Below, piece by piece: positions 1-64,000 of a stretch of 64,000 nt of DNA. The notes beneath the pieces are model-generated. The model saw only the letters and a program-made list of their open reading frames with translations, was not told the DNA's origin and ran no database searches. The DNA comes from Pontibacter korlensis (GTDB lineage: Bacteria; Bacteroidota; Bacteroidia; Cytophagales; Hymenobacteraceae). Position numbers and translations under genes: made by a program. The DNA lies in the NCBI RefSeq assembly GCF_000973725.1, contig NZ_CP009621.1:682001-746000 (forward strand), written 5' to 3'. The number at the start of each line of letters is the position of its first letter. Positions within the stretch are counted from its first letter, which is position 1.

Positions 1-1575
1 AAACTCTTTTTGGTTGAAGCCGGCGTTCTGCGCATAATATTCCCAATCGCCATATTCTGCTATAAACAGCGGCTTGTCTTTGCTGTACTTGTTCCAGTAA
101 TCAGGAGCCTTTCCATGTTGGCGGGCAGGTATGAACACATCATACACCTCGTCTAGCCAGCCGCAAGTGTACACGTTGTTAAATGGCAGCTCCTCATGCA
201 CAGCCTTATGCGCACGCTGCATAAATTCTGCCGTCATGCCTGACTCATTCAGCGAGGCTTCCCACAGCACTACAGAAGTATAGTTTCTGTCGCGGCGCAC
301 CATATCGCGCACATCCTGTATTACGTTATCCTGAAACTCCTCATCCCCAAAAAACTGCCAGCCCGGTATGGCATCCATTACCAACAGGCCCAGCTCGTCG
401 CAAGCCCTCATGAAAGCAGGCGACTGTGGGTAGTGCGATAAGCGCACAAAGTTGAAGCCTGCTTCTTTTATTTTCCAGGCATCGCGGTAGTTGGCGTTGT
501 CAGAGAGGGCATAGCCGATGTAAGGATACTCCTGATGGCGGTTAGTGCCGCGCAAAAACAGCTTTTGGCCGTTCAGGTAAAAGCCGTCTTTAGCAAAGCG
601 GAAGGTTTTCACACCGGTTCTGATGCTTTGCTTATCAATCACCTGCCCGTCCTGCAGTAGCTCTACAACCAACGTATAAAGGTATGGCTCATCTGGTGAC
701 CACAGCTTTGGGTTGGAGATATTTATATTTTGCTTGAATGTCCCATACTCTCCCGGTTGCACAGTAACAGCCTCAGAAAGGGCCTCCCCTACTTTGTTTC
801 CGCTGCTGTCTGCCAGAGAAACTCTTACCTGCGCCTCACGCTGTTTAGCATGGTCATTCTTTACTTCTGTCTGCACCTGTAGCGTAGCGGCTTGCTTGCT
901 CACATTCTCGTAACGCAGCAGCACACCTCCACCTGCCACACGGTTAGCCGCTACAGCATCAGAAATATGCAGCTTATCCTTTGTAATGAGGAATACATTA
1001 CGGTAGATGCCGCTGTAGTAGTTAAAGTCGAGGTCGGCGAGTGGTTTGCCTGGGGCTATCTTGGGGTTATCCTCATTATTCAGCTTCACCAGCACCTCGT
1101 TCTGCTCGCCATACTTTGCCTGGTCTGAGATATTCACATAGAAAGGCAGATAACCTCCCAGGTGCCGGAAAATGTGCTTGCCGTTCAGGTACACATCTGC
1201 CACTTGCATAGCCGCCTCAACTTTAAGGGCGATGTGCTTTCCCTTATCAGCTGCCGGTACGCCGAATGACTTGCGGTAAAAGGCTGTTCCCTGCCACTGT
1301 TGCTCTGTCTTTTCGATAGGCTCTAAACGTGCTGTGTGTGGCAGCGACACTTGCTCCCAAGCAAGTCCTTGTGGCTGGCTAGAAAAAACAGCGACGGAAT
1401 CCACATCCCGCACAAATTCCCAGCCCTCGTTAAAGTTTTGAACTGATTCGGTACTAGTGGCACGCTCTCCTGAGTTGCCCTCCATTGTAGTTGTACAGCT
1501 TGTGCTAAGTAAGATGCAGCACAAAGGCAAAAGAATAAATTGTAAGAAGCTTTGATTGTATTTATTGCGTATCAC
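1..1575 (-). CDS. Glycoside hydrolase family 2 lipoprotein, C-terminus beyond window edge
   Basis: The reading frame is open from a GTG at 1573-1575 to base 1, giving 525 visible residues, so the 3' end lies outside the window. The N-terminus is a lipoprotein signal ending in LLSTSC. The GH2 order is visible: jelly-roll sugar-binding domain (VADVYLNGKHIFRHLGGYLPF), immunoglobulin-like domain, then the TIM barrel beginning near FYLNGQKLFLRGTNRHQEYP. The likely acid/base is Glu444 in SLNESGM and the likely nucleophile is Glu507 in AEYGDWEYYA. GH2 members are exo-beta-galactosidases, mannosidases or glucuronidases; the specificity cannot be read here. No ATG fits the signal peptide, so GTG was chosen; an in-frame stop lies about 90 bases upstream. 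It is transcribed separately from the GH43 gene, being 441 bases and a strong terminator away. Confidence 0.88.
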   Translation of the reverse strand, partial: MIRNKYNQSFLQFILLPLCCILLSTSCTTTMEGNSGERATSTESVQNFNEGWEFVRDVDSVAVFSSQPQGLAWEQVSLPHTARLEPIEKTEQQWQGTAFYRKSFGVPAADKGKHIALKVEAAMQVADVYLNGKHIFRHLGGYLPFYVNISDQAKYGEQNEVLVKLNNEDNPKIAPGKPLADLDFNYYSGIYRNVFLITKDKLHISDAVAANRVAGGGVLLRYENVSKQAATLQVQTEVKNDHAKQREAQVRVSLADSSGNKVGEALSEAVTVQPGEYGTFKQNINISNPKLWSPDEPYLYTLVVELLQDGQVIDKQSIRTGVKTFRFAKDGFYLNGQKLFLRGTNRHQEYPYIGYALSDNANYRDAWKIKEAGFNFVRLSHYPQSPAFMRACDELGLLVMDAIPGWQFFGDEEFQDNVIQDVRDMVRRDRNYTSVVLWEASLNESGMTAEFMQRAHKAVHEELPFNNVYTCGWLDEVYDVFIPARQHGKAPDYWNKYSKDKPLFIAEYGDWEYYAQNAGFNQKEF

Positions 1576-2016
1576 AGTGTTAGTTTTTATCTGTAACCTT
1601 TGATATACAGCTAGAGCCCACGGTAGCCATTCGTACTGCCGTACTTTTAAACTCTAGAGAAATCCTAATAACAGTAAATGTAGCAAATATTTTACTTAGC
1701 TAGCTGTACGACAACTTTTGTGAATAAAGACCTTTGCGATATACTTTATCTGCTAAATTAATTGCTACCATACGAATATAAAGTAGCTCTGGCCGGAAGA
1801 TGTTTAGGCTTGATATTCGACAAGAGTTGCAACATCATGTTAATAAGCCTGTTGTGAAGAATTAGCTATTTTAAAGAAAGATGCATCGTGCCAATGTAGC
1901 TAAGAAGCATCCAGATTATTACTTCAAGGTCTCTTCATACTGAACACTGTTCTCAGCAAAAGTAAAAGCCCCGGCCAAGTATACTTGGCCGGGGCTTTTA
2001 CTTTTGCGTTTGTCGC
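1576..2016. other. Intergenic region with terminator
   Basis: This 441-base AT-rich gap separates the GH43 lipoprotein gene from the GH2 gene. The right end carries a long perfect palindrome (listed separately). The remainder presumably contains the GH2 promoter, but I could not assign a convincing TAnnTTTG box, and I see no open reading frame with family similarity. Confidence 0.6.
1956..2007 (-). terminator. 52-bp perfect palindrome, probable intrinsic terminator
   Basis: Bases 1956-1981 are exactly the reverse complement of 1982-2007, with no interruption. The GC-rich core (AGCCCCGGCCAAG) is flanked by A/T-rich arms, so a transcript from either side folds into a long hairpin followed by uridines. 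It begins 10 bases after the stop codon of the GH43 gene at 2017 and is the expected end of the minus-strand xylan operon. Its centre contains AAGTATACTT, two copies of the heptamer that is enriched across the window. Confidence 0.85.
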
Positions 2017-3129
2017 TTAAGCTTCTGATGGCTCAACCATCGCATCGATAGTCTCGATAGAGCCGTCTGGGTTATGCTTTAGCTCTGTTACCTTCACGCT
2101 TCTAAGGTGTGTCTTGCCTCCGGAAAGGGAGCTGTCGTGGTAGAACAAGTACCATTTACCGTTATGCTCCACAATGGAGTGGTGGTTTGTCCAGCCAAGC
2201 ACCGGCTTCAGGATTACACCCTGGTAAGTGAACGGTCCCAGTGGGTTATCGCCGGTGGCGTACGCAATGTTATGGGTATCACCGGTAGAATAAGAGAAGT
2301 AATACTTGCCGTTATACTTGTGCACCCAGGCTGCTTCAAAGAATCTTCTGTCGTTGTCTTTGGCTAATAGAGGCTGGCCGTTTTTGTCCAGTATCTGCAC
2401 GTCTTTTACTTCGCCTTCGAAGCTCTTCATGTCAGCACTCAGTTTCGCCACCTTAGGCATAAGGGCTGGCTGATCATCAGCCGGATATTCATCGTTCGGG
2501 TTATACTTGCCCGTGCTCCAGCGCTGCAACTGGCCACCCCATATACCGCCGAAGTACATGTAGTAATCTCCACTGTCATCCTTGAAAACGGCTGGGTCTA
2601 TACTATAGCTGCCTGCAATTGGCTCCGGCTCCGCCTTGAAAGGACCGGTAGGCGAAGTGCTGGTGGCTACACCAATGCGGAATATATCCTGCTTATCCTT
2701 GGCCGGGAAGTAAAAGTAGTACGTGCCATCTTTGTAGGCAGCATCGGGTGCCCACATTTGTCTGCTAGCCCATGGCACATCCTTCACGTGCAGCGCCACA
2801 TCGTGCACCGTCACTTTACCACCTACACTGTCCATCGACAGCACGTGGTAGTCTTCCATGGCAAAGTGAGAGCCATCGTCTTTCTCAGGCACGCCTGCAT
2901 CAATGTCGTGCGACGGGTAAACATAGATCTTACCGTTGAACACATGTGCAGAAGGGTCTGCCGTGTACATGTCTGTTACCAATGGCTCCGATGAAACAGA
3001 AGCCTGTTGTGCCACGGGTGCCTCAGTGTCTGCCTGATTCTCGGTGCTGGTGCTCTGGCAACCACTTGCTAAGACTGACGCAGCAAGAAAGGCCATTGCT
3101 GAATGCTTAAGGTGAGTTTTTGCAATCAT
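2017..3129 (-). CDS. GH43 glycosidase lipoprotein (beta-xylosidase / alpha-L-arabinofuranosidase type)
   Basis: The 370-residue protein has a lipobox (LASGC, lipidated Cys24), so it is probably anchored in the outer or inner membrane. The five-bladed GH43 fold is indicated by the three catalytic acids in their usual contexts: base Asp58 in TADPSAH, pKa-modulating Asp178 in SIDPAVF and acid Glu265 in FFEAAWVHK. The N-terminal motif HVFNGKIYVYPSHD resembles GH43 subfamily 1 xylosidases/arabinofuranosidases, though I cannot confirm the subfamily. It is the last gene of the minus-strand xylan block, 44 bases after another GH43 gene, and is followed by a strong terminator. It most likely trims xylose or arabinose from xylo-oligosaccharides. 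Confidence 0.9.
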   Translation of the reverse strand: MIAKTHLKHSAMAFLAASVLASGCQSTSTENQADTEAPVAQQASVSSEPLVTDMYTADPSAHVFNGKIYVYPSHDIDAGVPEKDDGSHFAMEDYHVLSMDSVGGKVTVHDVALHVKDVPWASRQMWAPDAAYKDGTYYFYFPAKDKQDIFRIGVATSTSPTGPFKAEPEPIAGSYSIDPAVFKDDSGDYYMYFGGIWGGQLQRWSTGKYNPNDEYPADDQPALMPKVAKLSADMKSFEGEVKDVQILDKNGQPLLAKDNDRRFFEAAWVHKYNGKYYFSYSTGDTHNIAYATGDNPLGPFTYQGVILKPVLGWTNHHSIVEHNGKWYLFYHDSSLSGGKTHLRSVKVTELKHNPDGSIETIDAMVEPSEA

Positions 3130-3173
3130 GTTTGGTTTAGTTGTTTATCTTATTGTTTATACCCGATGTTAGA

Positions 3174-4889
3174 CTATTTCATTGTGGTAGATGTGCTTTT
3201 GTAGATATCATCGTTCCCCTCGTAGTCGAACCACTCAAACTCAGCTTTAGAGGCAGACGGCTTACCCTGTGAGGTAGCGTACATACCAAGCGTGACACCC
3301 ACAAAACCACCGGCCACACGTGTGCTCAGGTACGTGCCATCCACATCAGCCTTTAACAGCTTCCAGTCCCCTTCATTTGTGGTGTAGTAAAAGCTATACT
3401 TCCCACCGTCAAATGCAATCTTTAACTGCAAAGGCTTTTTGCTTTCCTTTCTGCTTAGTGTTTCCTCAGCAAGTACAGCGTTATCTGCCTTCCTTAACTG
3501 CACAACCTGTTTCCCTTTCGAAATCGTTTTTCCTAAAGTATAATAGTTCTTCTCTCCCTGAAAAGCAACAATTCCGGCAATTTCATTTTTGGAGGCTGGG
3601 TTAAATTTCATTCGGGTACTGGCACTACCTTCTAAGTGTTGTTGCCTTCTGGCTATGTAAGAAGGATTGCCTTTACCTGAAAGTTCTTCCGGGCGCACCT
3701 CCATACTGAGGCTTCCGGTTGGCTGACTTAGGCTATACCAGTTACTTCGCGGGGTGCGCAGCATCATCCAGTACATCGGCAATTCGCTTGCTGTAAAGTC
3801 TTCCCTATACCTGAAGTTGCCGTTCAACGGAAAATCGCTCAGTTTTGCTTCAGGCAGGTTTGGGCGGGTATAGCTGTACTGTACTTCCTCGTGTTTGGCA
3901 TTAATGATGGGCCAGCCGTCTTTCCAGGTAACTGGTGCCAGAAAGGTTTCGCGGCCAATGTTGTAATGATCCTCCGTGTCGTACGGGCGCGTAGCCAGGA
4001 AGATAGACCACCACTCGCCGTTTTGTGTCTGTACCAGGTCGGCGTGGCCGGTGGCAGACACAGGATTAGGACGGTCGTTTGGCAAATGGCGTTGCGTAAG
4101 TATAGGGTTGTTCTCGTAAGGGATGTATGGCCCGGTTACGTTCTGGCTGCGCAAAATTACCTCCGAGTGGTTCACGCTTGTTCCACCCTCAGCTGCCATC
4201 AGGTAATAATAGCCGTTTACTTTGTAGATGTGGGGGCCTTCTATCCAGACAGGCTTTTTGGAGATATCCACGCCTCCGTTCACCAGTATTGTAGGTTCGC
4301 TTACCGTCCTCAGGTTTTTGTAGTCAAACTCCTGTATTCGGATTGTGCGGTGGCCGTCGTAAAGCGGCTTGTTGTCCGGTGCATCGCTGTTGTAGAGGAT
4401 ATAGGCTTTGCCGCCCTCATCAAAGAACAAGGAGGGGTCGATGCCGCTTACCTCCGGCAGCCACACCGGGTCAGACCAGGGGCCAGCCGGGTTAGTGGCC
4501 GTTACCACAAAATTACCGCCTTTGTCTACCAGCGTGGTGACCATGTAAAAGGTGCCATCGTGGTAGGCAATAGCCGGGGCGAAGATACCCCTGGAGACGC
4601 CTAAGCCTTCTACATCTAACTGTTCCGGCCGGTTTAGTATGTTACCGATCTGCTGCCAGTTTACCAGGTCTTTGCTGTGGAAGATCGGCACGCCCGGGTA
4701 GTAAGAGAAGGTGGAGGTGATCAGGTAATAATCGTCTCCTGCCCTGCAGATACTTGGGTCGGGGTAAAAGCCTGGCAGAACGGGGTTTATAATTTTCTCC
4801 TGCGCCTGCACAGCCAGTGTACTAAACAACAATCCGGCTGCCAGGCAGCATTTTTTCAGAATGCTTTTATACTTGCTTATACTTGTCAT
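3174..4889 (-). CDS. GH43 beta-xylosidase / arabinofuranosidase with C-terminal beta-sandwich
   Basis: The 571-residue protein has a cleavable signal peptide ending near AVQAQ. The N-terminal propeller carries Asp44 (GFYPDPSIC), Asp151 (SGIDPSLFF) and Glu217 (WIEGPHIYK), the GH43 triad. From about residue 360 the protein continues into the concanavalin-like C-terminal domain typical of two-domain XynB-like GH43 proteins. The opening NPVLPGFYPDPS and the STFSYYPGVPIFHSKDLVNW stretch are characteristic of these xylosidases. The gene is 18 bases downstream of GH115 and 44 upstream of the other GH43 gene, so it is part of the xylan operon. The expected role is periplasmic removal of terminal xylose or arabinose from imported oligosaccharides. 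Confidence 0.92.
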   Translation of the reverse strand: MTSISKYKSILKKCCLAAGLLFSTLAVQAQEKIINPVLPGFYPDPSICRAGDDYYLITSTFSYYPGVPIFHSKDLVNWQQIGNILNRPEQLDVEGLGVSRGIFAPAIAYHDGTFYMVTTLVDKGGNFVVTATNPAGPWSDPVWLPEVSGIDPSLFFDEGGKAYILYNSDAPDNKPLYDGHRTIRIQEFDYKNLRTVSEPTILVNGGVDISKKPVWIEGPHIYKVNGYYYLMAAEGGTSVNHSEVILRSQNVTGPYIPYENNPILTQRHLPNDRPNPVSATGHADLVQTQNGEWWSIFLATRPYDTEDHYNIGRETFLAPVTWKDGWPIINAKHEEVQYSYTRPNLPEAKLSDFPLNGNFRYREDFTASELPMYWMMLRTPRSNWYSLSQPTGSLSMEVRPEELSGKGNPSYIARRQQHLEGSASTRMKFNPASKNEIAGIVAFQGEKNYYTLGKTISKGKQVVQLRKADNAVLAEETLSRKESKKPLQLKIAFDGGKYSFYYTTNEGDWKLLKADVDGTYLSTRVAGGFVGVTLGMYATSQGKPSASKAEFEWFDYEGNDDIYKSTSTTMK

Positions 4890-4907
4890 ACCTTTATTGA
4901 TGGGTGA

Positions 4908-7847
4908 TCAATTCACTGCCGTTGCCGATTCCTTACGATAGCTTTGTGGCGGGCCAAGGTAGCTTGGTTTAGCGCCCTCTGTCTCCACTATGATCTTCTG
5001 AATCACTACACCTGGGTCCACCATCCATACTTTCAGCACATGGTTACCAGGCTTCTCTACCTTGTGCTTCGACTGCGTTACGATGATGTTGTTGGCCACC
5101 CACTCGTCCCAGGATTGGGTGGTGTTATCTTTATGGATGTTCACGATCTGCGGCTCGGCATCGTCGATGGAAAAGGCATAACGCAGGCCTTCCGAGTCGT
5201 TATAATTGAGGGTTGGTGACACAAGCACCTGCACATTCACTTCTCCGCTATTGATCAGGTGCATGTCGTACTCCAGGCGTGGGCTGTTGGCGCCTGGCTT
5301 CTGGCTTGGTGCCGTAACCGGGAAAGATGTTACAGCCGAAGCAGTACGACCTAAGTCTGGTATCACGCTCCATACTTTGCCATCTGCCTCCTCGGAGCGG
5401 CTATAGTTGTGCGCCTCCATAGACACATAGCCATTACTTTCTACAAAGCCTTTCAAGTTTTCTGCCTGAAGTGAGGCTGGGTTATTCACCACAGCTTGTA
5501 CCACTACGCGTTTGCCATTCGGCCCGGTGATGGTAACAGGCACACGCTGTTTGCCTGTTGGTGCGCTTTTCCAGTCCACGCTCACCCACAGGCGCTGCTG
5601 GTCTTCTACTTTGCCCTCTTTTTTATCTACCTGCAGCCAAGGCGCACCAGTTTGTATCTGGTAGCTGAACGGAGTTTGTCCACGGTTGAATATCTCGATA
5701 TAAAATGCTTTCTCTCCGTAAGGTGTCAACTCTGGTAGCACAGCCTCTTCTTTTGCTGCAGGCCACCATTTTTCAGAACCCTCAACGGCTACTCCCATAT
5801 CGGCACCGGCAGGCAGTTTGATTTCATTTACCTCCGGCATCACGTCTTTCTCCGGCTGCTGCCAATACGTATAACTGATGTGCGTCTGGTCCATCATGTG
5901 GCTCCACTTGCCGCCAGCAATGTCCTCGTTATAGATTCTGGACAGCTCCTGGTCCGTAGCAAAAAGTTCTCTGCCTTTCTCTGCCATTGCGTTTGTCAGG
6001 GCTCGACCTTGTTTGGCGTAGAGGTGGTTTTTGGCAACTGTAAAGTATAGCTCATTCAGGTTGGCAGAGGCTTTAACCGGGTGCAGTACCAGCTGGAAGA
6101 AAGCATCTTTATACTTTGCTGGAATAGTTTTATACAGCTGCTCCGCCTTCTCGGCAAGTTGGTTATAATCTGCCACCACTCTTTCAAACTCACGGTAATT
6201 GCTCAGGCTGTAGGTCTCCGGTGACAAAAGTTCTGGTTTACGACGCGAGTTATACTTAGCATACTTGGCCAGCATCTCGGCAATAGCAGGTGCATACTCT
6301 TCAGTAAACTGCTGCGCCGCCCACAGCTGTGTATACTCGTCCAGTCGCTCGGCTGGCCATTTCTCCGGGTTCCAGGCATAGGCCAGAAAGAACTCTGTCG
6401 GAAACTCCATTGGCTTGATGTCGCCCACGTTCACGATCCAGATTCTGGTGGCATTGTGCTCATAGGCCAGGTGCATCTGCTCCCAGATGCGTGGCAGCGG
6501 GTTAGTATTTATCCATTTGTAGTTTCTTGGACCACCCACATAATCGTAATGGTAGTAGATACCGTAGCCACCGCTATGCTGCTTCTCTCCCACCTTTGGC
6601 AGCTTACGAATGTTGCCCCAGTTGTCATCAGCCAGCAAGAGTGTTACATCATCTGGCACGCGCATGCCTTTGTCGTAGTAATCCTGCACTTCCTTGTATA
6701 GCGCCCAAATCTGCGGTGTTTCAGAAGCTGGCTTGCCCGTTACATCTGCAATAATCTTGCGCTGATCATCCACGATCCGCTCCAAAAGGGCAATGTTACT
6801 TTCCTCGCTCATCGGCTCATCGCCATCGCCACGCATACCTATCGTCACGATGCTTTCGTTGTCGCCCATACGTTCTATGCCTTTGCGCCAGAACTCCTGC
6901 AGGTTCTCTTTATTGGTCTGGTAGTTCCAGGGGCCTTTGCCGTAACGGCTCCACTCCACGTGGGCACGCATCAGTGGCTCGTGGTGTGATGTCCCGATCA
7001 CCACGCCGTACTCATCTGCTAACCCCGGACTCTTCGGGTCATCATCGTAAATAGATCTGCCCCACATGGCTGGCCACAGGTAATTGCCTTTCATGCGCAG
7101 GATCAGCTCAAACACATGTACATAGAACTTGGAGTTAAAGCCACCAAACTTCTCTGTAGCCCAACCTGCCAGCGCTGGTGCTTCATCATTAATAAAGATG
7201 CCTCTATACTTTACCGCTGGCTCTCCGGCTGTGTGGCGGCCGGGTTGCACATACAGGTTTTGTTTTTGCTTCACCGGCACATCAGCCCACCAATACCATG
7301 GCGTCACGCCAATCTGCGCCGACACATCGTAAATACCGTAGATAGTGCCGCGCTTGTCGCTGCCAACAATTACCAGTGCCTCATCTACGCCGCGTATAGG
7401 CTTCTCTACCACCTGCACCAGGTAGGTTTCCCATTTACCAGCCACACCCGACACATCCAGCTTCTTGTCTTTCACCAGCTTGTCTATCACCGGACTTTTA
7501 CCGAGCGTACCGATCAGTACCAACTGCTTTGCCTTCGGAGCTTTCTTGTTTACCGTAAGCTGCGGCTCTGTATTGGTTACGCGGTTAATATCTGCCTGCA
7601 AGTCCTTTGCTGCCCGTATCACGCCGGCAAAGTCTTCCCTACTCACATACAAGGGAGCCGACTTACCTGCCGCCGATAAGGCAAAGCTTCCGTTTGTTCT
7701 GGAGGAGGTGATGTAGGCCGTATCTACTACCGTGGCCCAGGCAGGTTGGCCCGCAAGTATAAGCAGTGCTGCCAAAGCATAAGCTACCTGAGGTAACAGG
7801 CGCAGGCCAGGTATTTGCAACGTGAAGTTTAGAAAGAAATGCTTCAT
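4908..7847 (-). CDS. GH115 xylan alpha-1,2-glucuronidase
   Basis: At 979 residues with an N-terminal signal/membrane segment, this has the length of a GH115 enzyme. Family-specific stretches include RGIFINDEAPALAGW, MKGNYLWPAMWGRSIYDDDP, GTSHHEPLMRAH and GMRGDGDEPMSEESN; the C-terminal third matches the beta-sandwich region of GH115. The family removes (4-O-methyl)-D-glucuronic acid linked alpha-1,2 to xylose, including internal residues of polymeric xylan. It sits directly upstream of GH43 genes and downstream of the hexuronate transporter and uxaC-uxuA, which deal with the released uronic acid. It complements the GH67 enzyme across the regulator, which as a family acts on terminally decorated oligosaccharides. 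Confidence 0.95.
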   Translation of the reverse strand: MKHFFLNFTLQIPGLRLLPQVAYALAALLILAGQPAWATVVDTAYITSSRTNGSFALSAAGKSAPLYVSREDFAGVIRAAKDLQADINRVTNTEPQLTVNKKAPKAKQLVLIGTLGKSPVIDKLVKDKKLDVSGVAGKWETYLVQVVEKPIRGVDEALVIVGSDKRGTIYGIYDVSAQIGVTPWYWWADVPVKQKQNLYVQPGRHTAGEPAVKYRGIFINDEAPALAGWATEKFGGFNSKFYVHVFELILRMKGNYLWPAMWGRSIYDDDPKSPGLADEYGVVIGTSHHEPLMRAHVEWSRYGKGPWNYQTNKENLQEFWRKGIERMGDNESIVTIGMRGDGDEPMSEESNIALLERIVDDQRKIIADVTGKPASETPQIWALYKEVQDYYDKGMRVPDDVTLLLADDNWGNIRKLPKVGEKQHSGGYGIYYHYDYVGGPRNYKWINTNPLPRIWEQMHLAYEHNATRIWIVNVGDIKPMEFPTEFFLAYAWNPEKWPAERLDEYTQLWAAQQFTEEYAPAIAEMLAKYAKYNSRRKPELLSPETYSLSNYREFERVVADYNQLAEKAEQLYKTIPAKYKDAFFQLVLHPVKASANLNELYFTVAKNHLYAKQGRALTNAMAEKGRELFATDQELSRIYNEDIAGGKWSHMMDQTHISYTYWQQPEKDVMPEVNEIKLPAGADMGVAVEGSEKWWPAAKEEAVLPELTPYGEKAFYIEIFNRGQTPFSYQIQTGAPWLQVDKKEGKVEDQQRLWVSVDWKSAPTGKQRVPVTITGPNGKRVVVQAVVNNPASLQAENLKGFVESNGYVSMEAHNYSRSEEADGKVWSVIPDLGRTASAVTSFPVTAPSQKPGANSPRLEYDMHLINSGEVNVQVLVSPTLNYNDSEGLRYAFSIDDAEPQIVNIHKDNTTQSWDEWVANNIIVTQSKHKVEKPGNHVLKVWMVDPGVVIQKIIVETEGAKPSYLGPPQSYRKESATAVN

Positions 7848-7901
7848 GGTGTTTTAAGTTAAGGCAGCACTAGCTGCCATTTACATACTTTCAGACTTGT
7901 T

Positions 7902-9224
7902 TTACTGTACTTGTACCTGCTCTTCTTTCGGAGCGAGGAAATGCATCAGCACCCACGCCAGCACATAGGCCAAACCACATATCGTAAAGATGATGTTGTA
8001 GCCTGCCGTTAGATTACCGAGGTTGGTATAGTAATCCAGAACAGCACCGATAAACAGCGGGAACAAAGCACCACCCACCGAGCCAGCCAAACCACCAATG
8101 CCTACCACTGAGCTCACAGCGCGTTTCGGGAACATATCAGACACAGTCGTAAAGATGTTAGCGCTCCAGGCCTGGTGCGCAGCAGCAGCCAGGCTGATCA
8201 GGCCAACAGCTACCCACATATCGGAAGTATAGCGTGCCAGCATAATCGGCACTACCAGCAGCGCAATGATGAGCATGGCTGTCTTGCGCGCCTTGAAAAC
8301 TGGCATTCCTTGGCGAATCAAGTAGGAAGACAGGTAACCGCCACCAATGCTACCCACCGTGGTGGCGGTGTAGACAATAGTTAGTGGCAGGCCTAGGCTG
8401 CTCAGGTTCAGCTCGAAGGTGGAACTGAAGTAAGAAGGCAGCCAGAACAGGAAAAAATACCAGATAGGGTCGGTAAAGAATTTACCGACGATGAACACCC
8501 AGGTTTGGCGGATAAACAGAAGTCTACCCCACTTTATAGGCTTTTCGCTTCCTGCGGCCAAAACCTCTTCGTTGTCGCTATGGATGTAATCATACTCCCC
8601 TTTACCCAGCCGCTTTTGCTTCGAGGGGATTTCATAAAAGATAAGCCAGAGCACCAGCCACACAAATCCTACTGCTCCTGTTATGATAAAAGCCTCTTCC
8701 CAGCCATAGGCAGCCACAATTAAAGGCACCAGCAAAGGAGCTGCAATAGCACCTACGTTTGCGCCACTGTTAAACAGACCGGTTGCCAGTGCTCTTTCTT
8801 TTTTAGGAAACCACTCTGCCACAGTTTTTATCGCCGCAGGAAAGTTACCAGACTCTCCTACACCAAGAGCCACACGTGCCACGCCGAAGCCGAAAGTTGA
8901 CTTTGCTATGGCATGTGCCATGGCGCCCAGGCTCCATACTACAATGGAGACCGAATAGCCCATTTTAGTCCCTATTCTGTCTATGATCCGCCCGAAAACA
9001 ACCATACCCAATGCATAGGAAGCTGTAAAGGCCGTAACAATGGCGGCATAGTCGCTTTCCGTCCAGCTGAACTGTTGCTCCAGCACAGGCTTTAAAATAC
9101 CCATCACCTGCCGGTCGAGGTAGTTAATGGTAGTGGCAGCAAACACAAGGGCGCAGACGGTCCAGCGGTAAGAACCGATCTTTACCTTTTCTGTGACGGG
9201 CTGTTTTGTAAGCGGTGAGTTCAT
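7902..9224 (-). CDS. exuT: MFS hexuronate transporter, ExuT-like
   Basis: This 440-residue major facilitator protein belongs to the anion:cation symporter family. INYLDRQVMGILKPVL near the N-terminus and the GRIIDRIGTKMGYS loop between helices 2 and 3 are typical, as is the VGESGNFPAAIKTVAEWFPKKERA segment of hexuronate and glucarate transporters. Twelve hydrophobic helices can be traced. It lies between GH115 (54 bases downstream) and uxaC (28 bases upstream), so the probable substrate is D-glucuronate or 4-O-methylglucuronate released in the periplasm, imported with protons. The precise substrate is inferred from the neighbours. Confidence 0.9.
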   Translation of the reverse strand: MNSPLTKQPVTEKVKIGSYRWTVCALVFAATTINYLDRQVMGILKPVLEQQFSWTESDYAAIVTAFTASYALGMVVFGRIIDRIGTKMGYSVSIVVWSLGAMAHAIAKSTFGFGVARVALGVGESGNFPAAIKTVAEWFPKKERALATGLFNSGANVGAIAAPLLVPLIVAAYGWEEAFIITGAVGFVWLVLWLIFYEIPSKQKRLGKGEYDYIHSDNEEVLAAGSEKPIKWGRLLFIRQTWVFIVGKFFTDPIWYFFLFWLPSYFSSTFELNLSSLGLPLTIVYTATTVGSIGGGYLSSYLIRQGMPVFKARKTAMLIIALLVVPIMLARYTSDMWVAVGLISLAAAAHQAWSANIFTTVSDMFPKRAVSSVVGIGGLAGSVGGALFPLFIGAVLDYYTNLGNLTAGYNIIFTICGLAYVLAWVLMHFLAPKEEQVQVQ

Positions 9225-9252
9225 AGCGGGTGGGATTACGTTGGATTAAATT

Positions 9253-10713
9253 CTAGTTAAGAGGGAAGTAGCTCTTGGCGTTATAATAGCAGATATCCTG
9301 TACCATTTTGCCTATCCAAGGAATGTCGGCAGGCAGTAGACCCTGCTCCACGTCATTGCCAAACATGTTGCACACCAGCCTTCTGAAATACTCGTGGCGG
9401 GAGTATGAAAGGAAGCTGCGCGAGTCTGTAAGCATGCCGATAAAGCAGCTGATAAGCCCCATGTTTGAGAGTGCATCCATCTGCGCCTTCATGCCGTCCA
9501 GCTGATCAAGGAACCACCAGGCTGAGCCGAACTGCATCTTGCCCTTGATGCCGCTTTGCTGAAAGTTTCCTATCATGGTGGCGAAGGCAGCGTTATCAGC
9601 CGGGTTCAGGTTGTAGATGACTGTTTTGGCCAGCTTTTTTTCGCCCTCCAGTTGGTTGAAGAAGGCCGACATGGCGGCTATCTGGGTATAATCGCCGATA
9701 GAATCATAGCCGGTGTCGGGCCCGTTTACTTTTAACATGCGGGCGTTATTATTGCGAATAGCCCCCAAGTGAAATTGCTGTACCCAACCTTTCTCGTTGT
9801 ACATTCTGCACAGCTCCAGAAGTATAAATCCTGCGAACTCCTCCTGATAAGCATCTGCCTCTGTGTCATTCCCAGCTAGTACAGCTGCAAAAGCCTTCTC
9901 CAGGTTCCCGCTGTACACGCCTACCCATGGCAGGTTAGACAAACCATGATCGGAAATGCGGCAGCCGTTGCTATGGAAATAATCTATCCGCTGCTGCAAC
10001 GCCTCCAGCAGAGAGTCTATACGTGTAATCTCCACCTGGCTCACCTCTGCAAGCTGCTGCAAGTAGGTTCTAAAGCTATCCCCACCACTCAGTTTCAAGG
10101 CCTTATCCGGGCGGAAAGAAGGCAGCACTTTGATTTTGAAAGACGAGTTAGCTAGCTGCTGGTGGAAGTATAAATTATCCGTCGGGTCATCCGTAGTGCC
10201 TACCATTTCCACATTAAAATGCTCCAGTAGCCCCTGCGGCGTATACTCCGGCTGCTGCAGTAAAGAACTGCAGTGTTCGTAAACTTCCAGCGCGTTTTCT
10301 CCTGTCAGCAGTTCGGTAACACCAAACGGATTCTTCAACTCCATCTGCGCCCAGTGGTAGAGCGGATTGCGCATAGTATATGGCACAGCCTCTGCCCACT
10401 TCAAGAACTTCTCCTCGTCTGTTGCATCGCCGGTAATATACTTCTCGTCGATACCCAGGGTGCGGAGCGCGCGCCACTTGTAATGGTCGCCGGCCAACCA
10501 GATGCTGGTCATGTTTTCAAAATTCCTGTTCTCTGCCATCTGCTGCGGTGACAAATGGCAGTGGTAATCTATAATCGGGAGCCCCTTTGCATAATCGTGG
10601 TACAGCTGCCGGGCAGTATCCGTCTGTAGCAGAAAGTCCTCGTTCAGGAAACTATTACCCGTTTGCGGCTTCAACTCCCTTTTAGAGGTTTGTAACATTG
10701 TATCGTGGGTCAT
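9253..10713 (-). CDS. uxaC: Glucuronate isomerase
   Basis: The 486-residue protein has the UxaC signature IIDYHCHLSPQQMAENRNF and is full length for the family. UxaC isomerises D-glucuronate to D-fructuronate (or galacturonate to tagaturonate) in the cytoplasm, the first step after uptake. The annotated start overlaps the 3' end of uxuA by 32 bases; a second in-frame ATG at 10698 would reduce this to 17. Either way the two genes are likely translationally coupled. ExuT follows 28 bases downstream. The next step, fructuronate to mannonate, has no UxuB of the polyol dehydrogenase type in the window; see the SDR at 23146. Confidence 0.96.
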   Translation of the reverse strand: MTHDTMLQTSKRELKPQTGNSFLNEDFLLQTDTARQLYHDYAKGLPIIDYHCHLSPQQMAENRNFENMTSIWLAGDHYKWRALRTLGIDEKYITGDATDEEKFLKWAEAVPYTMRNPLYHWAQMELKNPFGVTELLTGENALEVYEHCSSLLQQPEYTPQGLLEHFNVEMVGTTDDPTDNLYFHQQLANSSFKIKVLPSFRPDKALKLSGGDSFRTYLQQLAEVSQVEITRIDSLLEALQQRIDYFHSNGCRISDHGLSNLPWVGVYSGNLEKAFAAVLAGNDTEADAYQEEFAGFILLELCRMYNEKGWVQQFHLGAIRNNNARMLKVNGPDTGYDSIGDYTQIAAMSAFFNQLEGEKKLAKTVIYNLNPADNAAFATMIGNFQQSGIKGKMQFGSAWWFLDQLDGMKAQMDALSNMGLISCFIGMLTDSRSFLSYSRHEYFRRLVCNMFGNDVEQGLLPADIPWIGKMVQDICYYNAKSYFPLN

Positions 10714-11887
10714 GTACTTCTTCGTTAAAAATTGATCTCGCTACGCCCATTTCCAGCCCCCTTAACTCTGCCAGACCGCGCAACCTGCCAATGGCCGAGT
10801 AGCCTGGGTTGGTTGTTTTCACTAAGTCGTCGAGCATCTGGTGCCCGTGGTCCGGACGGAATGGGATTGACTGTTCACGCTTCTGATTGATGGCGATCAG
10901 CTCGCGCATCACACCATACATGTCCACATCACCGGCCAGATGGTCAGACTCATAGAAGTTGCCTTGTTCGTCTTTCAGCACGTTGCGCAGGTGCGCGAAG
11001 TATACCCTGTGCCCCACCTCTTTTAATATTTCAACTGGGTTGTTGTGACTTCCTGCGCCCAAAGAGCCTGTGCAGAAACAGATACCATTGGCCGGACGGT
11101 CTACTCTGTTAATGATATAAAGCAGGTCCTCTTTGGAGCTGGCAATGCGGGGCAGGCCAAGAATAGGGAATGGCGGGTCGTCAGGATGAATAGTCATATT
11201 GATGCCCGTTTCCTCGCACACATCCATGATAGACTCAAGAAAATATGCCAAGTTCTCACGCAAACCTGCATGCCCGATGTTTTTGTAGATGTCTATACTT
11301 TGCAGCAACTGCTCGATCGTCACACTGCCCTCGGTAGGCACACCCATCAGGATGATTTCGTTTAGTGCCTGCAACTGCTCTTCAGAGAAGCTGTTGTATC
11401 GCTTTTCGGCCTCGCTAACTACACTTTGTCCATAGTCCTGCGCAGCGCCTTCACGTTTAAGTATGAATATGTCGAACACAGCCAGGTCGGCCCAGTTGAA
11501 GTACAGTGCCTTGGCACCATTCCATAACTCGTAGGCTACATTGGTGCGCGTCCAGTCGAGTACAGGCATAAAGTTATAGCATACTATGTCAATGCCGCAG
11601 GCAGCCAGGTTGCGCAGTGTTTGCCGGTAATTTTCCAGGTACTTTTCGCAGTCGGCACTACGGGTTTTGATGGCCTCGTGTACCGGCACACTCTCCACTA
11701 CCACCCACTTCAGGCCAGCGGCTTCAATAATATCTTTGCGCTCCTGTATTTCTTCCAGGGGCCATACTTCTCCGTGCGGTATGTGGTGCAAGGCACTTAC
11801 TACTCCGGTGGCTCCGGCCTGTTTCACATCCTGTAACGACACCGGGTCATTCGGACCGTACCATCTCCAGCTCTGTATCAATGACAT
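10682..11887 (-). CDS. uxuA: Mannonate dehydratase
   Basis: This 401-residue protein opens with SLIQSWRWYGPNDPVSL and contains GATGVVSALHHIPHGEVW and NMTIHPDDPPFPILGLPRI, all hallmarks of the UxuA TIM-barrel family. It dehydrates D-mannonate to 2-keto-3-deoxy-D-gluconate. It is placed between the carbohydrate esterase (58-base gap) and uxaC (overlap). The KDG kinase and aldolase needed to reach pyruvate and glyceraldehyde-3-phosphate are not in this window. Confidence 0.96.
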   Translation of the reverse strand: MSLIQSWRWYGPNDPVSLQDVKQAGATGVVSALHHIPHGEVWPLEEIQERKDIIEAAGLKWVVVESVPVHEAIKTRSADCEKYLENYRQTLRNLAACGIDIVCYNFMPVLDWTRTNVAYELWNGAKALYFNWADLAVFDIFILKREGAAQDYGQSVVSEAEKRYNSFSEEQLQALNEIILMGVPTEGSVTIEQLLQSIDIYKNIGHAGLRENLAYFLESIMDVCEETGINMTIHPDDPPFPILGLPRIASSKEDLLYIINRVDRPANGICFCTGSLGAGSHNNPVEILKEVGHRVYFAHLRNVLKDEQGNFYESDHLAGDVDMYGVMRELIAINQKREQSIPFRPDHGHQMLDDLVKTTNPGYSAIGRLRGLAELRGLEMGVARSIFNEEVHDPRYNVTNL

Positions 11888-11945
11888 ATATCTTCTGTTG
11901 TTTCGTCTAAACTTTATTAAACAGCCCTATTATGTACAATAGTGC

Positions 11946-13892
11946 TTATAACTCTCGTGTAACTGTTGCTTCAAACGGGGAGGCCGGCAAGCCTTCTTTG
12001 TTATAGAGGTTGGCTCCCTCAGGATTATCTGCCCAGGCGTATCTTATAAATACAGGGTCTGCTACTCTGTCGCTCCATACCACTACCCTGTCCCCTTGTA
12101 TGTCGGCATTTGCCCAAACAAACTTTTTATCCTTTCCGGCAATAGCAAAATGTTTCAGGGGCCTGTTGTCTGAGGTAGCGAGGCCGCTGCCTGTATTGGC
12201 AAAGGTTAGCACCAGCTTATTACCCTGCGCCTGTACAGACTGTAGAAGAGGCCCGGAGGCAACTACTTTTTTATCATTGTAAGCCAGCTTTCTTGCCTGC
12301 AGCGCAAGGCGCTCTCCTACTGTTTTTTTATCCAGGGGATGGATGTCGTTCCACTCTCCCGCGTCTATCGTTACTGCCATACCTGTGCTTGGCACCGCCA
12401 AAGTCTCTAGTTGTGCCTGCCTTAGCGCAGCCCAATTGCTTTTTTCAGGAGTGCTTTTAGGCTCCATAAAGTTGGCCAGCTGCACAAAAATGAAAGGGAA
12501 ATCCCCCTGCTTCCACTGTTTTCTCCAGTCAGAGATCAACTTGCTCATCAAAGCAGTGTATTCCGCCGGGTTCTTGATATTGGATTCACCCTGATACCAG
12601 ATCACACCTTTTATGCGGTAATCTGTAAGAGGTGCAACCATGGCATTATAAAGGCCAACCGGCTTCCACCTGACAAAGGTCTGCCCAGGCGTTGGCTCCA
12701 TTTGTGCGCCCAATTTGTACTTCCACTCCCCTTTCAGGTCGATGGACTGGTCGCCGACAAGCAGCTCGTAAGGCTTATCCAGTACAAAGCCGCCTCTGCC
12801 TCCATTACTGGTCACCCTCACGGCAATCGTGTTTTTACCTTCTTTCAGGACATCCTCAGAAAACATGTAGCGCCGCGGAGGGTACTGGTAAGTTGTGTTC
12901 CCTACTTTTTTACCGTTGATGTATACCTCGTCCGCATCCACAATCCTGCCCAGCAGCAGCTTTGCAGGCTTTCCTGCCATGGACTTGGGCACGTTGATTT
13001 CTTTCCTGAACCACACTACCCCATTCACATTTCCTAGTGCCTCATCAGCCCAGTAGCCTGGCAAGGTCATTTGGCTCCAGTCTTCATCATCAAAGTCAGC
13101 TTCTGCCCATCCTTGCTTCAGCCCAACGTCATTCTGGTTCAGTTTGCTGTACCATTGATTGCTTAAAGCCTTGTCTTTGGTTTCAATGCTGTCGATCAGA
13201 GCATCATTTTTGAACTGCTGCGCTTGCTTATAGTAGCCAGGAAACTCTTTAAGTGCCTCTTCGCTTATCCATGCCTCAGCGGGTGACCCTCCAAGGGCTG
13301 AGTTGATCAGACCGACAGGAACCTTGTACTGTGCGTACAGGTCTTTTGCAAAGAAGTAAGCGACTGCCGAAAACTTAAGGATGTTCTCCGGTGTGGCTGG
13401 CTGCCAGCTCCCACTCTCCACATCAGCGTTTGGCTTCTTGAAGTTATACTTGTCCGGAACCTCAAAATGCCTGATGTTTGGGTTGTTGGTTTGGGCAATA
13501 ATATCTGCATATTTATCCTGCACCCGCTCCATGGTAAGTTCCATGTTCGATTGGCCAGAGCATACCCAGACGTCACCAAACAGGATATCTTTTACCACTA
13601 CCTCGTTGCTTGCCTTAAAAGCCATTTGGTAAGGCCCGCCGGCTTTTTGAGGGGGAAGGGTAATGTGCCATTTTCCATCTTTGCCTGCAGTTGCGTTGTA
13701 CTTCTTTTTTTGGAAGGTTAAGGAGACTTTTTCTCCAGGAGAGGCCCAGCCCCACACCTTGGCTTCTGCATCTCTTTGCAACACCATACCATCGCTTATC
13801 AGGCGCGGCAACTTCACCTGGCTGTAGGTGGCTACACTTATACACAGTAACAGGTGAAGAAGTAAAGCTCTTTTCAATAAAGCTGATATCAT
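11946..13892 (-). CDS. Sialate O-acetylesterase-like carbohydrate esterase (probable xylan deacetylase)
   Basis: The 648-residue secreted protein has an SGNH-type esterase core split by an inserted sugar-binding jelly roll. The block around SGQSNME places the nucleophile at Ser115, and GEWNDIHPLDKK near residue 530 supplies the Asp-x-x-His of the triad. The inserted region (about 255-390, with WFRKEINVP and DEVYINGKKVGNTTYQYPPRRY) resembles the GH2 sugar-binding domain, an arrangement common in Bacteroidota sialate esterase homologues and CE20-like acetylesterases. In this locus, with xylanase, glucuronidases and xylosidases, the likely substrate is O-acetyl groups on glucuronoxylan; true sialate activity is unlikely. 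It lies between susD and uxuA on the minus strand. Confidence 0.85.
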   Translation of the reverse strand: MISALLKRALLLHLLLCISVATYSQVKLPRLISDGMVLQRDAEAKVWGWASPGEKVSLTFQKKKYNATAGKDGKWHITLPPQKAGGPYQMAFKASNEVVVKDILFGDVWVCSGQSNMELTMERVQDKYADIIAQTNNPNIRHFEVPDKYNFKKPNADVESGSWQPATPENILKFSAVAYFFAKDLYAQYKVPVGLINSALGGSPAEAWISEEALKEFPGYYKQAQQFKNDALIDSIETKDKALSNQWYSKLNQNDVGLKQGWAEADFDDEDWSQMTLPGYWADEALGNVNGVVWFRKEINVPKSMAGKPAKLLLGRIVDADEVYINGKKVGNTTYQYPPRRYMFSEDVLKEGKNTIAVRVTSNGGRGGFVLDKPYELLVGDQSIDLKGEWKYKLGAQMEPTPGQTFVRWKPVGLYNAMVAPLTDYRIKGVIWYQGESNIKNPAEYTALMSKLISDWRKQWKQGDFPFIFVQLANFMEPKSTPEKSNWAALRQAQLETLAVPSTGMAVTIDAGEWNDIHPLDKKTVGERLALQARKLAYNDKKVVASGPLLQSVQAQGNKLVLTFANTGSGLATSDNRPLKHFAIAGKDKKFVWANADIQGDRVVVWSDRVADPVFIRYAWADNPEGANLYNKEGLPASPFEATVTREL

Positions 13893-14071
13893 AAAGGGTA
13901 TTGTTTACTAGCTCATGTAAAAGCATATGATCGACCGGCAAGGCCCCGGCCGACCACATACATACCTATTCACTCACTTTACATTCTTGTTGTTTCGCGG
14001 GCAAGGCTTCTCTTTGAAGCCGTCACCATCATAGTAATTTACTAATATTGTTCTAAAGCTCCAGCACTATT

Positions 14072-14140
14072 TTAGCAAGTGCACTCAAGAATACCTCTCG
14101 CTCCGTCTGGCTTCAGGTATTTGAGGCACTTGCTCTTCAT
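14072..14140 (-). CDS. Candidate small ORF, 22 codons, unrecognised
   Basis: An ATG at 14138-14140 opens a 22-codon frame ending at TAA 14072-14074. The peptide is basic and cysteine-containing: it starts MKSKCLKYLK and ends GILECTC, with cysteines at positions 5, 20 and 22. The coding stretch coincides almost exactly with an imperfect inverted repeat whose arms are AGCAAGTGC-type sequences. I do not recognise a family, and it may be an RNA hairpin rather than a gene. Confidence 0.2.
   Translation of the reverse strand: MKSKCLKYLKPDGARGILECTC
14074..14134 (-). repeat. Imperfect inverted repeat between susD and esterase genes
   Basis: AGCAAGTGCACTCAAGAATACC at the left is mirrored by GGTATTTGAGGCACTTGCT at the right, with about 20 bases between and a few mismatches or bulges. 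There is no T-run on the minus strand after it, so it looks more like an RNA-stabilising or processing hairpin than a terminator. Such a hairpin downstream of susD could let susCD mRNA accumulate above the downstream enzyme genes; that role is inferred. Confidence 0.5.
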
Positions 14141-14242
14141 TTTGATTTTTCTAATCACGGATTTGCTCAGGTAAGCTTTCTTTTTTGAAGAATTAAAGAC
14201 CGGCTGCCCAATAGGAGCAACCAATCCTTTAATCTGCATTCT

Positions 14243-16189
14243 TTAGTTATATCCTGGATTTTGGTAGTTACTAACATCACCCTCCATCGCATCAAGCTGA
14301 CCTATCGGAATAGGGCGCAGGTAGTGGTGTGGCTCAATAGTGCGCTGCACCGTTTGAGGCGTGTGGTCTCCGTAAGCCATACCCGCGATTTCGTAAGTAG
14401 AAGCAAGTTCTGCCCACTTCTGCGTGCGCACCAGGTCAAACCAGCGGTAACCCTCGCCATAATACTCACGTGAGCGCTCTGCCAAAATATAGTTGATGTC
14501 TATCGTTGCCGGAGTGGCTGCAACCATCTCCTCGCTACGGTCTTCCACTTTGGCAGTGTTCCCGTTGTTATCCCAGCGCCACTTACCAGCGCGTTCCCGG
14601 ATAACATTGATCAATTCTCTGGCACTCTGCCCACCTTGTGTATTTGCACCCTTCACTGCTGCTTCGGCCGCTATAAAGTATAGCTCCGAGAACTTAGCAA
14701 TATTGAATGGCCGGGTGCTGGCGGCGTTTGGCTGCCCCAGGCCATCTCCATTATCGGTGCGGTGCGGGCCAAGTTTCCAAAGACCCGGGTATACAATTCT
14801 GCTTATGCCGCGAGGGGCTATCACAAAGTCAGATCTGCCAGGCAACTCTCCTGCTCCGATATTGCTTTTACCTGGTCCGTTAGGGTAATTAACAGGTGTA
14901 GCTGGCTGCTCATCCAGGAAAGTAAGTATAGGTTCGCCAGGTCTAACTGGTAAGCTGTTTGCGTTATAAACAACATCAGCATTAACACCTCCCTTAGGCC
15001 AGTTGCCACGGTAAACGGTTGTAAAGGTGCCATCGTAGCGGGAGTCATTAGTTTTGTCGGCAAAGGTGTTGGTGATAACGCCTATTGTTGGGGCCATACG
15101 TGTCCATGGGCGACCCAGGTGCTGTTCTGCTTCACGTTGTACAGAGCTTATCACGTTAGACCAGTTTGGATCCGTGGCGCTTCTGATGTTTGTGTAGTTC
15201 CATGTCATCATCCAACCGGCAAAGTTTTCAGGCGCGTTTCCATTGCTCCAGGTAAGGCTGGCTCCGTTGTAAAACTCGCTTGTCTCGGTATGGTCGGCGT
15301 ACAGCAGAATTTCGCTGTTGCGGTCGTTTGAACCCAGGTTTACATCATAGAAAGTCTCCTGTAAACCGAAAGGTCCCGGATTATTAATCGCTGTAGTAGC
15401 CACATCATAAGCCTGCTGGAAGTACCACTGAGCCTCATGACCATCAGGGTCAACTCGAGGCGTTTCCGGGTATGTAGGAATGTTGTTTGGGTTCTCAAGC
15501 CACCAACCATAAGTCAAATAAGCTTTTGCCAGGTAAAGGCGCGCCAGCGTTTTAGTTGCACCGCCGGTTACACGAGGGTTATCAGGCAGTTGCTCGACCG
15601 CTGTCAGCAGGTCTGGGAAAATGGCTTTGGTATAGACCTCAGGCACCGTGTTGCGAACTGAAAACCTCACAGGGTTCGTGTTGAACTTCAGCTCACCTGC
15701 TCCCAGATCCAGAGGTACTCCACCGAACGTCTGAACCAGCAGAAAATAATCAAACGCACGGAAGAACCTGGCCTCGGCAATGAGCGCGTCCGGAATAGTG
15801 CCTACTTCGGCAGCATTTTCTATGATACCGCTAGCAGTATTGATGTTAGGGAAGGCCGCTCCCCACAGTACGTCTGCACGGCTGCTGGACGAGTTGATTT
15901 CCCCCTGCCCCGATAGGTCCATGACAAGAAAGTTCTGGTCTGCACTCTGAGCATATGTTACCTCATCAGTACCGGTTTGTGTGGCATTATAGTAATAGGC
16001 TTGCCCATATATGTAGCGCAGGTGGGCGTACATGGATGTCAACCCGCCATATACACCTTTCTCGGTTCTGAAAAAGCCAGGTTCATAAATACTACGCGGC
16101 TGCTCTTCCAGAATATCTTCGCAGGACCCCAGGAACAGCGACATAACCAGAGCTGCTCCCATGAAGTATTTTCTATTATTACGTTTCAT
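14243..16189 (-). CDS. SusD-like glycan-binding lipoprotein (xylan locus)
   Basis: This RagB/SusD family surface lipoprotein is about 648 residues from the start chosen here. A longer frame begins at 16261 but would overlap the susC 3' end by 59 bases; the ATG at 16187-16189 gives a proper lipoprotein signal (MKRNNRKYFMGAALV...LFLGSC) 13 bases after the susC stop. The tetratricopeptide-like helical core and the ending typical of SusD (HHYLRPIPIGQLDAM ... NYQNPGYN) are visible. SusD caps the SusC barrel and binds the oligosaccharide delivered for import. Linkage to GH10, GH67 and GH115 makes xylan oligosaccharides the likely ligand. Confidence 0.95.
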   Translation of the reverse strand: MKRNNRKYFMGAALVMSLFLGSCEDILEEQPRSIYEPGFFRTEKGVYGGLTSMYAHLRYIYGQAYYYNATQTGTDEVTYAQSADQNFLVMDLSGQGEINSSSSRADVLWGAAFPNINTASGIIENAAEVGTIPDALIAEARFFRAFDYFLLVQTFGGVPLDLGAGELKFNTNPVRFSVRNTVPEVYTKAIFPDLLTAVEQLPDNPRVTGGATKTLARLYLAKAYLTYGWWLENPNNIPTYPETPRVDPDGHEAQWYFQQAYDVATTAINNPGPFGLQETFYDVNLGSNDRNSEILLYADHTETSEFYNGASLTWSNGNAPENFAGWMMTWNYTNIRSATDPNWSNVISSVQREAEQHLGRPWTRMAPTIGVITNTFADKTNDSRYDGTFTTVYRGNWPKGGVNADVVYNANSLPVRPGEPILTFLDEQPATPVNYPNGPGKSNIGAGELPGRSDFVIAPRGISRIVYPGLWKLGPHRTDNGDGLGQPNAASTRPFNIAKFSELYFIAAEAAVKGANTQGGQSARELINVIRERAGKWRWDNNGNTAKVEDRSEEMVAATPATIDINYILAERSREYYGEGYRWFDLVRTQKWAELASTYEIAGMAYGDHTPQTVQRTIEPHHYLRPIPIGQLDAMEGDVSNYQNPGYN

Positions 16190-16202
16190 TGTTTTCTCCT
16201 TA

Positions 16203-19200
16203 TTAGAATGTGACATTGAGACCAACCAAGTAGTTGCGTGTTGCAGGCGCGTTAGTACCAAGCGTCAGAAGTCGCCTCTGGTAAGCAGTGGTTACTGCCG
16301 CGTTTTCGTCGCCATAGGAGTTGGTTTCAGGGTCCATACCTGATTCTTTGTGGTAAGGCGAGAACATCACGAATGGATTCTGCGCCGTAACGTAAAGTCT
16401 TAGATTGCCTATACCGGCGTTCTTCAGCCAATTGCTGCTGTCAAAGTTATAGCCAAGCGTGATCGTGCGTACTTTCAGGTATGAAGCATCGAAGTAGCCC
16501 AGCGTGCTGCCATACTTCGGGTTGTCGCCACTGGCCATGCCGCCAGGTTTTGGATACTTGGCGTCGGTGTTCTCCGGTGTCCAATAGTCCACCTTCACGT
16601 TGTTGCGGCGTCCGCTCAACATGTTAAGGTAGCCTGACGCTGAATAGAGAGTACTGATAAGGATACCGCCGCTCTGGAAGGCTCCTACAGCTGTCAGGTC
16701 AAATCCTTTATAAGCTACACGGGTGTTAAAGCCTCCCTGGAAATCAGGATTCACATTCATGATCTGACGGTCTTCAGGCCCAATTGCCCTTACAGGTGTT
16801 CCATCAGCATTGTAGTCACCAGTATATCTTACTTTGATCATACCTGGGTTTCCGCCTGGCTCCAGGATATCCAGGAACGGATCTTCCTCTTGCCATAGTC
16901 CTACCTTTTCATAGTCGTAGATAACATTGATTGGTTGGCCTACAAACCACCAGTTAGATTCATCCCTTTCCTGTCCCGAGGCAAGTGCCACCAGTTTGTT
17001 GCGGTTACCATACAGGTTTACACCGGCTTCCCATGTCCAGCCATTGAGGTTGTCCAGAATCACCCCGTTTAGCGAAAGCTCCAGGCCCTTGTTCTGGGTC
17101 TCCCCAATATTGGCCACATAGCTGCCCACACCCGCTGTAGGAGGCAGACCAACTCTAAGTAGAATATTGTTTGTGTTGGTTACATAATACTCGATGGTAC
17201 CTGACAGACGGTTATTCAGGATGGCGAAGTCCAGACCGTAGTTCCATGTCTCAGAAAACTCCCAGCCTAAACCGGAGTTAGGCAGCTCGGTTACATACAC
17301 CCCTGTTTCATACGTGTCAGGGCCAAAGTTGTAAGGTCTGGTGCCAAGGCGCCCAAGGGTAGCGTAAGGATTGATTGCTTGGTTAGAAGTTTGACCGTAG
17401 CCAGCACGAAGTTTCAGCATGTCTACAAGGCCCACATTCTCCATAAAGGACTCTCTTGCTATGTTCCAACCAGCCGATATAGCAGGATAAGTATGCCATT
17501 TGTGTCCCGGCGCCAGTCTTGAGGAACCATCCGAACGCACAGTAGCGCTTAGCATATAGCGGTCGTCATAAGCGTACATCACGCGCCCCATCCACGACAT
17601 CAGGCCGCTCTGCCAATAGTCTTGCTCATTTGGATTAATTGTGATTTCTCCGGCAGCCTGCCCCAGGTTATAGAACTGGAAGGCATCAGCAGGAATATTT
17701 CTTGCTGAAATGCGCGAACTGTTGAATCGTGATTGTGAGGCAGAGTATAACGCTACGGCATTTATATTGTGCTTGTCAGCAAAAGTGCGGTCGTAGGTCA
17801 GCAGGTTCTCAATTGTCCAGTCGGTAGTGTGTGCGTTGCTGATAGAGGCAGTTGAAGGAGTTGTTGGGTTGGCGTTGTTTATCCCCTCTCCTGTGTAGCT
17901 ACCACCGTGGCTCTGGCGATAATTAAGGCCGAGGTTAGCACGATATTTCAGTCCCTCCACTCCTGGAATTTTCACTTCGCCATACAGGGTATTGTAAGTT
18001 CCAAACGCTCTGGTTTCACTGAGCCATCTATCGCTAATATCCTTTAATATGTCTCTTGAGTAGAGCCACTGTTCATCTAACGGCATTCTGATGGTTCTCT
18101 TCCAGGTGCCATCCTCGTTATACGGACTCGCAATAGGCGACATGCTGAGAATATTATACAGCCCCACATTCGAGCCCTCTGTAACGTTGTAGTTGTTGTA
18201 GGTGGTAAAGCCAAGACGAACATACTTTCCTACCCCTTGGTCTAGACCGCCACGCATGGAGTATCGCTTGTACTGCTGTGTAGGAATCACGCCTTCATCT
18301 TCGAAGTAACCTGCACTGAAGTTGTAGCGGCCATCCTCAGTACCACCTGAAACGCCTACGTCATGGCTCGTTACCATGCCGGTTCTGTACAATAGGTCTT
18401 GCCAGTCAGTGTTTATATCATCAGATTCATCCAGTGCGTTTGTGTACTGACCAGCTGCCTGACGCAGTGCAACAAACTCAGGACCGCTCATCATAGGGTA
18501 TTTCGCAAAAATGTCTTTTACGCCATAAAAACTGTTATAGCTCACCTGTGCCTTTTGCCCTACTTGTCCTGTTTTGGTTGTCACCAATATAACGCCGTTA
18601 GCACCGCGCGAGCCGTAAATGGCAGTTGCAGAGGCATCTTTCAGGATATCAATACTCTTGATGTCGTTAGGGTTGATATCGGAGATAGATCCGGCAAAGG
18701 GAATACCATCCAGCACCACCAGCGGATCGTTGCTGGCATTCAGAGAGCGCGTACCGCGTATACGGATTTGTGTTGCCGCACCGGGCTGTGATGAAGTTTG
18801 CGCAAACTCCACCCCTGGCAGACGTCCTTGCAAAGCCTGAGTTATGTTACCCGCTGGCACCTCACGCAACGCGTCACCACCGATGGAAGCTACCGAGCCC
18901 GTCACAGCTTCTTCCCGCTGCACCCCATAACCTACTACTACTACTTCTTCAAGGGCTTTGGCATCTGCCCCCATCTGCACATTAATAGTAGAACGGTTAT
19001 TTACCGGTACTTCCTGCGCAGTGTAACCAATGTAGGTAAACACAAGCGTGCCGTTTCCATTAGGCAGGTTAATCGTGTAGTTTCCCTGTGCGTCTGTAGG
19101 CGCGGCAGTGTTTGTTCCTTTCAAGAGCACGGTTACACCAGGTAGCCCTACTCCGGCCTTCGCGTCTGTAACGCGCCCTGAAACACTAAAGGAACCAGTT

Positions 19201-19322
19201 TGAGCAACAGCCGATATACTTGCCGCCAGATAGGCTATAAGCACAGCTGTCAGTATGATGACCCGCGGTACCCGTATCCGCCAAGCCAGCATCTTAAGAT
19301 TGTGTGTGAGATCACTTTTCAT
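16203..19322 (-). CDS. SusC-like TonB-dependent outer-membrane transporter (xylan locus)
   Basis: The 1039-residue protein has a signal peptide, then a carboxypeptidase-regulatory-like domain (SGRVTDAKAGVGLPGVTVLLKG), the TonB box region (ALEEVVVVGYG), the plug (QGRLPGVEFAQ, IRIRGTRSLNASNDPLVVLDG, IYGSRGANGVILVTTK) and a C-terminal beta-barrel ending in a terminal Phe (YLVGLNVTF). It imports oligosaccharides across the outer membrane using TonB energy, paired with the SusD gene 13 bases downstream. It heads the minus-strand block, divergent from the LacI regulator with a 532-base regulatory gap between. Two lacI-type operators and a near-palindromic motif in that gap suggest control by substrate. 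Confidence 0.96.
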   Translation of the reverse strand: MKSDLTHNLKMLAWRIRVPRVIILTAVLIAYLAASISAVAQTGSFSVSGRVTDAKAGVGLPGVTVLLKGTNTAAPTDAQGNYTINLPNGNGTLVFTYIGYTAQEVPVNNRSTINVQMGADAKALEEVVVVGYGVQREEAVTGSVASIGGDALREVPAGNITQALQGRLPGVEFAQTSSQPGAATQIRIRGTRSLNASNDPLVVLDGIPFAGSISDINPNDIKSIDILKDASATAIYGSRGANGVILVTTKTGQVGQKAQVSYNSFYGVKDIFAKYPMMSGPEFVALRQAAGQYTNALDESDDINTDWQDLLYRTGMVTSHDVGVSGGTEDGRYNFSAGYFEDEGVIPTQQYKRYSMRGGLDQGVGKYVRLGFTTYNNYNVTEGSNVGLYNILSMSPIASPYNEDGTWKRTIRMPLDEQWLYSRDILKDISDRWLSETRAFGTYNTLYGEVKIPGVEGLKYRANLGLNYRQSHGGSYTGEGINNANPTTPSTASISNAHTTDWTIENLLTYDRTFADKHNINAVALYSASQSRFNSSRISARNIPADAFQFYNLGQAAGEITINPNEQDYWQSGLMSWMGRVMYAYDDRYMLSATVRSDGSSRLAPGHKWHTYPAISAGWNIARESFMENVGLVDMLKLRAGYGQTSNQAINPYATLGRLGTRPYNFGPDTYETGVYVTELPNSGLGWEFSETWNYGLDFAILNNRLSGTIEYYVTNTNNILLRVGLPPTAGVGSYVANIGETQNKGLELSLNGVILDNLNGWTWEAGVNLYGNRNKLVALASGQERDESNWWFVGQPINVIYDYEKVGLWQEEDPFLDILEPGGNPGMIKVRYTGDYNADGTPVRAIGPEDRQIMNVNPDFQGGFNTRVAYKGFDLTAVGAFQSGGILISTLYSASGYLNMLSGRRNNVKVDYWTPENTDAKYPKPGGMASGDNPKYGSTLGYFDASYLKVRTITLGYNFDSSNWLKNAGIGNLRLYVTAQNPFVMFSPYHKESGMDPETNSYGDENAAVTTAYQRRLLTLGTNAPATRNYLVGLNVTF

Positions 19323-19564
19323 AAGTGCTAAGGTTTTAGGTTTTATATGCTTTAAGGGGTGTATTAATTTTAATTCCAGATTCAGTTTTGTTCAGCAACT
19401 TACATGCTCTCAACTTCTTGCTACCACCTACCTCAGCCACACCAGAAGTGCCGCTCAGCTTTAAAACACTTTTTCTTATCACCCTATTTATCAGGTAGCT
19501 AAGCTAGTATAGAAGTGAGTAATTCCTCATTCATAAAGTAAACTTGAGACTTATTTACGTAAAT

Positions 19565-19578
19565 TGCAACCGATTGCA
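19565..19578. promoter_or_regulatory. Candidate LacI-family operator 1
   Basis: TGCAACCGATTGCA has the TGCAA..TTGCA dyad with a central CG that LacI/PurR-type regulators bind. It lies 243 bases upstream of susC and is repeated near the regulator start. The neighbouring LacI-family protein (19855) is the obvious ligand. Confidence 0.65.
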
Positions 19579-19729
19579 GAAACAAATCAGAAAAAATTTT
19601 TTCCTGCGCCTTCTCCTTAGTACTAAAAATGAGGCACACTATACCGTTAAAACACAATCCATTCTATTAAATAATAAAAAAAGAGCAGCCCTAACGCTAT
19701 ATTGAGGAGTGAAATCTAACTAGAAATAA

Positions 19730-19737
19730 CAAAAATA
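19730..19737 (-). promoter_or_regulatory. Candidate -7 promoter box for susC
   Basis: On the minus strand this reads TATTTTTG, an exact match to the Bacteroidota TAnnTTTG consensus. No clear TTTG -33 element stands at 19-21 bases upstream; instead the shared palindrome (19739-19754) occupies the spacer. This would suit activator-dependent or repressible transcription of susC. Confidence 0.4.
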
Positions 19738-19738
19738 G

Positions 19739-19754
19739 GTGATTGAGTACTCAG
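19739..19754. promoter_or_regulatory. Shared near-palindromic motif, copy 1
   Basis: GTGATTGAGTACTCAG contains the perfect 10-bp palindrome TGAGTACTCA. A copy with one base changed (GTGATTGAGCACTCAG) stands at 32682-32697 beside the promoter of the other susC. Here it adjoins a minus-strand TAnnTTTG box. The binding factor is unknown; it does not look like the LacI operators nearby. Confidence 0.55.
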
Positions 19755-19803
19755 GATATATTTAAACCAAAATCAAATAAAGCAGTAAATACACTTTTAA
19801 AAT

Positions 19804-19817
19804 TGCAACCGATTTCA
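19804..19817. promoter_or_regulatory. Candidate LacI-family operator 2
   Basis: TGCAACCGATTTCA shares eleven leading bases with operator 1 and lies 37 bases before the regulator ATG, immediately followed by TTACTTTG (19818-19825), a near match to the -7 box. The position suggests autoregulation of the regulator and the plus-strand xylose operon. Confidence 0.6.
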
Positions 19818-19854
19818 TTACTTTGTTTTAGACAGGTTTGCAAGATATTGTGCT

Positions 19855-20904
19855 ATGGACAAGGAAATCACCATATATGACATAGCTAGGAAGCTTTCTA
19901 TCTCACCTACCACGGTAAGTAGAGGATTGAATAATCACCCGGCAGTTAACAAGAATACAAAGCAGAAAATATTTGATGCTGCAAATCAGATGGGCTACCG
20001 CTCTAACACTTTCGCGAGCAAACTCAGGAAGCAGCGCACCAATACGATAGGAGTAATTGTGCCGCGCCTGGACAGCAGCTTCCAGTCTTCTGTGATGGCC
20101 GGCATGGAGAAAGTGGCCAACGAGGCCGGCTACAACCTGATCATCAGTCAATCTCTGGAAACAGCAGATAAAGAGGTGGCCAATGCCAGAACTATGTTTG
20201 AAAACAGAGTAGATGGGCTTTTGGTGTCGTTGGCGTACGACACTGAGAACATAGACCACTTCGAGCCATTCTTTAGCAAGGGCATTCCGCTACTGTTCTA
20301 TGACAGGGTACCGGAAAACAAGAAGTGCACCAGCATTGTGATCAACAACATACAGGCAGCGCACAACGCAACATCTCACCTGATAGAACAAGGCTGTAAG
20401 AGGATAGTCCACATCAGTGGCAACCTGAAGATAAATGTTTACAAAGACAGGCTAAAAGGGTATAAGTACGCTTTAATGGATGCCAATATTCCCATTAAAG
20501 AAGACTATATCATAGAAACAAGCCTGAGTGAACAAGCAGGTATAGATGCGGCAAAACAAATACTGCAGATGAACCCACGCCCTGACGGCATTTTTGTGGC
20601 TAACGACAATTGCGCGGTAACCTGCATTAAAACGCTTAAGCAGGAAGGTGTGCGCATACCAGACGACATAGCTATAGTGGGCTTCAACAACGACTCCATT
20701 ACCAGAGTAATCGACCCTAACCTCACCTCTATCGACTATCCTGGCTATGAAATGGGTGAAATAGCTGTAAGAAGCCTGATCAATTATTTGGATGGTGTAT
20801 CTGATGTAAGTATAACGAATACAATTACCCTCGACTCTGAACTGGTAGTAAGAGAGTCTTCACTAAGAAAGGTAAACCAGCCAACCGTGCTTAGCAAGGG
20901 TTAA
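19855..20904 (+). CDS. LacI-family transcriptional regulator
   Basis: The 349-residue protein has an N-terminal LacI helix-turn-helix (ITIYDIARKLSISPTTVSRGLNNHPAVN, residues 5-32) with hinge helix, followed by a periplasmic-binding-protein-like ligand domain (TIGVIVPRLDSSFQSSVMAGME; VDGLLVSLAYDT; AIVGFNNDSITRVIDPNLTSIDYPG). It is divergent from susC and 58 bases ahead of the GH67-SDR-xynA-xylBAE block. Two operators of the expected LacI form lie in the intergenic region, so it probably represses one or both blocks in the absence of a xylan- or uronate-derived inducer. The inducer cannot be read from sequence. Confidence 0.93.
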   Translation: MDKEITIYDIARKLSISPTTVSRGLNNHPAVNKNTKQKIFDAANQMGYRSNTFASKLRKQRTNTIGVIVPRLDSSFQSSVMAGMEKVANEAGYNLIISQSLETADKEVANARTMFENRVDGLLVSLAYDTENIDHFEPFFSKGIPLLFYDRVPENKKCTSIVINNIQAAHNATSHLIEQGCKRIVHISGNLKINVYKDRLKGYKYALMDANIPIKEDYIIETSLSEQAGIDAAKQILQMNPRPDGIFVANDNCAVTCIKTLKQEGVRIPDDIAIVGFNNDSITRVIDPNLTSIDYPGYEMGEIAVRSLINYLDGVSDVSITNTITLDSELVVRESSLRKVNQPTVLSKG

Positions 20905-20962
20905 AAAGTATAAGTGGCCTGCACCACACGAGCAGCCTTCGATAATCTTCAAAACTGTAATT

Positions 20963-23128
20963 ATGCGTCTTATGAAAAAGATATGCACTGTTTTTGTGCT
21001 TCTGATGATTCTTTTGGGTAGTCATGCATTTGCTGAAGATGGTTACAGGCTATGGCAGCGGTATGAGCAGGTGCAGGATGCATCTAAACTGCAGGCATAC
21101 AGGAAAGCAGCTGGTGAAATAATTATACAAGGCAACTCCCCTACCCTCAAGGTTGCTCAACAGGAGCTGGAAATGGGACTCAACGGCCTGCTAGGCCAGG
21201 CTGTACCGACAACGCAGCAACCAACACAGCAAAACATACTGGTAGCGGGCACACCTTCCACCTCTGCTCTTATAAAGGAGTTAAACCTATCAGATAAATT
21301 AAAAGCTGCTGGGGATGAAGGTTACCTGCTCCTGACTACTACAAAAAACGGCAGGAACTATACCGTAATAGCCGCCAACACAGATATTGGCGTGCTGTAT
21401 GGCAGCTTTCATCTTCTGAGACTCCTGCAAACGGAACAGGACATCGCTAAGCTTTCGCTAACAAGCACTCCTAAAATCAAGCACCGCGTACTAAACCATT
21501 GGGACAACCTCGACAGAACAGTAGAGCGCGGATATTCTGGCTTTTCGCTTTGGAACTGGCACCTCCTGCCAGATTATATAGACCAGCGCTACATCGACTA
21601 TGCCCGCGCAAATGCCTCCATCGGTATAAACGGCACGGTACTAACCAATGTAAATGCCAATGCACTTGTACTAACCCCGGACTACCTGAAAAAAGTAGCA
21701 GCACTGGCCGACGCTTTCCGACCTTACGGTTTGAAAGTATACCTGACTGCACGCTTCAGCGCTCCAATAGAAATAGGTGGATTAAAAACAGCTGACCCCT
21801 TGGATCCGCAGGTACAGGCCTGGTGGAAGCAAAAATCAGATGAAATCTACGGCTACGTACCTGACTTTGGAGGCTTTCTGGTAAAGGCAAACTCTGAGGG
21901 ACAGCCAGGGCCACAGAACTACGGCCGCAACCATGCTGATGGGGCCAACATGCTGGCTGACGCTGTGGCTGCACATGGCGGCATCGTAATGTGGCGCGCC
22001 TTTGTGTACGACGACAAGGAACCAGATGACCGCGCCAAGCAGGCTTACAATGAGTTTAAACCACTAGATGGGCAGTTCCGAGACAATGTGCTGGTACAGG
22101 TAAAGAACGGCCCAATCGATTTTCAGCCACGCGAGCCTTTCCACCCGATGTTTGGAGCCATGCCTAAAACACCACTGATGATGGAGTTCCAGATTACGCA
22201 GGAGTATCTGGGCCAGGGCACTACCTTGGCTTACCTCTCTCCTATGTACAAAGAAACACTGGAGTCAGACACATACGCCAAGGGCAAAGGCTCTACGGTA
22301 GCTAAAGACATAGATGGCACCTTGTACAAACACACACTAACAGGTATAGCCGGGGTGGCGAACATAGGCACCGACCGCAACTGGACCGGCCATCAGTTTG
22401 GTCAGGCAAACTGGTACACGTTTGGGCGCCTTGCCTGGGACCATACGCTGTCATCAGAAGAGATTGCAGAGGAATGGCTAAGAATGACTTTTACCAACAA
22501 CAGCCAATTTATAGCCCCAGTGAAAAGTATGATGTTAGGCTCCCATGAGACCATCGTCAACTACATGACTCCGCTTGGGCTGCACCATATCATGGGCTGG
22601 AGCCACCACTATGGTCCGGGTCCCTGGATCAAGGACAAGCACCGCGCCGACTGGACCTCCGTTTACTACCACCGTGCCGATGAGAAAGGCATAGGCTTCG
22701 ACCGCACCAAAACCGGAAGTAATGCCGTGAGCCAGTACTTCCCTCCTGTTGCCAAGCAGTTCGCAAACCTGAAGACAGTGCCGGAGAAATACCTGCTATG
22801 GTTCCACCACGTGGATTGGGACTACAAGGTAAATTCTGGCAGAACCCTTTGGAATGAGCTATGCTACAGGTACAGCAGCGGCGTAGACGGAGTACGCCAG
22901 ATGCAGCAGACTTGGGACAAGGTTCAGGGGCAGGTTGATGAGGAGCGTTTTCAGCATGTGAAAACCTTCCTGGCCATACAGGAAAAGGAAGCAAAATGGT
23001 GGCGCGATGCGTGTCTGCTATACTTCCAGACATTCTCCAAACGACCAATACCGCAGGATTTAGAAAAGCCAGCACATACGTTAGAGCACTACATGAGCCT
23101 GGACCCAAAGTTTGTTCCCGGCATATAG
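20963..23128 (+). CDS. aguA: GH67 alpha-glucuronidase
   Basis: The 721-residue enzyme has a signal peptide (to about residue 24, LGSHAFA), indicating export. GH67 features are clear: LNHWDNLDRTVERGYSG, GFLVKANSEGQPGPQNYGR with acid Glu312, NGPIDFQPREPFHPMF with Asp386, and MMEFQITQEYLGQG with Glu414 (assignments from the known GH67 active-site spacing). The family removes 4-O-methylglucuronate from the non-reducing terminal xylose of oligosaccharides. Two N-terminal Met codons (20963 and 20972) are possible. It is the first structural gene after the LacI regulator and 17 bases ahead of the SDR gene. The coexistence with GH115 gives the locus two non-redundant de-glucuronidating activities. 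Confidence 0.96.
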   Translation: MRLMKKICTVFVLLMILLGSHAFAEDGYRLWQRYEQVQDASKLQAYRKAAGEIIIQGNSPTLKVAQQELEMGLNGLLGQAVPTTQQPTQQNILVAGTPSTSALIKELNLSDKLKAAGDEGYLLLTTTKNGRNYTVIAANTDIGVLYGSFHLLRLLQTEQDIAKLSLTSTPKIKHRVLNHWDNLDRTVERGYSGFSLWNWHLLPDYIDQRYIDYARANASIGINGTVLTNVNANALVLTPDYLKKVAALADAFRPYGLKVYLTARFSAPIEIGGLKTADPLDPQVQAWWKQKSDEIYGYVPDFGGFLVKANSEGQPGPQNYGRNHADGANMLADAVAAHGGIVMWRAFVYDDKEPDDRAKQAYNEFKPLDGQFRDNVLVQVKNGPIDFQPREPFHPMFGAMPKTPLMMEFQITQEYLGQGTTLAYLSPMYKETLESDTYAKGKGSTVAKDIDGTLYKHTLTGIAGVANIGTDRNWTGHQFGQANWYTFGRLAWDHTLSSEEIAEEWLRMTFTNNSQFIAPVKSMMLGSHETIVNYMTPLGLHHIMGWSHHYGPGPWIKDKHRADWTSVYYHRADEKGIGFDRTKTGSNAVSQYFPPVAKQFANLKTVPEKYLLWFHHVDWDYKVNSGRTLWNELCYRYSSGVDGVRQMQQTWDKVQGQVDEERFQHVKTFLAIQEKEAKWWRDACLLYFQTFSKRPIPQDLEKPAHTLEHYMSLDPKFVPGI

Positions 23129-23145
23129 ATACTTAATGCACTCAT

Positions 23146-23904
23146 ATGAACTCAGATTCCAACACAGCAACTAAGACGGCCATTGTAACTGGTGGAGCAT
23201 CAGGACTTGGCTATGCCATAGCTCAGAAATTTGTTGAAGAAAACATCCGCACCATCATTATCGCCAGGAACGAGCAAAAACTGCAGGAGGCCAAAGGAAA
23301 ATTTGGCAACCTGTGCTCCTACATTGTTTTCGACCTGACAAACCTTCCACAAATACCAGAATTAGTGACTGGAATTGTAGAAGAGTATGGCAAAATTGAT
23401 ATCTTAGTGAATAACGCAGGCATTAATTTAAAGAAGCCTTTCACAGAAGTAACAGACGAAGACTTTCAAAAAATCATGCTTACGAACGTTACTGCTGTAT
23501 TTGCTCTAAGCCGCGAAGTAGTGAAAACAATGCTACCACACGGGAACGGGGCCATTGTAAATATTAGCTCCATGGCTGCCCAGTATGGTATCCCGAAGGT
23601 TATTGCCTATTCAGCGTCCAAAACAGCGATAGAAGGCATGACAAGAGCCATGGCTGTAGAACTATCGCCACTTGGCATCAGGGTAAACTGTATAGCACCG
23701 GGCTTCATCGCTACCGATATGTCTGCCAAAGCATTGGATAATGACCCGGAGCGCAAGAACAAGGTGTTATCCCGCACTCCAATGGGTAAACTAGGAACTC
23801 CGGCCGATATAGCTGAGGCAGTATACTATTATGCCTCTGAAGGGGCTAAGTATGTTACAGGTACAGTACTGCCTGTAGACGGAGGAAATTCAATCGGCTT
23901 TTAA
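23146..23904 (+). CDS. SDR oxidoreductase, probable fructuronate reductase (mannonate oxidoreductase)
   Basis: The 252-residue short-chain dehydrogenase has the cofactor motif TGGASGLGYAIA, NNAG, catalytic Ser in NISSMAAQYG and intact YSASK (Tyr-x-x-x-Lys). The closest textbook relatives are gluconate 5-dehydrogenase/3-oxoacyl reductase-like SDRs. Between uxaC (makes fructuronate) and uxuA (uses mannonate) an NADH-dependent reductase is required, and no UxuB of the mannitol dehydrogenase family is present. In Bacillus subtilis that step is done by an SDR, so I infer the same here. The position directly after the alpha-glucuronidase supports it. An alternative is a xylose or aldonate dehydrogenase. 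Confidence 0.75.
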   Translation: MNSDSNTATKTAIVTGGASGLGYAIAQKFVEENIRTIIIARNEQKLQEAKGKFGNLCSYIVFDLTNLPQIPELVTGIVEEYGKIDILVNNAGINLKKPFTEVTDEDFQKIMLTNVTAVFALSREVVKTMLPHGNGAIVNISSMAAQYGIPKVIAYSASKTAIEGMTRAMAVELSPLGIRVNCIAPGFIATDMSAKALDNDPERKNKVLSRTPMGKLGTPADIAEAVYYYASEGAKYVTGTVLPVDGGNSIGF

Positions 23905-24048
23905 TCACTTATGCAGCTCCAGCGCTGATAAGCGGGGGCAAGTGAATTAAGCAAGTTAAAATGTAGCGTAATAAATGAATAATCATGTAGTGCAGGCATC
24001 TCACCATTGATTAACTCCTGCCCAGTCATTACATTTAGTAACTGAAAA

Positions 24049-25230
24049 ATGAAATCATATAAGGTATTACTCGCTTCCTTTCTTGCACTTGCTTCTGTGC
24101 TAGCCTCTTGCACAGATTCACAGCAAGGCACCTCAGAAACTGCAACGGCAGAGCAGACTGCTGCAGACTCGTCTACAGCCCTGAAAGATGTCTTTCAGCA
24201 GGATTTCTATGTTGGGGCCGCACTTAACTTTCAGCAGGCTAGCGGCAAAGACAGTGGCGCTACTGCTGTCATCGCAAAGCACTTCAATACCATCAGCCCG
24301 GAGAACCTTCTGAAATGGGGTCCGGTACACCCTGAGCCCGACAAGTATAACTTTGGCCCTGCTGATGACTACGTTAAGCTGGGGCAGCAGCACGATATGT
24401 TTGTGGTAGGCCATACACTGGTTTGGCACAACCAGACGCCCGACTGGGTTTTTGAAGTCGGGAAAGACAATCCAGCCAGCAAAGAAGTACTGCTACAGCG
24501 CATGGAGGACCACATCAGTACAGTAGCCGGCCGGTACAAAGGCAAGATACATGGCTGGGATGTGGTAAACGAGGCCCTGAACGACGACGGCACATTACGG
24601 GAGTCTAAATGGCTAAAGATAGCTGGCGAGGAGTACCTGGAACGGGCTTACAGATTGGCTCAGCAAGTAGACCCGGAAGCTGAGCTATACTATAATGACT
24701 ACAACATGTGGAAGCCAGCCAAGCGCGACGGTGCTATCCGATTGGTGCGCAATCTGCAGGAAAAAGGTGTGAAAGTGGATGGCATAGGTATGCAGGGCCA
24801 CTGGGGCTTAGAGAACCCAAGCATTGAGCAGATAGAGGAAAGTATAGTGGCCTTTTCTAAGTTGGGTAAAGTCATGATTACAGAACTGGACATTGACGTA
24901 TTGCCAAACCCAAGCAACCGCAACGGAGCCGACATCGACGCTACCTTCGACTTCGACGAGAAGTATAACGTGTACACCGAGGGGCTTCCAGACTCAGTAC
25001 AGCAGAAACTGACGAAGCGTTATGCCGATATTTTTGCCTTATTCTACAAGCATCGCGACAAAATCAGCCGTGTTACCTTCTGGGGTGTTACAGATGCTAA
25101 TTCCTGGCTAAACGACTGGCCGATTAAAGGCCGCACCAGCTATCCGCTTTTGTTCGATCGCAATTACCAGCCTAAGCCTGCGCTTGAAGCGGTGCTTAAT
25201 TCTAAACCGAAAACTTCATCTACCCAATAA
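24049..25230 (+). CDS. GH10 endo-1,4-beta-xylanase lipoprotein
   Basis: The 393-residue protein carries a lipoprotein signal (ASVLASC, Cys21) and a single GH10 barrel with no added binding module. The acid/base is Glu175 in GWDVVNEAL and the nucleophile Glu279 in MITELDIDV; NTISPENLLKWGPVHPEPDKYNF and VGHTLVWHNQTP are family landmarks. It cleaves the xylan backbone internally, tolerating glucuronate and arabinose decorations better than GH11. The 144-base gap before it is the largest in this block; the gap to xylB is only 6 bases, so an endo-enzyme is coupled to cytoplasmic xylose metabolism. The lipid anchor fits surface or periplasmic placement. Confidence 0.96.
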   Translation: MKSYKVLLASFLALASVLASCTDSQQGTSETATAEQTAADSSTALKDVFQQDFYVGAALNFQQASGKDSGATAVIAKHFNTISPENLLKWGPVHPEPDKYNFGPADDYVKLGQQHDMFVVGHTLVWHNQTPDWVFEVGKDNPASKEVLLQRMEDHISTVAGRYKGKIHGWDVVNEALNDDGTLRESKWLKIAGEEYLERAYRLAQQVDPEAELYYNDYNMWKPAKRDGAIRLVRNLQEKGVKVDGIGMQGHWGLENPSIEQIEESIVAFSKLGKVMITELDIDVLPNPSNRNGADIDATFDFDEKYNVYTEGLPDSVQQKLTKRYADIFALFYKHRDKISRVTFWGVTDANSWLNDWPIKGRTSYPLLFDRNYQPKPALEAVLNSKPKTSSTQ

Positions 25231-25236
25231 TATTAT

Positions 25237-26721
25237 ATGCTCTTATTAGGTATAGACGTAGGAACGTCTTCCATTAAAGTATCCGTAGTTGATGCCCAAA
25301 CACAGGAGTGTCTTGCCTCAGCTCAATATCCTGACGAGGAGTCTGACATCATCTCTCCTAAACCAGGTTGGGCAGAGCAATCGCCTGAGATGTGGTGGGA
25401 ACATGCCAAGGCAGCTATAGTTAAGGCCAACGCCACCGGTAAGTATAACCCAAAAGACATTGGTGCCATAGGTATTGCTTACCAGATGCACGGACTTGTG
25501 GTGGTGGATAAAGTACAGCAGACACTCCGCAACTCCATTATCTGGTGCGATAGCCGTGCTGTGGAAATCGGCAACAAGGCTTTTAAAACCATTGGCGAAG
25601 AGAAAAGCCTGTCACGCCTGCTCAATTCACCAGGCAACTTCACAGCTTCTAAGCTCTCGTGGGTAAAGGCTAATGAGCCAGAGCTATACTACAACATCGA
25701 TAAAATCATGCTGCCTGGCGATTTTGTGGCCATGAAGCTAACCGGCAGTATCACGACTAGTGTTTCCGCACTGTCAGAGGGTGTGTTCTGGGATTTCCAG
25801 GACGACCAATTGTCGCAGGATGTACTGCAGTATTATAAGTTCGAGAAGTCGCTCTTCCCGGAGATCAACCCGGTGTTCTCAGAACATGGCACCGTTAAGA
25901 AAGACGTAGCCGATGAATTGAGCCTGAAAGAAGGCATTCCGGTTACCTATAAATCTGGCGACCAGCCAAACAACGCGCTCTCGCTAAACGTGCTGAAGCC
26001 TGGTGAGGTGGCTGCCACAGCTGGCACATCCGGAGTGATTTATGGCGTAAGCGATAAGCTGATCTATGACCCACAGTCGCGCGTGAACACGTTTGCCCAC
26101 GTAAATTATGGTGAGCAGCAAAAACGATTAGGTGTACTCCTTTGCATCAACGGCACCGGCAGTCTTAACCGCTGGATCAAAACCATTGCTGGCACTGGCA
26201 TCGGCTACTCCGAAATGAACGACATGGCCGCTAAGGTTAGTATAGGTAGCAATGGTCTGCGTGTGATTCCTTTTGGCAACGGCGCTGAGCGCATGTTAAA
26301 TAACAAGATCGTTGGAACGCACTTCCACAACATCGACCTGAACCTGCACAGCAAAGCTCATATGTTTAGAGCAACACAGGAGGGTATTGCATTTGCCTTC
26401 CGTTACGGCCTGGACATTATGCGCGAGAGCGGCATGAACCCAAGCATTATCCGGGCTGGCAAGGCAAACCTGTTCCTAAGCAACACCTTTACAGAAGCCT
26501 TTGTAAACGCTACGCATGTACCTGTAGAGCTCTACCAGAACGATGGTAGCGTGGGTGCTGCCATTGGCGCAGGTATAGGTGTAAAGGCCTTTAAATCCGA
26601 GGAAGAAGCCTTCACGAACAGCAAAAAGCTACAGGTAATAGAGCCTAAATCCATCGACAAGTATGAGCCGGTTTACCAGGAATGGAAAGAACTGCTTGAA
26701 CAACACTTACAACAAAAATAA
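25237..26721 (+). CDS. xylB: Xylulokinase
   Basis: The 494-residue FGGY-family kinase starts [18 protein letters not shown] (phosphate-binding loop) and contains [29 protein letters not shown] and the C-terminal FGGY region [16 protein letters not shown]. It phosphorylates D-xylulose to xylulose-5-phosphate in the cytoplasm. It is followed at 32 bases by xylA, which makes its substrate. Confidence 0.96.
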
Positions 26722-26753
26722 CCTTAACCAAAATAGATAAACTGTTTAACCTT

Positions 26754-28085
26754 ATGGCAAATAACACACTAACACAAACCGAGTATTTTAAAGGTATCGA
26801 TCAAATTAAGTATGAAGGGCCGGAGTCAGACAACCCACTAGCGTACCGTTGGTATGATGAAAACCGCGTGGTTGCTGGCAAAACCCTGAAAGACCACCTG
26901 CGCTTTGCAGTAGCTTACTGGCACTCTTTTAATGCTGATGGCTCTGATCCATTTGGTGGCCCAACGCTTAAATTCGCCTGGAATGAGAAAGCTGATCCTA
27001 TCGAAAGAGCTAAAGATAAAATGGATGCGGCTTTCGAATTCATTACTAAAATCGGCATGCCATACTACTGCTTCCACGATGTGGACGTGGTTGACTTTAC
27101 CAACGATGTAGCTGAAAACGAAAGACGTATGCAGACCATGGTGGAGTATGCCCAGCAGAAGCAGAAAGAAACAGGCGTTAAGCTGCTTTGGGGTACTGCC
27201 AACGTGTTCTCGCACAGCCGCTACATGAACGGCGCCTCTACTAACCCAGACTTCCATGTGCTGACACATGCTGCTGCTCAGGTAAAAGGCGCTTTGGATG
27301 CTACTATTGCTCTAAACGGTGAGAACTACGTATTCTGGGGTGGCCGTGAGGGTTATATGACCCTGCTGAACACGAACATGAAGCGCGAGCAGGAGCACTT
27401 CGCTAAGTTCCTGCACACTGCAAAAGACTACGCCCGCAAGCAAGGCTTCAAAGGCACCTTCTTTATCGAGCCAAAGCCAATGGAGCCTACTAAGCACCAG
27501 TACGATTACGATGCAGCTACTGTAATCGGCTTCCTGCGTCAGTATGACCTGCTGGATGACTTCAAGCTGAACATTGAGGTAAACCATGCTACCCTGGCTG
27601 GCCATACTTTCCAGCACGAACTACAGGTAGCTGCCGATGCTGGTTTATTAGGATCTATCGATGCGAACCGTGGTGACTACCAGAACGGCTGGGATACTGA
27701 CCAGTTCCCGAACAACATCAACGAGCTGACAGAAGCAATGCTGGTGTTCCTGGAGGCTGGCGGTGTACAAGGCGGCGGAATTAACTTCGACGCTAAGATC
27801 AGAAGAAACTCTACCGACCCTGCCGACCTGTTCTACGCACACATCGGTGGTGCCGACATCTTTGCCAGAGCCCTGATCACAGCAGACAACATCCTACAAA
27901 ACTCTGACTACAGAAAGATCCGCGAAGAGCGTTACGCCTCTTTCGACAGTGGTAAAGGCAAAGACTTTGAGGAAGGCAAACTGAGCCTGGAAGACCTGCG
28001 CAACTATGCCGCAGAAAACGGTGAGCCAGAAGTAAGAAGCGGACGCCAGGAGTACCTGGAGAACCTGATTAACCGCTATATCTAA
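26754..28085 (+). CDS. xylA: Xylose isomerase
   Basis: The 443-residue protein has the length of class II xylose isomerases. The catalytic His108 lies in YYCFHDVDV; metal-binding residues include Glu239 ([18 protein letters not shown]), Glu275 and His278 ([17 protein letters not shown]) and Asp303 (GSIDANRGD). It interconverts D-xylose and D-xylulose. It lies between xylB and the xylose transporter, giving the conventional isomerase route; no oxidative (Weimberg/Dahms) xylose genes are in the window. Confidence 0.98.
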
Positions 28086-28122
28086 TAGCGAACAATACCT
28101 TTAACCCTTTATCCTGTAAATC

Positions 28123-29577
28123 ATGATTAAGAACGAACAAGCAACGGCGGGGCAAAACCTTCCCTACATCGCCGGGATCACGTTGATTGCCACATTGGGA
28201 GGGTTACTTTTCGGGTACGACACGGCCGTTATATCTGGCGCAGAAAGATCTGTACAGAATTATCTGATAGACAGCCAGGGTCTTAGTACCTGGGTACACG
28301 GAGCCACCATCTCCAGCGCCTTGATCGGGTGTATTATAGGTGGTGCTATTTCAGGAATGTTTGCATCAGGAATTGGCCGTAAGAAAACTCTTATCGTTGC
28401 CGCGACACTGTTTTTCCTGTCCGCCTTGGGTTCTGGTTACCCTGAGTTCTTGTTCTTTGACGGAGAAGAGCCTAGCATGGGCTTGCTCTACATGTTCAAC
28501 TTTTACAGGGTAATAGGTGGTATAGGGGTAGGTTTGGCATCCGCCGTTTGCCCGGTATACATCGGAGAGATTGCCCCGGCAAACCTGCGTGGCCGACTGG
28601 TATCACTTAACCAGTTTGCCATCATCTTTGGTATGCTGGTGGTATACTTCGTTAACTGGGGTATTGCCAGTGGGCAACCGATTGAGTGGATAAACGAAGT
28701 GGGCTGGAGAAGAATGTTCCTCTCGGAGGCCATCCCAGCAGGCTTGTTCGGTATTCTGTTGTTCTTCGTACCTGAAACGCCACGCTACTTAAGTATGGCT
28801 GGCAGAGACGAAGAAGCGATGAAGATTCTGACGAAGGTAAACGGACCTGAAACTGCCAGAAAGATACTCGCTGACATCAAGAATACTGTTGAGCACCACT
28901 CAGGCAAGCTATTCTCTTATGGTGCCACTGTAATTGTAATCGGTATCCTGCTGTCTGTTTTCCAGCAGTTTGTGGGTATTAACGTGGCACTTTACTATGC
29001 ACCAAGAATTTTTGAAAGTATGGGTGCCGGTAAAGACGCCTCTATGCTGCAGACAGTGGTGATGGGTATAGTGAACGTGATCTTTACAGTAGTTGCTATA
29101 CTTACAGTAGATAAGTGGGGAAGAAAGCCACTGTTGATGGTTGGCTCTATTGGTATGGCCATTGGTATGTTTGCCATCGCAGGTCTCTCCTACTACGAAG
29201 TTATTGGCATCAGCACACTGGTGTTCATCATCATCTACACTGCCTCTTTCATGATGTCATGGGGTCCTATCTGCTGGGTACTGATCTCAGAGATATTCCC
29301 TAACAAGATTAGAGGTAAGGCCGTAGCCGTAGCCGTAGCAGCGCAGTGGGCAGCCAACTACTTCATCTCTTCTACTTACCCATCTATGATGGAGTTCAGC
29401 GGTGCCTTTACTTATGGCTTCTATGGTGTGATGAGTGCACTATCGTTCCTGTTTGTATGGAAAATGGTGCCTGAAACCAAAGGTAAGTCACTCGAGGAAA
29501 TGGAAGCCCTTTGGACAGGAAAGTCAGGAGTTGTGGCAGAAGATAAGGCCATGCTTGCCGGCAGGTCCAAAGTATAA
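28123..29577 (+). CDS. xylE: D-xylose/H+ symporter of the sugar porter family
   Basis: The 484-residue twelve-helix transporter has the sugar porter signatures GGLLFGYDTAVISG in helix 1, FVPETPRYLSM after helix 6, QQFVGINVALYYAPRIF in helix 7, DKWGRKPLL and VPETKGKSLEEME at the C-terminal end. These and the position after xylBA indicate xylose import across the inner membrane. An in-frame run of three GCCGTA hexamers (near 29316-29335) encodes alternating Val-Ala in helix 10. A strong terminator follows immediately. Confidence 0.94.
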   Translation: MIKNEQATAGQNLPYIAGITLIATLGGLLFGYDTAVISGAERSVQNYLIDSQGLSTWVHGATISSALIGCIIGGAISGMFASGIGRKKTLIVAATLFFLSALGSGYPEFLFFDGEEPSMGLLYMFNFYRVIGGIGVGLASAVCPVYIGEIAPANLRGRLVSLNQFAIIFGMLVVYFVNWGIASGQPIEWINEVGWRRMFLSEAIPAGLFGILLFFVPETPRYLSMAGRDEEAMKILTKVNGPETARKILADIKNTVEHHSGKLFSYGATVIVIGILLSVFQQFVGINVALYYAPRIFESMGAGKDASMLQTVVMGIVNVIFTVVAILTVDKWGRKPLLMVGSIGMAIGMFAIAGLSYYEVIGISTLVFIIIYTASFMMSWGPICWVLISEIFPNKIRGKAVAVAVAAQWAANYFISSTYPSMMEFSGAFTYGFYGVMSALSFLFVWKMVPETKGKSLEEMEALWTGKSGVVAEDKAMLAGRSKV

Positions 29578-29580
29578 AAT

Positions 29581-29625
29581 AGACGGTTTCTGAATTTAGA
29601 AGTAAGTTCAGAAGCCGTCTTGCAT
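29581..29625 (+). terminator. Terminator after xylE
   Basis: AGACGGTTTCTGAA (29581-29594) pairs with TTCAGAAGCCGTCT (29607-29620) with one G-U, across a 12-base loop, then TTGCATTTCTT. It starts 4 bases after the xylE stop. Confidence 0.8.
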
Positions 29626-29634
29626 TTCTTAAGT

Positions 29635-29699
29635 CAGTGGGAGTTTGTAAGTAATTCGAAGCAACTCAGCTTCGCAGCTTACAGGCTCCCACTGTTTTT
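29635..29699 (+). terminator. Second long hairpin with T-run
   Basis: A 17-base stem (29635-29651 with 29678-29694, two mismatches or wobbles) encloses an inner perfect stem CGAAGC/GCTTCG, and is followed by TTTTT. It is a back-up terminator or a mobile palindromic element; the two-tier stem is more elaborate than needed for termination. Confidence 0.55.
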
Positions 29700-29761
29700 G
29701 TTTTACCTATACGGAGCCGGCTTATACAGCTTTTCATAAAGAGCATGCTCGGGCAAAAAGA

Positions 29762-29797
29762 AAAAGCCCTGAAGAGCAGAAACTTTTCAGGGCTTTT
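29762..29797 (-). terminator. Bidirectional terminator, serves the GMC operon
   Basis: AAAAGCCCTGAA and TTCAGGGCTTTT form a perfect 12-base stem around a 12-base loop. The A/T arms make it functional from both sides; it is the likely terminator of the minus-strand GMC operon ending at 29885. Confidence 0.8.
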
Positions 29798-29884
29798 AGC
29801 TAACCTATAAATAGAGAAACACTAACAATTCTTTCAAGGCAAAGAGCTTGTACTTTAGATTAGACGCTCTTTGCTGATTTTGCC

Positions 29885-31600
29885 CTACAGGTTTCCTTTC
29901 TTCATCTCGCTCACGGCGTAATCTACAGCGCGTGCGGTAAGCGCCATATATGTCAGGGAAGGGTTCTGTGTGGCTGTAGAAGTCATACACGCTCCGTCTG
30001 TTACGAAAACATTCTTGCAGGCGTGCAGCTGGTTATACTTGTTGAGCAGCGAAGTCTTAGGATCATGTCCCATTCTTACGCCTCCCATCTCATGTATGTC
30101 CAGGCCTGGAGCCTGCTTCGAGTCTGTCGTTCGGATATTGGTAAAGCCTGCCTTAGTGAACATCTCTGTCATCTGCTCCAGGTAATCTTTCACCATCTTC
30201 TCATCATTGTCGTCGTAGCCTATCGAGATGTTGAGCAGTGGCATTCCCCAGGCATCTTTCTGGTCCTTGCTCAGGCTTACCTGGCTCTCTTCCTTCGGTA
30301 TGGTTTCACCCATCATGTGAGAGCCTACCCTCCAGTTTGTCAGGCCTGGATTAAGAAGCTGCTGCTTCAGATCAGCCCCAAACCCAGAACGGTCTTCTGT
30401 GTTATACCTGCCAGCACTAAAACCAGCCGCATATCCACGCAGGAAGTCTGTTTCCTGCTTGTGTAGGTTCCTGAAACGAGGAATATAACCTCCTCCGGCT
30501 GGGTTGCGGCCATCGGTGGCATACTCCATCAGCCCATCGTATTCTGCCGATATACGCGCCCTGTAGTTATGGAAAGCGACATACTTGCCTAGCAGTCCAT
30601 TGTCGTTGCCCAGCCCGTTCGGGAACCTGGAGGAAGTGGAGTTAAGCAGGATGTGGTTTGTATTAAGGGCAGCCGCATTCACGAATATGATGTTGGCATA
30701 GTACTCAGTCACCTCTTTGGTGTTTGCATCGATCACGCGCACGCCGCTTGCCTTGCCCGCCTTCTCGTCATAGATAACCGACTCCACTACGGAGAACGGC
30801 AGCAGTGTCAGGTTGCCTGTGCGTTCCGCCCACGGAAGCGTAGACGAGTTGCTGCTGAAGTACCCTCCAAACGGGCAGCCTCGCTGGCAAAGGGTACGGT
30901 TCTGGCACTGCGCCCTGCCTTGGTCCAGGTGTATCTGGTTAGGCTTGGAAAGATGTGCGCAGCGCGCACTGATCACGTGCCTGTTGCCGTACTGCTTTTG
31001 CAGTTGCTGTTTAAAGTAGTCTTCCACGCTGTTAAGCGGGAAAGCCGGCAGGAAGTCTCCATCAGGCAGTTCAGCAAGGCCGTCGCTGTTGCCGGAGATG
31101 CCTGCAAACCTCTCTACATACGTATACCAGGGCGCAAGGTCTTTATAACGTATAGGCCAGTCTACAGCAAAACCATCCCGGGCAGGCCCTTCAAAGTCAA
31201 GCTCGCTCCAGCGCTGCGTCTGCCGCGCCCACAACAGCGATTTGCCTCCTACTTGATAGCCGCGTATCCAGTCAAAAGGCTTCTCCTGCACGTAAGGGTG
31301 CTCTGAGTCCTTTACAAAGAAGTGCATGGCATCTTCACGGAAAGCATAGCAACGGCTCACCACCGGCTCCTTCTTCCTGATCTCCAGCGGCACCTCTCCC
31401 CTGTGCTCAAACTCGTAGGGCATTTTGTTAGTGGTAGGATAGTCACGGTTGTGCTTCACATCCCGCCCCCTCTCCAGCACCAGGGTCTTCAGGCCTTTTT
31501 CGGTTAGCTCTTTGGCTGCCCAGCCTCCGCTAATGCCAGAGCCAATAACAATAGCGTCGTAAGTACGCTGCTTTACACTGTCTATGTTTAGGTTCGCCAT
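29885..31600 (-). CDS. GMC-family FAD-dependent oxidoreductase, large subunit
   Basis: The 571-residue protein has the FAD-binding dinucleotide motif AIVIGSGISGGWAAKEL near residues 15-31, a VGGKSLLWARQTQRWSELDF segment, and the C-terminal catalytic His region DIHEMGGVRMGHDP with NVFVTDGACMTSTATQNPSLT. Cysteines in NRTLCQRGCPFGG resemble those of gluconate/sorbitol-type membrane GMC enzymes. It follows, by 3 bases, a gluconate 2-dehydrogenase subunit-3-like gene. Such pairs oxidise sugars, polyols or glycosides (for example at C3 of glycosides) and pass electrons to the respiratory chain. It has no signal of its own and probably travels with the Tat-signalled small subunit. The substrate is unknown and no cytochrome c gene is adjacent. 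Confidence 0.85.
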   Translation of the reverse strand: MANLNIDSVKQRTYDAIVIGSGISGGWAAKELTEKGLKTLVLERGRDVKHNRDYPTTNKMPYEFEHRGEVPLEIRKKEPVVSRCYAFREDAMHFFVKDSEHPYVQEKPFDWIRGYQVGGKSLLWARQTQRWSELDFEGPARDGFAVDWPIRYKDLAPWYTYVERFAGISGNSDGLAELPDGDFLPAFPLNSVEDYFKQQLQKQYGNRHVISARCAHLSKPNQIHLDQGRAQCQNRTLCQRGCPFGGYFSSNSSTLPWAERTGNLTLLPFSVVESVIYDEKAGKASGVRVIDANTKEVTEYYANIIFVNAAALNTNHILLNSTSSRFPNGLGNDNGLLGKYVAFHNYRARISAEYDGLMEYATDGRNPAGGGYIPRFRNLHKQETDFLRGYAAGFSAGRYNTEDRSGFGADLKQQLLNPGLTNWRVGSHMMGETIPKEESQVSLSKDQKDAWGMPLLNISIGYDDNDEKMVKDYLEQMTEMFTKAGFTNIRTTDSKQAPGLDIHEMGGVRMGHDPKTSLLNKYNQLHACKNVFVTDGACMTSTATQNPSLTYMALTARAVDYAVSEMKKGNL

Positions 31601-31603
31601 GGC

Positions 31604-32149
31604 TTAGCTGATTTGTGCTTTGTTAACAGGGAAATAAGCGTTGTACCTTCCTGGTACCAACTCGTAAATCCGTAGCTTGGTCATTACAAGCTCGGAGTTA
31701 AGGTATCCTTTTATTGTCTGGTTTTTAAGGATTTCATAAAAAGCAAGCACCTCTTCAGGAGCATTTTTGGCGTTAACGGCCGCAATCACCTCATTCTTTT
31801 GTTTTGAACTTAAGTCAACAAAAGAATTGCCCGTTTGCTTTTTAGTCAACTCCTCAAACGCATCCATACCTTTCATAAAAGACTGCTGCTCTTCTGCCTC
31901 ATAGCAGTCGTCCAGCATCTTGAGCGCAAACAGGTGCAGTCCCATCTCCTTGGCCCCTGGAGTATCGGTGGCAGGTATAATGGTGTCCACCACCTCTGCC
32001 AATAGCTTCTCCTGCTCTTCTGAAACACTCAGGTGCTGCAGGCTGATGGAGGCCTTTGCCTCTTCCATCATGCACGAGGGAAGCAACATGGCTCCACCCG
32101 TAAACAGCAGCAAGCCTTTAACAACGGAACGCCTATTCATATATCTCAT
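31604..32149 (-). CDS. Gluconate 2-dehydrogenase subunit 3-like protein with Tat signal
   Basis: A small (about 180 residues) companion of the GMC subunit. The twin-arginine motif MNRRSVVKGLLLF with a following LLPSC suggests Tat export and perhaps lipidation. An upstream ATG at 32176 would add nine residues; starts at 32149 or 32140 place the RR motif properly near the N-terminus, so I chose 32149. The helical body (LLAEVVDTIIPATDTPGAKEMGLHLFALKMLDDCY) is typical of the gluconate_2-dh3 family. It is expected to carry the FAD subunit across the membrane and dock the complex. Confidence 0.85.
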   Translation of the reverse strand: MRYMNRRSVVKGLLLFTGGAMLLPSCMMEEAKASISLQHLSVSEEQEKLLAEVVDTIIPATDTPGAKEMGLHLFALKMLDDCYEAEEQQSFMKGMDAFEELTKKQTGNSFVDLSSKQKNEVIAAVNAKNAPEEVLAFYEILKNQTIKGYLNSELVMTKLRIYELVPGRYNAYFPVNKAQIS

Positions 32150-32636
32150 TTTTTGATTATACTTTGTCTGTAACACAGCATGCTTCTGGAGACGTCAGCA
32201 CCTCTTTATACTTAGGAGCTCTGTACCCTACTCCTAATACTATTAGCTATGTTAAGGGAACGTGAAAGCAATCTACAAAATCACACACAACTCCTCAACA
32301 CATCATGATATAAATATAAGCAGATTTATCAAATATCATACTTGCGATCAATACTTACAGTGATTACTTACTGCAATTTATCTTTGATGACCACTCCCTA
32401 AGGCACCTCAAAACAAGCTCCTCATTATCAAAACTATACCCTCGCCTAATTACAATAGCGCATAAACCCCAGTCTCTCTCCTGGGCTAGTAACCTGTTGT
32501 CATCTGATCCTAAACAAAAAGCTTAGAGACGAGTAGCAGCAACAGCATAGCTTGCTCTTCTACATATTCACCTCCAACAACTTTAATCTATTTAATTGTT
32601 CAAACATTAAATATAATTTTTTAATAACACAAATTA

Positions 32637-32670
32637 TTTTGCGAAAAGCTTGCTTGTATTTTTATATTTG
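32637..32670 (+). promoter_or_regulatory. Bacteroidota-type promoter for second susC
   Basis: TTTTG at 32637-32641 and TATATTTG at 32663-32670 match the -33 TTTG and -7 TAnnTTTG consensus with a 21-base spacer. Transcription should begin near 32677. Confidence 0.65.
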
Positions 32671-32681
32671 ATAATATTTAT

Positions 32682-32697
32682 GTGATTGAGCACTCAG
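32682..32697. promoter_or_regulatory. Shared near-palindromic motif, copy 2
   Basis: GTGATTGAGCACTCAG differs by one base from 19739-19754 and begins 11 bases after the -7 box, so it would overlap the transcription start. Both copies are followed within 7 bases by TTTAAAC. A repressor bound here would block initiation. Confidence 0.55.
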
Positions 32698-32860
32698 TTT
32701 AAACGCCTATGTAGCATCTATACTTCAGAATCCAAATCTCTTTCCTGCAAGCAATATTCTGGCGTTCAGAAACATACCACTCTTTTCATGCCTGGCAAGA
32801 GCAGAGTGTGCCTGCACTTTAAGCAGAGTATTTAAAACATCTCACCTTAACCAATTTTAT

Positions 32861-35800
32861 ATGAAACAGAGATACACAAGTACATGGAGACTCCCTCAGG
32901 ATAACCATGCTAAAACTCCGTTCCGGAAAAAGCAATTGGCTGCAATACTTGCAGCAGCATGCTTTTTTCATGGTTCTGCCGAAGCTACTACCATTGTTGA
33001 TGCTACTTCATTCACCCTAAATAATGCATGGGTGCAGGGCACAGAAGTAAGAGGAAGGGTAATAGGAGATGCAGGGGAAGCTATACCTGGTGCAACCGTT
33101 GTTGTAAAAGGTACTACTGTGGGTACTGCCACTGATGCTAATGGTAATTTCACTATCAATGTGCCTGCTGGTGGCAGCACACTTGTTGTATCCTTTATAG
33201 GCTATAAGACACAAGAGGTGCCCATCAACGGCCGCGCAACAATAGATGTATCCTTAGCCACTGATGCACAAGCCCTGCAAGAAGTTGTGGTAACAGGTTA
33301 TGCAACACAAGAGAAAAAGGACTTAACCGGTGCTGTGGCTGTTGTAGATGTGTCTGAAATGACCAAACAGCCGGAAGCACAGGTTTCAAGCATGCTACAA
33401 GGTAGAGCGGCTGGTGTTACGGTGTTAGGTTCAGGACAGCCGGGCCAGGCACAGCAGGTAAGAATCCGAGGTTTCAACACCTTCGGTAATAACAGCCCTC
33501 TTTATGTAGTTGATGGAGTTCCTACGCAGAACATTAACGACCTGAACCCTAACGACGTGGAGTCGATGCAGGTACTGAAAGATGCAGGCTCTGCTTCGAT
33601 TTACGGTTCTCGTGCAGCTAATGGTGTGGTCATCATTACAACCAGAAGAGGTAAAGACAAAGTAACAGTGCAGTACGACGGTTACTATGGTACACAGCGC
33701 CCTCAGAATGACAATCCATGGAACCTGGCCAATCCGCAGGAGATGGCTCAACTGAACTGGATGGTGGCAAAGAACAGTAACCCGAACGAGCCTATCTCAC
33801 ATCCATTGTACGGATCAGGCGCAACTCCAACGCTGCCAGATTACCTGGTGGCAGGCAATAGCACAGGCCTGATGGAGGGAGACCCAAGAGTAGACCCAAG
33901 CCTTTACAACGTGAACCCATTCTATACAGGAGGTAGCGGGGAGCTTGGTTCTTTCTACAGAATAGTTAGAGCCAATAAAGAAGGTACAGATTGGTTTAAT
34001 GAGATCTTTCAGCCTGCCCCTATCACCAGCCATAACCTGGCTGTAAGTGGCGGCGGCGACATGGGTAACTTCTACTTCTCAGCTAACTATTTTGACCAGC
34101 AAGGCGCGCTGATGAATACTTACTTCAAGAGATTTACAGTACGTGCTAACAGCACCTACAACATCTCCAAAAATGTAAGAATCGGCGAAAACCTGGCTTA
34201 CTCCGTTATCGACAACCCGCGCATCAACGGCAACGAGTCTGCTATCAACATGGCGTACCGCCAGCAGACCATCATTCCCGTGTATGATATTATGGGCAAC
34301 TTCGCCGGATCTTATGGTAGCGGCCTGGGAAACGCCAGAAATCCTGTGGCACAGCTCGACAGGATCAGGAATAACAATGTGCTCAATAACCGCCTTTTTG
34401 GTAATGTGTTCGCCGAAGTAGACTTCCTGGACAGCTTTACAGCCCGCACCATTTTTGGTGGCGAGATGTATAATAACACCTTCAGGTCTTTTACTTTCCC
34501 GGAATACGAAAACGCGGAAAACAACACCTTCAACCAGTTTAACCAGTCTGCCAGCAATGGCTACAACTGGACTTGGACCAATACCCTTACTTTCAAAAGA
34601 AGCTTCAACGATGTGCATGACCTGACGGTAGTGGCCGGATCAGAAGCTTACAATAACTTCTGGAATGAAGTAGGTGGTACAACGCAAGGGTATTTCTCTT
34701 TTGATCCGAACTTCACTACGCTAGGAACAGGTTCCGGTACCCGAACTAACTTCAGCAACAGAAGCGAAGATGCCTTGTTCTCCCTAATCGGTAGAATTGA
34801 CTATAACCTGTTAGATAAGTACCTGCTGGGCTTTGTAATTCGTCGTGACGGTTCTTCCCGTTTCGGAGCAAACAACCGCTATGGTACCTTCCCTGCGGTA
34901 AGTGCTGGCTGGAGAATTTCTCAGGAGCCCTTCATGCAGAACTTCACATGGATTGCTGACATGAAAATTCGTGGTGGCTACGGTGTGATGGGTAACCAGC
35001 TGAACGTGTCTCCGGCTAACGCCTTTACTACCTTTGGTGCAGACAGGGTTCTATCTTACTATGATATTGCCGGCACCAACAACTCAACTGTAGAAGGTTT
35101 CAGACAGTCGCGCATTGGTAATCCTGATGCTAAATGGGAAACCATCATCAACAGCAATATAGGTTTTGATGCAACCCTACTGAACGGTAGAATTGATGTA
35201 ACCTTAGACTATTATAGCAAAGAAATCAAAGACCTGCTGTTCGACCCAGAGCTTCCTGGTACTGCCGGTGGTGCAACTCGCCCATTCGTAAACATTGCCA
35301 GAATGCAGAACAAAGGCTTTGATGCCGCTGTAACAGGCCACATAGATGTTTCATCAGACCTGAGATTTGACATTACAGGTACCCTGACAACCTATAACAA
35401 CAAGATTCTGAAGATCTCTAACGGCGCTCAGAACTTTGATCTGGAGTCACGCCGCTTTAACGGTAGCAACATTATCCGTAACCAGGTGGGTTCTGCTATG
35501 AGCTCCTTTTTCGGATACCAGATAGCTGGATTCTGGGATGACGAGTCAGAGATTAACGACGCCAACGAATTGGCCAGAACCTCTACAGGTGACCCTAACG
35601 CTGTTTACCAAGCCGACGTTGCTATAGGTCGTTTCCGTTATGCCGACGTTAATGGCGACGGCATCATCACGCCTGATGACAGAACAGTTTTAGGTAGCCC
35701 GAACCCAGACTTTACCTACGGTCTGAACATTGCCGCGACTTACAAGAACTTCGACTTTACCATGTTCTTGTATGGCTCACAAGGCAATGAGATTTGGAAC

Positions 35801-36226
35801 CAGGTAAAATGGTGGACAGACTTCTACCCTAACTTCCTAGGAGCGAAGAGTAAAACAGCCGTACATGATTCATGGACACCAGAGAACCGCAATGCAACTG
35901 CGCCTATCCAGGAAGCTGACGGCTCCTTCAGCACAACCAACGTACCAAACTCTTATTACGTGGAGAACGGCTCTTACTTGAGAGCTAAAAACGTGCAGCT
36001 AGGTTACACCTTGCCTAAGAGCCTGCTAAACAATTATGGTATAGGTAGTCTGAGAGTGTATGTGCAGGCGGCTAACCTGTTCACTATCACTAAATACTCT
36101 GGCATCGACCCTGAGATTACTGGTTACGATGCAAACGGTAACGTGACAACCACGGCTTTCGGTATCGACGAGGGTAACTACCCTAACATGCGCCAGTACC
36201 TGCTTGGTCTAAATGTTTCTTTCTAA
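32861..36226 (+). CDS. SusC-like TonB-dependent outer-membrane transporter (second pair)
   Basis: The 1121-residue protein has an N-terminal signal region, a carboxypeptidase-regulatory-like domain (GRVIGDAGEAIPGATVVVKGT), a TonB box (ALQEVVVTGYA), a plug (QGRAAGVTVLGSGQPGQAQQ, NSPLYVVDGVPTQNINDLNPND, SIYGSRAANGVVIITTRRGK) and a barrel ending in QYLLGLNVSF. It forms a two-gene operon with the susD 25 bases downstream and is ended by a strong terminator, so no hydrolase shares the transcript. The substrate is unknown; xylan oligosaccharides are possible from the locus and from a promoter-proximal motif shared with the xylan susC. Confidence 0.96.
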   Translation: MKQRYTSTWRLPQDNHAKTPFRKKQLAAILAAACFFHGSAEATTIVDATSFTLNNAWVQGTEVRGRVIGDAGEAIPGATVVVKGTTVGTATDANGNFTINVPAGGSTLVVSFIGYKTQEVPINGRATIDVSLATDAQALQEVVVTGYATQEKKDLTGAVAVVDVSEMTKQPEAQVSSMLQGRAAGVTVLGSGQPGQAQQVRIRGFNTFGNNSPLYVVDGVPTQNINDLNPNDVESMQVLKDAGSASIYGSRAANGVVIITTRRGKDKVTVQYDGYYGTQRPQNDNPWNLANPQEMAQLNWMVAKNSNPNEPISHPLYGSGATPTLPDYLVAGNSTGLMEGDPRVDPSLYNVNPFYTGGSGELGSFYRIVRANKEGTDWFNEIFQPAPITSHNLAVSGGGDMGNFYFSANYFDQQGALMNTYFKRFTVRANSTYNISKNVRIGENLAYSVIDNPRINGNESAINMAYRQQTIIPVYDIMGNFAGSYGSGLGNARNPVAQLDRIRNNNVLNNRLFGNVFAEVDFLDSFTARTIFGGEMYNNTFRSFTFPEYENAENNTFNQFNQSASNGYNWTWTNTLTFKRSFNDVHDLTVVAGSEAYNNFWNEVGGTTQGYFSFDPNFTTLGTGSGTRTNFSNRSEDALFSLIGRIDYNLLDKYLLGFVIRRDGSSRFGANNRYGTFPAVSAGWRISQEPFMQNFTWIADMKIRGGYGVMGNQLNVSPANAFTTFGADRVLSYYDIAGTNNSTVEGFRQSRIGNPDAKWETIINSNIGFDATLLNGRIDVTLDYYSKEIKDLLFDPELPGTAGGATRPFVNIARMQNKGFDAAVTGHIDVSSDLRFDITGTLTTYNNKILKISNGAQNFDLESRRFNGSNIIRNQVGSAMSSFFGYQIAGFWDDESEINDANELARTSTGDPNAVYQADVAIGRFRYADVNGDGIITPDDRTVLGSPNPDFTYGLNIAATYKNFDFTMFLYGSQGNEIWNQVKWWTDFYPNFLGAKSKTAVHDSWTPENRNATAPIQEADGSFSTTNVPNSYYVENGSYLRAKNVQLGYTLPKSLLNNYGIGSLRVYVQAANLFTITKYSGIDPEITGYDANGNVTTTAFGIDEGNYPNMRQYLLGLNVSF

Positions 36227-36251
36227 TCAATTAAATTTAACTACCTGAGAT

Positions 36252-38033
36252 ATGAAAAGCTCTAAGATAATATTGATGGCTGCAGCAATAGCTGGTTCTA
36301 TGCAGCTACTCAGTTCCTGCGGCGATGACTTTCTTGAAAAACCAGCCATAGGTGCTTTAAGTGAAGACATTATTGCCAACGAGGCCGGTGTGGAGAAAAT
36401 GCTAATTGGTGCCTATGCGGCTCTAGACGGGCAGGGTAACGGTCAGGCAATTGTAGGCGGCGGCCAATGGGAAGCAGCCCCAACCAACTGGATCTATGGC
36501 AGTGTGGCCGGAGGCGAAGCACATAAAGGTAGCTCTGGTGCAGACCAACCGGCTATCAACTCCATTGCAAACTTCATCTCCGACCCAAGCAACGGTTTCT
36601 TTAACACCAAGTGGAAAGCCTTGTACGAGGGTGTTTCCCGCACAAATGCTGTACTAAGGCTGCTGGAGCAGGCAAAGGATATATCTGATGCCAACAGACA
36701 GCGCATAGAGGGTGAGGCACGTTTCCTGCGCGGGCACTACTACTTTGAGTTAAAGAAGATGTTTAACATGGTGCCTTGGATTGATGAAACAACAACTGAC
36801 TTCAACCAGCCAAACAACCAGGACATTTGGCCAAAGATAGAGGCTGACCTGCAGTTTGCCATGGACAACCTGCCAAACACGCAAGCACAGGTAGGCCGCG
36901 CAAACAAGTGGGCTGCAGCAGCATATTTGGGTAAGGCTTATCTGTACCAGCACAAGTATTCTGAGGCTAAGAACATCTTTGACCAGGTGATCAATTCAGG
37001 AGTTACTTCCAATGGTCTGAAGTATGGCCTGATGGATAAGTTTAAAGATAACTTCGATGCAGCCACAGAGAACAACAAGGAATCTGTGTTTGCGATACAG
37101 ATGGTGGCTAACGATGGTACAGGTACTATTGCCAATGGTAACCAGGGCGAGATGCTGAACTACCCGTACAACAGCCCTTTTCGTTGCTGCGGCTTTTTCC
37201 AGCCAACTATAGACCTGGCAAACTCCTTCCGTACCAACGCCCAAGGTTTGCCGTACCTGGACAACTACAACGCCACACCATTGAAGCATGACCAAGGCGT
37301 TTCATCTAGCGAAGCTTTTACACCAGACACACAGCCTGTAGATCCTCGCTTGGATTGGACTGTAGGTCGCCGTGGCATACCTTTCCTGGATTGGGGCGCA
37401 CACCCTGGTCAGGCTTGGATTCGTGAGCAAACCACTGCCGGACCATACTCTTCTAAGAAGCATATTTACTGGCAGGAAACACAGGATACTTATGCTGACC
37501 AAAGCTCTTGGGCTCCAGGCTCTGCCATAAACGTTGTTCTTATCCGCTACGCAGATGTTCTGCTGATGGCAGCCGAGGCCGAAGCACAGCTAGGAAACCT
37601 GTCGCAAGCACAGGAATACGTTAACATGGTACGCGCCAGAGCTGCCCTACCAGAGAACAAAGTGTACCAGTACGCTAACCCGAATGACCCACTGGCTGGC
37701 TTCTCGAGTAATCCGGCGGCAAACTACAATGTGTCTGTTTACCCAGACGGTTACTTTGCAGGCTTAGGAAAAGAAGGTACTTTAGAGGCTATCTACTTTG
37801 AGCGTAAGCTGGAGTTGGCTCTGGAAGGCCATCGCTTCTTTGACTTAGTTCGCTGGGGCAAAGCTGCTGAAGAGTTGAATGCATATTTTAACTATGAGGG
37901 AGCCATTCTGCCAGATGTGAGAGGAGCAAACTTTGTGACTGGAACACACGAGTACTATCCTATTCCGCAAAGACAAATTGACCTTCAGACTTCAGGTGGT
38001 GTATCAACCCTTACACAAAACCCAGGTTACTAG
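36252..38033 (+). CDS. SusD-like glycan-binding lipoprotein (second pair)
   Basis: The 593-residue protein has a lipobox (QLLSSC, Cys23) and the RagB/SusD helical fold: NAVLRLLEQAK...RIEGEARFLRGHYYFELKKMFN, YADVLLMAAEAEAQLG, FERKLELALEGHRFFDLVRWG and the typical C-terminus EYYPIPQRQIDLQ...LTQNPGY. It partners the SusC just upstream. No specificity can be read from the sequence. Confidence 0.96.
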   Translation: MKSSKIILMAAAIAGSMQLLSSCGDDFLEKPAIGALSEDIIANEAGVEKMLIGAYAALDGQGNGQAIVGGGQWEAAPTNWIYGSVAGGEAHKGSSGADQPAINSIANFISDPSNGFFNTKWKALYEGVSRTNAVLRLLEQAKDISDANRQRIEGEARFLRGHYYFELKKMFNMVPWIDETTTDFNQPNNQDIWPKIEADLQFAMDNLPNTQAQVGRANKWAAAAYLGKAYLYQHKYSEAKNIFDQVINSGVTSNGLKYGLMDKFKDNFDAATENNKESVFAIQMVANDGTGTIANGNQGEMLNYPYNSPFRCCGFFQPTIDLANSFRTNAQGLPYLDNYNATPLKHDQGVSSSEAFTPDTQPVDPRLDWTVGRRGIPFLDWGAHPGQAWIREQTTAGPYSSKKHIYWQETQDTYADQSSWAPGSAINVVLIRYADVLLMAAEAEAQLGNLSQAQEYVNMVRARAALPENKVYQYANPNDPLAGFSSNPAANYNVSVYPDGYFAGLGKEGTLEAIYFERKLELALEGHRFFDLVRWGKAAEELNAYFNYEGAILPDVRGANFVTGTHEYYPIPQRQIDLQTSGGVSTLTQNPGY

Positions 38034-38047
38034 AACCTAATTACCCC

Positions 38048-38086
38048 ACTATAAAGCAGGCCCAATGGGCCTGCTTTATAGTTTTA
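38048..38086 (+). terminator. Terminator of the second susCD operon
   Basis: ACTATAAAGCAGGCCC pairs perfectly with GGGCCTGCTTTATAGT around a 3-base spacer, followed by TTTTATAG. It begins 14 bases after the susD stop. Confidence 0.9.
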
Positions 38087-38199
38087 TAGTGCACTGCTTC
38101 CGCTAAAGTATATCCTTTTGGCTGTCACTTTATACTGTCTTCCCCTTCAGTTCTTGATTAATAAAACGGGAACAAGCAAAGGAGCTGAAAGAATAAAAT

Positions 38200-38230
38200 C
38201 CACCCTGCATGAAGACAGGATGGCTTTTTC
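38200..38230. terminator. Weak bidirectional hairpin between susD and the fucose cluster
   Basis: CCACCCTG and CAGGATGG form an 8-base stem with one mismatch around 8 bases, with CTTTTTC on the plus side and ATTTTATTC on the minus side. It probably ends the minus-strand fucose cluster, whose last gene stops at 38268. Confidence 0.5.
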
Positions 38231-38267
38231 ATATGAAAACTCACAGAAGTTGTGATGAGCTGTGCCT

Positions 38268-39050
38268 TTAACTAAGTGCTCTATCCAAGTGTACATAACC
38301 ACCATCTACATACACTAGCTGCCCGGTAGTATGGCTGGATTTGTTGGATAGTAGAAAGGCCACCGTGTTAGCAATCTCCCTGGTAGTAGTCATACGTTGC
38401 TCCAGCGGAATTTTCTCAGTGATGGCCTTAAGCTTTTGCTCCGGATCGTTAAAGGTGCTTATCCACGATTCATATAGCGACGTCCAGGCTTCAGCTACGA
38501 TAACGGCATTTACCCTGATGCTGTAAGGCAGCAACTCTACAGCCCACTCTCGCGTGAGGGCGTTGCGTGCACCGTTGGAGGCGGCATAAGCCGAGGTTCC
38601 TCCCTGCCCTGTATCGGCTGTTTTGGAGCCTATGTTTACAATAGCTCCCTTCGATTTCTTAAGTGCCGGCAGGGCATGGTGTGCCATCAGGTAATAATGC
38701 ACCACATTTTTATGAAGCGAGGCCATAAATGCTTCGTAGCTGCCATTTTCTAAGCCTACTCCATCATTAACGCCGGCGTTATTAACCAGTCCATCTACTC
38801 TGCCATACTTTTGCAGCACTGCCTGCACAGCCCGCTCACAAGCAGCAGGATCCGTCAGCTCAGCTACCACCTCAAAAGCCTGCCCTCCGGCAGACTCCAG
38901 TTTTGCCACTACTTTTTGGTTGTCTTCCTTGTTTCTGCCAATAATCACAGGTATGGCGCCTTCGGCAGAGAGAACACTTACAATGCCTTCTCCAATGCCT
39001 TTGGCGCCACCTGTAACTACAATCACCTTATCTTTCAGTTCTAAATCCAT
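38268..39050 (-). CDS. L-fucose dehydrogenase-like SDR with Lys-to-Asn change in the active site
   Basis: The 260-residue protein resembles characterised proteobacterial L-fucose dehydrogenases and Campylobacter FucX: VTGGAKGIGEGIV, GLVNNAGVNDGVGL, VVHYYLMAHHALP, NIGSKTADTGQGGTSAY, ALTREWAVEL and a C-terminus of SHTTGQLVYVDGGYVHLDRAL. Expected reaction: L-fucose to L-fucono-lactone with NAD(P)+. Oddity: the SDR active site Tyr-x-x-x-Lys reads YAASN, with Tyr155 present but Asn159 (AAC, bases 38574-38576) in place of the proton-relay Lys. It is the last gene of the cluster, 12 bases after the lactonase. It may be impaired, use another proton route, or have another role. Confidence 0.82.
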   Translation of the reverse strand: MDLELKDKVIVVTGGAKGIGEGIVSVLSAEGAIPVIIGRNKEDNQKVVAKLESAGGQAFEVVAELTDPAACERAVQAVLQKYGRVDGLVNNAGVNDGVGLENGSYEAFMASLHKNVVHYYLMAHHALPALKKSKGAIVNIGSKTADTGQGGTSAYAASNGARNALTREWAVELLPYSIRVNAVIVAEAWTSLYESWISTFNDPEQKLKAITEKIPLEQRMTTTREIANTVAFLLSNKSSHTTGQLVYVDGGYVHLDRALS

Positions 39051-39062
39051 TTATACTGTGCC

Positions 39063-39896
39063 TTATTTCAGGTTGTAAAATTTGGCTGCATTGCCTCCAA
39101 AGAAAGCGGCCTGTTCCTCCTTCGAAAAGTCGGAAAAGTAATCCTCCACAATACCCAGCATCTCTGTATAGCTTGCTGCCACAAGGCATACCGGCCAATC
39201 TGAACCATAGAGGATGCGGCTGGTGCCAAAGGTTTCCACAATCGTGTCGAGGTAAGGCTTGAAATCTTCTTTCTTCCAGTTCTGCCAATTAGCTTCGGTT
39301 ACCATGCCAGACACTTTGCAGTACACGTTTTCGTGCGCAGCAAAACTCCTCATACTTTCCCGCCATTCGGCTATACTTTGGTTCTTTATGTCCGGCTTTG
39401 CCAGGTGGTCGATCACAAAAGGCTGGTCCGGAAAAGCAGCCGCAAGTTCCTTTGAGTAATCTAGTTGTTCAGGGTAAATGAGCACATCATACGTATAACC
39501 GTACTTGGCAAGTTTGCTTACACCCCGCATAAACTCCGGACGCAACATAATGGCTTTATCTGGATTCCCCTGAAGCACATAACGAAATCCTTTCAGCTTT
39601 TCAAACTGCTTGTAATAAGCGAGCCTTTCCTCAATATCCTCTGCCAGGAAGTCCACCCAGCCAACTACACCCTTTACAAACTCATGCTCTTGCGCCTGCT
39701 CCAGCAGAAAAATATTTTCCTCTTCTGGCTGAGCCGATTGCACTAATACACAGCCATCAAATCGGTGCTGCCGAAGCAGGGGCTCCAAATCCTGTGGCAT
39801 GAAATCCCGCTGGATAACCGCCATTTCATCGGTTATCCAGCTATCGCGCCAAGGGTTATACTTCCAGAAGTGCTGGTGTGCATCAATTCTGAGCAT
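39063..39896 (-). CDS. Amidohydrolase-family sugar lactonase (probable L-fuconolactonase)
   Basis: The 277-residue TIM-barrel protein begins MLRIDAHQHFWKYNP, the His-x-His metal motif of the amidohydrolase_2 family, and ends with LYGSDWPVCLVA, with the conserved Asp. Other marks are GFRYVLQGNPD and FVIDHLAKPDI. The family includes L-fuconolactonase and L-rhamnonolactonase. It overlaps the diketo-acid hydrolase gene by 14 bases and precedes the dehydrogenase that makes its substrate, so hydrolysis of L-fucono-lactone to L-fuconate is the best assignment; rhamnono-lactone is the alternative. Confidence 0.87.
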   Translation of the reverse strand: MLRIDAHQHFWKYNPWRDSWITDEMAVIQRDFMPQDLEPLLRQHRFDGCVLVQSAQPEEENIFLLEQAQEHEFVKGVVGWVDFLAEDIEERLAYYKQFEKLKGFRYVLQGNPDKAIMLRPEFMRGVSKLAKYGYTYDVLIYPEQLDYSKELAAAFPDQPFVIDHLAKPDIKNQSIAEWRESMRSFAAHENVYCKVSGMVTEANWQNWKKEDFKPYLDTIVETFGTSRILYGSDWPVCLVAASYTEMLGIVEDYFSDFSKEEQAAFFGGNAAKFYNLK

Positions 39897-40740
39897 AGGC
39901 CCTCACCGTTTGTTTTGATGAACCCAAGCCCTCGATGCCTAGCTCCACTACATCGCCCTCTTTCAGGTACACCTGTGGGTTCATACCCAGGCCAACACCG
40001 GCAGGTGTGCCTGTGGTGATCATATCACCCGGTAAAAGTGTCATAAACTGGCTTAGGTAAGAGATCAGGAATGGGATCTTGAAGATAAGATTGGCTGTTG
40101 TGCCATCCTGCATCGATTTTCCGTTCACTGTAAGCCACAGGCGCAGGTTATTCACATCTCCCAGTTCATCCGAAGTAGCCAGGAAAGGGCCTACCGGGGC
40201 AAACGTATCGTTGCTTTTGCCTTTTACCCATTGTCCTCCGCGCTCCAGCTGAAAGGCTCGCTCACTGTAGTCGTTGTGCAGGGTATACCCAGCTACGTAA
40301 TCCAGCGCATCCTCCTCAGACACATAACTTGCCTTCTTGCCAATCACCACAGCTAGCTCCACTTCCCAATCCAGCTTTTCTGAATTTCTCGGGATGATTA
40401 CATCATCGTTAGGGCCACAAAGCGCTGAGGTGGCCTTGAAGAAAATGATCGGCTCCTGCGGTACAGCAGCATTTGTTTCTTTGGCGTGATCGGCGTAGTT
40501 CAAACCTATGCAGACAATCTTGGACGGACGCGCAATAGGAGATCCAAGACGTACACCGTCAGATACCTGTGGCATACTGCCCTCGTTCTGCTGCACATAT
40601 GCCTTTAGCCGCTCAAGGCCATTGTTCTGGAAGAACTGTTCATTGTAGTCCTCCCCGAAGGCAGACACATCGTACTTTACATTATTTAAAATTACGCCGG
40701 CTTTCTCCTGGCCCGGCTCACCAAATCTGAATAATTTCAT
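39883..40740 (-). CDS. Fumarylacetoacetate hydrolase-family protein (probable 2,4-diketo-3-deoxy-L-fuconate hydrolase)
   Basis: About 285 residues from the ATG at 40738-40740 (MKLFRFGEPGQEKAGV), preferred over an upstream ATG at 40773, whose extra residues do not fit the family. FAH-domain marks are CIGLNYADHAKETN, PIIFFKATSALCGPNDDV, DWEVELAVVIGKKA and LLPGDMITTGTPAGVG. In the Xanthomonas L-fucose route an FAH-family enzyme splits 2,4-diketo-3-deoxyfuconate into pyruvate and L-lactate. The position between the ketodeoxyfuconate dehydrogenase and the lactonase fits. It is the step that makes LutABC useful. Confidence 0.87.
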   Translation of the reverse strand: MKLFRFGEPGQEKAGVILNNVKYDVSAFGEDYNEQFFQNNGLERLKAYVQQNEGSMPQVSDGVRLGSPIARPSKIVCIGLNYADHAKETNAAVPQEPIIFFKATSALCGPNDDVIIPRNSEKLDWEVELAVVIGKKASYVSEEDALDYVAGYTLHNDYSERAFQLERGGQWVKGKSNDTFAPVGPFLATSDELGDVNNLRLWLTVNGKSMQDGTTANLIFKIPFLISYLSQFMTLLPGDMITTGTPAGVGLGMNPQVYLKEGDVVELGIEGLGSSKQTVRAYAQN

Positions 40741-40856
40741 TTTAAAGTATAGCTTGTAAGTATGTAGCTGCACCGAAAGATGCTTGTTCTACTTGTTATT
40801 CCGTACATCTTTTTCCAAGAAGAGAAACTAACAGAGTTCCTTAAGACCAGATTATA

Positions 40857-41621
40857 CTAGTTGTTAAGCCTGATAAACCCACCATCTATTGGATAGTCAC
40901 AACCGGTAATAAAGCCTGCCTCATCAGAACACAGAAAGAGAGCCAGGGCCGCTACTTCCTCTGGTTTAGCCATGCGCCCGATGGGCTGCGTTTTGGAAAG
41001 CTTTTCGAACATTTCCTCCTCCTTTCCCGGATAATTTTTAGCGATAAAACCATCCACAAAAGGCGTATGTACACGCGCTGGCGACACACTGTTGCAACGG
41101 ATGTTAGCTCCCAGGTAATCTTTAGCCACCGACATGGTCATGGCATGTATGGCTCCTTTGCTCATAGTATAAGCAAATCTGTCTGGAATCCCCACATGCG
41201 ATGCGATAGACGCCAGGTTAAGTATAGCCCCACTTCCATTTTGCTTCATACCTGCTACCGCAGCCTGCAGACAGTTATAGGCTCCCTTCACGTTTACCTG
41301 GTAGATTCTATCCATGTCCTCCTCTGAAGTCTTCTCCAGGTTTCCCACATGTGCTATGCCTGCATTGTTGATCAATATATCTAATGCTCCTATAGCTTCA
41401 AAAACTTCTTTTACCTGCCCCTGCTTGCTCACATCGCAGGTGTGGCTATAGGCGCGGCCTCCTTCAGCCTCTATCTCGGTGAGTGTCTGTGCTGCCGCAT
41501 CTTTTTGCAGCTCTATTATATGCACCTCGGCCCCCTGCCGGGCAAAAACAATGGAAATAGCCTTGCCGATGCCGCTTCCGCCGCCAGTAACTACAGCTTT
41601 TTTTCCGGTTAGCTTAAACAT
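40857..41621 (-). CDS. SDR, probable 2-keto-3-deoxy-L-fuconate dehydrogenase
   Basis: The 254-residue SDR has the cofactor site TGGGSGIGKAISIVFA, NNAG, NLASIASHVG and a normal YTMSK active site (compare the fucose dehydrogenase-like SDR in the same cluster). The IITGCDYPIDGGFIRLNN-type ending (FITGCDYPIDGGFIRLNN here) is typical of these dehydrogenases. In the oxidative L-fucose/L-rhamnose routes an SDR oxidises the C4 hydroxyl of the 2-keto-3-deoxy acid to give the 2,4-diketo acid. Gaps of 93 bases to the dehydratase and 116 to the hydrolase separate it. Confidence 0.8.
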   Translation of the reverse strand: MFKLTGKKAVVTGGGSGIGKAISIVFARQGAEVHIIELQKDAAAQTLTEIEAEGGRAYSHTCDVSKQGQVKEVFEAIGALDILINNAGIAHVGNLEKTSEEDMDRIYQVNVKGAYNCLQAAVAGMKQNGSGAILNLASIASHVGIPDRFAYTMSKGAIHAMTMSVAKDYLGANIRCNSVSPARVHTPFVDGFIAKNYPGKEEEMFEKLSKTQPIGRMAKPEEVAALALFLCSDEAGFITGCDYPIDGGFIRLNN

Positions 41622-41714
41622 GTTCTTTGGTTATGATTTGATCGTTATTTATTGCAGTTGATTTGAGTAAGCTCAGGGCATGCCTTATTAAAATAAATAA
41701 AGTCACTGTGCCAG

Positions 41715-43367
41715 CTACAGGGAAACGCCTCTTTTCCAGAAGATGAAATCATCCTGTCCCAGCTCCATTGCTTTGGTGTCATACTCTCCGCTGGCTAGCC
41801 CTATTATATATTCCAGGTATTCCTCGCCCAGCTCTTCAATGGTCTTGTCACCGCTGATAACAGCACCGGCGTTAAGGTCTATAATGTCCGGCAGGCGATT
41901 AGCTAGAGAAGTGTTAGTGGCAACTTTCACAACCGGGGAGACAGGGTTACCTGTAGGGGTGCCCAGGCCGGTTGTAAACAGCTGCACATTACAGCCTGCC
42001 CCGGCCATGGCGGTAGTGCTTTCCACATCATTACCAGGTGTGCAAAGCAGGGTTAAACCACGCTTACGCACATATTGTCCATAGCCCAGTACGTCGGTTA
42101 CAGGAGAGGTGCCTCCTTTTTTAGCTGCACCCGCAGACTTAATGGCATCCGTTATTAGGCCGTCCCGGATGTTACCCGGGGAAGGATTCATATCAAAGCC
42201 AGAACCCACTGCTTCTGCACGAGCGGCATACTCCCGCATCAATCTTACAAAACGGTCGGCGGTTTCCTCGTCAACGCAGCGGTTAATCAGCTCCTGCTCT
42301 ACACCACAAAGCTCTGGAAACTCACTTAGTACCACTTTGCCGCCTAAAGCCGCTACTAAATCGGCTGTGTAGCCCACCGCAGGGTTTGCTGAGATGCCCG
42401 AGAAACCATCAGAGCCTCCGCACTCCACTCCTATTACCAATTTATCCAGCGTGGCGGGTTTTCTCTCGCAGTGGTTAGCCTCGGCTATACCTATAAAAGT
42501 CTGCAAAATCGCCTCCGACAGCATCAGGGATTCAGAGGCAGCTTGCTGCTGTTCAAAAATCAAAAGTGGCTTTGAGAAATCAGGATCCCGTTCCTTTATT
42601 TTTTCCTGCAGTATGGCTACCTGCGCATGCTGGCACCCAAGGCTTAGCACAGTGATGCCAGCCACGTTAGGATTAACGCAATAGCCAGCCAGTAGCGCAC
42701 AAAGGTTATCTGCATCTTCGCGGGTGCCTCCGCAACCGCCATCATGCACAATAAACTTAACCCCATCTACATTTGGAAAGAGGCGATGCTGTGCAGCAGA
42801 CTCAGAGGGTTTGTTTGGTTTATACTCCCGCAGGTCTTTGCCCTGCCGGTATAAGTCAGCCAGCTCTCGCACCTGCGCCTGGTACTTGTCTGGTGAAGCA
42901 TAGCCTAGCTCCTTCAGGAAAGCATTCTTAAGCGTTTCAATGTTTCTGTTTTCGCAGAATACCAGGGGCAGAACCAACCAATAGTTGCGTGTTCCTACCT
43001 GCCCATCTGCCCGGTGGTAGCCCATAAAGGTGCGATCCTTCCATTTGCTTACCTCCGGCGCCTGCCACTCATACTGTCCTGTCCGCTGGGCAAAATCCTG
43101 CGCTGCGTGTTTCAGGTTTTCGGTAGTTAGAAGGCTACCGGCAGGCAAGGCACAGGTGGTTTTACCCACTAACACCCCATACATATACACCTCCGCCCCG
43201 GGCGCAAAGTCTGCCGCCGTAAATTTGTGTTTGGCCTGTACGGTCTCCCGCAAAGGAAACTCCTGTCCGTTAAAGTATATGCCTGTACCCGCTTCCTGAT
43301 CCTGAAGGGCAACCAGTACATTATCTTTCGGGTGAATCTGCAGGTAGGATTGTTTGGTTGTTATCAT
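41715..43367 (-). CDS. UxaA-family dehydratase, probable L-fuconate dehydratase
   Basis: The 550-residue protein has both parts of the altronate dehydratase family in one chain: a SAF domain (about 10-90) and the catalytic domain (FMGYHRADGQVGTRNYWLV onward, with HDGGCGGTREDADNL, ECGGSDGFSGISANPAVG and FTTGLGTPTGNPVSPV). Annotated relatives act on D-altronate, but the galacturonate partners UxaB and KDG enzymes are missing here and the surroundings are fucose genes. In Campylobacter jejuni a split UxaA serves the fucose cluster. I therefore infer L-fuconate to 2-keto-3-deoxy-L-fuconate, replacing the enolase-family fuconate dehydratase of Xanthomonas. It overlaps lutC by 4 bases. Confidence 0.83.
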   Translation of the reverse strand: MITTKQSYLQIHPKDNVLVALQDQEAGTGIYFNGQEFPLRETVQAKHKFTAADFAPGAEVYMYGVLVGKTTCALPAGSLLTTENLKHAAQDFAQRTGQYEWQAPEVSKWKDRTFMGYHRADGQVGTRNYWLVLPLVFCENRNIETLKNAFLKELGYASPDKYQAQVRELADLYRQGKDLREYKPNKPSESAAQHRLFPNVDGVKFIVHDGGCGGTREDADNLCALLAGYCVNPNVAGITVLSLGCQHAQVAILQEKIKERDPDFSKPLLIFEQQQAASESLMLSEAILQTFIGIAEANHCERKPATLDKLVIGVECGGSDGFSGISANPAVGYTADLVAALGGKVVLSEFPELCGVEQELINRCVDEETADRFVRLMREYAARAEAVGSGFDMNPSPGNIRDGLITDAIKSAGAAKKGGTSPVTDVLGYGQYVRKRGLTLLCTPGNDVESTTAMAGAGCNVQLFTTGLGTPTGNPVSPVVKVATNTSLANRLPDIIDLNAGAVISGDKTIEELGEEYLEYIIGLASGEYDTKAMELGQDDFIFWKRGVSL

Positions 43368-43963
43368 GGGTGTTGATTGTCTAGGATAAATACGTGCATT
43401 CTTTTTGGGCCATGAGCTCCTATTACCAGCGATTGCTCTATATCGGCTGTTCTGGATGGCCCCGCAATAAAGGTCCCATAGCCTGTGGCCGCTATGTTCA
43501 GCCTGTCATATGCCTCATGCATAGTGCCTACAATATCCTGTTGCCGCACTACCAAGGCCAGATGTTCACAAATGAAGGGCAGAACACGTGCCGGCACAGA
43601 CTCCTCTGTTACCCAGATTGCACCGTTCTCTGCTACGCCCATTTGCCCCTCTACTACCGCTAGCTCTAAATTGGCTAAGTGATGTCCTTCCGCAATTGCT
43701 TCCCTTACCTCTAAACCGAAACCGACACCATCAACTGTGTTCAGTATTCGCTCAGGAGAAACAAAGTTGTCTTTCAAATAAGCTCCTATGCCAGCCATAT
43801 CCGGCACTCCAACTACTATACTTCCTGCCGCCTCAGCACTCTGCCTAAACAAGGCAGCCCATTGCTCTGAAGGCGGAGTAAAAAAGGCTACAGCTTCTGG
43901 AAGAGGCACCTGAGGCGGCTTGTTGGCTTTTACTCGTGATAATATTTTTTCCCGGCTGCTCAT
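43364..43963 (-). CDS. lutC: LutC/YkgG-type LUD domain protein of L-lactate oxidation
   Basis: The 199-residue LUD-domain protein begins MSSREKILSRVKANKP and contains GVAENGAIWVTEESVPARVLPFICEHLALVV and GTFIAGPSRTADIEQSLVIGAHGPKRMHVF, which identify LutC. With LutA and LutB it forms the flavin-independent complex that oxidises L-lactate to pyruvate. ATGA overlaps join it to lutB upstream and the UxaA-family gene downstream. Confidence 0.93.
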   Translation of the reverse strand: MSSREKILSRVKANKPPQVPLPEAVAFFTPPSEQWAALFRQSAEAAGSIVVGVPDMAGIGAYLKDNFVSPERILNTVDGVGFGLEVREAIAEGHHLANLELAVVEGQMGVAENGAIWVTEESVPARVLPFICEHLALVVRQQDIVGTMHEAYDRLNIAATGYGTFIAGPSRTADIEQSLVIGAHGPKRMHVFILDNQHP

Positions 43964-45351
43964 TTTTCACTTCTGTTCTTTAGGTACCAGTCCCTGAAAC
44001 TCTCTTTAGGCGGCTGTGGCATTTCCCGCTGCTTAGCCCAAGGGTTCAAGGCCTTGTTATTCGCTAGTCCAGGCATCATGCGCATCATCAGGCGGCCAGA
44101 CTTTCCAGCTACTCTATACAGCCTCGGGTTAGAGAGCACATTCGCCATAACCTTCATACCCTGTGCTTTTGATTTCGGCACGTGCCCCTCCTGCACCAGC
44201 ACCTGCCGCCACTGGTACAGTTGGTTGTGTATATCAATTTTTACAGGGCATACATTGGTACAGGAACCGCAAAGAGTGGAGGCAAAAGGCAGGTCTGCGT
44301 TCTTCCTCATATCTGCATTAGGAGCTAATATGGCTCCGATAGGCCCGGCAATTGTGTTATGGTAGCTGTGCCCTCCGCTTCTGCGGTACACAGGGCAGGT
44401 GTTAATGCAGGCACCGCAGCGGATACACTTTAGGGAGTTGTAAAAGTGTGGCCTCCCAAGTTGGGTGCTGCGCCCATTGTCCACTAACACGAGGTGCATT
44501 TCCTGCCCAGCACGCGGCTTGTGAAAATGGCTGGAATATGTAGTGATAGGCTGGCCGGTGGCACTACGGGCCAGCAAGCGCAGGAACACACCGAGGTGCT
44601 CTGCCTTTGGAATTATCTTTTCGATACCCATACAGGCAATATGTACCTTTGCCAGGTGCACGCCCATGTCGGCATTGCCTTCGTTAGTGCATACTACCAA
44701 TCCACCGGTTTCAGCGATGGCAAAGTTCACACCTGTTATAGCAAGATCGGCTGTAAGAAACTTCTCGCGTAGGTGCTGCCGTGCCGACTCTGTAAGGTAG
44801 GCTGGATCAGAGGCTCCTTTTTCTGTACCCAGGTGCTGGTGAAAGATCTCTCCTACTTCTTCTTTTCTCTTATGGATGCTTGGCAGCACAATGTGGCTTG
44901 GCGGTTCTTTAGCTAGCTGCACAATACGCTCCCCAAGATCTGTGTCTACTACATCTATGCCATTCGAGGTTAAGAAGTCGTTCAAGTGGCATTCCTCAGT
45001 CAGCATAGATTTGCTCTTGACCAGCTTCTGAACGCCATGCTTTTGAATGATATCTAGAACAATTCGGTTATGCTCTGCCCCATCAGCCGCCCAATGCACT
45101 TTTATGCCGTTTTCCAGTGCTTTCTTTTCAAACTGAATTAAATAGTCATCTAAGTTGGCCAGCACATTCTGCTTTATTTGGGAGGCGGCATTACGGAGCT
45201 GCTCCCAATCTGGTATTTGCCTGGCGGTTACATCGCGTTTTTGCCGAATAAACCACAAAGCCTGATCATGCCAGTTGGCACGCTCCTGGTCCAGGAGAAA
45301 CTTTGCAGAGGCTGCTGCATGGTCGGGGGTGGTAGTGTTACGGTTACTCAT
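43960..45351 (-). CDS. lutB: LutB/YkgF-type iron-sulfur protein of L-lactate oxidation
   Basis: The 463-residue protein has an N-terminal LUD domain (LTEECHLNDFLTSNGIDVVDTDLGERI, NFAIAETGGLVVCTNEGNADMG) and a C-terminal pair of 4Fe-4S sites: Cys309, 312, 315 and 319 in CIRCGACINTCPVY and Cys361, 364 and 368 in LCGSCTNVCPVKID. It is the central electron-carrying subunit of LutABC. Overlaps of 8 bases with lutA and 4 with lutC imply translational coupling. Confidence 0.95.
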   Translation of the reverse strand: MSNRNTTTPDHAAASAKFLLDQERANWHDQALWFIRQKRDVTARQIPDWEQLRNAASQIKQNVLANLDDYLIQFEKKALENGIKVHWAADGAEHNRIVLDIIQKHGVQKLVKSKSMLTEECHLNDFLTSNGIDVVDTDLGERIVQLAKEPPSHIVLPSIHKRKEEVGEIFHQHLGTEKGASDPAYLTESARQHLREKFLTADLAITGVNFAIAETGGLVVCTNEGNADMGVHLAKVHIACMGIEKIIPKAEHLGVFLRLLARSATGQPITTYSSHFHKPRAGQEMHLVLVDNGRSTQLGRPHFYNSLKCIRCGACINTCPVYRRSGGHSYHNTIAGPIGAILAPNADMRKNADLPFASTLCGSCTNVCPVKIDIHNQLYQWRQVLVQEGHVPKSKAQGMKVMANVLSNPRLYRVAGKSGRLMMRMMPGLANNKALNPWAKQREMPQPPKESFRDWYLKNRSEK

Positions 45352-46084
45352 AGCTACTGTTTAATATCTCGGCCATGTGTATCACTTTTACCGGGCTATT
45401 CTTCCGACGCAGAATTCCCTCCAGGTGCATCAGGCAAGACACATCGCCACCGGTTATATACTCGGCTCCGTTCAGCTGATGATCTGCCACACGGTCTTGT
45501 CCCATCTTAACCGAAACAGCCTCTTCTGACACACAGAAGGTGCCACCGAAGCCGCAGCATTCATCCTTCCTGTTTAGCTCCACCAATTCAATATCCTTTA
45601 CCAAACGCAGGAGATAACCGGGCTTTGAAAAATCTTCAGCTACGAGCTCGGACATCTGCGCTAGATGAAGCCCTCGCTGGCCGTGGCAGCTAATATGAAA
45701 ACCTACTTTATGAGGAAAGCGAGCCTCTAGCTCCGTTACCTGTAACACATCGGTCAGGAACTCGCTAAGCTCAAATATGTTGTTGCGGATATGTGTGGCA
45801 GCAGCCTCATTTCCCGCTGCGTATAAGTGCTCCTTCACGTGCAGCACACAGCTACCAGAGGGCGAAACAATATAATCGTAACCAGAGAAGTTCCTTGTAA
45901 ACAAGGCATCACACCCTTTAGCAAGCGATGCAAACCCAGAATTGGCCATAGGCTGGCCGCAGCAAGTCTGCTGTAGCGGATACGCCACTTCTACACCCAA
46001 CTTCTCTAACAGCTGCAAAGTTGCTATTGCCACCTGTGGGTAAAACTGATCGATGTAACAGGGAATAAACAGTCCTACTTTCAT
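45344..46084 (-). CDS. lutA: LutA/YkgE-type cysteine-rich CCG domain protein of L-lactate oxidation
   Basis: About 246 residues from the ATG at 46082-46084 (MKVGLFIPCYIDQFYPQ). A longer frame from 46114 exists but its extra residues do not match the family, and the chosen start forms an ATGA overlap with the mutarotase stop. Two CCG iron-sulfur/heterodisulfide-reductase-like motifs are seen: QQTCCGQPMANSGF and DECCGFGGTFCVSEE, with HISCHGQRGL between. It is the first of three lut genes. Confidence 0.94.
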   Translation of the reverse strand: MKVGLFIPCYIDQFYPQVAIATLQLLEKLGVEVAYPLQQTCCGQPMANSGFASLAKGCDALFTRNFSGYDYIVSPSGSCVLHVKEHLYAAGNEAAATHIRNNIFELSEFLTDVLQVTELEARFPHKVGFHISCHGQRGLHLAQMSELVAEDFSKPGYLLRLVKDIELVELNRKDECCGFGGTFCVSEEAVSVKMGQDRVADHQLNGAEYITGGDVSCLMHLEGILRRKNSPVKVIHMAEILNSSYE

Positions 46085-46410
46085 AAAGCAAATATCTTCT
46101 TCATTTGTTGCCACTTTTCTCCTTCCTTAGTACCTGGCAGGGCCTTTTGGTATTTCCACATAAGGTTTTCCCACTCCTGTACCTTAGGATTAGCGGCATC
46201 CATACTTTCTTTTTGCTCAAAGCTGAACTCCTCACTTACCTCCATCACCATAAACAAGCGATTCTCCCACCTGTAGATTTCCATCTGTTCCACGCCAGCT
46301 TCTTGTATACTTTTCTTTATTTCTGGCCAGACCTCTTTATGGTACTCCTCATACTCCGCTATCAGAGTGGGGTCATCTTTTAAATCTAGCGCAAAACAGA
46401 ACTTGGGCAT
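46081..46410 (-). CDS. L-rhamnose/L-fucose mutarotase-like protein
   Basis: 109 residues from the ATG at 46408-46410 (MPKFCFALDLKDDPTLIAEYEEYHKEVWPEIKKSI). A longer frame to 46521 would overlap fucP by over 90 bases and its extra residues are not family-like, so the short form is preferred. The YHKEVWPEI stretch with its catalytic His and EIYRWENRLFMVMEVSEEF mark the RhaM (DUF718) family. Such mutarotases interconvert the anomers of 6-deoxyhexoses, supplying the dehydrogenase with its preferred anomer. It lies 19 bases after fucP and overlaps lutA. Confidence 0.88.
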   Translation of the reverse strand: MPKFCFALDLKDDPTLIAEYEEYHKEVWPEIKKSIQEAGVEQMEIYRWENRLFMVMEVSEEFSFEQKESMDAANPKVQEWENLMWKYQKALPGTKEGEKWQQMKKIFAL

Positions 46411-46429
46411 ACTATGACTTATGTAAAAG

Positions 46430-47761
46430 TTATGAATGAACAATTTGGGCAGGCTCCTCCGGCAACGCTTCAACTCCTCCTCTTGGCCTATCGCCTCCCA
46501 GCTTTTCTGCCGCAAGCGCATAGCAGGCTACCACCACAAAGCATATCATCGGCACGTAAAATGCCATGCCTATGTCCTGCGTCAGGTCAGAAAAATAGCC
46601 TTGCACTGATGTCAGCACGGCTCCTCCCAGTATCGCCATTATCAGTCCTGATCCACCAATTTTTGTGTCTTCGCCCAAGCCCTTTATTCCCAGGCCATAG
46701 ATAGTAGGGAACATCAACGACATACAACCAGATATACCTATTAAAGCATACACTCCTATTAAGCCGCTTCCGTAAATGGCTACAAGTGTTAGGCCTGCGG
46801 CTGCTACGGCAGTAAAGAATAGCAGCGTTGCCGGTTTGATGTATTTCATCAGGGCTGTGAACGCAAACCTGCTCACCATAAACAGTATCAGAGAAGCCAT
46901 GTAGTAGTTGGAAGCTTCGTCCTCATTAACCTGTAGCTCTAGCATAACATAGCGGATCGTAAAAGACCACACGCCAATTTGTGCCCCCACATAAAAGAAC
47001 TGAGCCACCACCGCCCAAACGTAATGCGGCGTCTTGGCCAGCCTCCTGAAAGTAGGGAGCAAGTCGAGCTTAGATCCGGCATCTGAGGCTTTGGGCATTT
47101 TAGTAAAGGCTATCACTCCCCAGAGAAGCACAAGGAAAAGAGCCACCCCTACGTAAGGTCCCATTACGGCCGTAAGCTCCTCTGACTGCACAGCGGTAAG
47201 TTCTGCAGGCGTCATTTGGGATCGTTCCTGGGCAGTTAACTGGCTTAGTTGGGATAGGATAAACACCTTACTCAACAACACGCCTGAGATGGAGCCTATG
47301 GGATTGAATGACTGCGCAAGGTTTAACCGCCGGGTGCCAGACTCTTCCGGTCCCATGGCTACTATATAAGGGTTCGCTGCCGTTTCTAATATGGAAAGAC
47401 CACCTGCCAGCACATACAACGCCACCAGGAAATAACCATAAGACAGTGTAAGGCTGGCTGGGTAAAACAGAAATGCTCCCAGTATAAACAACCCTAACCC
47501 CACAAGTATGCCCGTTTTGTAGGTGTACTTCTTTATAAGTATAGCTGCAGGCAGCGCAAGGCAAAAGTACGCTCCGTAAAAAGCCATCTGAATCCAGGAT
47601 GTCTGAAAATCAGACATACTCATTATTCTTTTGAAGGCAGCCAGTAAGGTATCGGTCATGTTGTTGGCCAGCCCCCACAGAAAGAAGAGACTTGTGACTA
47701 GGACGAAGGGCCAAACGTTGCCCGATCTAAGAAGGGAGGCTTTTCTTGTGGCTTTATCCAT
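46430..47761 (-). CDS. fucP: L-fucose:H+ symporter, FucP family
   Basis: The 443-residue MFS transporter shows the FucP-family features FVLVTSLFFLWGLANNMTDTLLAAF, SWIQMAFYGAYFCLALPAAILIKKYTYKTGI and SILETAANPYIVAMGPEESGTRRLNLAQSFNPIGS. It starts the ten-gene minus-strand cluster and is divergent from the AraC regulator. L-fucose is the best substrate guess; glucose/galactose transporters of the same family are the alternative. Confidence 0.9.
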   Translation of the reverse strand: MDKATRKASLLRSGNVWPFVLVTSLFFLWGLANNMTDTLLAAFKRIMSMSDFQTSWIQMAFYGAYFCLALPAAILIKKYTYKTGILVGLGLFILGAFLFYPASLTLSYGYFLVALYVLAGGLSILETAANPYIVAMGPEESGTRRLNLAQSFNPIGSISGVLLSKVFILSQLSQLTAQERSQMTPAELTAVQSEELTAVMGPYVGVALFLVLLWGVIAFTKMPKASDAGSKLDLLPTFRRLAKTPHYVWAVVAQFFYVGAQIGVWSFTIRYVMLELQVNEDEASNYYMASLILFMVSRFAFTALMKYIKPATLLFFTAVAAAGLTLVAIYGSGLIGVYALIGISGCMSLMFPTIYGLGIKGLGEDTKIGGSGLIMAILGGAVLTSVQGYFSDLTQDIGMAFYVPMICFVVVACYALAAEKLGGDRPRGGVEALPEEPAQIVHS

Positions 47762-48067
47762 GGCCGTGATTATCTATAGGGTTGGCTGTTTATATATAGA
47801 GTCCTGATCAAGCAAAGAAGAGCTCCACCTGTCTAGGAACAGCAAGGAGAGCCCCATCAATGAATGGCAGGATACTTATACAAAGAAAGAAAAATAAAGT
47901 CTGCTAAATTTCAAGTGATTGCCCAATTATTAAGCTATTTTAGCATAAGCAAGAAATGAGACGATATATCAATGCCAAAAAAGCACTAATTAGCCCAGTA
48001 TGTTGCATATTTATTGTCTGAAGTGTAAGCAACCACCTATCTCCCCTGAAGCAACTCTTGAAGCTGT
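47762..48067. promoter_or_regulatory. Divergent promoter region of fucP and the AraC regulator
   Basis: These 306 bases separate fucP (minus) from the AraC gene (plus). The region is A/T-rich in its middle. I could not find an exact TAnnTTTG box or a clear direct repeat of the AraC-site kind, so sites are not assigned. Confidence 0.55.
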
Positions 48068-48940
48068 ATGAAGCCACTGCTGCTAAAAATATCGACAAAC
48101 CCGCTGCAATCCTTCAGCATCAGGCAGGATAAGGTTCCTTACATAAACAACAGGTGGCATTATCACCCTGAGGTAGAGCTGATCCATATCGAAAAAGGAG
48201 AAGGTATGCAGTTTGTAGGCGACAGTGTGAAGCGGTTCACCTCCGGTGACGTGCTACTTATCGGATCAAACCTGTCCCACTACTGGCGTTTTGACGATGC
48301 ATATTTCGAAGATGATCCTAAAGTGAGGGCTGATGTAAGGGTAGCACACTTTTGTGAGGAGTTTTGGGGCAGTACCTTTCTCAGCTTACCTGAAAACAAG
48401 CTTATCAAGAGTACTCTGGAAAAGGCCCGGCTGGGAATGCAGATAACAGGAAAGACTCGCCAGGCCGTGAGCCTGTTGCTTGAGCAAAGCCTGCATGTTG
48501 AAGGAGCCAAAAGAATTATCCTGCTCCTCGAGACACTTGATCTTATTTCCCAAAGCCCTGATACACATATCCTGTCGTCTATAGGCTTCAAACAAAACCA
48601 TGAGAAAGTGGAAGAGGAACGGATCAACAAAATCTATGATTACTCCTTAGCCAACTTTAAAAATAAGATAGAGCTCCACGAAATCTCTGCGGTAGCGCAC
48701 CTAAGCCCCAACTCTTTCTGCCGTTATTTCAAGTCAAAGACCAGAAAGACGTACACTCAATTTCTTACAGAAATCAAGATAGGGCATGCATGTAAGTTGA
48801 TCATGGACAACAGACTCGACATGAAGCAAATATGTTTTGAAAGCGGCTTTAACAACTTGACCAGCTTTCACAAATCTTTCAAGGGTATCACGGGTAAAAC
48901 GCCCCTGCTGTATCAGAAAGAATTCTTTAACAGGAAATAA
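48068..48940 (+). CDS. AraC-family transcriptional regulator
   Basis: The 290-residue protein has an N-terminal cupin (RWHYHPEVELIHIEKGEGMQFVGD ... DVLLIGSNLSHYWR) and a C-terminal pair of helix-turn-helix motifs (IELHEISAVAHLSPNSFCRYFKSKTRKTYTQFL; MKQICFESGFNNLTSFHKSFKGITGKTP). It is divergent from the fucose cluster, so it is most likely its activator, with fucose or a pathway acid as inducer; this is inference from position. Confidence 0.92.
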   Translation: MKPLLLKISTNPLQSFSIRQDKVPYINNRWHYHPEVELIHIEKGEGMQFVGDSVKRFTSGDVLLIGSNLSHYWRFDDAYFEDDPKVRADVRVAHFCEEFWGSTFLSLPENKLIKSTLEKARLGMQITGKTRQAVSLLLEQSLHVEGAKRIILLLETLDLISQSPDTHILSSIGFKQNHEKVEEERINKIYDYSLANFKNKIELHEISAVAHLSPNSFCRYFKSKTRKTYTQFLTEIKIGHACKLIMDNRLDMKQICFESGFNNLTSFHKSFKGITGKTPLLYQKEFFNRK

Positions 48941-49167
48941 CAGAGGTTGAAGGGCAACGAAGCAATCAACTTTGAAATAAATGCAGGTTTGCAGTCATAC
49001 GTGGGCTTGGGTAACATTAGAAGAAGGAACGTCTTCAAGCACTGTTCCTGCAGGACTTAGACTGCTAGGTAAGGCTTCATTGATATGATGAAGGCAAGTA
49101 TAAAAGAGAGTTAATCAGGTACAAGAAGTGCCTGTATACATATTCAGTCACCATAAAACAATATGAT

Positions 49168-51522
49168 ATGCGTCTAAAAACTAAGATTGCAGCCCTTGCC
49201 TCCTCAGCACTTGTGGCATCAGGGCTACTGCTTAGCACAGCAGCCCCCGCCCTTGCACAGGCTGGCAACTCTCAGCAGCAAGCTGTTTCCATCATCCCCA
49301 AGCCCGTAAAGCTAACACAGCAAAACGGCAGCTTCGCTCTCGGCAAGGAAACCCGCATTTTTGTTGATCCTAAGAACGATGAGCTTAGACAAATCGGGGA
49401 GTACCTGGCCAGGAACATCAAGGATATGACTGGTGTGCAGCCGACAGTGGAACAGAAAGCGCCCGAGAAAAACAGCAGCAACTATCTGCATCTGACACTT
49501 AGTGCACCAACTGACACACTGGGTACAGAGGGCTATACTTTAGATGTTAACTCAGACAAAATCGTACTTGCCGCCAACCAGCCGAACGGCGTTTTCCTGG
49601 GCACACAGACCATTCGCCAGTTGTTGCCAGCGCAACCAACCACAGCACCTGTTACTATTCCAGCGGTAAGTATAGCAGACAAGCCTCGTTACGAATGGCG
49701 CGGCATGCACCTGGATGTAGCCCGTCACTTCTTCCCTGTGGAGTTCGTGAAGCAGTACATCGACTACCTGGCCATGCACAAGATGAATACCTTCCACTGG
49801 CACCTGACCGAAGACCAAGGCTGGCGCATCGAGATCAAGAAATACCCGGAGCTGACAAAAGTTGGCGCCTGGCGCGACGGTACACTAATAGGACATAACA
49901 ACGATAAGCCGCATAAATTCACCAACGAGCGCTACGGCGGTTACTATACGCAGGAGGAGATTAAGGAAGTTGTAAAGTATGCGCAGGAACGTTACATCAA
50001 TGTGGTTCCGGAAATAGAGATGCCGGGACATGCTGTGGCGGCACTCACTACATACCCTGCGCTTTCGTGCACGGGTGGTCCTTTTTCTGTAGAGAAAAGG
50101 TGGGGCGTTTTTGACGATATCTTCTGCGCCGGCAATGAGCAGACCTTCACCTTCCTGGAGGACGTGATGACTGAGGTACTGGCCCTGTTCCCGAGCAAGA
50201 TCGTACACATTGGAGGAGACGAAGCCCCTAAAACCCGTTGGAAAGAGTGCCCTAAGTGCCAGAAGCGCATTGCCGACGAAGGACTGAAAGATGAGCACGA
50301 ACTGCAGAGCTACTTTATACAGCGCATGGAGAAATTCCTGAACGCCAAAGGCAGAACCATCATTGGCTGGGATGAAATTCTAGAAGGTGGCCTGGCTCCA
50401 AATGCATACGTAATGTCGTGGAGAGGCACCGAAGGAGGTATAGCCGCCGCTAAGCAGCACCACTACGTGGTAATGTCGCCCGGATCTCATGTATACTTCG
50501 ACCACTACCAAGGAGACCCAAGTCTGGAGCCTATTGCCATTGGAGGTCTAACTACACTGGAGAGAGTATATTCCTTTGAGCCAACTCCGGCAGAGCTGTC
50601 TGCAGAAGAAAAGAAGTATATACTTGGTGCCCAAGCCAACGTGTGGACAGAGTATATCCCTACCACTGAGCACGTGGAGTATATGATCATGCCGCGTATG
50701 TCTGCCTTATCAGAAGTTCTTTGGACGCCAGCCGCCAAGAAAGACTGGGATGATTTCCAGACACGCATGCAGCAGCAATATAAGCGCTTCGACCACATGG
50801 GCGTGAACTACGCGCGCAGTACCTATAATGTGAATCAGGATATCGCAGTAGACCCGACGCAGAGCGTAGCCACTGTAACGCTGGCTACAGCAGCCAAGGG
50901 GCCAAAAGTATTCTATACGCTGGATGGTTCTGAGCCAACAACATCATCACAGGCTTATACTTCGCCATTCCAACTGTCACAATCAGCCACCATCAAAGCT
51001 GCTTCTTTTGATGAGAACGGGAATCAGTTAGGCAAAGTGACCTCGAAAGAACTTAAGCTGCATAAAGCCTTTGCACACACCATAGAGCTTAAAAATGCTC
51101 CTCATAAGCAGTATACAGCAGCTGGGCCATTAACGTTGGTAGATGGCCAATTGGCCAGCAATAGCTTCACTAACGGACAGTGGCTGGGCTTCCTGGGCAC
51201 TGACATGGAGGCTGTGATAGACTTAAAAGAGAAAAGGCCAATCAGCAGCATCACCAGCTCTTACCTGCAAACCAAGAACAGTGGTATACACCTGCCAACC
51301 CAAGTAGAGTTTGCAATTTCTAAGAATGGTAAAAAGTATAAAACAGTGAAAGTAGTAACTGAGCTTCCTGACAAGCCTGGTGTTTACAAGGAGGTGCTAA
51401 CAGCGGAGGTACCAAACAAAAAAGCCCGCTACATTAAAGTTACTGCTAAGAATTCTAAACCGGGTACTGAGCAGGAAAAGAACAGAGCCTGGCTTTTTGC
51501 TGACGAGATCATTGTTGAGTAA
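49168..51522 (+). CDS. GH20 beta-N-acetylhexosaminidase
   Basis: The 784-residue secreted enzyme (signal to about residue 32) has a GH20b N-terminal domain, then the GH20 barrel from YEWRGMHLDVARHFFP with FHWHLTEDQGWRIEIKKYPEL, and the catalytic pair Asp351-Glu352 in HIGGDEAPKTRW. After residue 590 a chitobiase-type C-terminal repeat (YTLDGSEPTTSSQAYTSPF) and a discoidin-like module (about 650-784) follow. It removes terminal GlcNAc or GalNAc by substrate-assisted catalysis. It leads a plus-strand pair with the GH92 mannosidase, 117 bases downstream, consistent with complex N-glycan trimming. Confidence 0.95.
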   Translation: MRLKTKIAALASSALVASGLLLSTAAPALAQAGNSQQQAVSIIPKPVKLTQQNGSFALGKETRIFVDPKNDELRQIGEYLARNIKDMTGVQPTVEQKAPEKNSSNYLHLTLSAPTDTLGTEGYTLDVNSDKIVLAANQPNGVFLGTQTIRQLLPAQPTTAPVTIPAVSIADKPRYEWRGMHLDVARHFFPVEFVKQYIDYLAMHKMNTFHWHLTEDQGWRIEIKKYPELTKVGAWRDGTLIGHNNDKPHKFTNERYGGYYTQEEIKEVVKYAQERYINVVPEIEMPGHAVAALTTYPALSCTGGPFSVEKRWGVFDDIFCAGNEQTFTFLEDVMTEVLALFPSKIVHIGGDEAPKTRWKECPKCQKRIADEGLKDEHELQSYFIQRMEKFLNAKGRTIIGWDEILEGGLAPNAYVMSWRGTEGGIAAAKQHHYVVMSPGSHVYFDHYQGDPSLEPIAIGGLTTLERVYSFEPTPAELSAEEKKYILGAQANVWTEYIPTTEHVEYMIMPRMSALSEVLWTPAAKKDWDDFQTRMQQQYKRFDHMGVNYARSTYNVNQDIAVDPTQSVATVTLATAAKGPKVFYTLDGSEPTTSSQAYTSPFQLSQSATIKAASFDENGNQLGKVTSKELKLHKAFAHTIELKNAPHKQYTAAGPLTLVDGQLASNSFTNGQWLGFLGTDMEAVIDLKEKRPISSITSSYLQTKNSGIHLPTQVEFAISKNGKKYKTVKVVTELPDKPGVYKEVLTAEVPNKKARYIKVTAKNSKPGTEQEKNRAWLFADEIIVE

Positions 51523-51539
51523 CAGTTAATACTTGTGGG

Positions 51540-51575
51540 CAGGCCTCAACTTTTGTAGTTTGGGGCCTGCTTACT
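51540..51575 (+). terminator. Weak hairpin after the GH20 gene
   Basis: CAGGCCTCAA and TTGGGGCCTG form a 10-base stem with wobble pairs around 10 bases, 17 bases after the GH20 stop. The T-run is poor (CTTACTTTAG), so it may attenuate rather than end transcription into the GH92 gene. Confidence 0.4.
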
Positions 51576-51639
51576 TTAGTCCCGAAAATAATAAATCGCA
51601 CTATCAGAATCTTACCCTTTATTTAAAGACACTAAGCTT

Positions 51640-53940
51640 ATGCACCTGAAAGCTTTATCTAAGCTCAAAGCAACTCTTGCGGTACTGGCATGCTTCACTG
51701 CTGCCTGCACCACAACCAATCAGCAGGATAGCAACCCTGCCACAACCTCTCTTACCAAGTATGTTGACCCTTACATTGGATCCAGTTTTCACGGCCACGT
51801 TTTTGTAGGCGCTAACGTTCCTTTCGGGGCTGTACAATTGGGGCCAACCAACATGAGCCAGGGATGGGACTGGTGCTCCGGCTACCATTACTCCGACTCC
51901 ACCATTATTGGTTTCTCCCACACCCACCTGAGCGGCACTGGTATCGGCGACCTGGGTGATATCTCCGTGATGCCTGTTACGGGGCAGGTACAGTTGGTAA
52001 AAGGAAGTGTAAAAAACCCGGAAAGCGGCTATTACTCGCTATTCTCGCATGATGATGAGACAGTGAAACCTGGTTATTATGCTGTTAAGCTAAAACGTTA
52101 TAGCATAGGTGCAGAGCTTACTGCTACAGAGCGTGTGGGCTTCCATCAGTATACTTTCCCAAAGTCTGAAGAGGCCAGTATTATCATCGACTTAAAAGAA
52201 GGCATTGGTTGGGACTCACCTGTAGAAACGTTTATTGAGCAGCTGAATGACAGCACCCTTGCCGGCTATCGCTTCTCCAAGGGCTGGGCCAACGATCAAC
52301 GGGTATATTTTACTGCAGTGTTCTCTAAACCGATTGATAAGTTTGAAAGCTTTCAGGTAGCTGATACAGCTGCCTCCTCCCCTGTTCCTGCTTCAAAAGG
52401 AAGAATGATAAAAGGTGTGGCGCATTTCAAAACTCAGGAAGGTGAAAAGGTAAAACTGAAGGTAGGTATCTCACCGGTGAGTGCGGAGAATGCTTTGGCT
52501 AACATTCAGGCAGAGGTCCCAGATTGGAACTTCGAAAAAGTAGTAGCCGATGCAGATGCAGCCTGGAACCGGGAGCTACAAAAAGTACGCATTCAACCAT
52601 TAGATTCCGTACAGCTTCGTACTTTCTACACTGCACTGTATCATACACTTATTGCGCCATCCATCTTTAACGACCACAACGGCGACTACCGCGGAACAGA
52701 CAAGAAAGTGTATAGAAATGCTGACTTCACGAACCTTACCACCTTCTCGCTCTGGGACACTTACCGTGCAGCGCACCCGCTCTTTACTATTACACAGGCT
52801 GATCGCGTGAACGACATGATCAACTCCATGCTAGCTATCTATCAACAGCAGGGTAAACTACCTGTGTGGCACCTGATGGGTAACGAGACCAACACCATGC
52901 CTGGCTACAGCGGCGTAACGGTGGTAGCTGATGCCGTTCTGAAAGGGTTTGACGGCTTTGATCATGAATTGGCTTTTGAGGCCATGAAAGCGACTGCTAT
53001 GGGTAATGAGTTTGGTCTGAACTATGTTAAAGAGTTGGGCTTTATTCCTGCCGAAGAGGAAGTAGAGAGTGTAGCCAAGGGTCTAGAGTACGCCATTGCC
53101 GATTGGGGCATTGCACAGGTGGCCAAGAAGCTGGGCAAGGAGGAAGACTACCAGTACTTCAGCAAGCGTGCCAAATACTATGAGAACTACTTCGACAAGC
53201 AAACCCACTTTATGCGTGGAAGAGTGTCTAAAACCGAATGGCGCACACCTTTTGATCCGTTTAAATCTGCGCACCGTAAGGATGATTATGCAGAAGGCAA
53301 CTCCTGGCAGTATACTTGGCTGGTGCCGCAAGATGTAGAAGGACTGATCAGCCTGATGGGAGGCGAAGAAGCCTTCGTGCAGAAACTGGACTCTCTGTTT
53401 ACGGTGAAAGGTGACATGGGCGAGGAGGCCTCAAATGACATCACAGGCTTAATTGGCCAGTACGCGCACGGCAACGAGCCAAGCCACCACATCTCATACA
53501 TGTATGCTTACGCCGGACAGCCTTGGAAAACGGCAGACAAAGTGCGCTTCATCGTAAAAAACATGTACACTGATAAACCAGATGGATTGATCGGCAACGA
53601 AGATGTTGGTCAGATGTCAGCCTGGTATATTTTCTCTACACTTGGCTTCTACCCACAGAACCCTGCTAATGGCGCCTATGTTTTTGGAAGCCCTGCTGTA
53701 AAGCAAGCTACACTTTCCCTGCCAAACGGAAATGTGCTAGAAGTAGAAGCTCAAGGTAACAGCTCCGAGAACAGGTATATCCAGAGTATTACACTTAATG
53801 GTGAGCCTTATACTAAATCATACATCCTGCACAAAGATTTGATTAAGGGTGGTAAGCTTGTTTTCAAGATGGGCAATACCCCTAGCCCAACATGGGGTGT
53901 AGCCAAAGAAGACAGACCACGCTCAGAGCCAATGCACTAA
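51640..53940 (+). CDS. GH92 alpha-mannosidase lipoprotein
   Basis: The 766-residue protein has a lipobox (TAAC, Cys23) and the whole GH92 body: TKYVDPYIGSSFHGHVFVGANVPFG, GFSHTHLSGTGIGDLGDISVMP, FSLWDTYRAAHPLFT, HLMGNETNTMPGYSGV and IGNEDVGQMSAWYIFSTLGFYP. GH92 enzymes are calcium-dependent exo-alpha-mannosidases, mostly alpha-1,2, acting on high-mannose N-glycans or fungal mannan. It follows the GH20 gene and is ended by a strong terminator. With GH125 (alpha-1,6) at 61899 the locus has two mannose-removing activities. Confidence 0.95.
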   Translation: MHLKALSKLKATLAVLACFTAACTTTNQQDSNPATTSLTKYVDPYIGSSFHGHVFVGANVPFGAVQLGPTNMSQGWDWCSGYHYSDSTIIGFSHTHLSGTGIGDLGDISVMPVTGQVQLVKGSVKNPESGYYSLFSHDDETVKPGYYAVKLKRYSIGAELTATERVGFHQYTFPKSEEASIIIDLKEGIGWDSPVETFIEQLNDSTLAGYRFSKGWANDQRVYFTAVFSKPIDKFESFQVADTAASSPVPASKGRMIKGVAHFKTQEGEKVKLKVGISPVSAENALANIQAEVPDWNFEKVVADADAAWNRELQKVRIQPLDSVQLRTFYTALYHTLIAPSIFNDHNGDYRGTDKKVYRNADFTNLTTFSLWDTYRAAHPLFTITQADRVNDMINSMLAIYQQQGKLPVWHLMGNETNTMPGYSGVTVVADAVLKGFDGFDHELAFEAMKATAMGNEFGLNYVKELGFIPAEEEVESVAKGLEYAIADWGIAQVAKKLGKEEDYQYFSKRAKYYENYFDKQTHFMRGRVSKTEWRTPFDPFKSAHRKDDYAEGNSWQYTWLVPQDVEGLISLMGGEEAFVQKLDSLFTVKGDMGEEASNDITGLIGQYAHGNEPSHHISYMYAYAGQPWKTADKVRFIVKNMYTDKPDGLIGNEDVGQMSAWYIFSTLGFYPQNPANGAYVFGSPAVKQATLSLPNGNVLEVEAQGNSSENRYIQSITLNGEPYTKSYILHKDLIKGGKLVFKMGNTPSPTWGVAKEDRPRSEPMH

Positions 53941-53957
53941 ACATACTTTGAAATAAC

Positions 53958-53994
53958 AAAAAAGCTCCCTGACCTACTGTCAGGGAGCTTTTTT
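53958..53994. terminator. Strong bidirectional terminator after GH92
   Basis: AAAAAAGCTCCCTGAC and GTCAGGGAGCTTTTTT form a perfect 16-base stem around a 5-base loop, 18 bases after the GH92 stop. It may also end the minus-strand operon stopping at 54118. Confidence 0.9.
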
Positions 53995-54117
53995 GTTTCC
54001 GGTTTTCCACCTTATCGTCTTACCTACCGCAGCTATTTTATACAGAGACTGTGTTGAGGGTGCAACGATATACTCTCTTGATATAAACTGCAGTTATGAC
54101 AGCATGGAGGAATCTTA

Positions 54118-55152
54118 TTATTGCTGCAAGACAACATGCTTTATATTTTTCCTGTCATAGGTATACGTAATGTGCACAAGGCCATCTCTTGTTTGCAAGA
54201 CAGCCGGGTAGCTGAATTCTTCTTTATCACCATTCTCCAGCACAGCTACATCTCTCCATTTTTTTCCATTAGTAGAGACTGCCACATGTAGTTTGCTGCG
54301 CCCGTTAAACCAGTCCTGTCCGGGAACATCCGGGTTGTAGACGATCAACTGAGTACCGTCTTTTAATGTAACCGCATCAGTACCAGAATTGGGATTCAAT
54401 AACTTTGTTTTGGTAAGCTTCCCCCAACTATTCCCTCCATCTGATGACCAGGCCTGAATAACATTCCCCTGCTTGCTTCTGCACAGAATCTGCAGGCGGT
54501 TTTTGGGGTAAAATAAAATACTAGGCTGTATAACATCAAACTCTGAATTTGTGTCAACAGGAATATACTGCCAGGTCTGACCTCCATCGCTGGACTTTTC
54601 TATGTGTACTTTCCAGCGCTCTGTGCTTTCTTCCACACTTGAGGGAGATAAAATAGTACCGTCTGCTAGTTGTACAGGCTTATTTTTTATCGGGCCAAGT
54701 ATACCATCGGGTAGCTTTTGGGCTTCTGACCATGTCATACCCTCATCATCCGAGGTTTTCACCATTCCCCACCACTCTCTGGGATTAGGGCCAACCTTGT
54801 AGAACAGAAATACTTTGCCCTCCTTTTCCTGAAACAAAACAGGATTCCAGGTTGGGTATCGCAGCGAGTCATTGATGATGCCGTTAGCCACATTTACAGG
54901 TTCTGACACACCATTATCATCTATCGTACTTAGCCATATGTCTACATCTGGATTACTTTCAGCTGAACCTCCAAAACAGGACACTAAAAGCCTTCCCCCT
55001 GAGATCTCCACCATTGTGGAGGCATGGCATTGCTTGAAGGGCGCATTATTAAAGACAAGCTCCTCCTTTACCTTTGTCCAGCCTGACTGAGCCTGTGAGC
55101 TATAGGCAAGGAAAAGGAAGGAAATAAGCGCCATAAAATGTTTGTTCATCAT
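54118..55152 (-). CDS. BNR-repeat / sialidase-fold secreted protein
   Basis: The 344-residue protein has a signal peptide (SFLFLAYSSQAQ) and four Asp-box-like turns (TSDDEGMTW, SSDGGQTW, SSDGGNSW, STNGKKW) that imply a six-bladed propeller of the BNR_2 type. The family includes exo-sialidases and other glycosidases, and many members have no known activity. I cannot locate a full sialidase Arg triad with confidence, and there are no sialic acid catabolic genes here, so sialidase activity is doubtful. It is the last gene of a minus-strand trio with a GHL10-like hydrolase and a CBM9-like protein. Confidence 0.7.
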   Translation of the reverse strand: MMNKHFMALISFLFLAYSSQAQSGWTKVKEELVFNNAPFKQCHASTMVEISGGRLLVSCFGGSAESNPDVDIWLSTIDDNGVSEPVNVANGIINDSLRYPTWNPVLFQEKEGKVFLFYKVGPNPREWWGMVKTSDDEGMTWSEAQKLPDGILGPIKNKPVQLADGTILSPSSVEESTERWKVHIEKSSDGGQTWQYIPVDTNSEFDVIQPSILFYPKNRLQILCRSKQGNVIQAWSSDGGNSWGKLTKTKLLNPNSGTDAVTLKDGTQLIVYNPDVPGQDWFNGRSKLHVAVSTNGKKWRDVAVLENGDKEEFSYPAVLQTRDGLVHITYTYDRKNIKHVVLQQ

Positions 55153-55190
55153 ACCCTATGGTTATCGTAATGTTCAATCTGTATCTAACG

Positions 55191-56276
55191 CTACACAGTA
55201 GCTGAAGCCCGTTTTAAAGCAATCAGCACCTTGTCAGTCACCTCTCCGAACAAGGATATGCCTCCAGCTCCGTTTTGTAGGGCATACTCCATACCTTGCT
55301 GCAATTCCTCGTTGCTTTTAAAGTCAGGCAGAAACAGGCCTGCATAAAGCGGGAATTTGCCGTTCAGAAAGTGTATACCCTCCGCTACGGCATCACCAAT
55401 CCACTCTACATTCTCCTTATAAAAGCCGTGGTAGATCATAGGGCAGACACTGTTAAGGTTCCAGTTGGTCCAGTCCTGCCGCACAATACGGCGCGCAACT
55501 TCCGGGGTAGGGAAAACAGCGGCAGTGATAGGCTTCCTCTTCTCTTTGGCCACCTCCGCCAAATGGTTTACGATGTTGTTTACCGCATGATAACGATACA
55601 GTCGCCACGATAGGCTGGCCTCCGGGTACTCCAGTTCCTTAATGTCTTTACCTCGCCAGGCTCTGAACTTAGAGCGGCAAACTTCACAGTAACAGTAGTC
55701 ATACTCCGGCAGCTCTTTGGTTTGCTCTATGTTATAGTTCTCCCAAAGGTTTACGGGTAGTATTACATCGCAAAAGCGCACATAGTCCAGGTGGATGCCG
55801 TCGATGTAGTCTTTGCTTAGGATGTTGCGCACATCATCGGCCAAATACTGCTTTACTTCGTCGCGAGACGGACAGAGCCAGCGGTAATAATTTACATAGG
55901 GCGGCTTATCGGCGCATGACTCGCCCTTACGGTTTTGGGCATACCACTCAGGGTGCTTTTGCAGGAGCTCCTGTTCTCCCCGGTTCATGGTCCACATCCA
56001 ACGGTGCGCCTCCAGCTTATTGGCCTTGGCGGTTCTGTAGTGTTTCTCACTGTCGGCTTCGAAGAAGATCCCACGGATACCTGCCTCGTAGAAGCGCTTA
56101 TACTGCTGCTGCAGGTCAGCTTCTTTGTCGGCTACGTTCGGTCTTATCCATACCCAATGCTTAAGCTGTTTCTTTTTTGCTGCTGGTACTGCAAGATCAG
56201 CAAACGCAGGCGCTGGAATGCTTGCTGCCAGACCAGCCAAGGCACCAGCCTTAAGAAAGGTTCTTCTTGATTTCAT
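55191..56276 (-). CDS. Tat-exported GHL10-like putative glycosyl hydrolase
   Basis: About 361 residues from the ATG at 56274-56276, which gives a twin-arginine signal (MKSRRTFLKAGALAGLAAS) and overlaps the preceding stop by 4 bases; an upstream ATG at 56324 would bury that signal. The TIM-barrel region resembles the GHL10 family (RFYEAGIRGIFFEADSE, DGIHLDYVRF with Asp164 as a possible acid). A cysteine cluster CYCEVC at about 195-200 could bind metal. No characterised specificity exists that I can recognise. The overlap with the CBM9-like gene points to a joint function. Confidence 0.78.
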   Translation of the reverse strand: MKSRRTFLKAGALAGLAASIPAPAFADLAVPAAKKKQLKHWVWIRPNVADKEADLQQQYKRFYEAGIRGIFFEADSEKHYRTAKANKLEAHRWMWTMNRGEQELLQKHPEWYAQNRKGESCADKPPYVNYYRWLCPSRDEVKQYLADDVRNILSKDYIDGIHLDYVRFCDVILPVNLWENYNIEQTKELPEYDYCYCEVCRSKFRAWRGKDIKELEYPEASLSWRLYRYHAVNNIVNHLAEVAKEKRKPITAAVFPTPEVARRIVRQDWTNWNLNSVCPMIYHGFYKENVEWIGDAVAEGIHFLNGKFPLYAGLFLPDFKSNEELQQGMEYALQNGAGGISLFGEVTDKVLIALKRASATV

Positions 56277-57436
56277 TTTAAGCCTTTTATTGTGTGTACA
56301 AAACCATTTTCGTTGATGCTCCATACTTTGCCATCCGGCCCCTGTATAGCCGCCAGAAATTGCAGTGTGCCTGCCTCCAAACTCAGCTGGTTTTCCTGCC
56401 CTTCTACCGTTACTTTGCTGCCTTTTAACCCCAGCTCCTTTAGCGATTTGCTGTACTTGCCATACTTGTTAAAGTGCTCCTTCTGCCGATAGTAAATCAG
56501 CCACAAGTACTGCTTCTGCTTTTCAGCGTAGGGCATGGCAAACGTAACTGTTGACTCGGAGGTTGGTTTGCGGCTAAAGTATAAATAGCCCCACCTCTCC
56601 GGGTAGTGCATGTTGATCACACCCTGCGGAGACCACACCCAGTTGTGCTCCGGCAACGGTTTTCCGTCTGCGCCTTTGCGCTTCACGTACTTGCCGTCCA
56701 CAATATCCACATCCCACTGCACCCTCGAGAAGTTGATTCGCCACAAGGTTCCCTCATCTGGCACCAAAGCATTATTACCAACAGTCACAGACCTGAAAGG
56801 AATAGCCATTTCCACTGTCCAACCCTTATCGGTATCGCCAGGGTTGTTTAGCGTACCTTGCACCTGCACAGCCGACTTAAGCCCATGCAGATCCCAGGCT
56901 ATCAGAGCGCCGCTGTTGTTGCGATAGGGCTTTGTCAAGAACAGGTCAAAAATTGTGTTGAGTGCGTTTACCTCTACCTCAAAGTACTGGTGCGTATCAT
57001 TATCCGGGTCGATAAACACCTCAAAGTCGTTGTCGAAGAAGATCACCTCATCGTGATTGGTAAGCGTAGCCCACACGTGCGGCTCTTTCAGTTCGGCAGC
57101 TATGTAGAGGTACTCATTGTCCCAAGCCATTTTTACTTGCGTAGGATAAGCAGGCTTTGGTTTCTTATCGCCTTCAATATCAACAAACAGGTCTGTCCAA
57201 AGCGCCTGCTGCCAGACCTCTTCATCAAGATTCCCGTCTATGTCTGGAGCCTGCTCTGCGAAATAGGTTACGTAATGTTTCGGTTCCGAAAACAGGTGCT
57301 CCAACCCTGCAAAGGGGTCCGACTGACTGCTGCCTTTCTGGCGAGGATAGGTTGGCCCGTCACCTTGTATGTTAATTGCGTGCGCATTAACCGACAAAAG
57401 GTAAGCTAAGCATAGGGCTGTACAAAAACGGATCAT
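56273..57436 (-). CDS. CBM9-like carbohydrate-binding protein
   Basis: The 387-residue secreted protein has a signal peptide and a family 9 carbohydrate-binding-like domain: IDGNLDEEVWQQALWTDLF, VKMAWDNEYLYIAAELKEPHVWATL, FFDNDFEVFIDPDNDTHQYFEVEVNALNT and WTVEMAIPFRSV. The C-terminal region (about 300-387) contains no catalytic domain that I recognise. It leads the trio with the GHL10-like gene, with a 4-base ATGA overlap. CBM9 domains bind glucans and xylans; its ligand here is unknown. Confidence 0.85.
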   Translation of the reverse strand: MIRFCTALCLAYLLSVNAHAINIQGDGPTYPRQKGSSQSDPFAGLEHLFSEPKHYVTYFAEQAPDIDGNLDEEVWQQALWTDLFVDIEGDKKPKPAYPTQVKMAWDNEYLYIAAELKEPHVWATLTNHDEVIFFDNDFEVFIDPDNDTHQYFEVEVNALNTIFDLFLTKPYRNNSGALIAWDLHGLKSAVQVQGTLNNPGDTDKGWTVEMAIPFRSVTVGNNALVPDEGTLWRINFSRVQWDVDIVDGKYVKRKGADGKPLPEHNWVWSPQGVINMHYPERWGYLYFSRKPTSESTVTFAMPYAEKQKQYLWLIYYRQKEHFNKYGKYSKSLKELGLKGSKVTVEGQENQLSLEAGTLQFLAAIQGPDGKVWSINENGFVHTIKGLK

Positions 57437-57605
57437 GATCAGATATCACAGCTGCCCTACATCTCCTTTGAACCGGAAAAGGCAGCTTGTTAACAGGATG
57501 ATTTATATAGCTTTCACCTCTATATTGAGGCTAGCCATGAACTTATAAACTGAGAATTTGCGCCTTTCAAGCAGGAAAATTCAACCTCCAGATTTTTAGT
57601 AACTG

Positions 57606-59930
57606 CTATGGTACTGCCTGCTCATGCTTCAGCCAACTAGCTGGCACTTCCTGTGGCTGCCTGCCGTCTTTGCTATACATAAGTTTTAGCGTATAACCAC
57701 CGCCACCTTCTATAAAATCCAGCTCGATTGGCTGCAATCCTTTTGCAAGGGCTACCTGCCCGCTCTTCTCAATGGCTGAGTGAAGTCCGTCGTTATCTAC
57801 CACCAAGCGGTCAGCAATGCGCAATACACCACCATCATCACAGATAAAAAAGAAACTGTAAATACCTGTTTCCGGAACATCTAGAAAACCTCTGAACTGT
57901 ACACCAAAGCTTGGCGCTTCTGCCTCCTGCGGCACTTGCACACTTTCTACCACTGTACTACCAGTTGGCTTAGCCTTTGCCATACCAGCTGTACTCTTGA
58001 AGTATTCTTTGTAATAGATGCTTTGCAGGCCAGGTTTCGTAACTGAAGATTCCACAGGCTTGGCGTACTCCTGCCTTTTGTACAAGAGCGTATAGGTTTC
58101 GCCTTTCAGACCCTCCTTTGTGAAGGCAGCTAATTTAACAGTAATCGGCTCTGTGATAGTGAGCGGCTTGTCTAGCACTGAAGAAGACACATCCGGTTGG
58201 CTGCCGTCTGTCGTGTAACGGATAATAAGATTGTCCAGCGGTTTCAGAGGGTCCAATGTGGTTTTATCTGTGAAAACGTTGATATCCACAAAGCCTTCCA
58301 GGTCAGGCAGACGATAGTGCACACCCAGTGCGTCGAGGCGTTTGTAGTGGCTCTTCAGGCGCTGCAGGTAGGATTCATAGTTACGCTGCTTTGACCACAC
58401 TACCTCGGCCAACGCTGTCATGCGGGGCATGTACATGTATTCGGCTCTGTTCTCAGAAGGGATATACTCGGTCCAGATGTTGGCCTGCGCCCCAAGTATG
58501 GCCTTGGCCTCTTTGGCACTCAGTCCCTCTGGTACCACGTCTAAATGGTAAACATTGTAAATCGAGTTCTTATCTGGCAGCGCATCAAAGTAAAGTGTAG
58601 CGTTGGGAGTCATGATCACCTGATTACCATTTCTGGCTGCTTTTAAAGGTGCATCAGGCACCCAGCTGCGCCAGAACATTACGGTTGCATTTGAATTGAT
58701 ACCGCCATCCAGCATTTCATCCCACCCGATCAGCTTCTTGCCCTTAGACTGGAAGAAATCTTGCATCCGGTGAATAAAATAACTTTGCAACTCTTCCACA
58801 TCCTTCAGCCCTTCACGCTTCATCAGCTCCTGGCAGCCGGTAGAGTTGGCCCAGGTTGTCTTTTCCACCTCATCAGCGCCCAGGTGTATGTATTGGCTCG
58901 GGAACAAATCAATAATCTCGCTGAACACATTCTCAGCAAACTCATAGGTACTCTCGTTACAAGGGCAGATAGGTACAGAGAAGGTTTTACCCCAGCCAGC
59001 CTCTCCACAAGTAAGAAACGGGTAAGCATCGATTGCAGCCTTCATGTGCCCTGGCATATCTATCTCCGGGATAATCTCTACATGGCGAGCAGAGGCATAG
59101 GCGATGATGTCCCGCATCTCTTCCTGCGTATAAAAACCGCCGTACATAGTTTGCCCGTTTCTCTGCACAATGTGTCGCTCATCCAGCGCAAAATCAGGAT
59201 TTTCTTTTGATTTGGCTATCGCTACAGAATCGTGGTTGTTGAAGGTACGCCATGCCCCCTCTTCGGTCAGCTTCGGGTACTTTTTTATTTCGATACGCCA
59301 GCCCTGGTCATCGGTCAGGTGCAGGTGAAGCTTGTTAAACTTGTAAAGCGCCAGTAGATCGATGAACTTCTTTAGATAATCTGTCGTGAAGAAGTGTCGC
59401 GATACATCCAGGTGCATGCCACGCCAGCTATAGGTCGGCTCATCCTGAATCTGTACGGCTGGGAGTACAAGCTGTGACTGAGCAGTGCTTTGTTCTATAC
59501 TTGCAGGCAATAACTGCCGTAGCGTTTGCACCGCCCGGAACATCCCGGCAGGCTCCTTTGCAGCTAATATTACCTGCTTTGGTGTTATGCTCAGGTGGTA
59601 TCCTTCAGCAGCATCAATGTTTGCATCATACTTCAAAAGTATAGTATTGGCAGCACCTTTCTTTGCCTGCTTCAGAGGCTTACCCAGGCTGCCGGAAAGA
59701 AGATACTGTAGCTGCTCCGCCTCATTTTTGAAAAGGCCGCTCTCTTTAGGTAGTACAATCCTTGTTTTCTGATCGATCAAGAAGCTTCCCTCCTGCGGTT
59801 TCAGAGAACTTGGATAAGGGACCAGGGCATATTTCTGGTCAGCTGACTGAGCATGTGACAAAGCTGGTGTCGCTAGAAATACAATGGCAACAAGTATAGC
59901 GTAGAGGTAGGATTTAAGCATTGTTATCAT
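57606..59930 (-). CDS. GH20 beta-N-acetylhexosaminidase with C-terminal PA14 domain
   Basis: The 774-residue secreted enzyme (signal to about residue 28) has a GH20b domain, the barrel from YSWRGMHLDVSRHFF with HLHLTDDQGWRIEIKKYPKL, and catalytic Asp353-Glu354 in YIHLGADEVEKTTW. After a chitobiase-like linker (YTTDGSQPDVSSSVLDKP), residues about 640-770 form a PA14 domain (IYSFFFICDDGGVLRIADRLVVDND) that binds glycans. It is a second, differently decorated GH20 in the same region and is probably transcribed apart from the trio. Its first codon could be residue 1 or 4. Confidence 0.95.
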   Translation of the reverse strand: MITMLKSYLYAILVAIVFLATPALSHAQSADQKYALVPYPSSLKPQEGSFLIDQKTRIVLPKESGLFKNEAEQLQYLLSGSLGKPLKQAKKGAANTILLKYDANIDAAEGYHLSITPKQVILAAKEPAGMFRAVQTLRQLLPASIEQSTAQSQLVLPAVQIQDEPTYSWRGMHLDVSRHFFTTDYLKKFIDLLALYKFNKLHLHLTDDQGWRIEIKKYPKLTEEGAWRTFNNHDSVAIAKSKENPDFALDERHIVQRNGQTMYGGFYTQEEMRDIIAYASARHVEIIPEIDMPGHMKAAIDAYPFLTCGEAGWGKTFSVPICPCNESTYEFAENVFSEIIDLFPSQYIHLGADEVEKTTWANSTGCQELMKREGLKDVEELQSYFIHRMQDFFQSKGKKLIGWDEMLDGGINSNATVMFWRSWVPDAPLKAARNGNQVIMTPNATLYFDALPDKNSIYNVYHLDVVPEGLSAKEAKAILGAQANIWTEYIPSENRAEYMYMPRMTALAEVVWSKQRNYESYLQRLKSHYKRLDALGVHYRLPDLEGFVDINVFTDKTTLDPLKPLDNLIIRYTTDGSQPDVSSSVLDKPLTITEPITVKLAAFTKEGLKGETYTLLYKRQEYAKPVESSVTKPGLQSIYYKEYFKSTAGMAKAKPTGSTVVESVQVPQEAEAPSFGVQFRGFLDVPETGIYSFFFICDDGGVLRIADRLVVDNDGLHSAIEKSGQVALAKGLQPIELDFIEGGGGYTLKLMYSKDGRQPQEVPASWLKHEQAVP

Positions 59931-60016
59931 GTTTGTTAGAAATTACCTCCTGATGAGGTAGCACTCTTCAATTCTTTTTACTGATGACAGCCTTGATGTT
60001 TAGCATTGGAAGTAGC

Positions 60017-60045
60017 CACAGGCTAAGCGCTTGCTCCAGCCTGTG
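60017..60045. repeat. Small inverted repeat between cutC and GH20 genes
   Basis: CACAGGCT and AGCCTGTG flank 13 bases that include the palindrome AAGCGCTT. No T-run follows on the minus strand. It may be a processing hairpin 20 bases beyond the cutC stop. Confidence 0.4.
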
Positions 60046-60064
60046 CCTCCCGGAAGTCTGATTC

Positions 60065-60838
60065 TTAAGAATATTCATTTGTTAATTCTTCCAGCATTGC
60101 CCTCACCTGCGACTCATCTGCCAGAAGCTGCTCAAACTCAGAAAGAACTCTGGTGCTAGACATAGGAGGATAATCTTTACGGAAAATCATGTCGCTCTCC
60201 ACTGACTTACGCACTGAGGCGTGCACCTCACTAACTCCGGTTTTGGCAACCAGCTCCTGCACATTGGCAGGGGTAACACCACCACCAGGCATGATGATCA
60301 ATTTACCTGCAGCTCTTTCGTTTAACTTCCGGATCAGCTCTGCCCCCTGCAATGCTGTTTCCTGCTGGCCAGAAGTAAGCAAACGGTGTACTCCTATCTG
60401 CATAAGATCATCCAGAGCCTTGATAGGGTCAGCACACAGGTCAAAAGCTCTGTGAAAGGTTATGCTCATCGTTCCCGCATGCGCTATCAGCTCCTCCGTT
60501 CTGGCTGTATCTATACCTCCATACTTAGTCAGCATACCCATCACCACACCATCCACACCCAACTCACGGCACCTCTCAACGTCCCGGATCATTACCTCAA
60601 ACTCAGCATCGGAATATAGAAAGTCTCCCCTGCGTGGGCGAATAAGTACGTGCAGTCCTATACTTATACTTTTGCGGACTACCTCAATCATGCCAGCACT
60701 TGGCGTGGTGCCGCCGCCAGCCAGGTAATCGCACAACTCCACCCGTTGTGCTCCTCCCTGTTCGGCAGCGATAGCAGAGGCTACAGAGTCTATACAGATT
60801 TCAAGCGCTGGCTCAAACTTAAAACTTGCTCTTTCCAT
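60065..60838 (-). CDS. cutC: CutC-family protein
   Basis: The 257-residue TIM-barrel protein matches CutC: LEICIDSVASAIAAEQGGAQRVELCDYLAGGGTTPS, LHVLIRPRRGDFLYSD, TFHRAFDLCADP and LIIMPGGGVTPANV. It was first named for copper tolerance in E. coli, but that role is disputed. It overlaps the glycosylasparaginase gene by 20 bases and has no alternative start, so the two are translationally coupled. Together with neighbours for N-glycan breakdown this suggests a sugar-related task. No copper gene is nearby. Confidence 0.9.
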   Translation of the reverse strand: MERASFKFEPALEICIDSVASAIAAEQGGAQRVELCDYLAGGGTTPSAGMIEVVRKSISIGLHVLIRPRRGDFLYSDAEFEVMIRDVERCRELGVDGVVMGMLTKYGGIDTARTEELIAHAGTMSITFHRAFDLCADPIKALDDLMQIGVHRLLTSGQQETALQGAELIRKLNERAAGKLIIMPGGGVTPANVQELVAKTGVSEVHASVRKSVESDMIFRKDYPPMSSTRVLSEFEQLLADESQVRAMLEELTNEYS

Positions 60839-61796
60839 CTATCAGATTTGTACCCGACTTATCCTGCACGGCATAGTTAAAGCCCTTATGGATGCAATAG
60901 CCGCCATATTCCCCGTTTTTGTTCAATGCAATAAAACCTACCTGCAAATCTTTTACATCTTTCTGCTTTGAAATAATACGCTCTACAGCCAGGCGACAAG
61001 CATCTTCAGGAGAGTTACCCTGGCGCATGAGCTCTACTACCAGGTGGCTACCCACCATGCGGATAACAGCTTCGCCCAGACCAGTGGCAGTGGCAGCACC
61101 AACTTCGTTGTCTACAAACAAACCTGCCCCGATAATAGGAGAATCACCCACACGACCGTGCATCTTGTAGGAAGCACCGCTTGTTGTGCAGGCACCGGCC
61201 AGATCTCCGTTAGCGTCCAGCGCCAGCATGCCGATAGTATCGTGGTTTTCGATGTTGATGACTGGTTTATACTTTGACTCTTTAAGCCAGTTCTTCCAAT
61301 CTTTCTCTGAGGCAGGCGTAAGCAGGTTTTCTTTCTTGAAGCCTTTTGATAAAGCAAATTTCAAGGCTCCATCCCCAACCAGCATCACATGCGGCGTGTC
61401 TTCCATTACCTTACGGGCTACCGATATCGGGTGCTTGATATGCTGTAAAAAGGCAACAGCACCACAGTTACTGTCCTTGTCCATGATACAGGCATCCAAT
61501 GTTACTTTACCCTCTCTGTCGGGGTAGCCACCGTAACCTACAGTGCGCACATTGGGATCTCCCTCCGGCACTCTAACACCAGCCTCTACCGCATCCAAGG
61601 CAGTACCTTTGTTAGAAAGTACTTTCCAGGCCGCCTCGTTGGCAGCAATGCCGTGGTCCCAAGTGGAGATTACAACAGGCTTATTGTCCTTTGCCGTTTT
61701 CAGAGATCCACCAAAGGCACTTGCGAACTGAAACCCTCCGCTTAAAAAGGTCGCGCTTAGGGCAGATATTTTTATGAATTTACGTCTTGTACTCAT
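60819..61796 (-). CDS. Glycosylasparaginase (N4-(beta-N-acetylglucosaminyl)-L-asparaginase), Tat-exported
   Basis: The 325-residue Ntn-hydrolase has a Tat-type signal (MSTRRKFIKISALSATF), so it acts in the periplasm. It is made as a precursor that cleaves itself before Thr187 in the motif NHDTIGM, and the new N-terminal Thr is the nucleophile; HGRVGDSPIIGAGLFVDNEVGAA and GLGEAVIR continue the active site. It splits GlcNAc-Asn from digested N-glycoproteins into aspartate and GlcNAc (as the amine). It sits upstream of cutC and downstream of the GH125 mannosidase. Confidence 0.94.
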   Translation of the reverse strand: MSTRRKFIKISALSATFLSGGFQFASAFGGSLKTAKDNKPVVISTWDHGIAANEAAWKVLSNKGTALDAVEAGVRVPEGDPNVRTVGYGGYPDREGKVTLDACIMDKDSNCGAVAFLQHIKHPISVARKVMEDTPHVMLVGDGALKFALSKGFKKENLLTPASEKDWKNWLKESKYKPVINIENHDTIGMLALDANGDLAGACTTSGASYKMHGRVGDSPIIGAGLFVDNEVGAATATGLGEAVIRMVGSHLVVELMRQGNSPEDACRLAVERIISKQKDVKDLQVGFIALNKNGEYGGYCIHKGFNYAVQDKSGTNLIDGKSKF

Positions 61797-61849
61797 TATG
61801 AATGATTGGAGTGTACTTGGTGATTATGTGAACAGATGGACGTTAGAAG

Positions 61850-61888
61850 GGCCTGCTTCATCCTGACTTTACAGAGAAGAAGCAGGCC
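61850..61888. terminator. Hairpin between GH125 and the glycosylasparaginase gene
   Basis: GGCCTGCTTC and GAAGCAGGCC form a perfect 10-base stem around 19 bases. It starts 11 bases beyond the GH125 stop, but no clear T-run follows on the minus strand. It may partly separate the two genes. Confidence 0.5.
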
Positions 61889-61898
61889 ATCAATAAAA

Positions 61899-63335
61899 TT
61901 ATACTTGTGCTTTTAGCAGGTGCGGACGCTCAGCGTGGAGCTTGAGGATAAGTTCTCCAAACAAAGTGTTTACCCAAGCAAACCATTTCCTGGTGAAGTT
62001 GGTCGGGTCATCCTTATGGAAAGATTCGTGCATGAAACCTGTGCCGCCATGCGTATTTTTAAGCATATGCAGGCACTCTTTGATTTCTTCGTCAGACTGG
62101 CTCGTCATAGCCTGCATAATGATACTCATAGGCCAGATCAGATCACGACCAGTATGAGGACCGCCTATACCTTGCGCGGCTGAGCCCTTAAAGAACCATG
62201 GGTTGTCCTGGCTCAACACAAAGCTGCGGGTGTTTTGATAAATAGGATCATCTACCGGGCAGCAATCCAGGTATGGCAAAGACAACAAGCTTGGAATATT
62301 GGCATCATCCATAAATAGCTTGTTACCAAAACCGTCTACCTCAAATGGATTGATTTTGCCGTAGTTTAGATGTTCGGCTACGGCATACTCTTGCAATGCC
62401 TTTTCTACCTCATCGGCCAGGGCAGTACACTCGGCAGCAAAAGTTTTATTCTTTTTGATCTGCTGGCTCATCTCGGCCAGTTGGCGGAGCGAAGTAACAG
62501 CAAAGAAGTTTGAAGGAACCAGGAACAGGAAGATGGTAGCATCATCGGATGGGCGGAAGGTGGAGCAGATAAGCCCTACCGGTTTAACCGGGTTACCATA
62601 TCCAGAGCCAGCTACTGTATCTGTTTGCCAACCAGTTACGCGCTGAAACTTATAAGGTCCTAAACCATCCTTGCGCTGCTGCTCTTTAAATGTTTTCACC
62701 ACCAGCCTCATGGCTTTCTCCCAGTCTGCATTGAAAGGGTCCGTATCGCCGGAAACCTTCCAGTAGTGATACCCCAACCTGATTGCGTAGCAGAGCGAAT
62801 CTATTTCCCACTTGCGCTCGTGTATGCCGGGCTGCATTTGTGTAAGGTCTTTTGCCCATTCCCCTTCCTTTGTAGGGTCATCATAGAAAGCGTTGGCATA
62901 AGGATCTTTGATGATGTAACTCGTCTGCCTGTTAACTACACCCGCCACTAAGCGCTGCAGCGGCTTATCCTTGTCCATCAGCGCCAGGTATGGCCACACC
63001 TGCGCGGAGCTATCGCGCAACCACATAGCATCTATATCGCCAGTGATTACATAGGTATCTGGACGGCCATTTTTTTCCTGGTAGGCAACAGTGGTATCAA
63101 GCGTGCTAGGCAGGCAGTTCTCGAAAATCCAGGCCAGTTCTTTGTCGGCAATGTCTTTCTTTACCTCCTTAATCTTTTTTTCTACCGCTTTGCTGGTAAA
63201 GTTGCGCTCCGATATAGCCGGGCGCTGGCTCGCAAACTTTTCTTTCTGAGCAAAGGACATAAACGAAAAGCCAGTAGCGGCAATACCGGCTGTCGCAATG
63301 GCACCGGTCTTAACAAAATCTCTTCTTGTAGGCAT
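61899..63335 (-). CDS. GH125 exo-alpha-1,6-mannosidase, Tat-exported
   Basis: The 478-residue protein starts with a twin-arginine signal (MPTRRDFVKTGAIATAG). GH125 marks are YVITGDIDAMWLRDSSAQVWPYL, KWEIDSLCYAIRLGYHYWK, GLICSTFRPSDDATIFLFLVPSN and GGTGFMHESFHKDDPTNFTRKWFAW. GH125 enzymes remove alpha-1,6-linked mannose from the non-reducing end. With GH92 (alpha-1,2) it would strip high-mannose chains. The next gene in the same direction encodes the glycosylasparaginase. Confidence 0.95.
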   Translation of the reverse strand: MPTRRDFVKTGAIATAGIAATGFSFMSFAQKEKFASQRPAISERNFTSKAVEKKIKEVKKDIADKELAWIFENCLPSTLDTTVAYQEKNGRPDTYVITGDIDAMWLRDSSAQVWPYLALMDKDKPLQRLVAGVVNRQTSYIIKDPYANAFYDDPTKEGEWAKDLTQMQPGIHERKWEIDSLCYAIRLGYHYWKVSGDTDPFNADWEKAMRLVVKTFKEQQRKDGLGPYKFQRVTGWQTDTVAGSGYGNPVKPVGLICSTFRPSDDATIFLFLVPSNFFAVTSLRQLAEMSQQIKKNKTFAAECTALADEVEKALQEYAVAEHLNYGKINPFEVDGFGNKLFMDDANIPSLLSLPYLDCCPVDDPIYQNTRSFVLSQDNPWFFKGSAAQGIGGPHTGRDLIWPMSIIMQAMTSQSDEEIKECLHMLKNTHGGTGFMHESFHKDDPTNFTRKWFAWVNTLFGELILKLHAERPHLLKAQV

Positions 63336-63531
63336 ATGCTTTTAAATCTGTAGATCAGGGTATGATCTATAAATATAGTAATCCATTTATACTAAGCCCA
63401 GGCAAGCTCCTTTTAAAAGCCTACCAAATAGTTTTCCCTCTGCTCTTGCTATAGGGTTCTGCTGGCTACTTATACTTCGTTCACCGCAGTTCACAAGCAA
63501 GAGGAGTTACCTGCTGCAAGATCAGTACTTC

Positions 63532-64000
63532 TTATTTTGATGTTTTCAAAGACAGGGGCTGAACGGCTTTGTTGATTTTGAACTTCTCTTCTAATCTGAT
63601 ATCATCAGATGATGCGCCCACCATCACATCAAAATCTCCAGGCTCGACTATCCATTGCATTTTGGTGTCCAGCAGCATCATGTCTTCTGCATTAAGCTCA
63701 AATGCCACTGTTTTCTGCTCACCCGCTTTCAAATGGACTCGCTGGAATTTCTTCAGCTGTTTTGCTGGTGTAACCGTAGCGCTCACCTTGTCGCGCAGGT
63801 ATAGCTGCACCACTTCATCACCATCACGGGAACTAGTATTCTTTATCTGCAGCTGCACCTTCACCTGAACATCTCCCTGATTCTCCGACGGGCTCACCTG
63901 TAGGTTGCTGTACGCAAACTTTGAATAGCTTAAGCCATAACCAAAGCTGTAGAGAGGTTGAGCATCTGTTTCCACATAATCGTGCTTTGCAGGTCGTTTA
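63532..64000 (-). CDS. GH3 family glycosidase, C-terminal part only
   Basis: The frame is open through base 64000, so only about 156 C-terminal residues are seen. LYSFGYGLSYSKF is the standard signature before the fibronectin type III-like domain of GH3 enzymes, and DGDEVVQLYLRD, KQLKKFQRVHLKAGEQ and PGDFDVMVGASSDDI define that domain. The catalytic domains lie beyond the edge. The family includes beta-glucosidases, beta-xylosidases and N-acetylglucosaminidases; beta-xylose occurs on plant N-glycans, but the specificity cannot be told here. Confidence 0.9.
   Translation of the reverse strand, partial: KRPAKHDYVETDAQPLYSFGYGLSYSKFAYSNLQVSPSENQGDVQVKVQLQIKNTSSRDGDEVVQLYLRDKVSATVTPAKQLKKFQRVHLKAGEQKTVAFELNAEDMMLLDTKMQWIVEPGDFDVMVGASSDDIRLEEKFKINKAVQPLSLKTSK

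Follow-up and report, generated by a model that had tools for sequence, protein, structure and literature searches.

A probable L-fucose dehydrogenase gene with a modified active-site motif

We analyzed a 64,000-nucleotide stretch (the window) of the genome of Pontibacter korlensis (5.46 Mb, one contig). The gene located at positions 38268 to 39050 on the minus strand is an uninterrupted open reading frame encoding a stand-alone protein of 260 amino acids. The product is a classical SDR with a score of 423.8 bits for the NCBIfam L-fucose dehydrogenase model NF052481 (curated cut-off of 300), in agreement with the family assignment of a preliminary description based on the DNA alone. Its nearest named relatives are proteins of Pontibacter species (87–90% identity).

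The Lys of the YxxxK motif is taught as nearly universal in classical SDRs. The protein of the window harbors Asn159 at this position, and we refer to family members with Asn or Lys at position 159 as Asn-types and Lys-types, respectively. Direct reading of the sequence identified the codon as AAC (gtt on the plus strand, 38574–38576). The motif, YAASN, extends from Tyr155 (38586–38588) to Asn159 and thus occupies positions 38574 to 38588. The preliminary description had correctly reported the AAC codon, the intact frame, and the motif, although the interval that it proposed (38574–38586) ends within the Tyr codon. The Asn, Ser, and Tyr residues of the SDR tetrad are all present as Asn115 (38706–38708), Ser142 (38625–38627), which is conserved in 127/127 Asn-type and 19/19 Lys-type aligned sequences (rows), and Tyr155, which is kept in all 164 sampled Asn-types. 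The cofactor motif TGxxxGxG is present as TGGAKGIG, with Gly15 and Gly18 in 127/127 Asn-type rows. Since the strict YxxxK signature is replaced by YAASN, with Asn in 164/164 proteins of the clade, the protein is a classical SDR variant by descent and fold rather than a strict-motif member. The two other SDRs of the window retain Lys, as had been noted, with YTMSK in the protein encoded at 40857–41621 and YSASK in that encoded at about 23167–23886.

Organization of the fucose gene run

The Asn-type gene is the last of a run of minus-strand genes encoding, in the order of transcription, FucP, a mutarotase, LutA, LutB, LutC, a UxaA-type dehydratase, a second SDR, an FAA hydrolase, an amidohydrolase lactonase, and the Asn-type SDR. 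The L-fucose:H+ symporter FucP (46430–47761) scored 459.7 bits with TIGR00885 (cut-off of 280.4). It is followed by a RhaM/FucU-type mutarotase (46081–46521; PF05336, E value of 7e-34), the listed start of which is probably too far upstream, and by the lactate-utilization genes lutA, lutB, and lutC (43364–46114), which were recognized by LUD and CCG domains and by a LutB score of 446.3 with TIGR00273 (cut-off of 444.8). The UxaA/GarD-type sugar-acid dehydratase (41715–43367; PF20629 and PF04295) is a probable L-fuconate dehydratase, with a TIGR03248 score of 270.7, under the cut-off of 730.85. The second SDR (40857–41621), assigned to SDR families, is a probable 2-keto-3-deoxy-L-fuconate dehydrogenase according to its position in the operon; among the 25 models listed, the sole threshold that it exceeds is that of a broad 'glucose 1-dehydrogenase' subfamily (228 versus 215). 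The FAA hydrolase (39883–40773; PF01557) scored 360.3 bits with NF053535, under the cut-off of 500, and the amidohydrolase (39063–39896; Amidohydro_2), a probable L-fucono-1,5-lactonase, scored 285.5 bits with NF052480, under the cut-off of 400. Since these matches are below cut-off or to broad models, the exact substrates of the lactonase, the FAA hydrolase, the dehydratase, and the second SDR are putative, whereas FucP and LutB pass their thresholds. Read together, and as judged by these family matches, the gene run is the set for an oxidative route converting L-fucose to pyruvate and lactate, and the NF052481 member adjoins it.

Distribution of Asn and Lys at position 159

In 210 distinct family proteins, including that of the window, residue 159 was Asn in 164 and Lys in 46, a ratio that is not a natural frequency because the sample was drawn by similarity to an Asn-type query. 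This set extended an initial set of 126 matching proteins (124 Asn and 2 Lys) with more remote relatives from across the phylum. Matches with less than 45% identity and repeated proteins were dropped from the sample, and rows of fewer than 240 amino acids and near-copies were dropped from row-based analyses. The preliminary description had suggested looking for Asn in relatives, and every relative read at an identity of at least 66% to the window protein does harbor it; Asn-types reach down to 63.5% identity, and the nearest Lys-type is at 65.3%. A phylum-wide draw provided 12 matching genomes outside the class of the window, all of which encode Lys-types. Fourteen of the 39 plasmid records found were read: 13 plasmid-borne relatives were Lys-types, 12 of them outside Bacteroidota (in Pseudomonadota and Acidobacteriota), and one was an Asn-type. 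Among plasmids of Bacteroidota, Microscilla pSD15 encodes a Lys-type and Rufibacter tibetensis plasmid 1 an Asn-type. Among the sampled genomes whose kinship is known, Asn-types occur in only one class of Bacteroidota.

Three records showed particular arrangements. The Lys-type copy of pSD15 (L269; NC_002806.1, 3001–3767) is split between two reading frames, possibly owing to a frameshift or a sequencing error. The R. tibetensis plasmid (L262; NZ_CP012644.1), which is typed as mobilizable, carries fucP and genes for an SDR, an FAA hydrolase, and an amidohydrolase in addition to the Asn-type gene. One genome of the same genus as the window (G041) harbors two Lys-type copies (L180 and L181) and no Asn-type match at an E value of 1e-60.

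Both Asn codons are used at position 159 (AAC in 91 and AAT in 73 of the 164 Asn-types). Comparison of the window gene with five Pontibacter orthologues gave dN values of 0.06 to 0.08 and dS values of 1.7 to 2.1 in three comparisons, dS being saturated in the other two. The gene evolves under strong purifying selection, and Asn159 is neither an isolated change nor a sequencing slip. These observations speak against the proposal, made in the preliminary description, that the first step of the pathway is compromised. A degenerate enzyme, crippled by the substitution, would fit with the retention of Lys by 31 of the 32 further SDRs matched in the window genome (Arg in the remaining one, Asn in none) and with an internal stop in one Asn-type copy (L250, genome G596). 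This explanation is nevertheless extremely improbable in view of the fixation of Asn159 across the clade, the purifying selection, and the conservation of the remaining tetrad residues, and the stop codon was found in L250 alone among the 210 rows.

Two of the SDR paralogues of the window genome have unusual motifs of their own. The first (L281; G000:C1:1663931-1665304) has SNTIR, with Ser for Tyr and Arg for Lys. The second (L285; G000:C1:4286900-4288240) has SACAK, with Ser for the catalytic Tyr and Lys retained, a combination that we take to be reminiscent of dienoyl-CoA reductases.

All Asn-types were located on one side of a single branch in a 167-row tree (SH-aLRT of 93). The support of this branch was 99 in a 119-row tree including 12 Lys-types from other phyla, for which 66 of 126 Asn-types were kept and neither L262 nor the split copy L269 was included, and 98 following removal of columns 113, 159, 162, 163, and 185; these trees were quick searches with no bootstrap. 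Since the sequences from other phyla fall on the Lys side, the direction of the change was likely from Lys to Asn.

Genomic context of the Asn-types and Lys-types

To compare genomic contexts, loci of less than 9 kb were dropped, leaving 162 of the 210 loci (123 Asn-type and 39 Lys-type). Asn-types and Lys-types alike were found in a gene arrangement comprising, in succession, the second SDR, the FAA hydrolase, the lactonase, the Asn- or Lys-type SDR, and FucP (Asn-type loci L095, L106, and L126; Lys-type loci L169, L173, and L174, in a list that omits L118). At least one gene of the fucose route was located near 113 of 123 Asn-type and 36 of 39 Lys-type genes, within a limit of 7 kb that was fully covered on both sides in only 67 of the 162 loci (148 span 5.9 kb). 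At least two of the three core genes, encoding the lactonase, the FAA hydrolase, and the second SDR, were present nearby in 65/123 and 24/39 loci, respectively, leaving 58 of the 123 Asn-type loci without two of the three. At L098 (3682–4539) and similar Mucilaginibacter loci, a distant relative of the FAA hydrolase is located near FucP and the Asn-type SDR, and the usual pathway genes were not seen nearby.

The Asn-type might perform another task in the operon, acting on another substrate or in a non-redox reaction, and L-fucose might be oxidized by the second SDR, by a GMC oxidoreductase, or by an enzyme encoded elsewhere. We consider this possibility quite unlikely. It is favored by the existence of six genomes of a single family (G584, G725, G445, G633, G596, and G732; loci L222–L231, L250, and L251) that hold both types, and in which the Asn-type may therefore be specialized, perhaps for another sugar. 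In several of these genomes, the Lys copy adjoins genes for a zinc dehydrogenase and a lactonase. The second SDR keeps its Lys and passes the broad model mentioned above, but the route also requires a keto-deoxy-fuconate dehydrogenase, an activity that the second SDR could supply. Some Asn-types are also found in short clusters of FucP, the SDR, and a zinc dehydrogenase. The latter enzyme at first seemed specific to the Asn-types in a smaller sample (21/90 versus 0/13 loci). In the wider sample, with looser clustering, it was equally common near both types (33/123 Asn-type versus 11/39 Lys-type loci), and it was rejected as a replacement for the first step.

The preliminary description had proposed the GMC oxidoreductase as an alternative enzyme for this step. 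The gene pair for the GMC oxidoreductase and a gluconate 2-dehydrogenase subunit 3 is located at 29885–32176 of the window and at 10585–12857 of L313. GMC relatives were sought in nine whole genomes, comprising that of the window and eight genomes of the same genus encoding an Asn-type. In one of the eight (G022), a copy with 90% identity and the small subunit are located at most 1 kb from the Asn-type gene. Copies of 72–93% identity were found elsewhere in the genome in G011, G016, G020, and G025. Three of the eight genomes had no GMC relative above 51% identity: G048 has a relative of 51% only, on another contig, and G030 and G034 have none at an E value of 1e-60. A GMC gene was present in one of 16 wide stretches (13 kb downstream from the Asn-type gene, less at contig ends), that of G022. 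A GMC match was detected in 2 of the 123 Asn-type loci, one being only 30% identical, although these stretches are too short for the GMC–SDR spacing of the window itself (more than 7 kb by the measure used). The single positive stretch of 16 and the scattered or absent copies in the same genus rule out the GMC oxidoreductase as a conserved partner of the Asn-type, which occupies the operon slot of the Lys-types; substitution of the first step by the GMC enzyme is weakly supported. The arrangement in G022 (also L058, Pontibacter litorisediminis), the one relative in which the GMC pair adjoins the Asn-type gene, and the spacing in the window would be compatible with a side role.

A residue of the putative substrate lid further argues against another task. 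Trp196 (38463–38465) matches, by alignment register, Trp194 of Campylobacter jejuni FucX, described as a lid residue of an enzyme acting on L-fucose and D-arabinose in excerpts of PMC6946681, and is invariant in 50/50 rows.

Residues co-varying with Asn159

The preliminary description had correctly anticipated that a functional protein would need a substitute for Lys, and column counts provided a concrete candidate. Arg162 (38565–38567) is present in 164/164 Asn-types and 0/46 Lys-types, in which the position is occupied by Gln (26), Val (17), Ile (2), or Met (1). All six Arg codons are used among the Asn-types. The adjacent Asn163 (38562–38564) is found in 161/164 Asn-types versus 4/46 Lys-types, 40 of which have Leu. 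His113 is similarly distributed (161/164 versus 2/46). Position 185, which is Val in the window protein (38496–38498) in place of the Pro of the loop following the sixth strand, is Val in 164/164 Asn-types versus Pro in 31 and Ile in 15 of the 46 Lys-types. Val185 was not retained as an exclusive marker, as Val is also present in two plasmid-borne Lys-types, L265 and L270. Position 115 is Asn in 158 and Ser in 6 of the 164 Asn-types, and Asn in 46/46 Lys-types.

These co-variations are open to more than one interpretation. The dehydrogenase could be functional with a structural Arg162, Asn159 and an ordered water molecule being sufficient for catalysis and the loss of Lys costing rate or shifting the pH optimum. 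We regard this interpretation as rather unlikely. Arg162 may act in packing or at a subunit interface, and the parallel variation of Asn163 and His113 could reflect an interface network. The coupling could also result from hitch-hiking rather than compensation, since it stems from essentially one evolutionary event. In contrast, a scan of all columns in 146 rows identified Arg162 as the sole basic residue shared by all Asn-types and absent from all Lys-types. In addition, among the 32 other SDR matches of the window genome, 31 have a non-polar residue (Leu, Ile, Val, Met, or Ala) at this position, and the remaining one has Gln. Arg is thus unusual at this position, which suggests a role for it.

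Comparison with characterized enzymes

The AlphaFold2 model of the window protein (mean pLDDT of 92.6) predicts that residues 153–172 form a single helix, on which residues 155, 159, and 162 would share a common face by helix geometry. The best solved match of the model is 4gkb (VIA Z score of 36.6, rmsd of 1.9, 253 aligned residues, 55% identity), and the nearest solved structures are the L-fucose dehydrogenases of Burkholderia multivorans and C. jejuni, followed by human HSD17B14. The B. multivorans enzyme, BmulJ_04919 (4gkb, 4glo, and 4gvx), has the same fold and about 55% identity but differs by YCASK, Gln162, and Pro185, where the window protein has Asn159, Arg162, and Val185. FucX (Cj0485; 6drr and 6ds1), with about 45% identity, differs by YASAK and Gln at position 162; its kcat is 16 to 26 per s. 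HSD17B14 shares the SDR fold with about 30% identity and keeps Lys. According to excerpts of PMC11293516, it is an L-fucose dehydrogenase with Ser141, Tyr154, and Lys158 as catalytic residues, and replacement of Tyr154 by Phe (Y154F) inactivates the rabbit enzyme. The entry 6h0m describes HSD17B14 K158A crystallized with NAD, indicating that cofactor binding can survive the loss of this Lys, a point in favor of a structural Arg162.

In PKS ketoreductases, Lys occupies the position of the tetrad Asn. A swap of this type would place Lys at position 115 and is dismissed on the basis of the Asn and Ser found there; the neighboring position 114 varies among the Asn-types (Lys 120, Arg 21, Asn 11, Ser 8, Ala 2, Gln 1, and Leu 1). 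The window protein and these ketoreductases, which belong to the 'complex' SDRs, have YxxxN in common, but the former has Asn at the tetrad position and is not a domain of a multifunctional synthase. YxxxN is given as the motif of 'complex' SDRs in excerpts of PMC3144213, its occurrence is reported in PMC10864336, and it is termed canonical for a PKS ketoreductase in PMC5132015. The acceptance of YxxxN in these enzymes also favors a structural role for Arg162. Searches of the open-licence PMC literature retrieved neither a description of an L-fucose dehydrogenase of the Asn-type nor papers on the ketoreductase/lysine swap or on HSD17B14 K158A. The parts of PMC9007349 concerning fucose, Pedobacter, and Echinicola contain no fitness measurements for fucose mutants of Bacteroidota.

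Discussion

In the explanation that we favor and regard as reasonably probable, the gene encodes a functional L-fucose dehydrogenase whose active site has been remodeled, Asn159 and Arg162 together replacing Lys. The active site appears rebuilt rather than broken because the same change, always accompanied by Arg162, is fixed in a large related group. As predicted from sequence, the enzyme would be NAD(P)+-dependent and would catalyze the first step of the route leading from L-fucose to pyruvate and lactate, with D-arabinose and L-galactose as probable additional substrates. Tyr155 would remain the general base, assisted by Ser142. Asn159 would still be able to form a hydrogen bond with the nicotinamide ribose, and the positive charge tuning Tyr155 would be shifted by one helix turn, on the same face, to Arg162. 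Asn163, Val185, and His113 would accompany this shift. More tentatively, the Asn-types may represent a separate catalytic solution in classical SDRs, in which Lys was lost in the absence of a ketoreductase-type swap and the co-evolved Arg162 supplies the charge. This solution would have a single origin, would now be fixed in many families within one class of Bacteroidota, and would serve to tune a sugar dehydrogenase.

The protein of the window is thus a genuine variant of a known enzyme, fixed across its clade and most likely functional, with Arg162 as a candidate substitute for Lys. The natural loss of Lys across a clade, together with a partner substitution that is completely coupled to it and with a Lys-bearing sister group present in the same operons, offers a ready system for probing the function of this Lys. 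Annotation rules requiring YxxxK would wrongly call the L-fucose step missing in many Bacteroidota.
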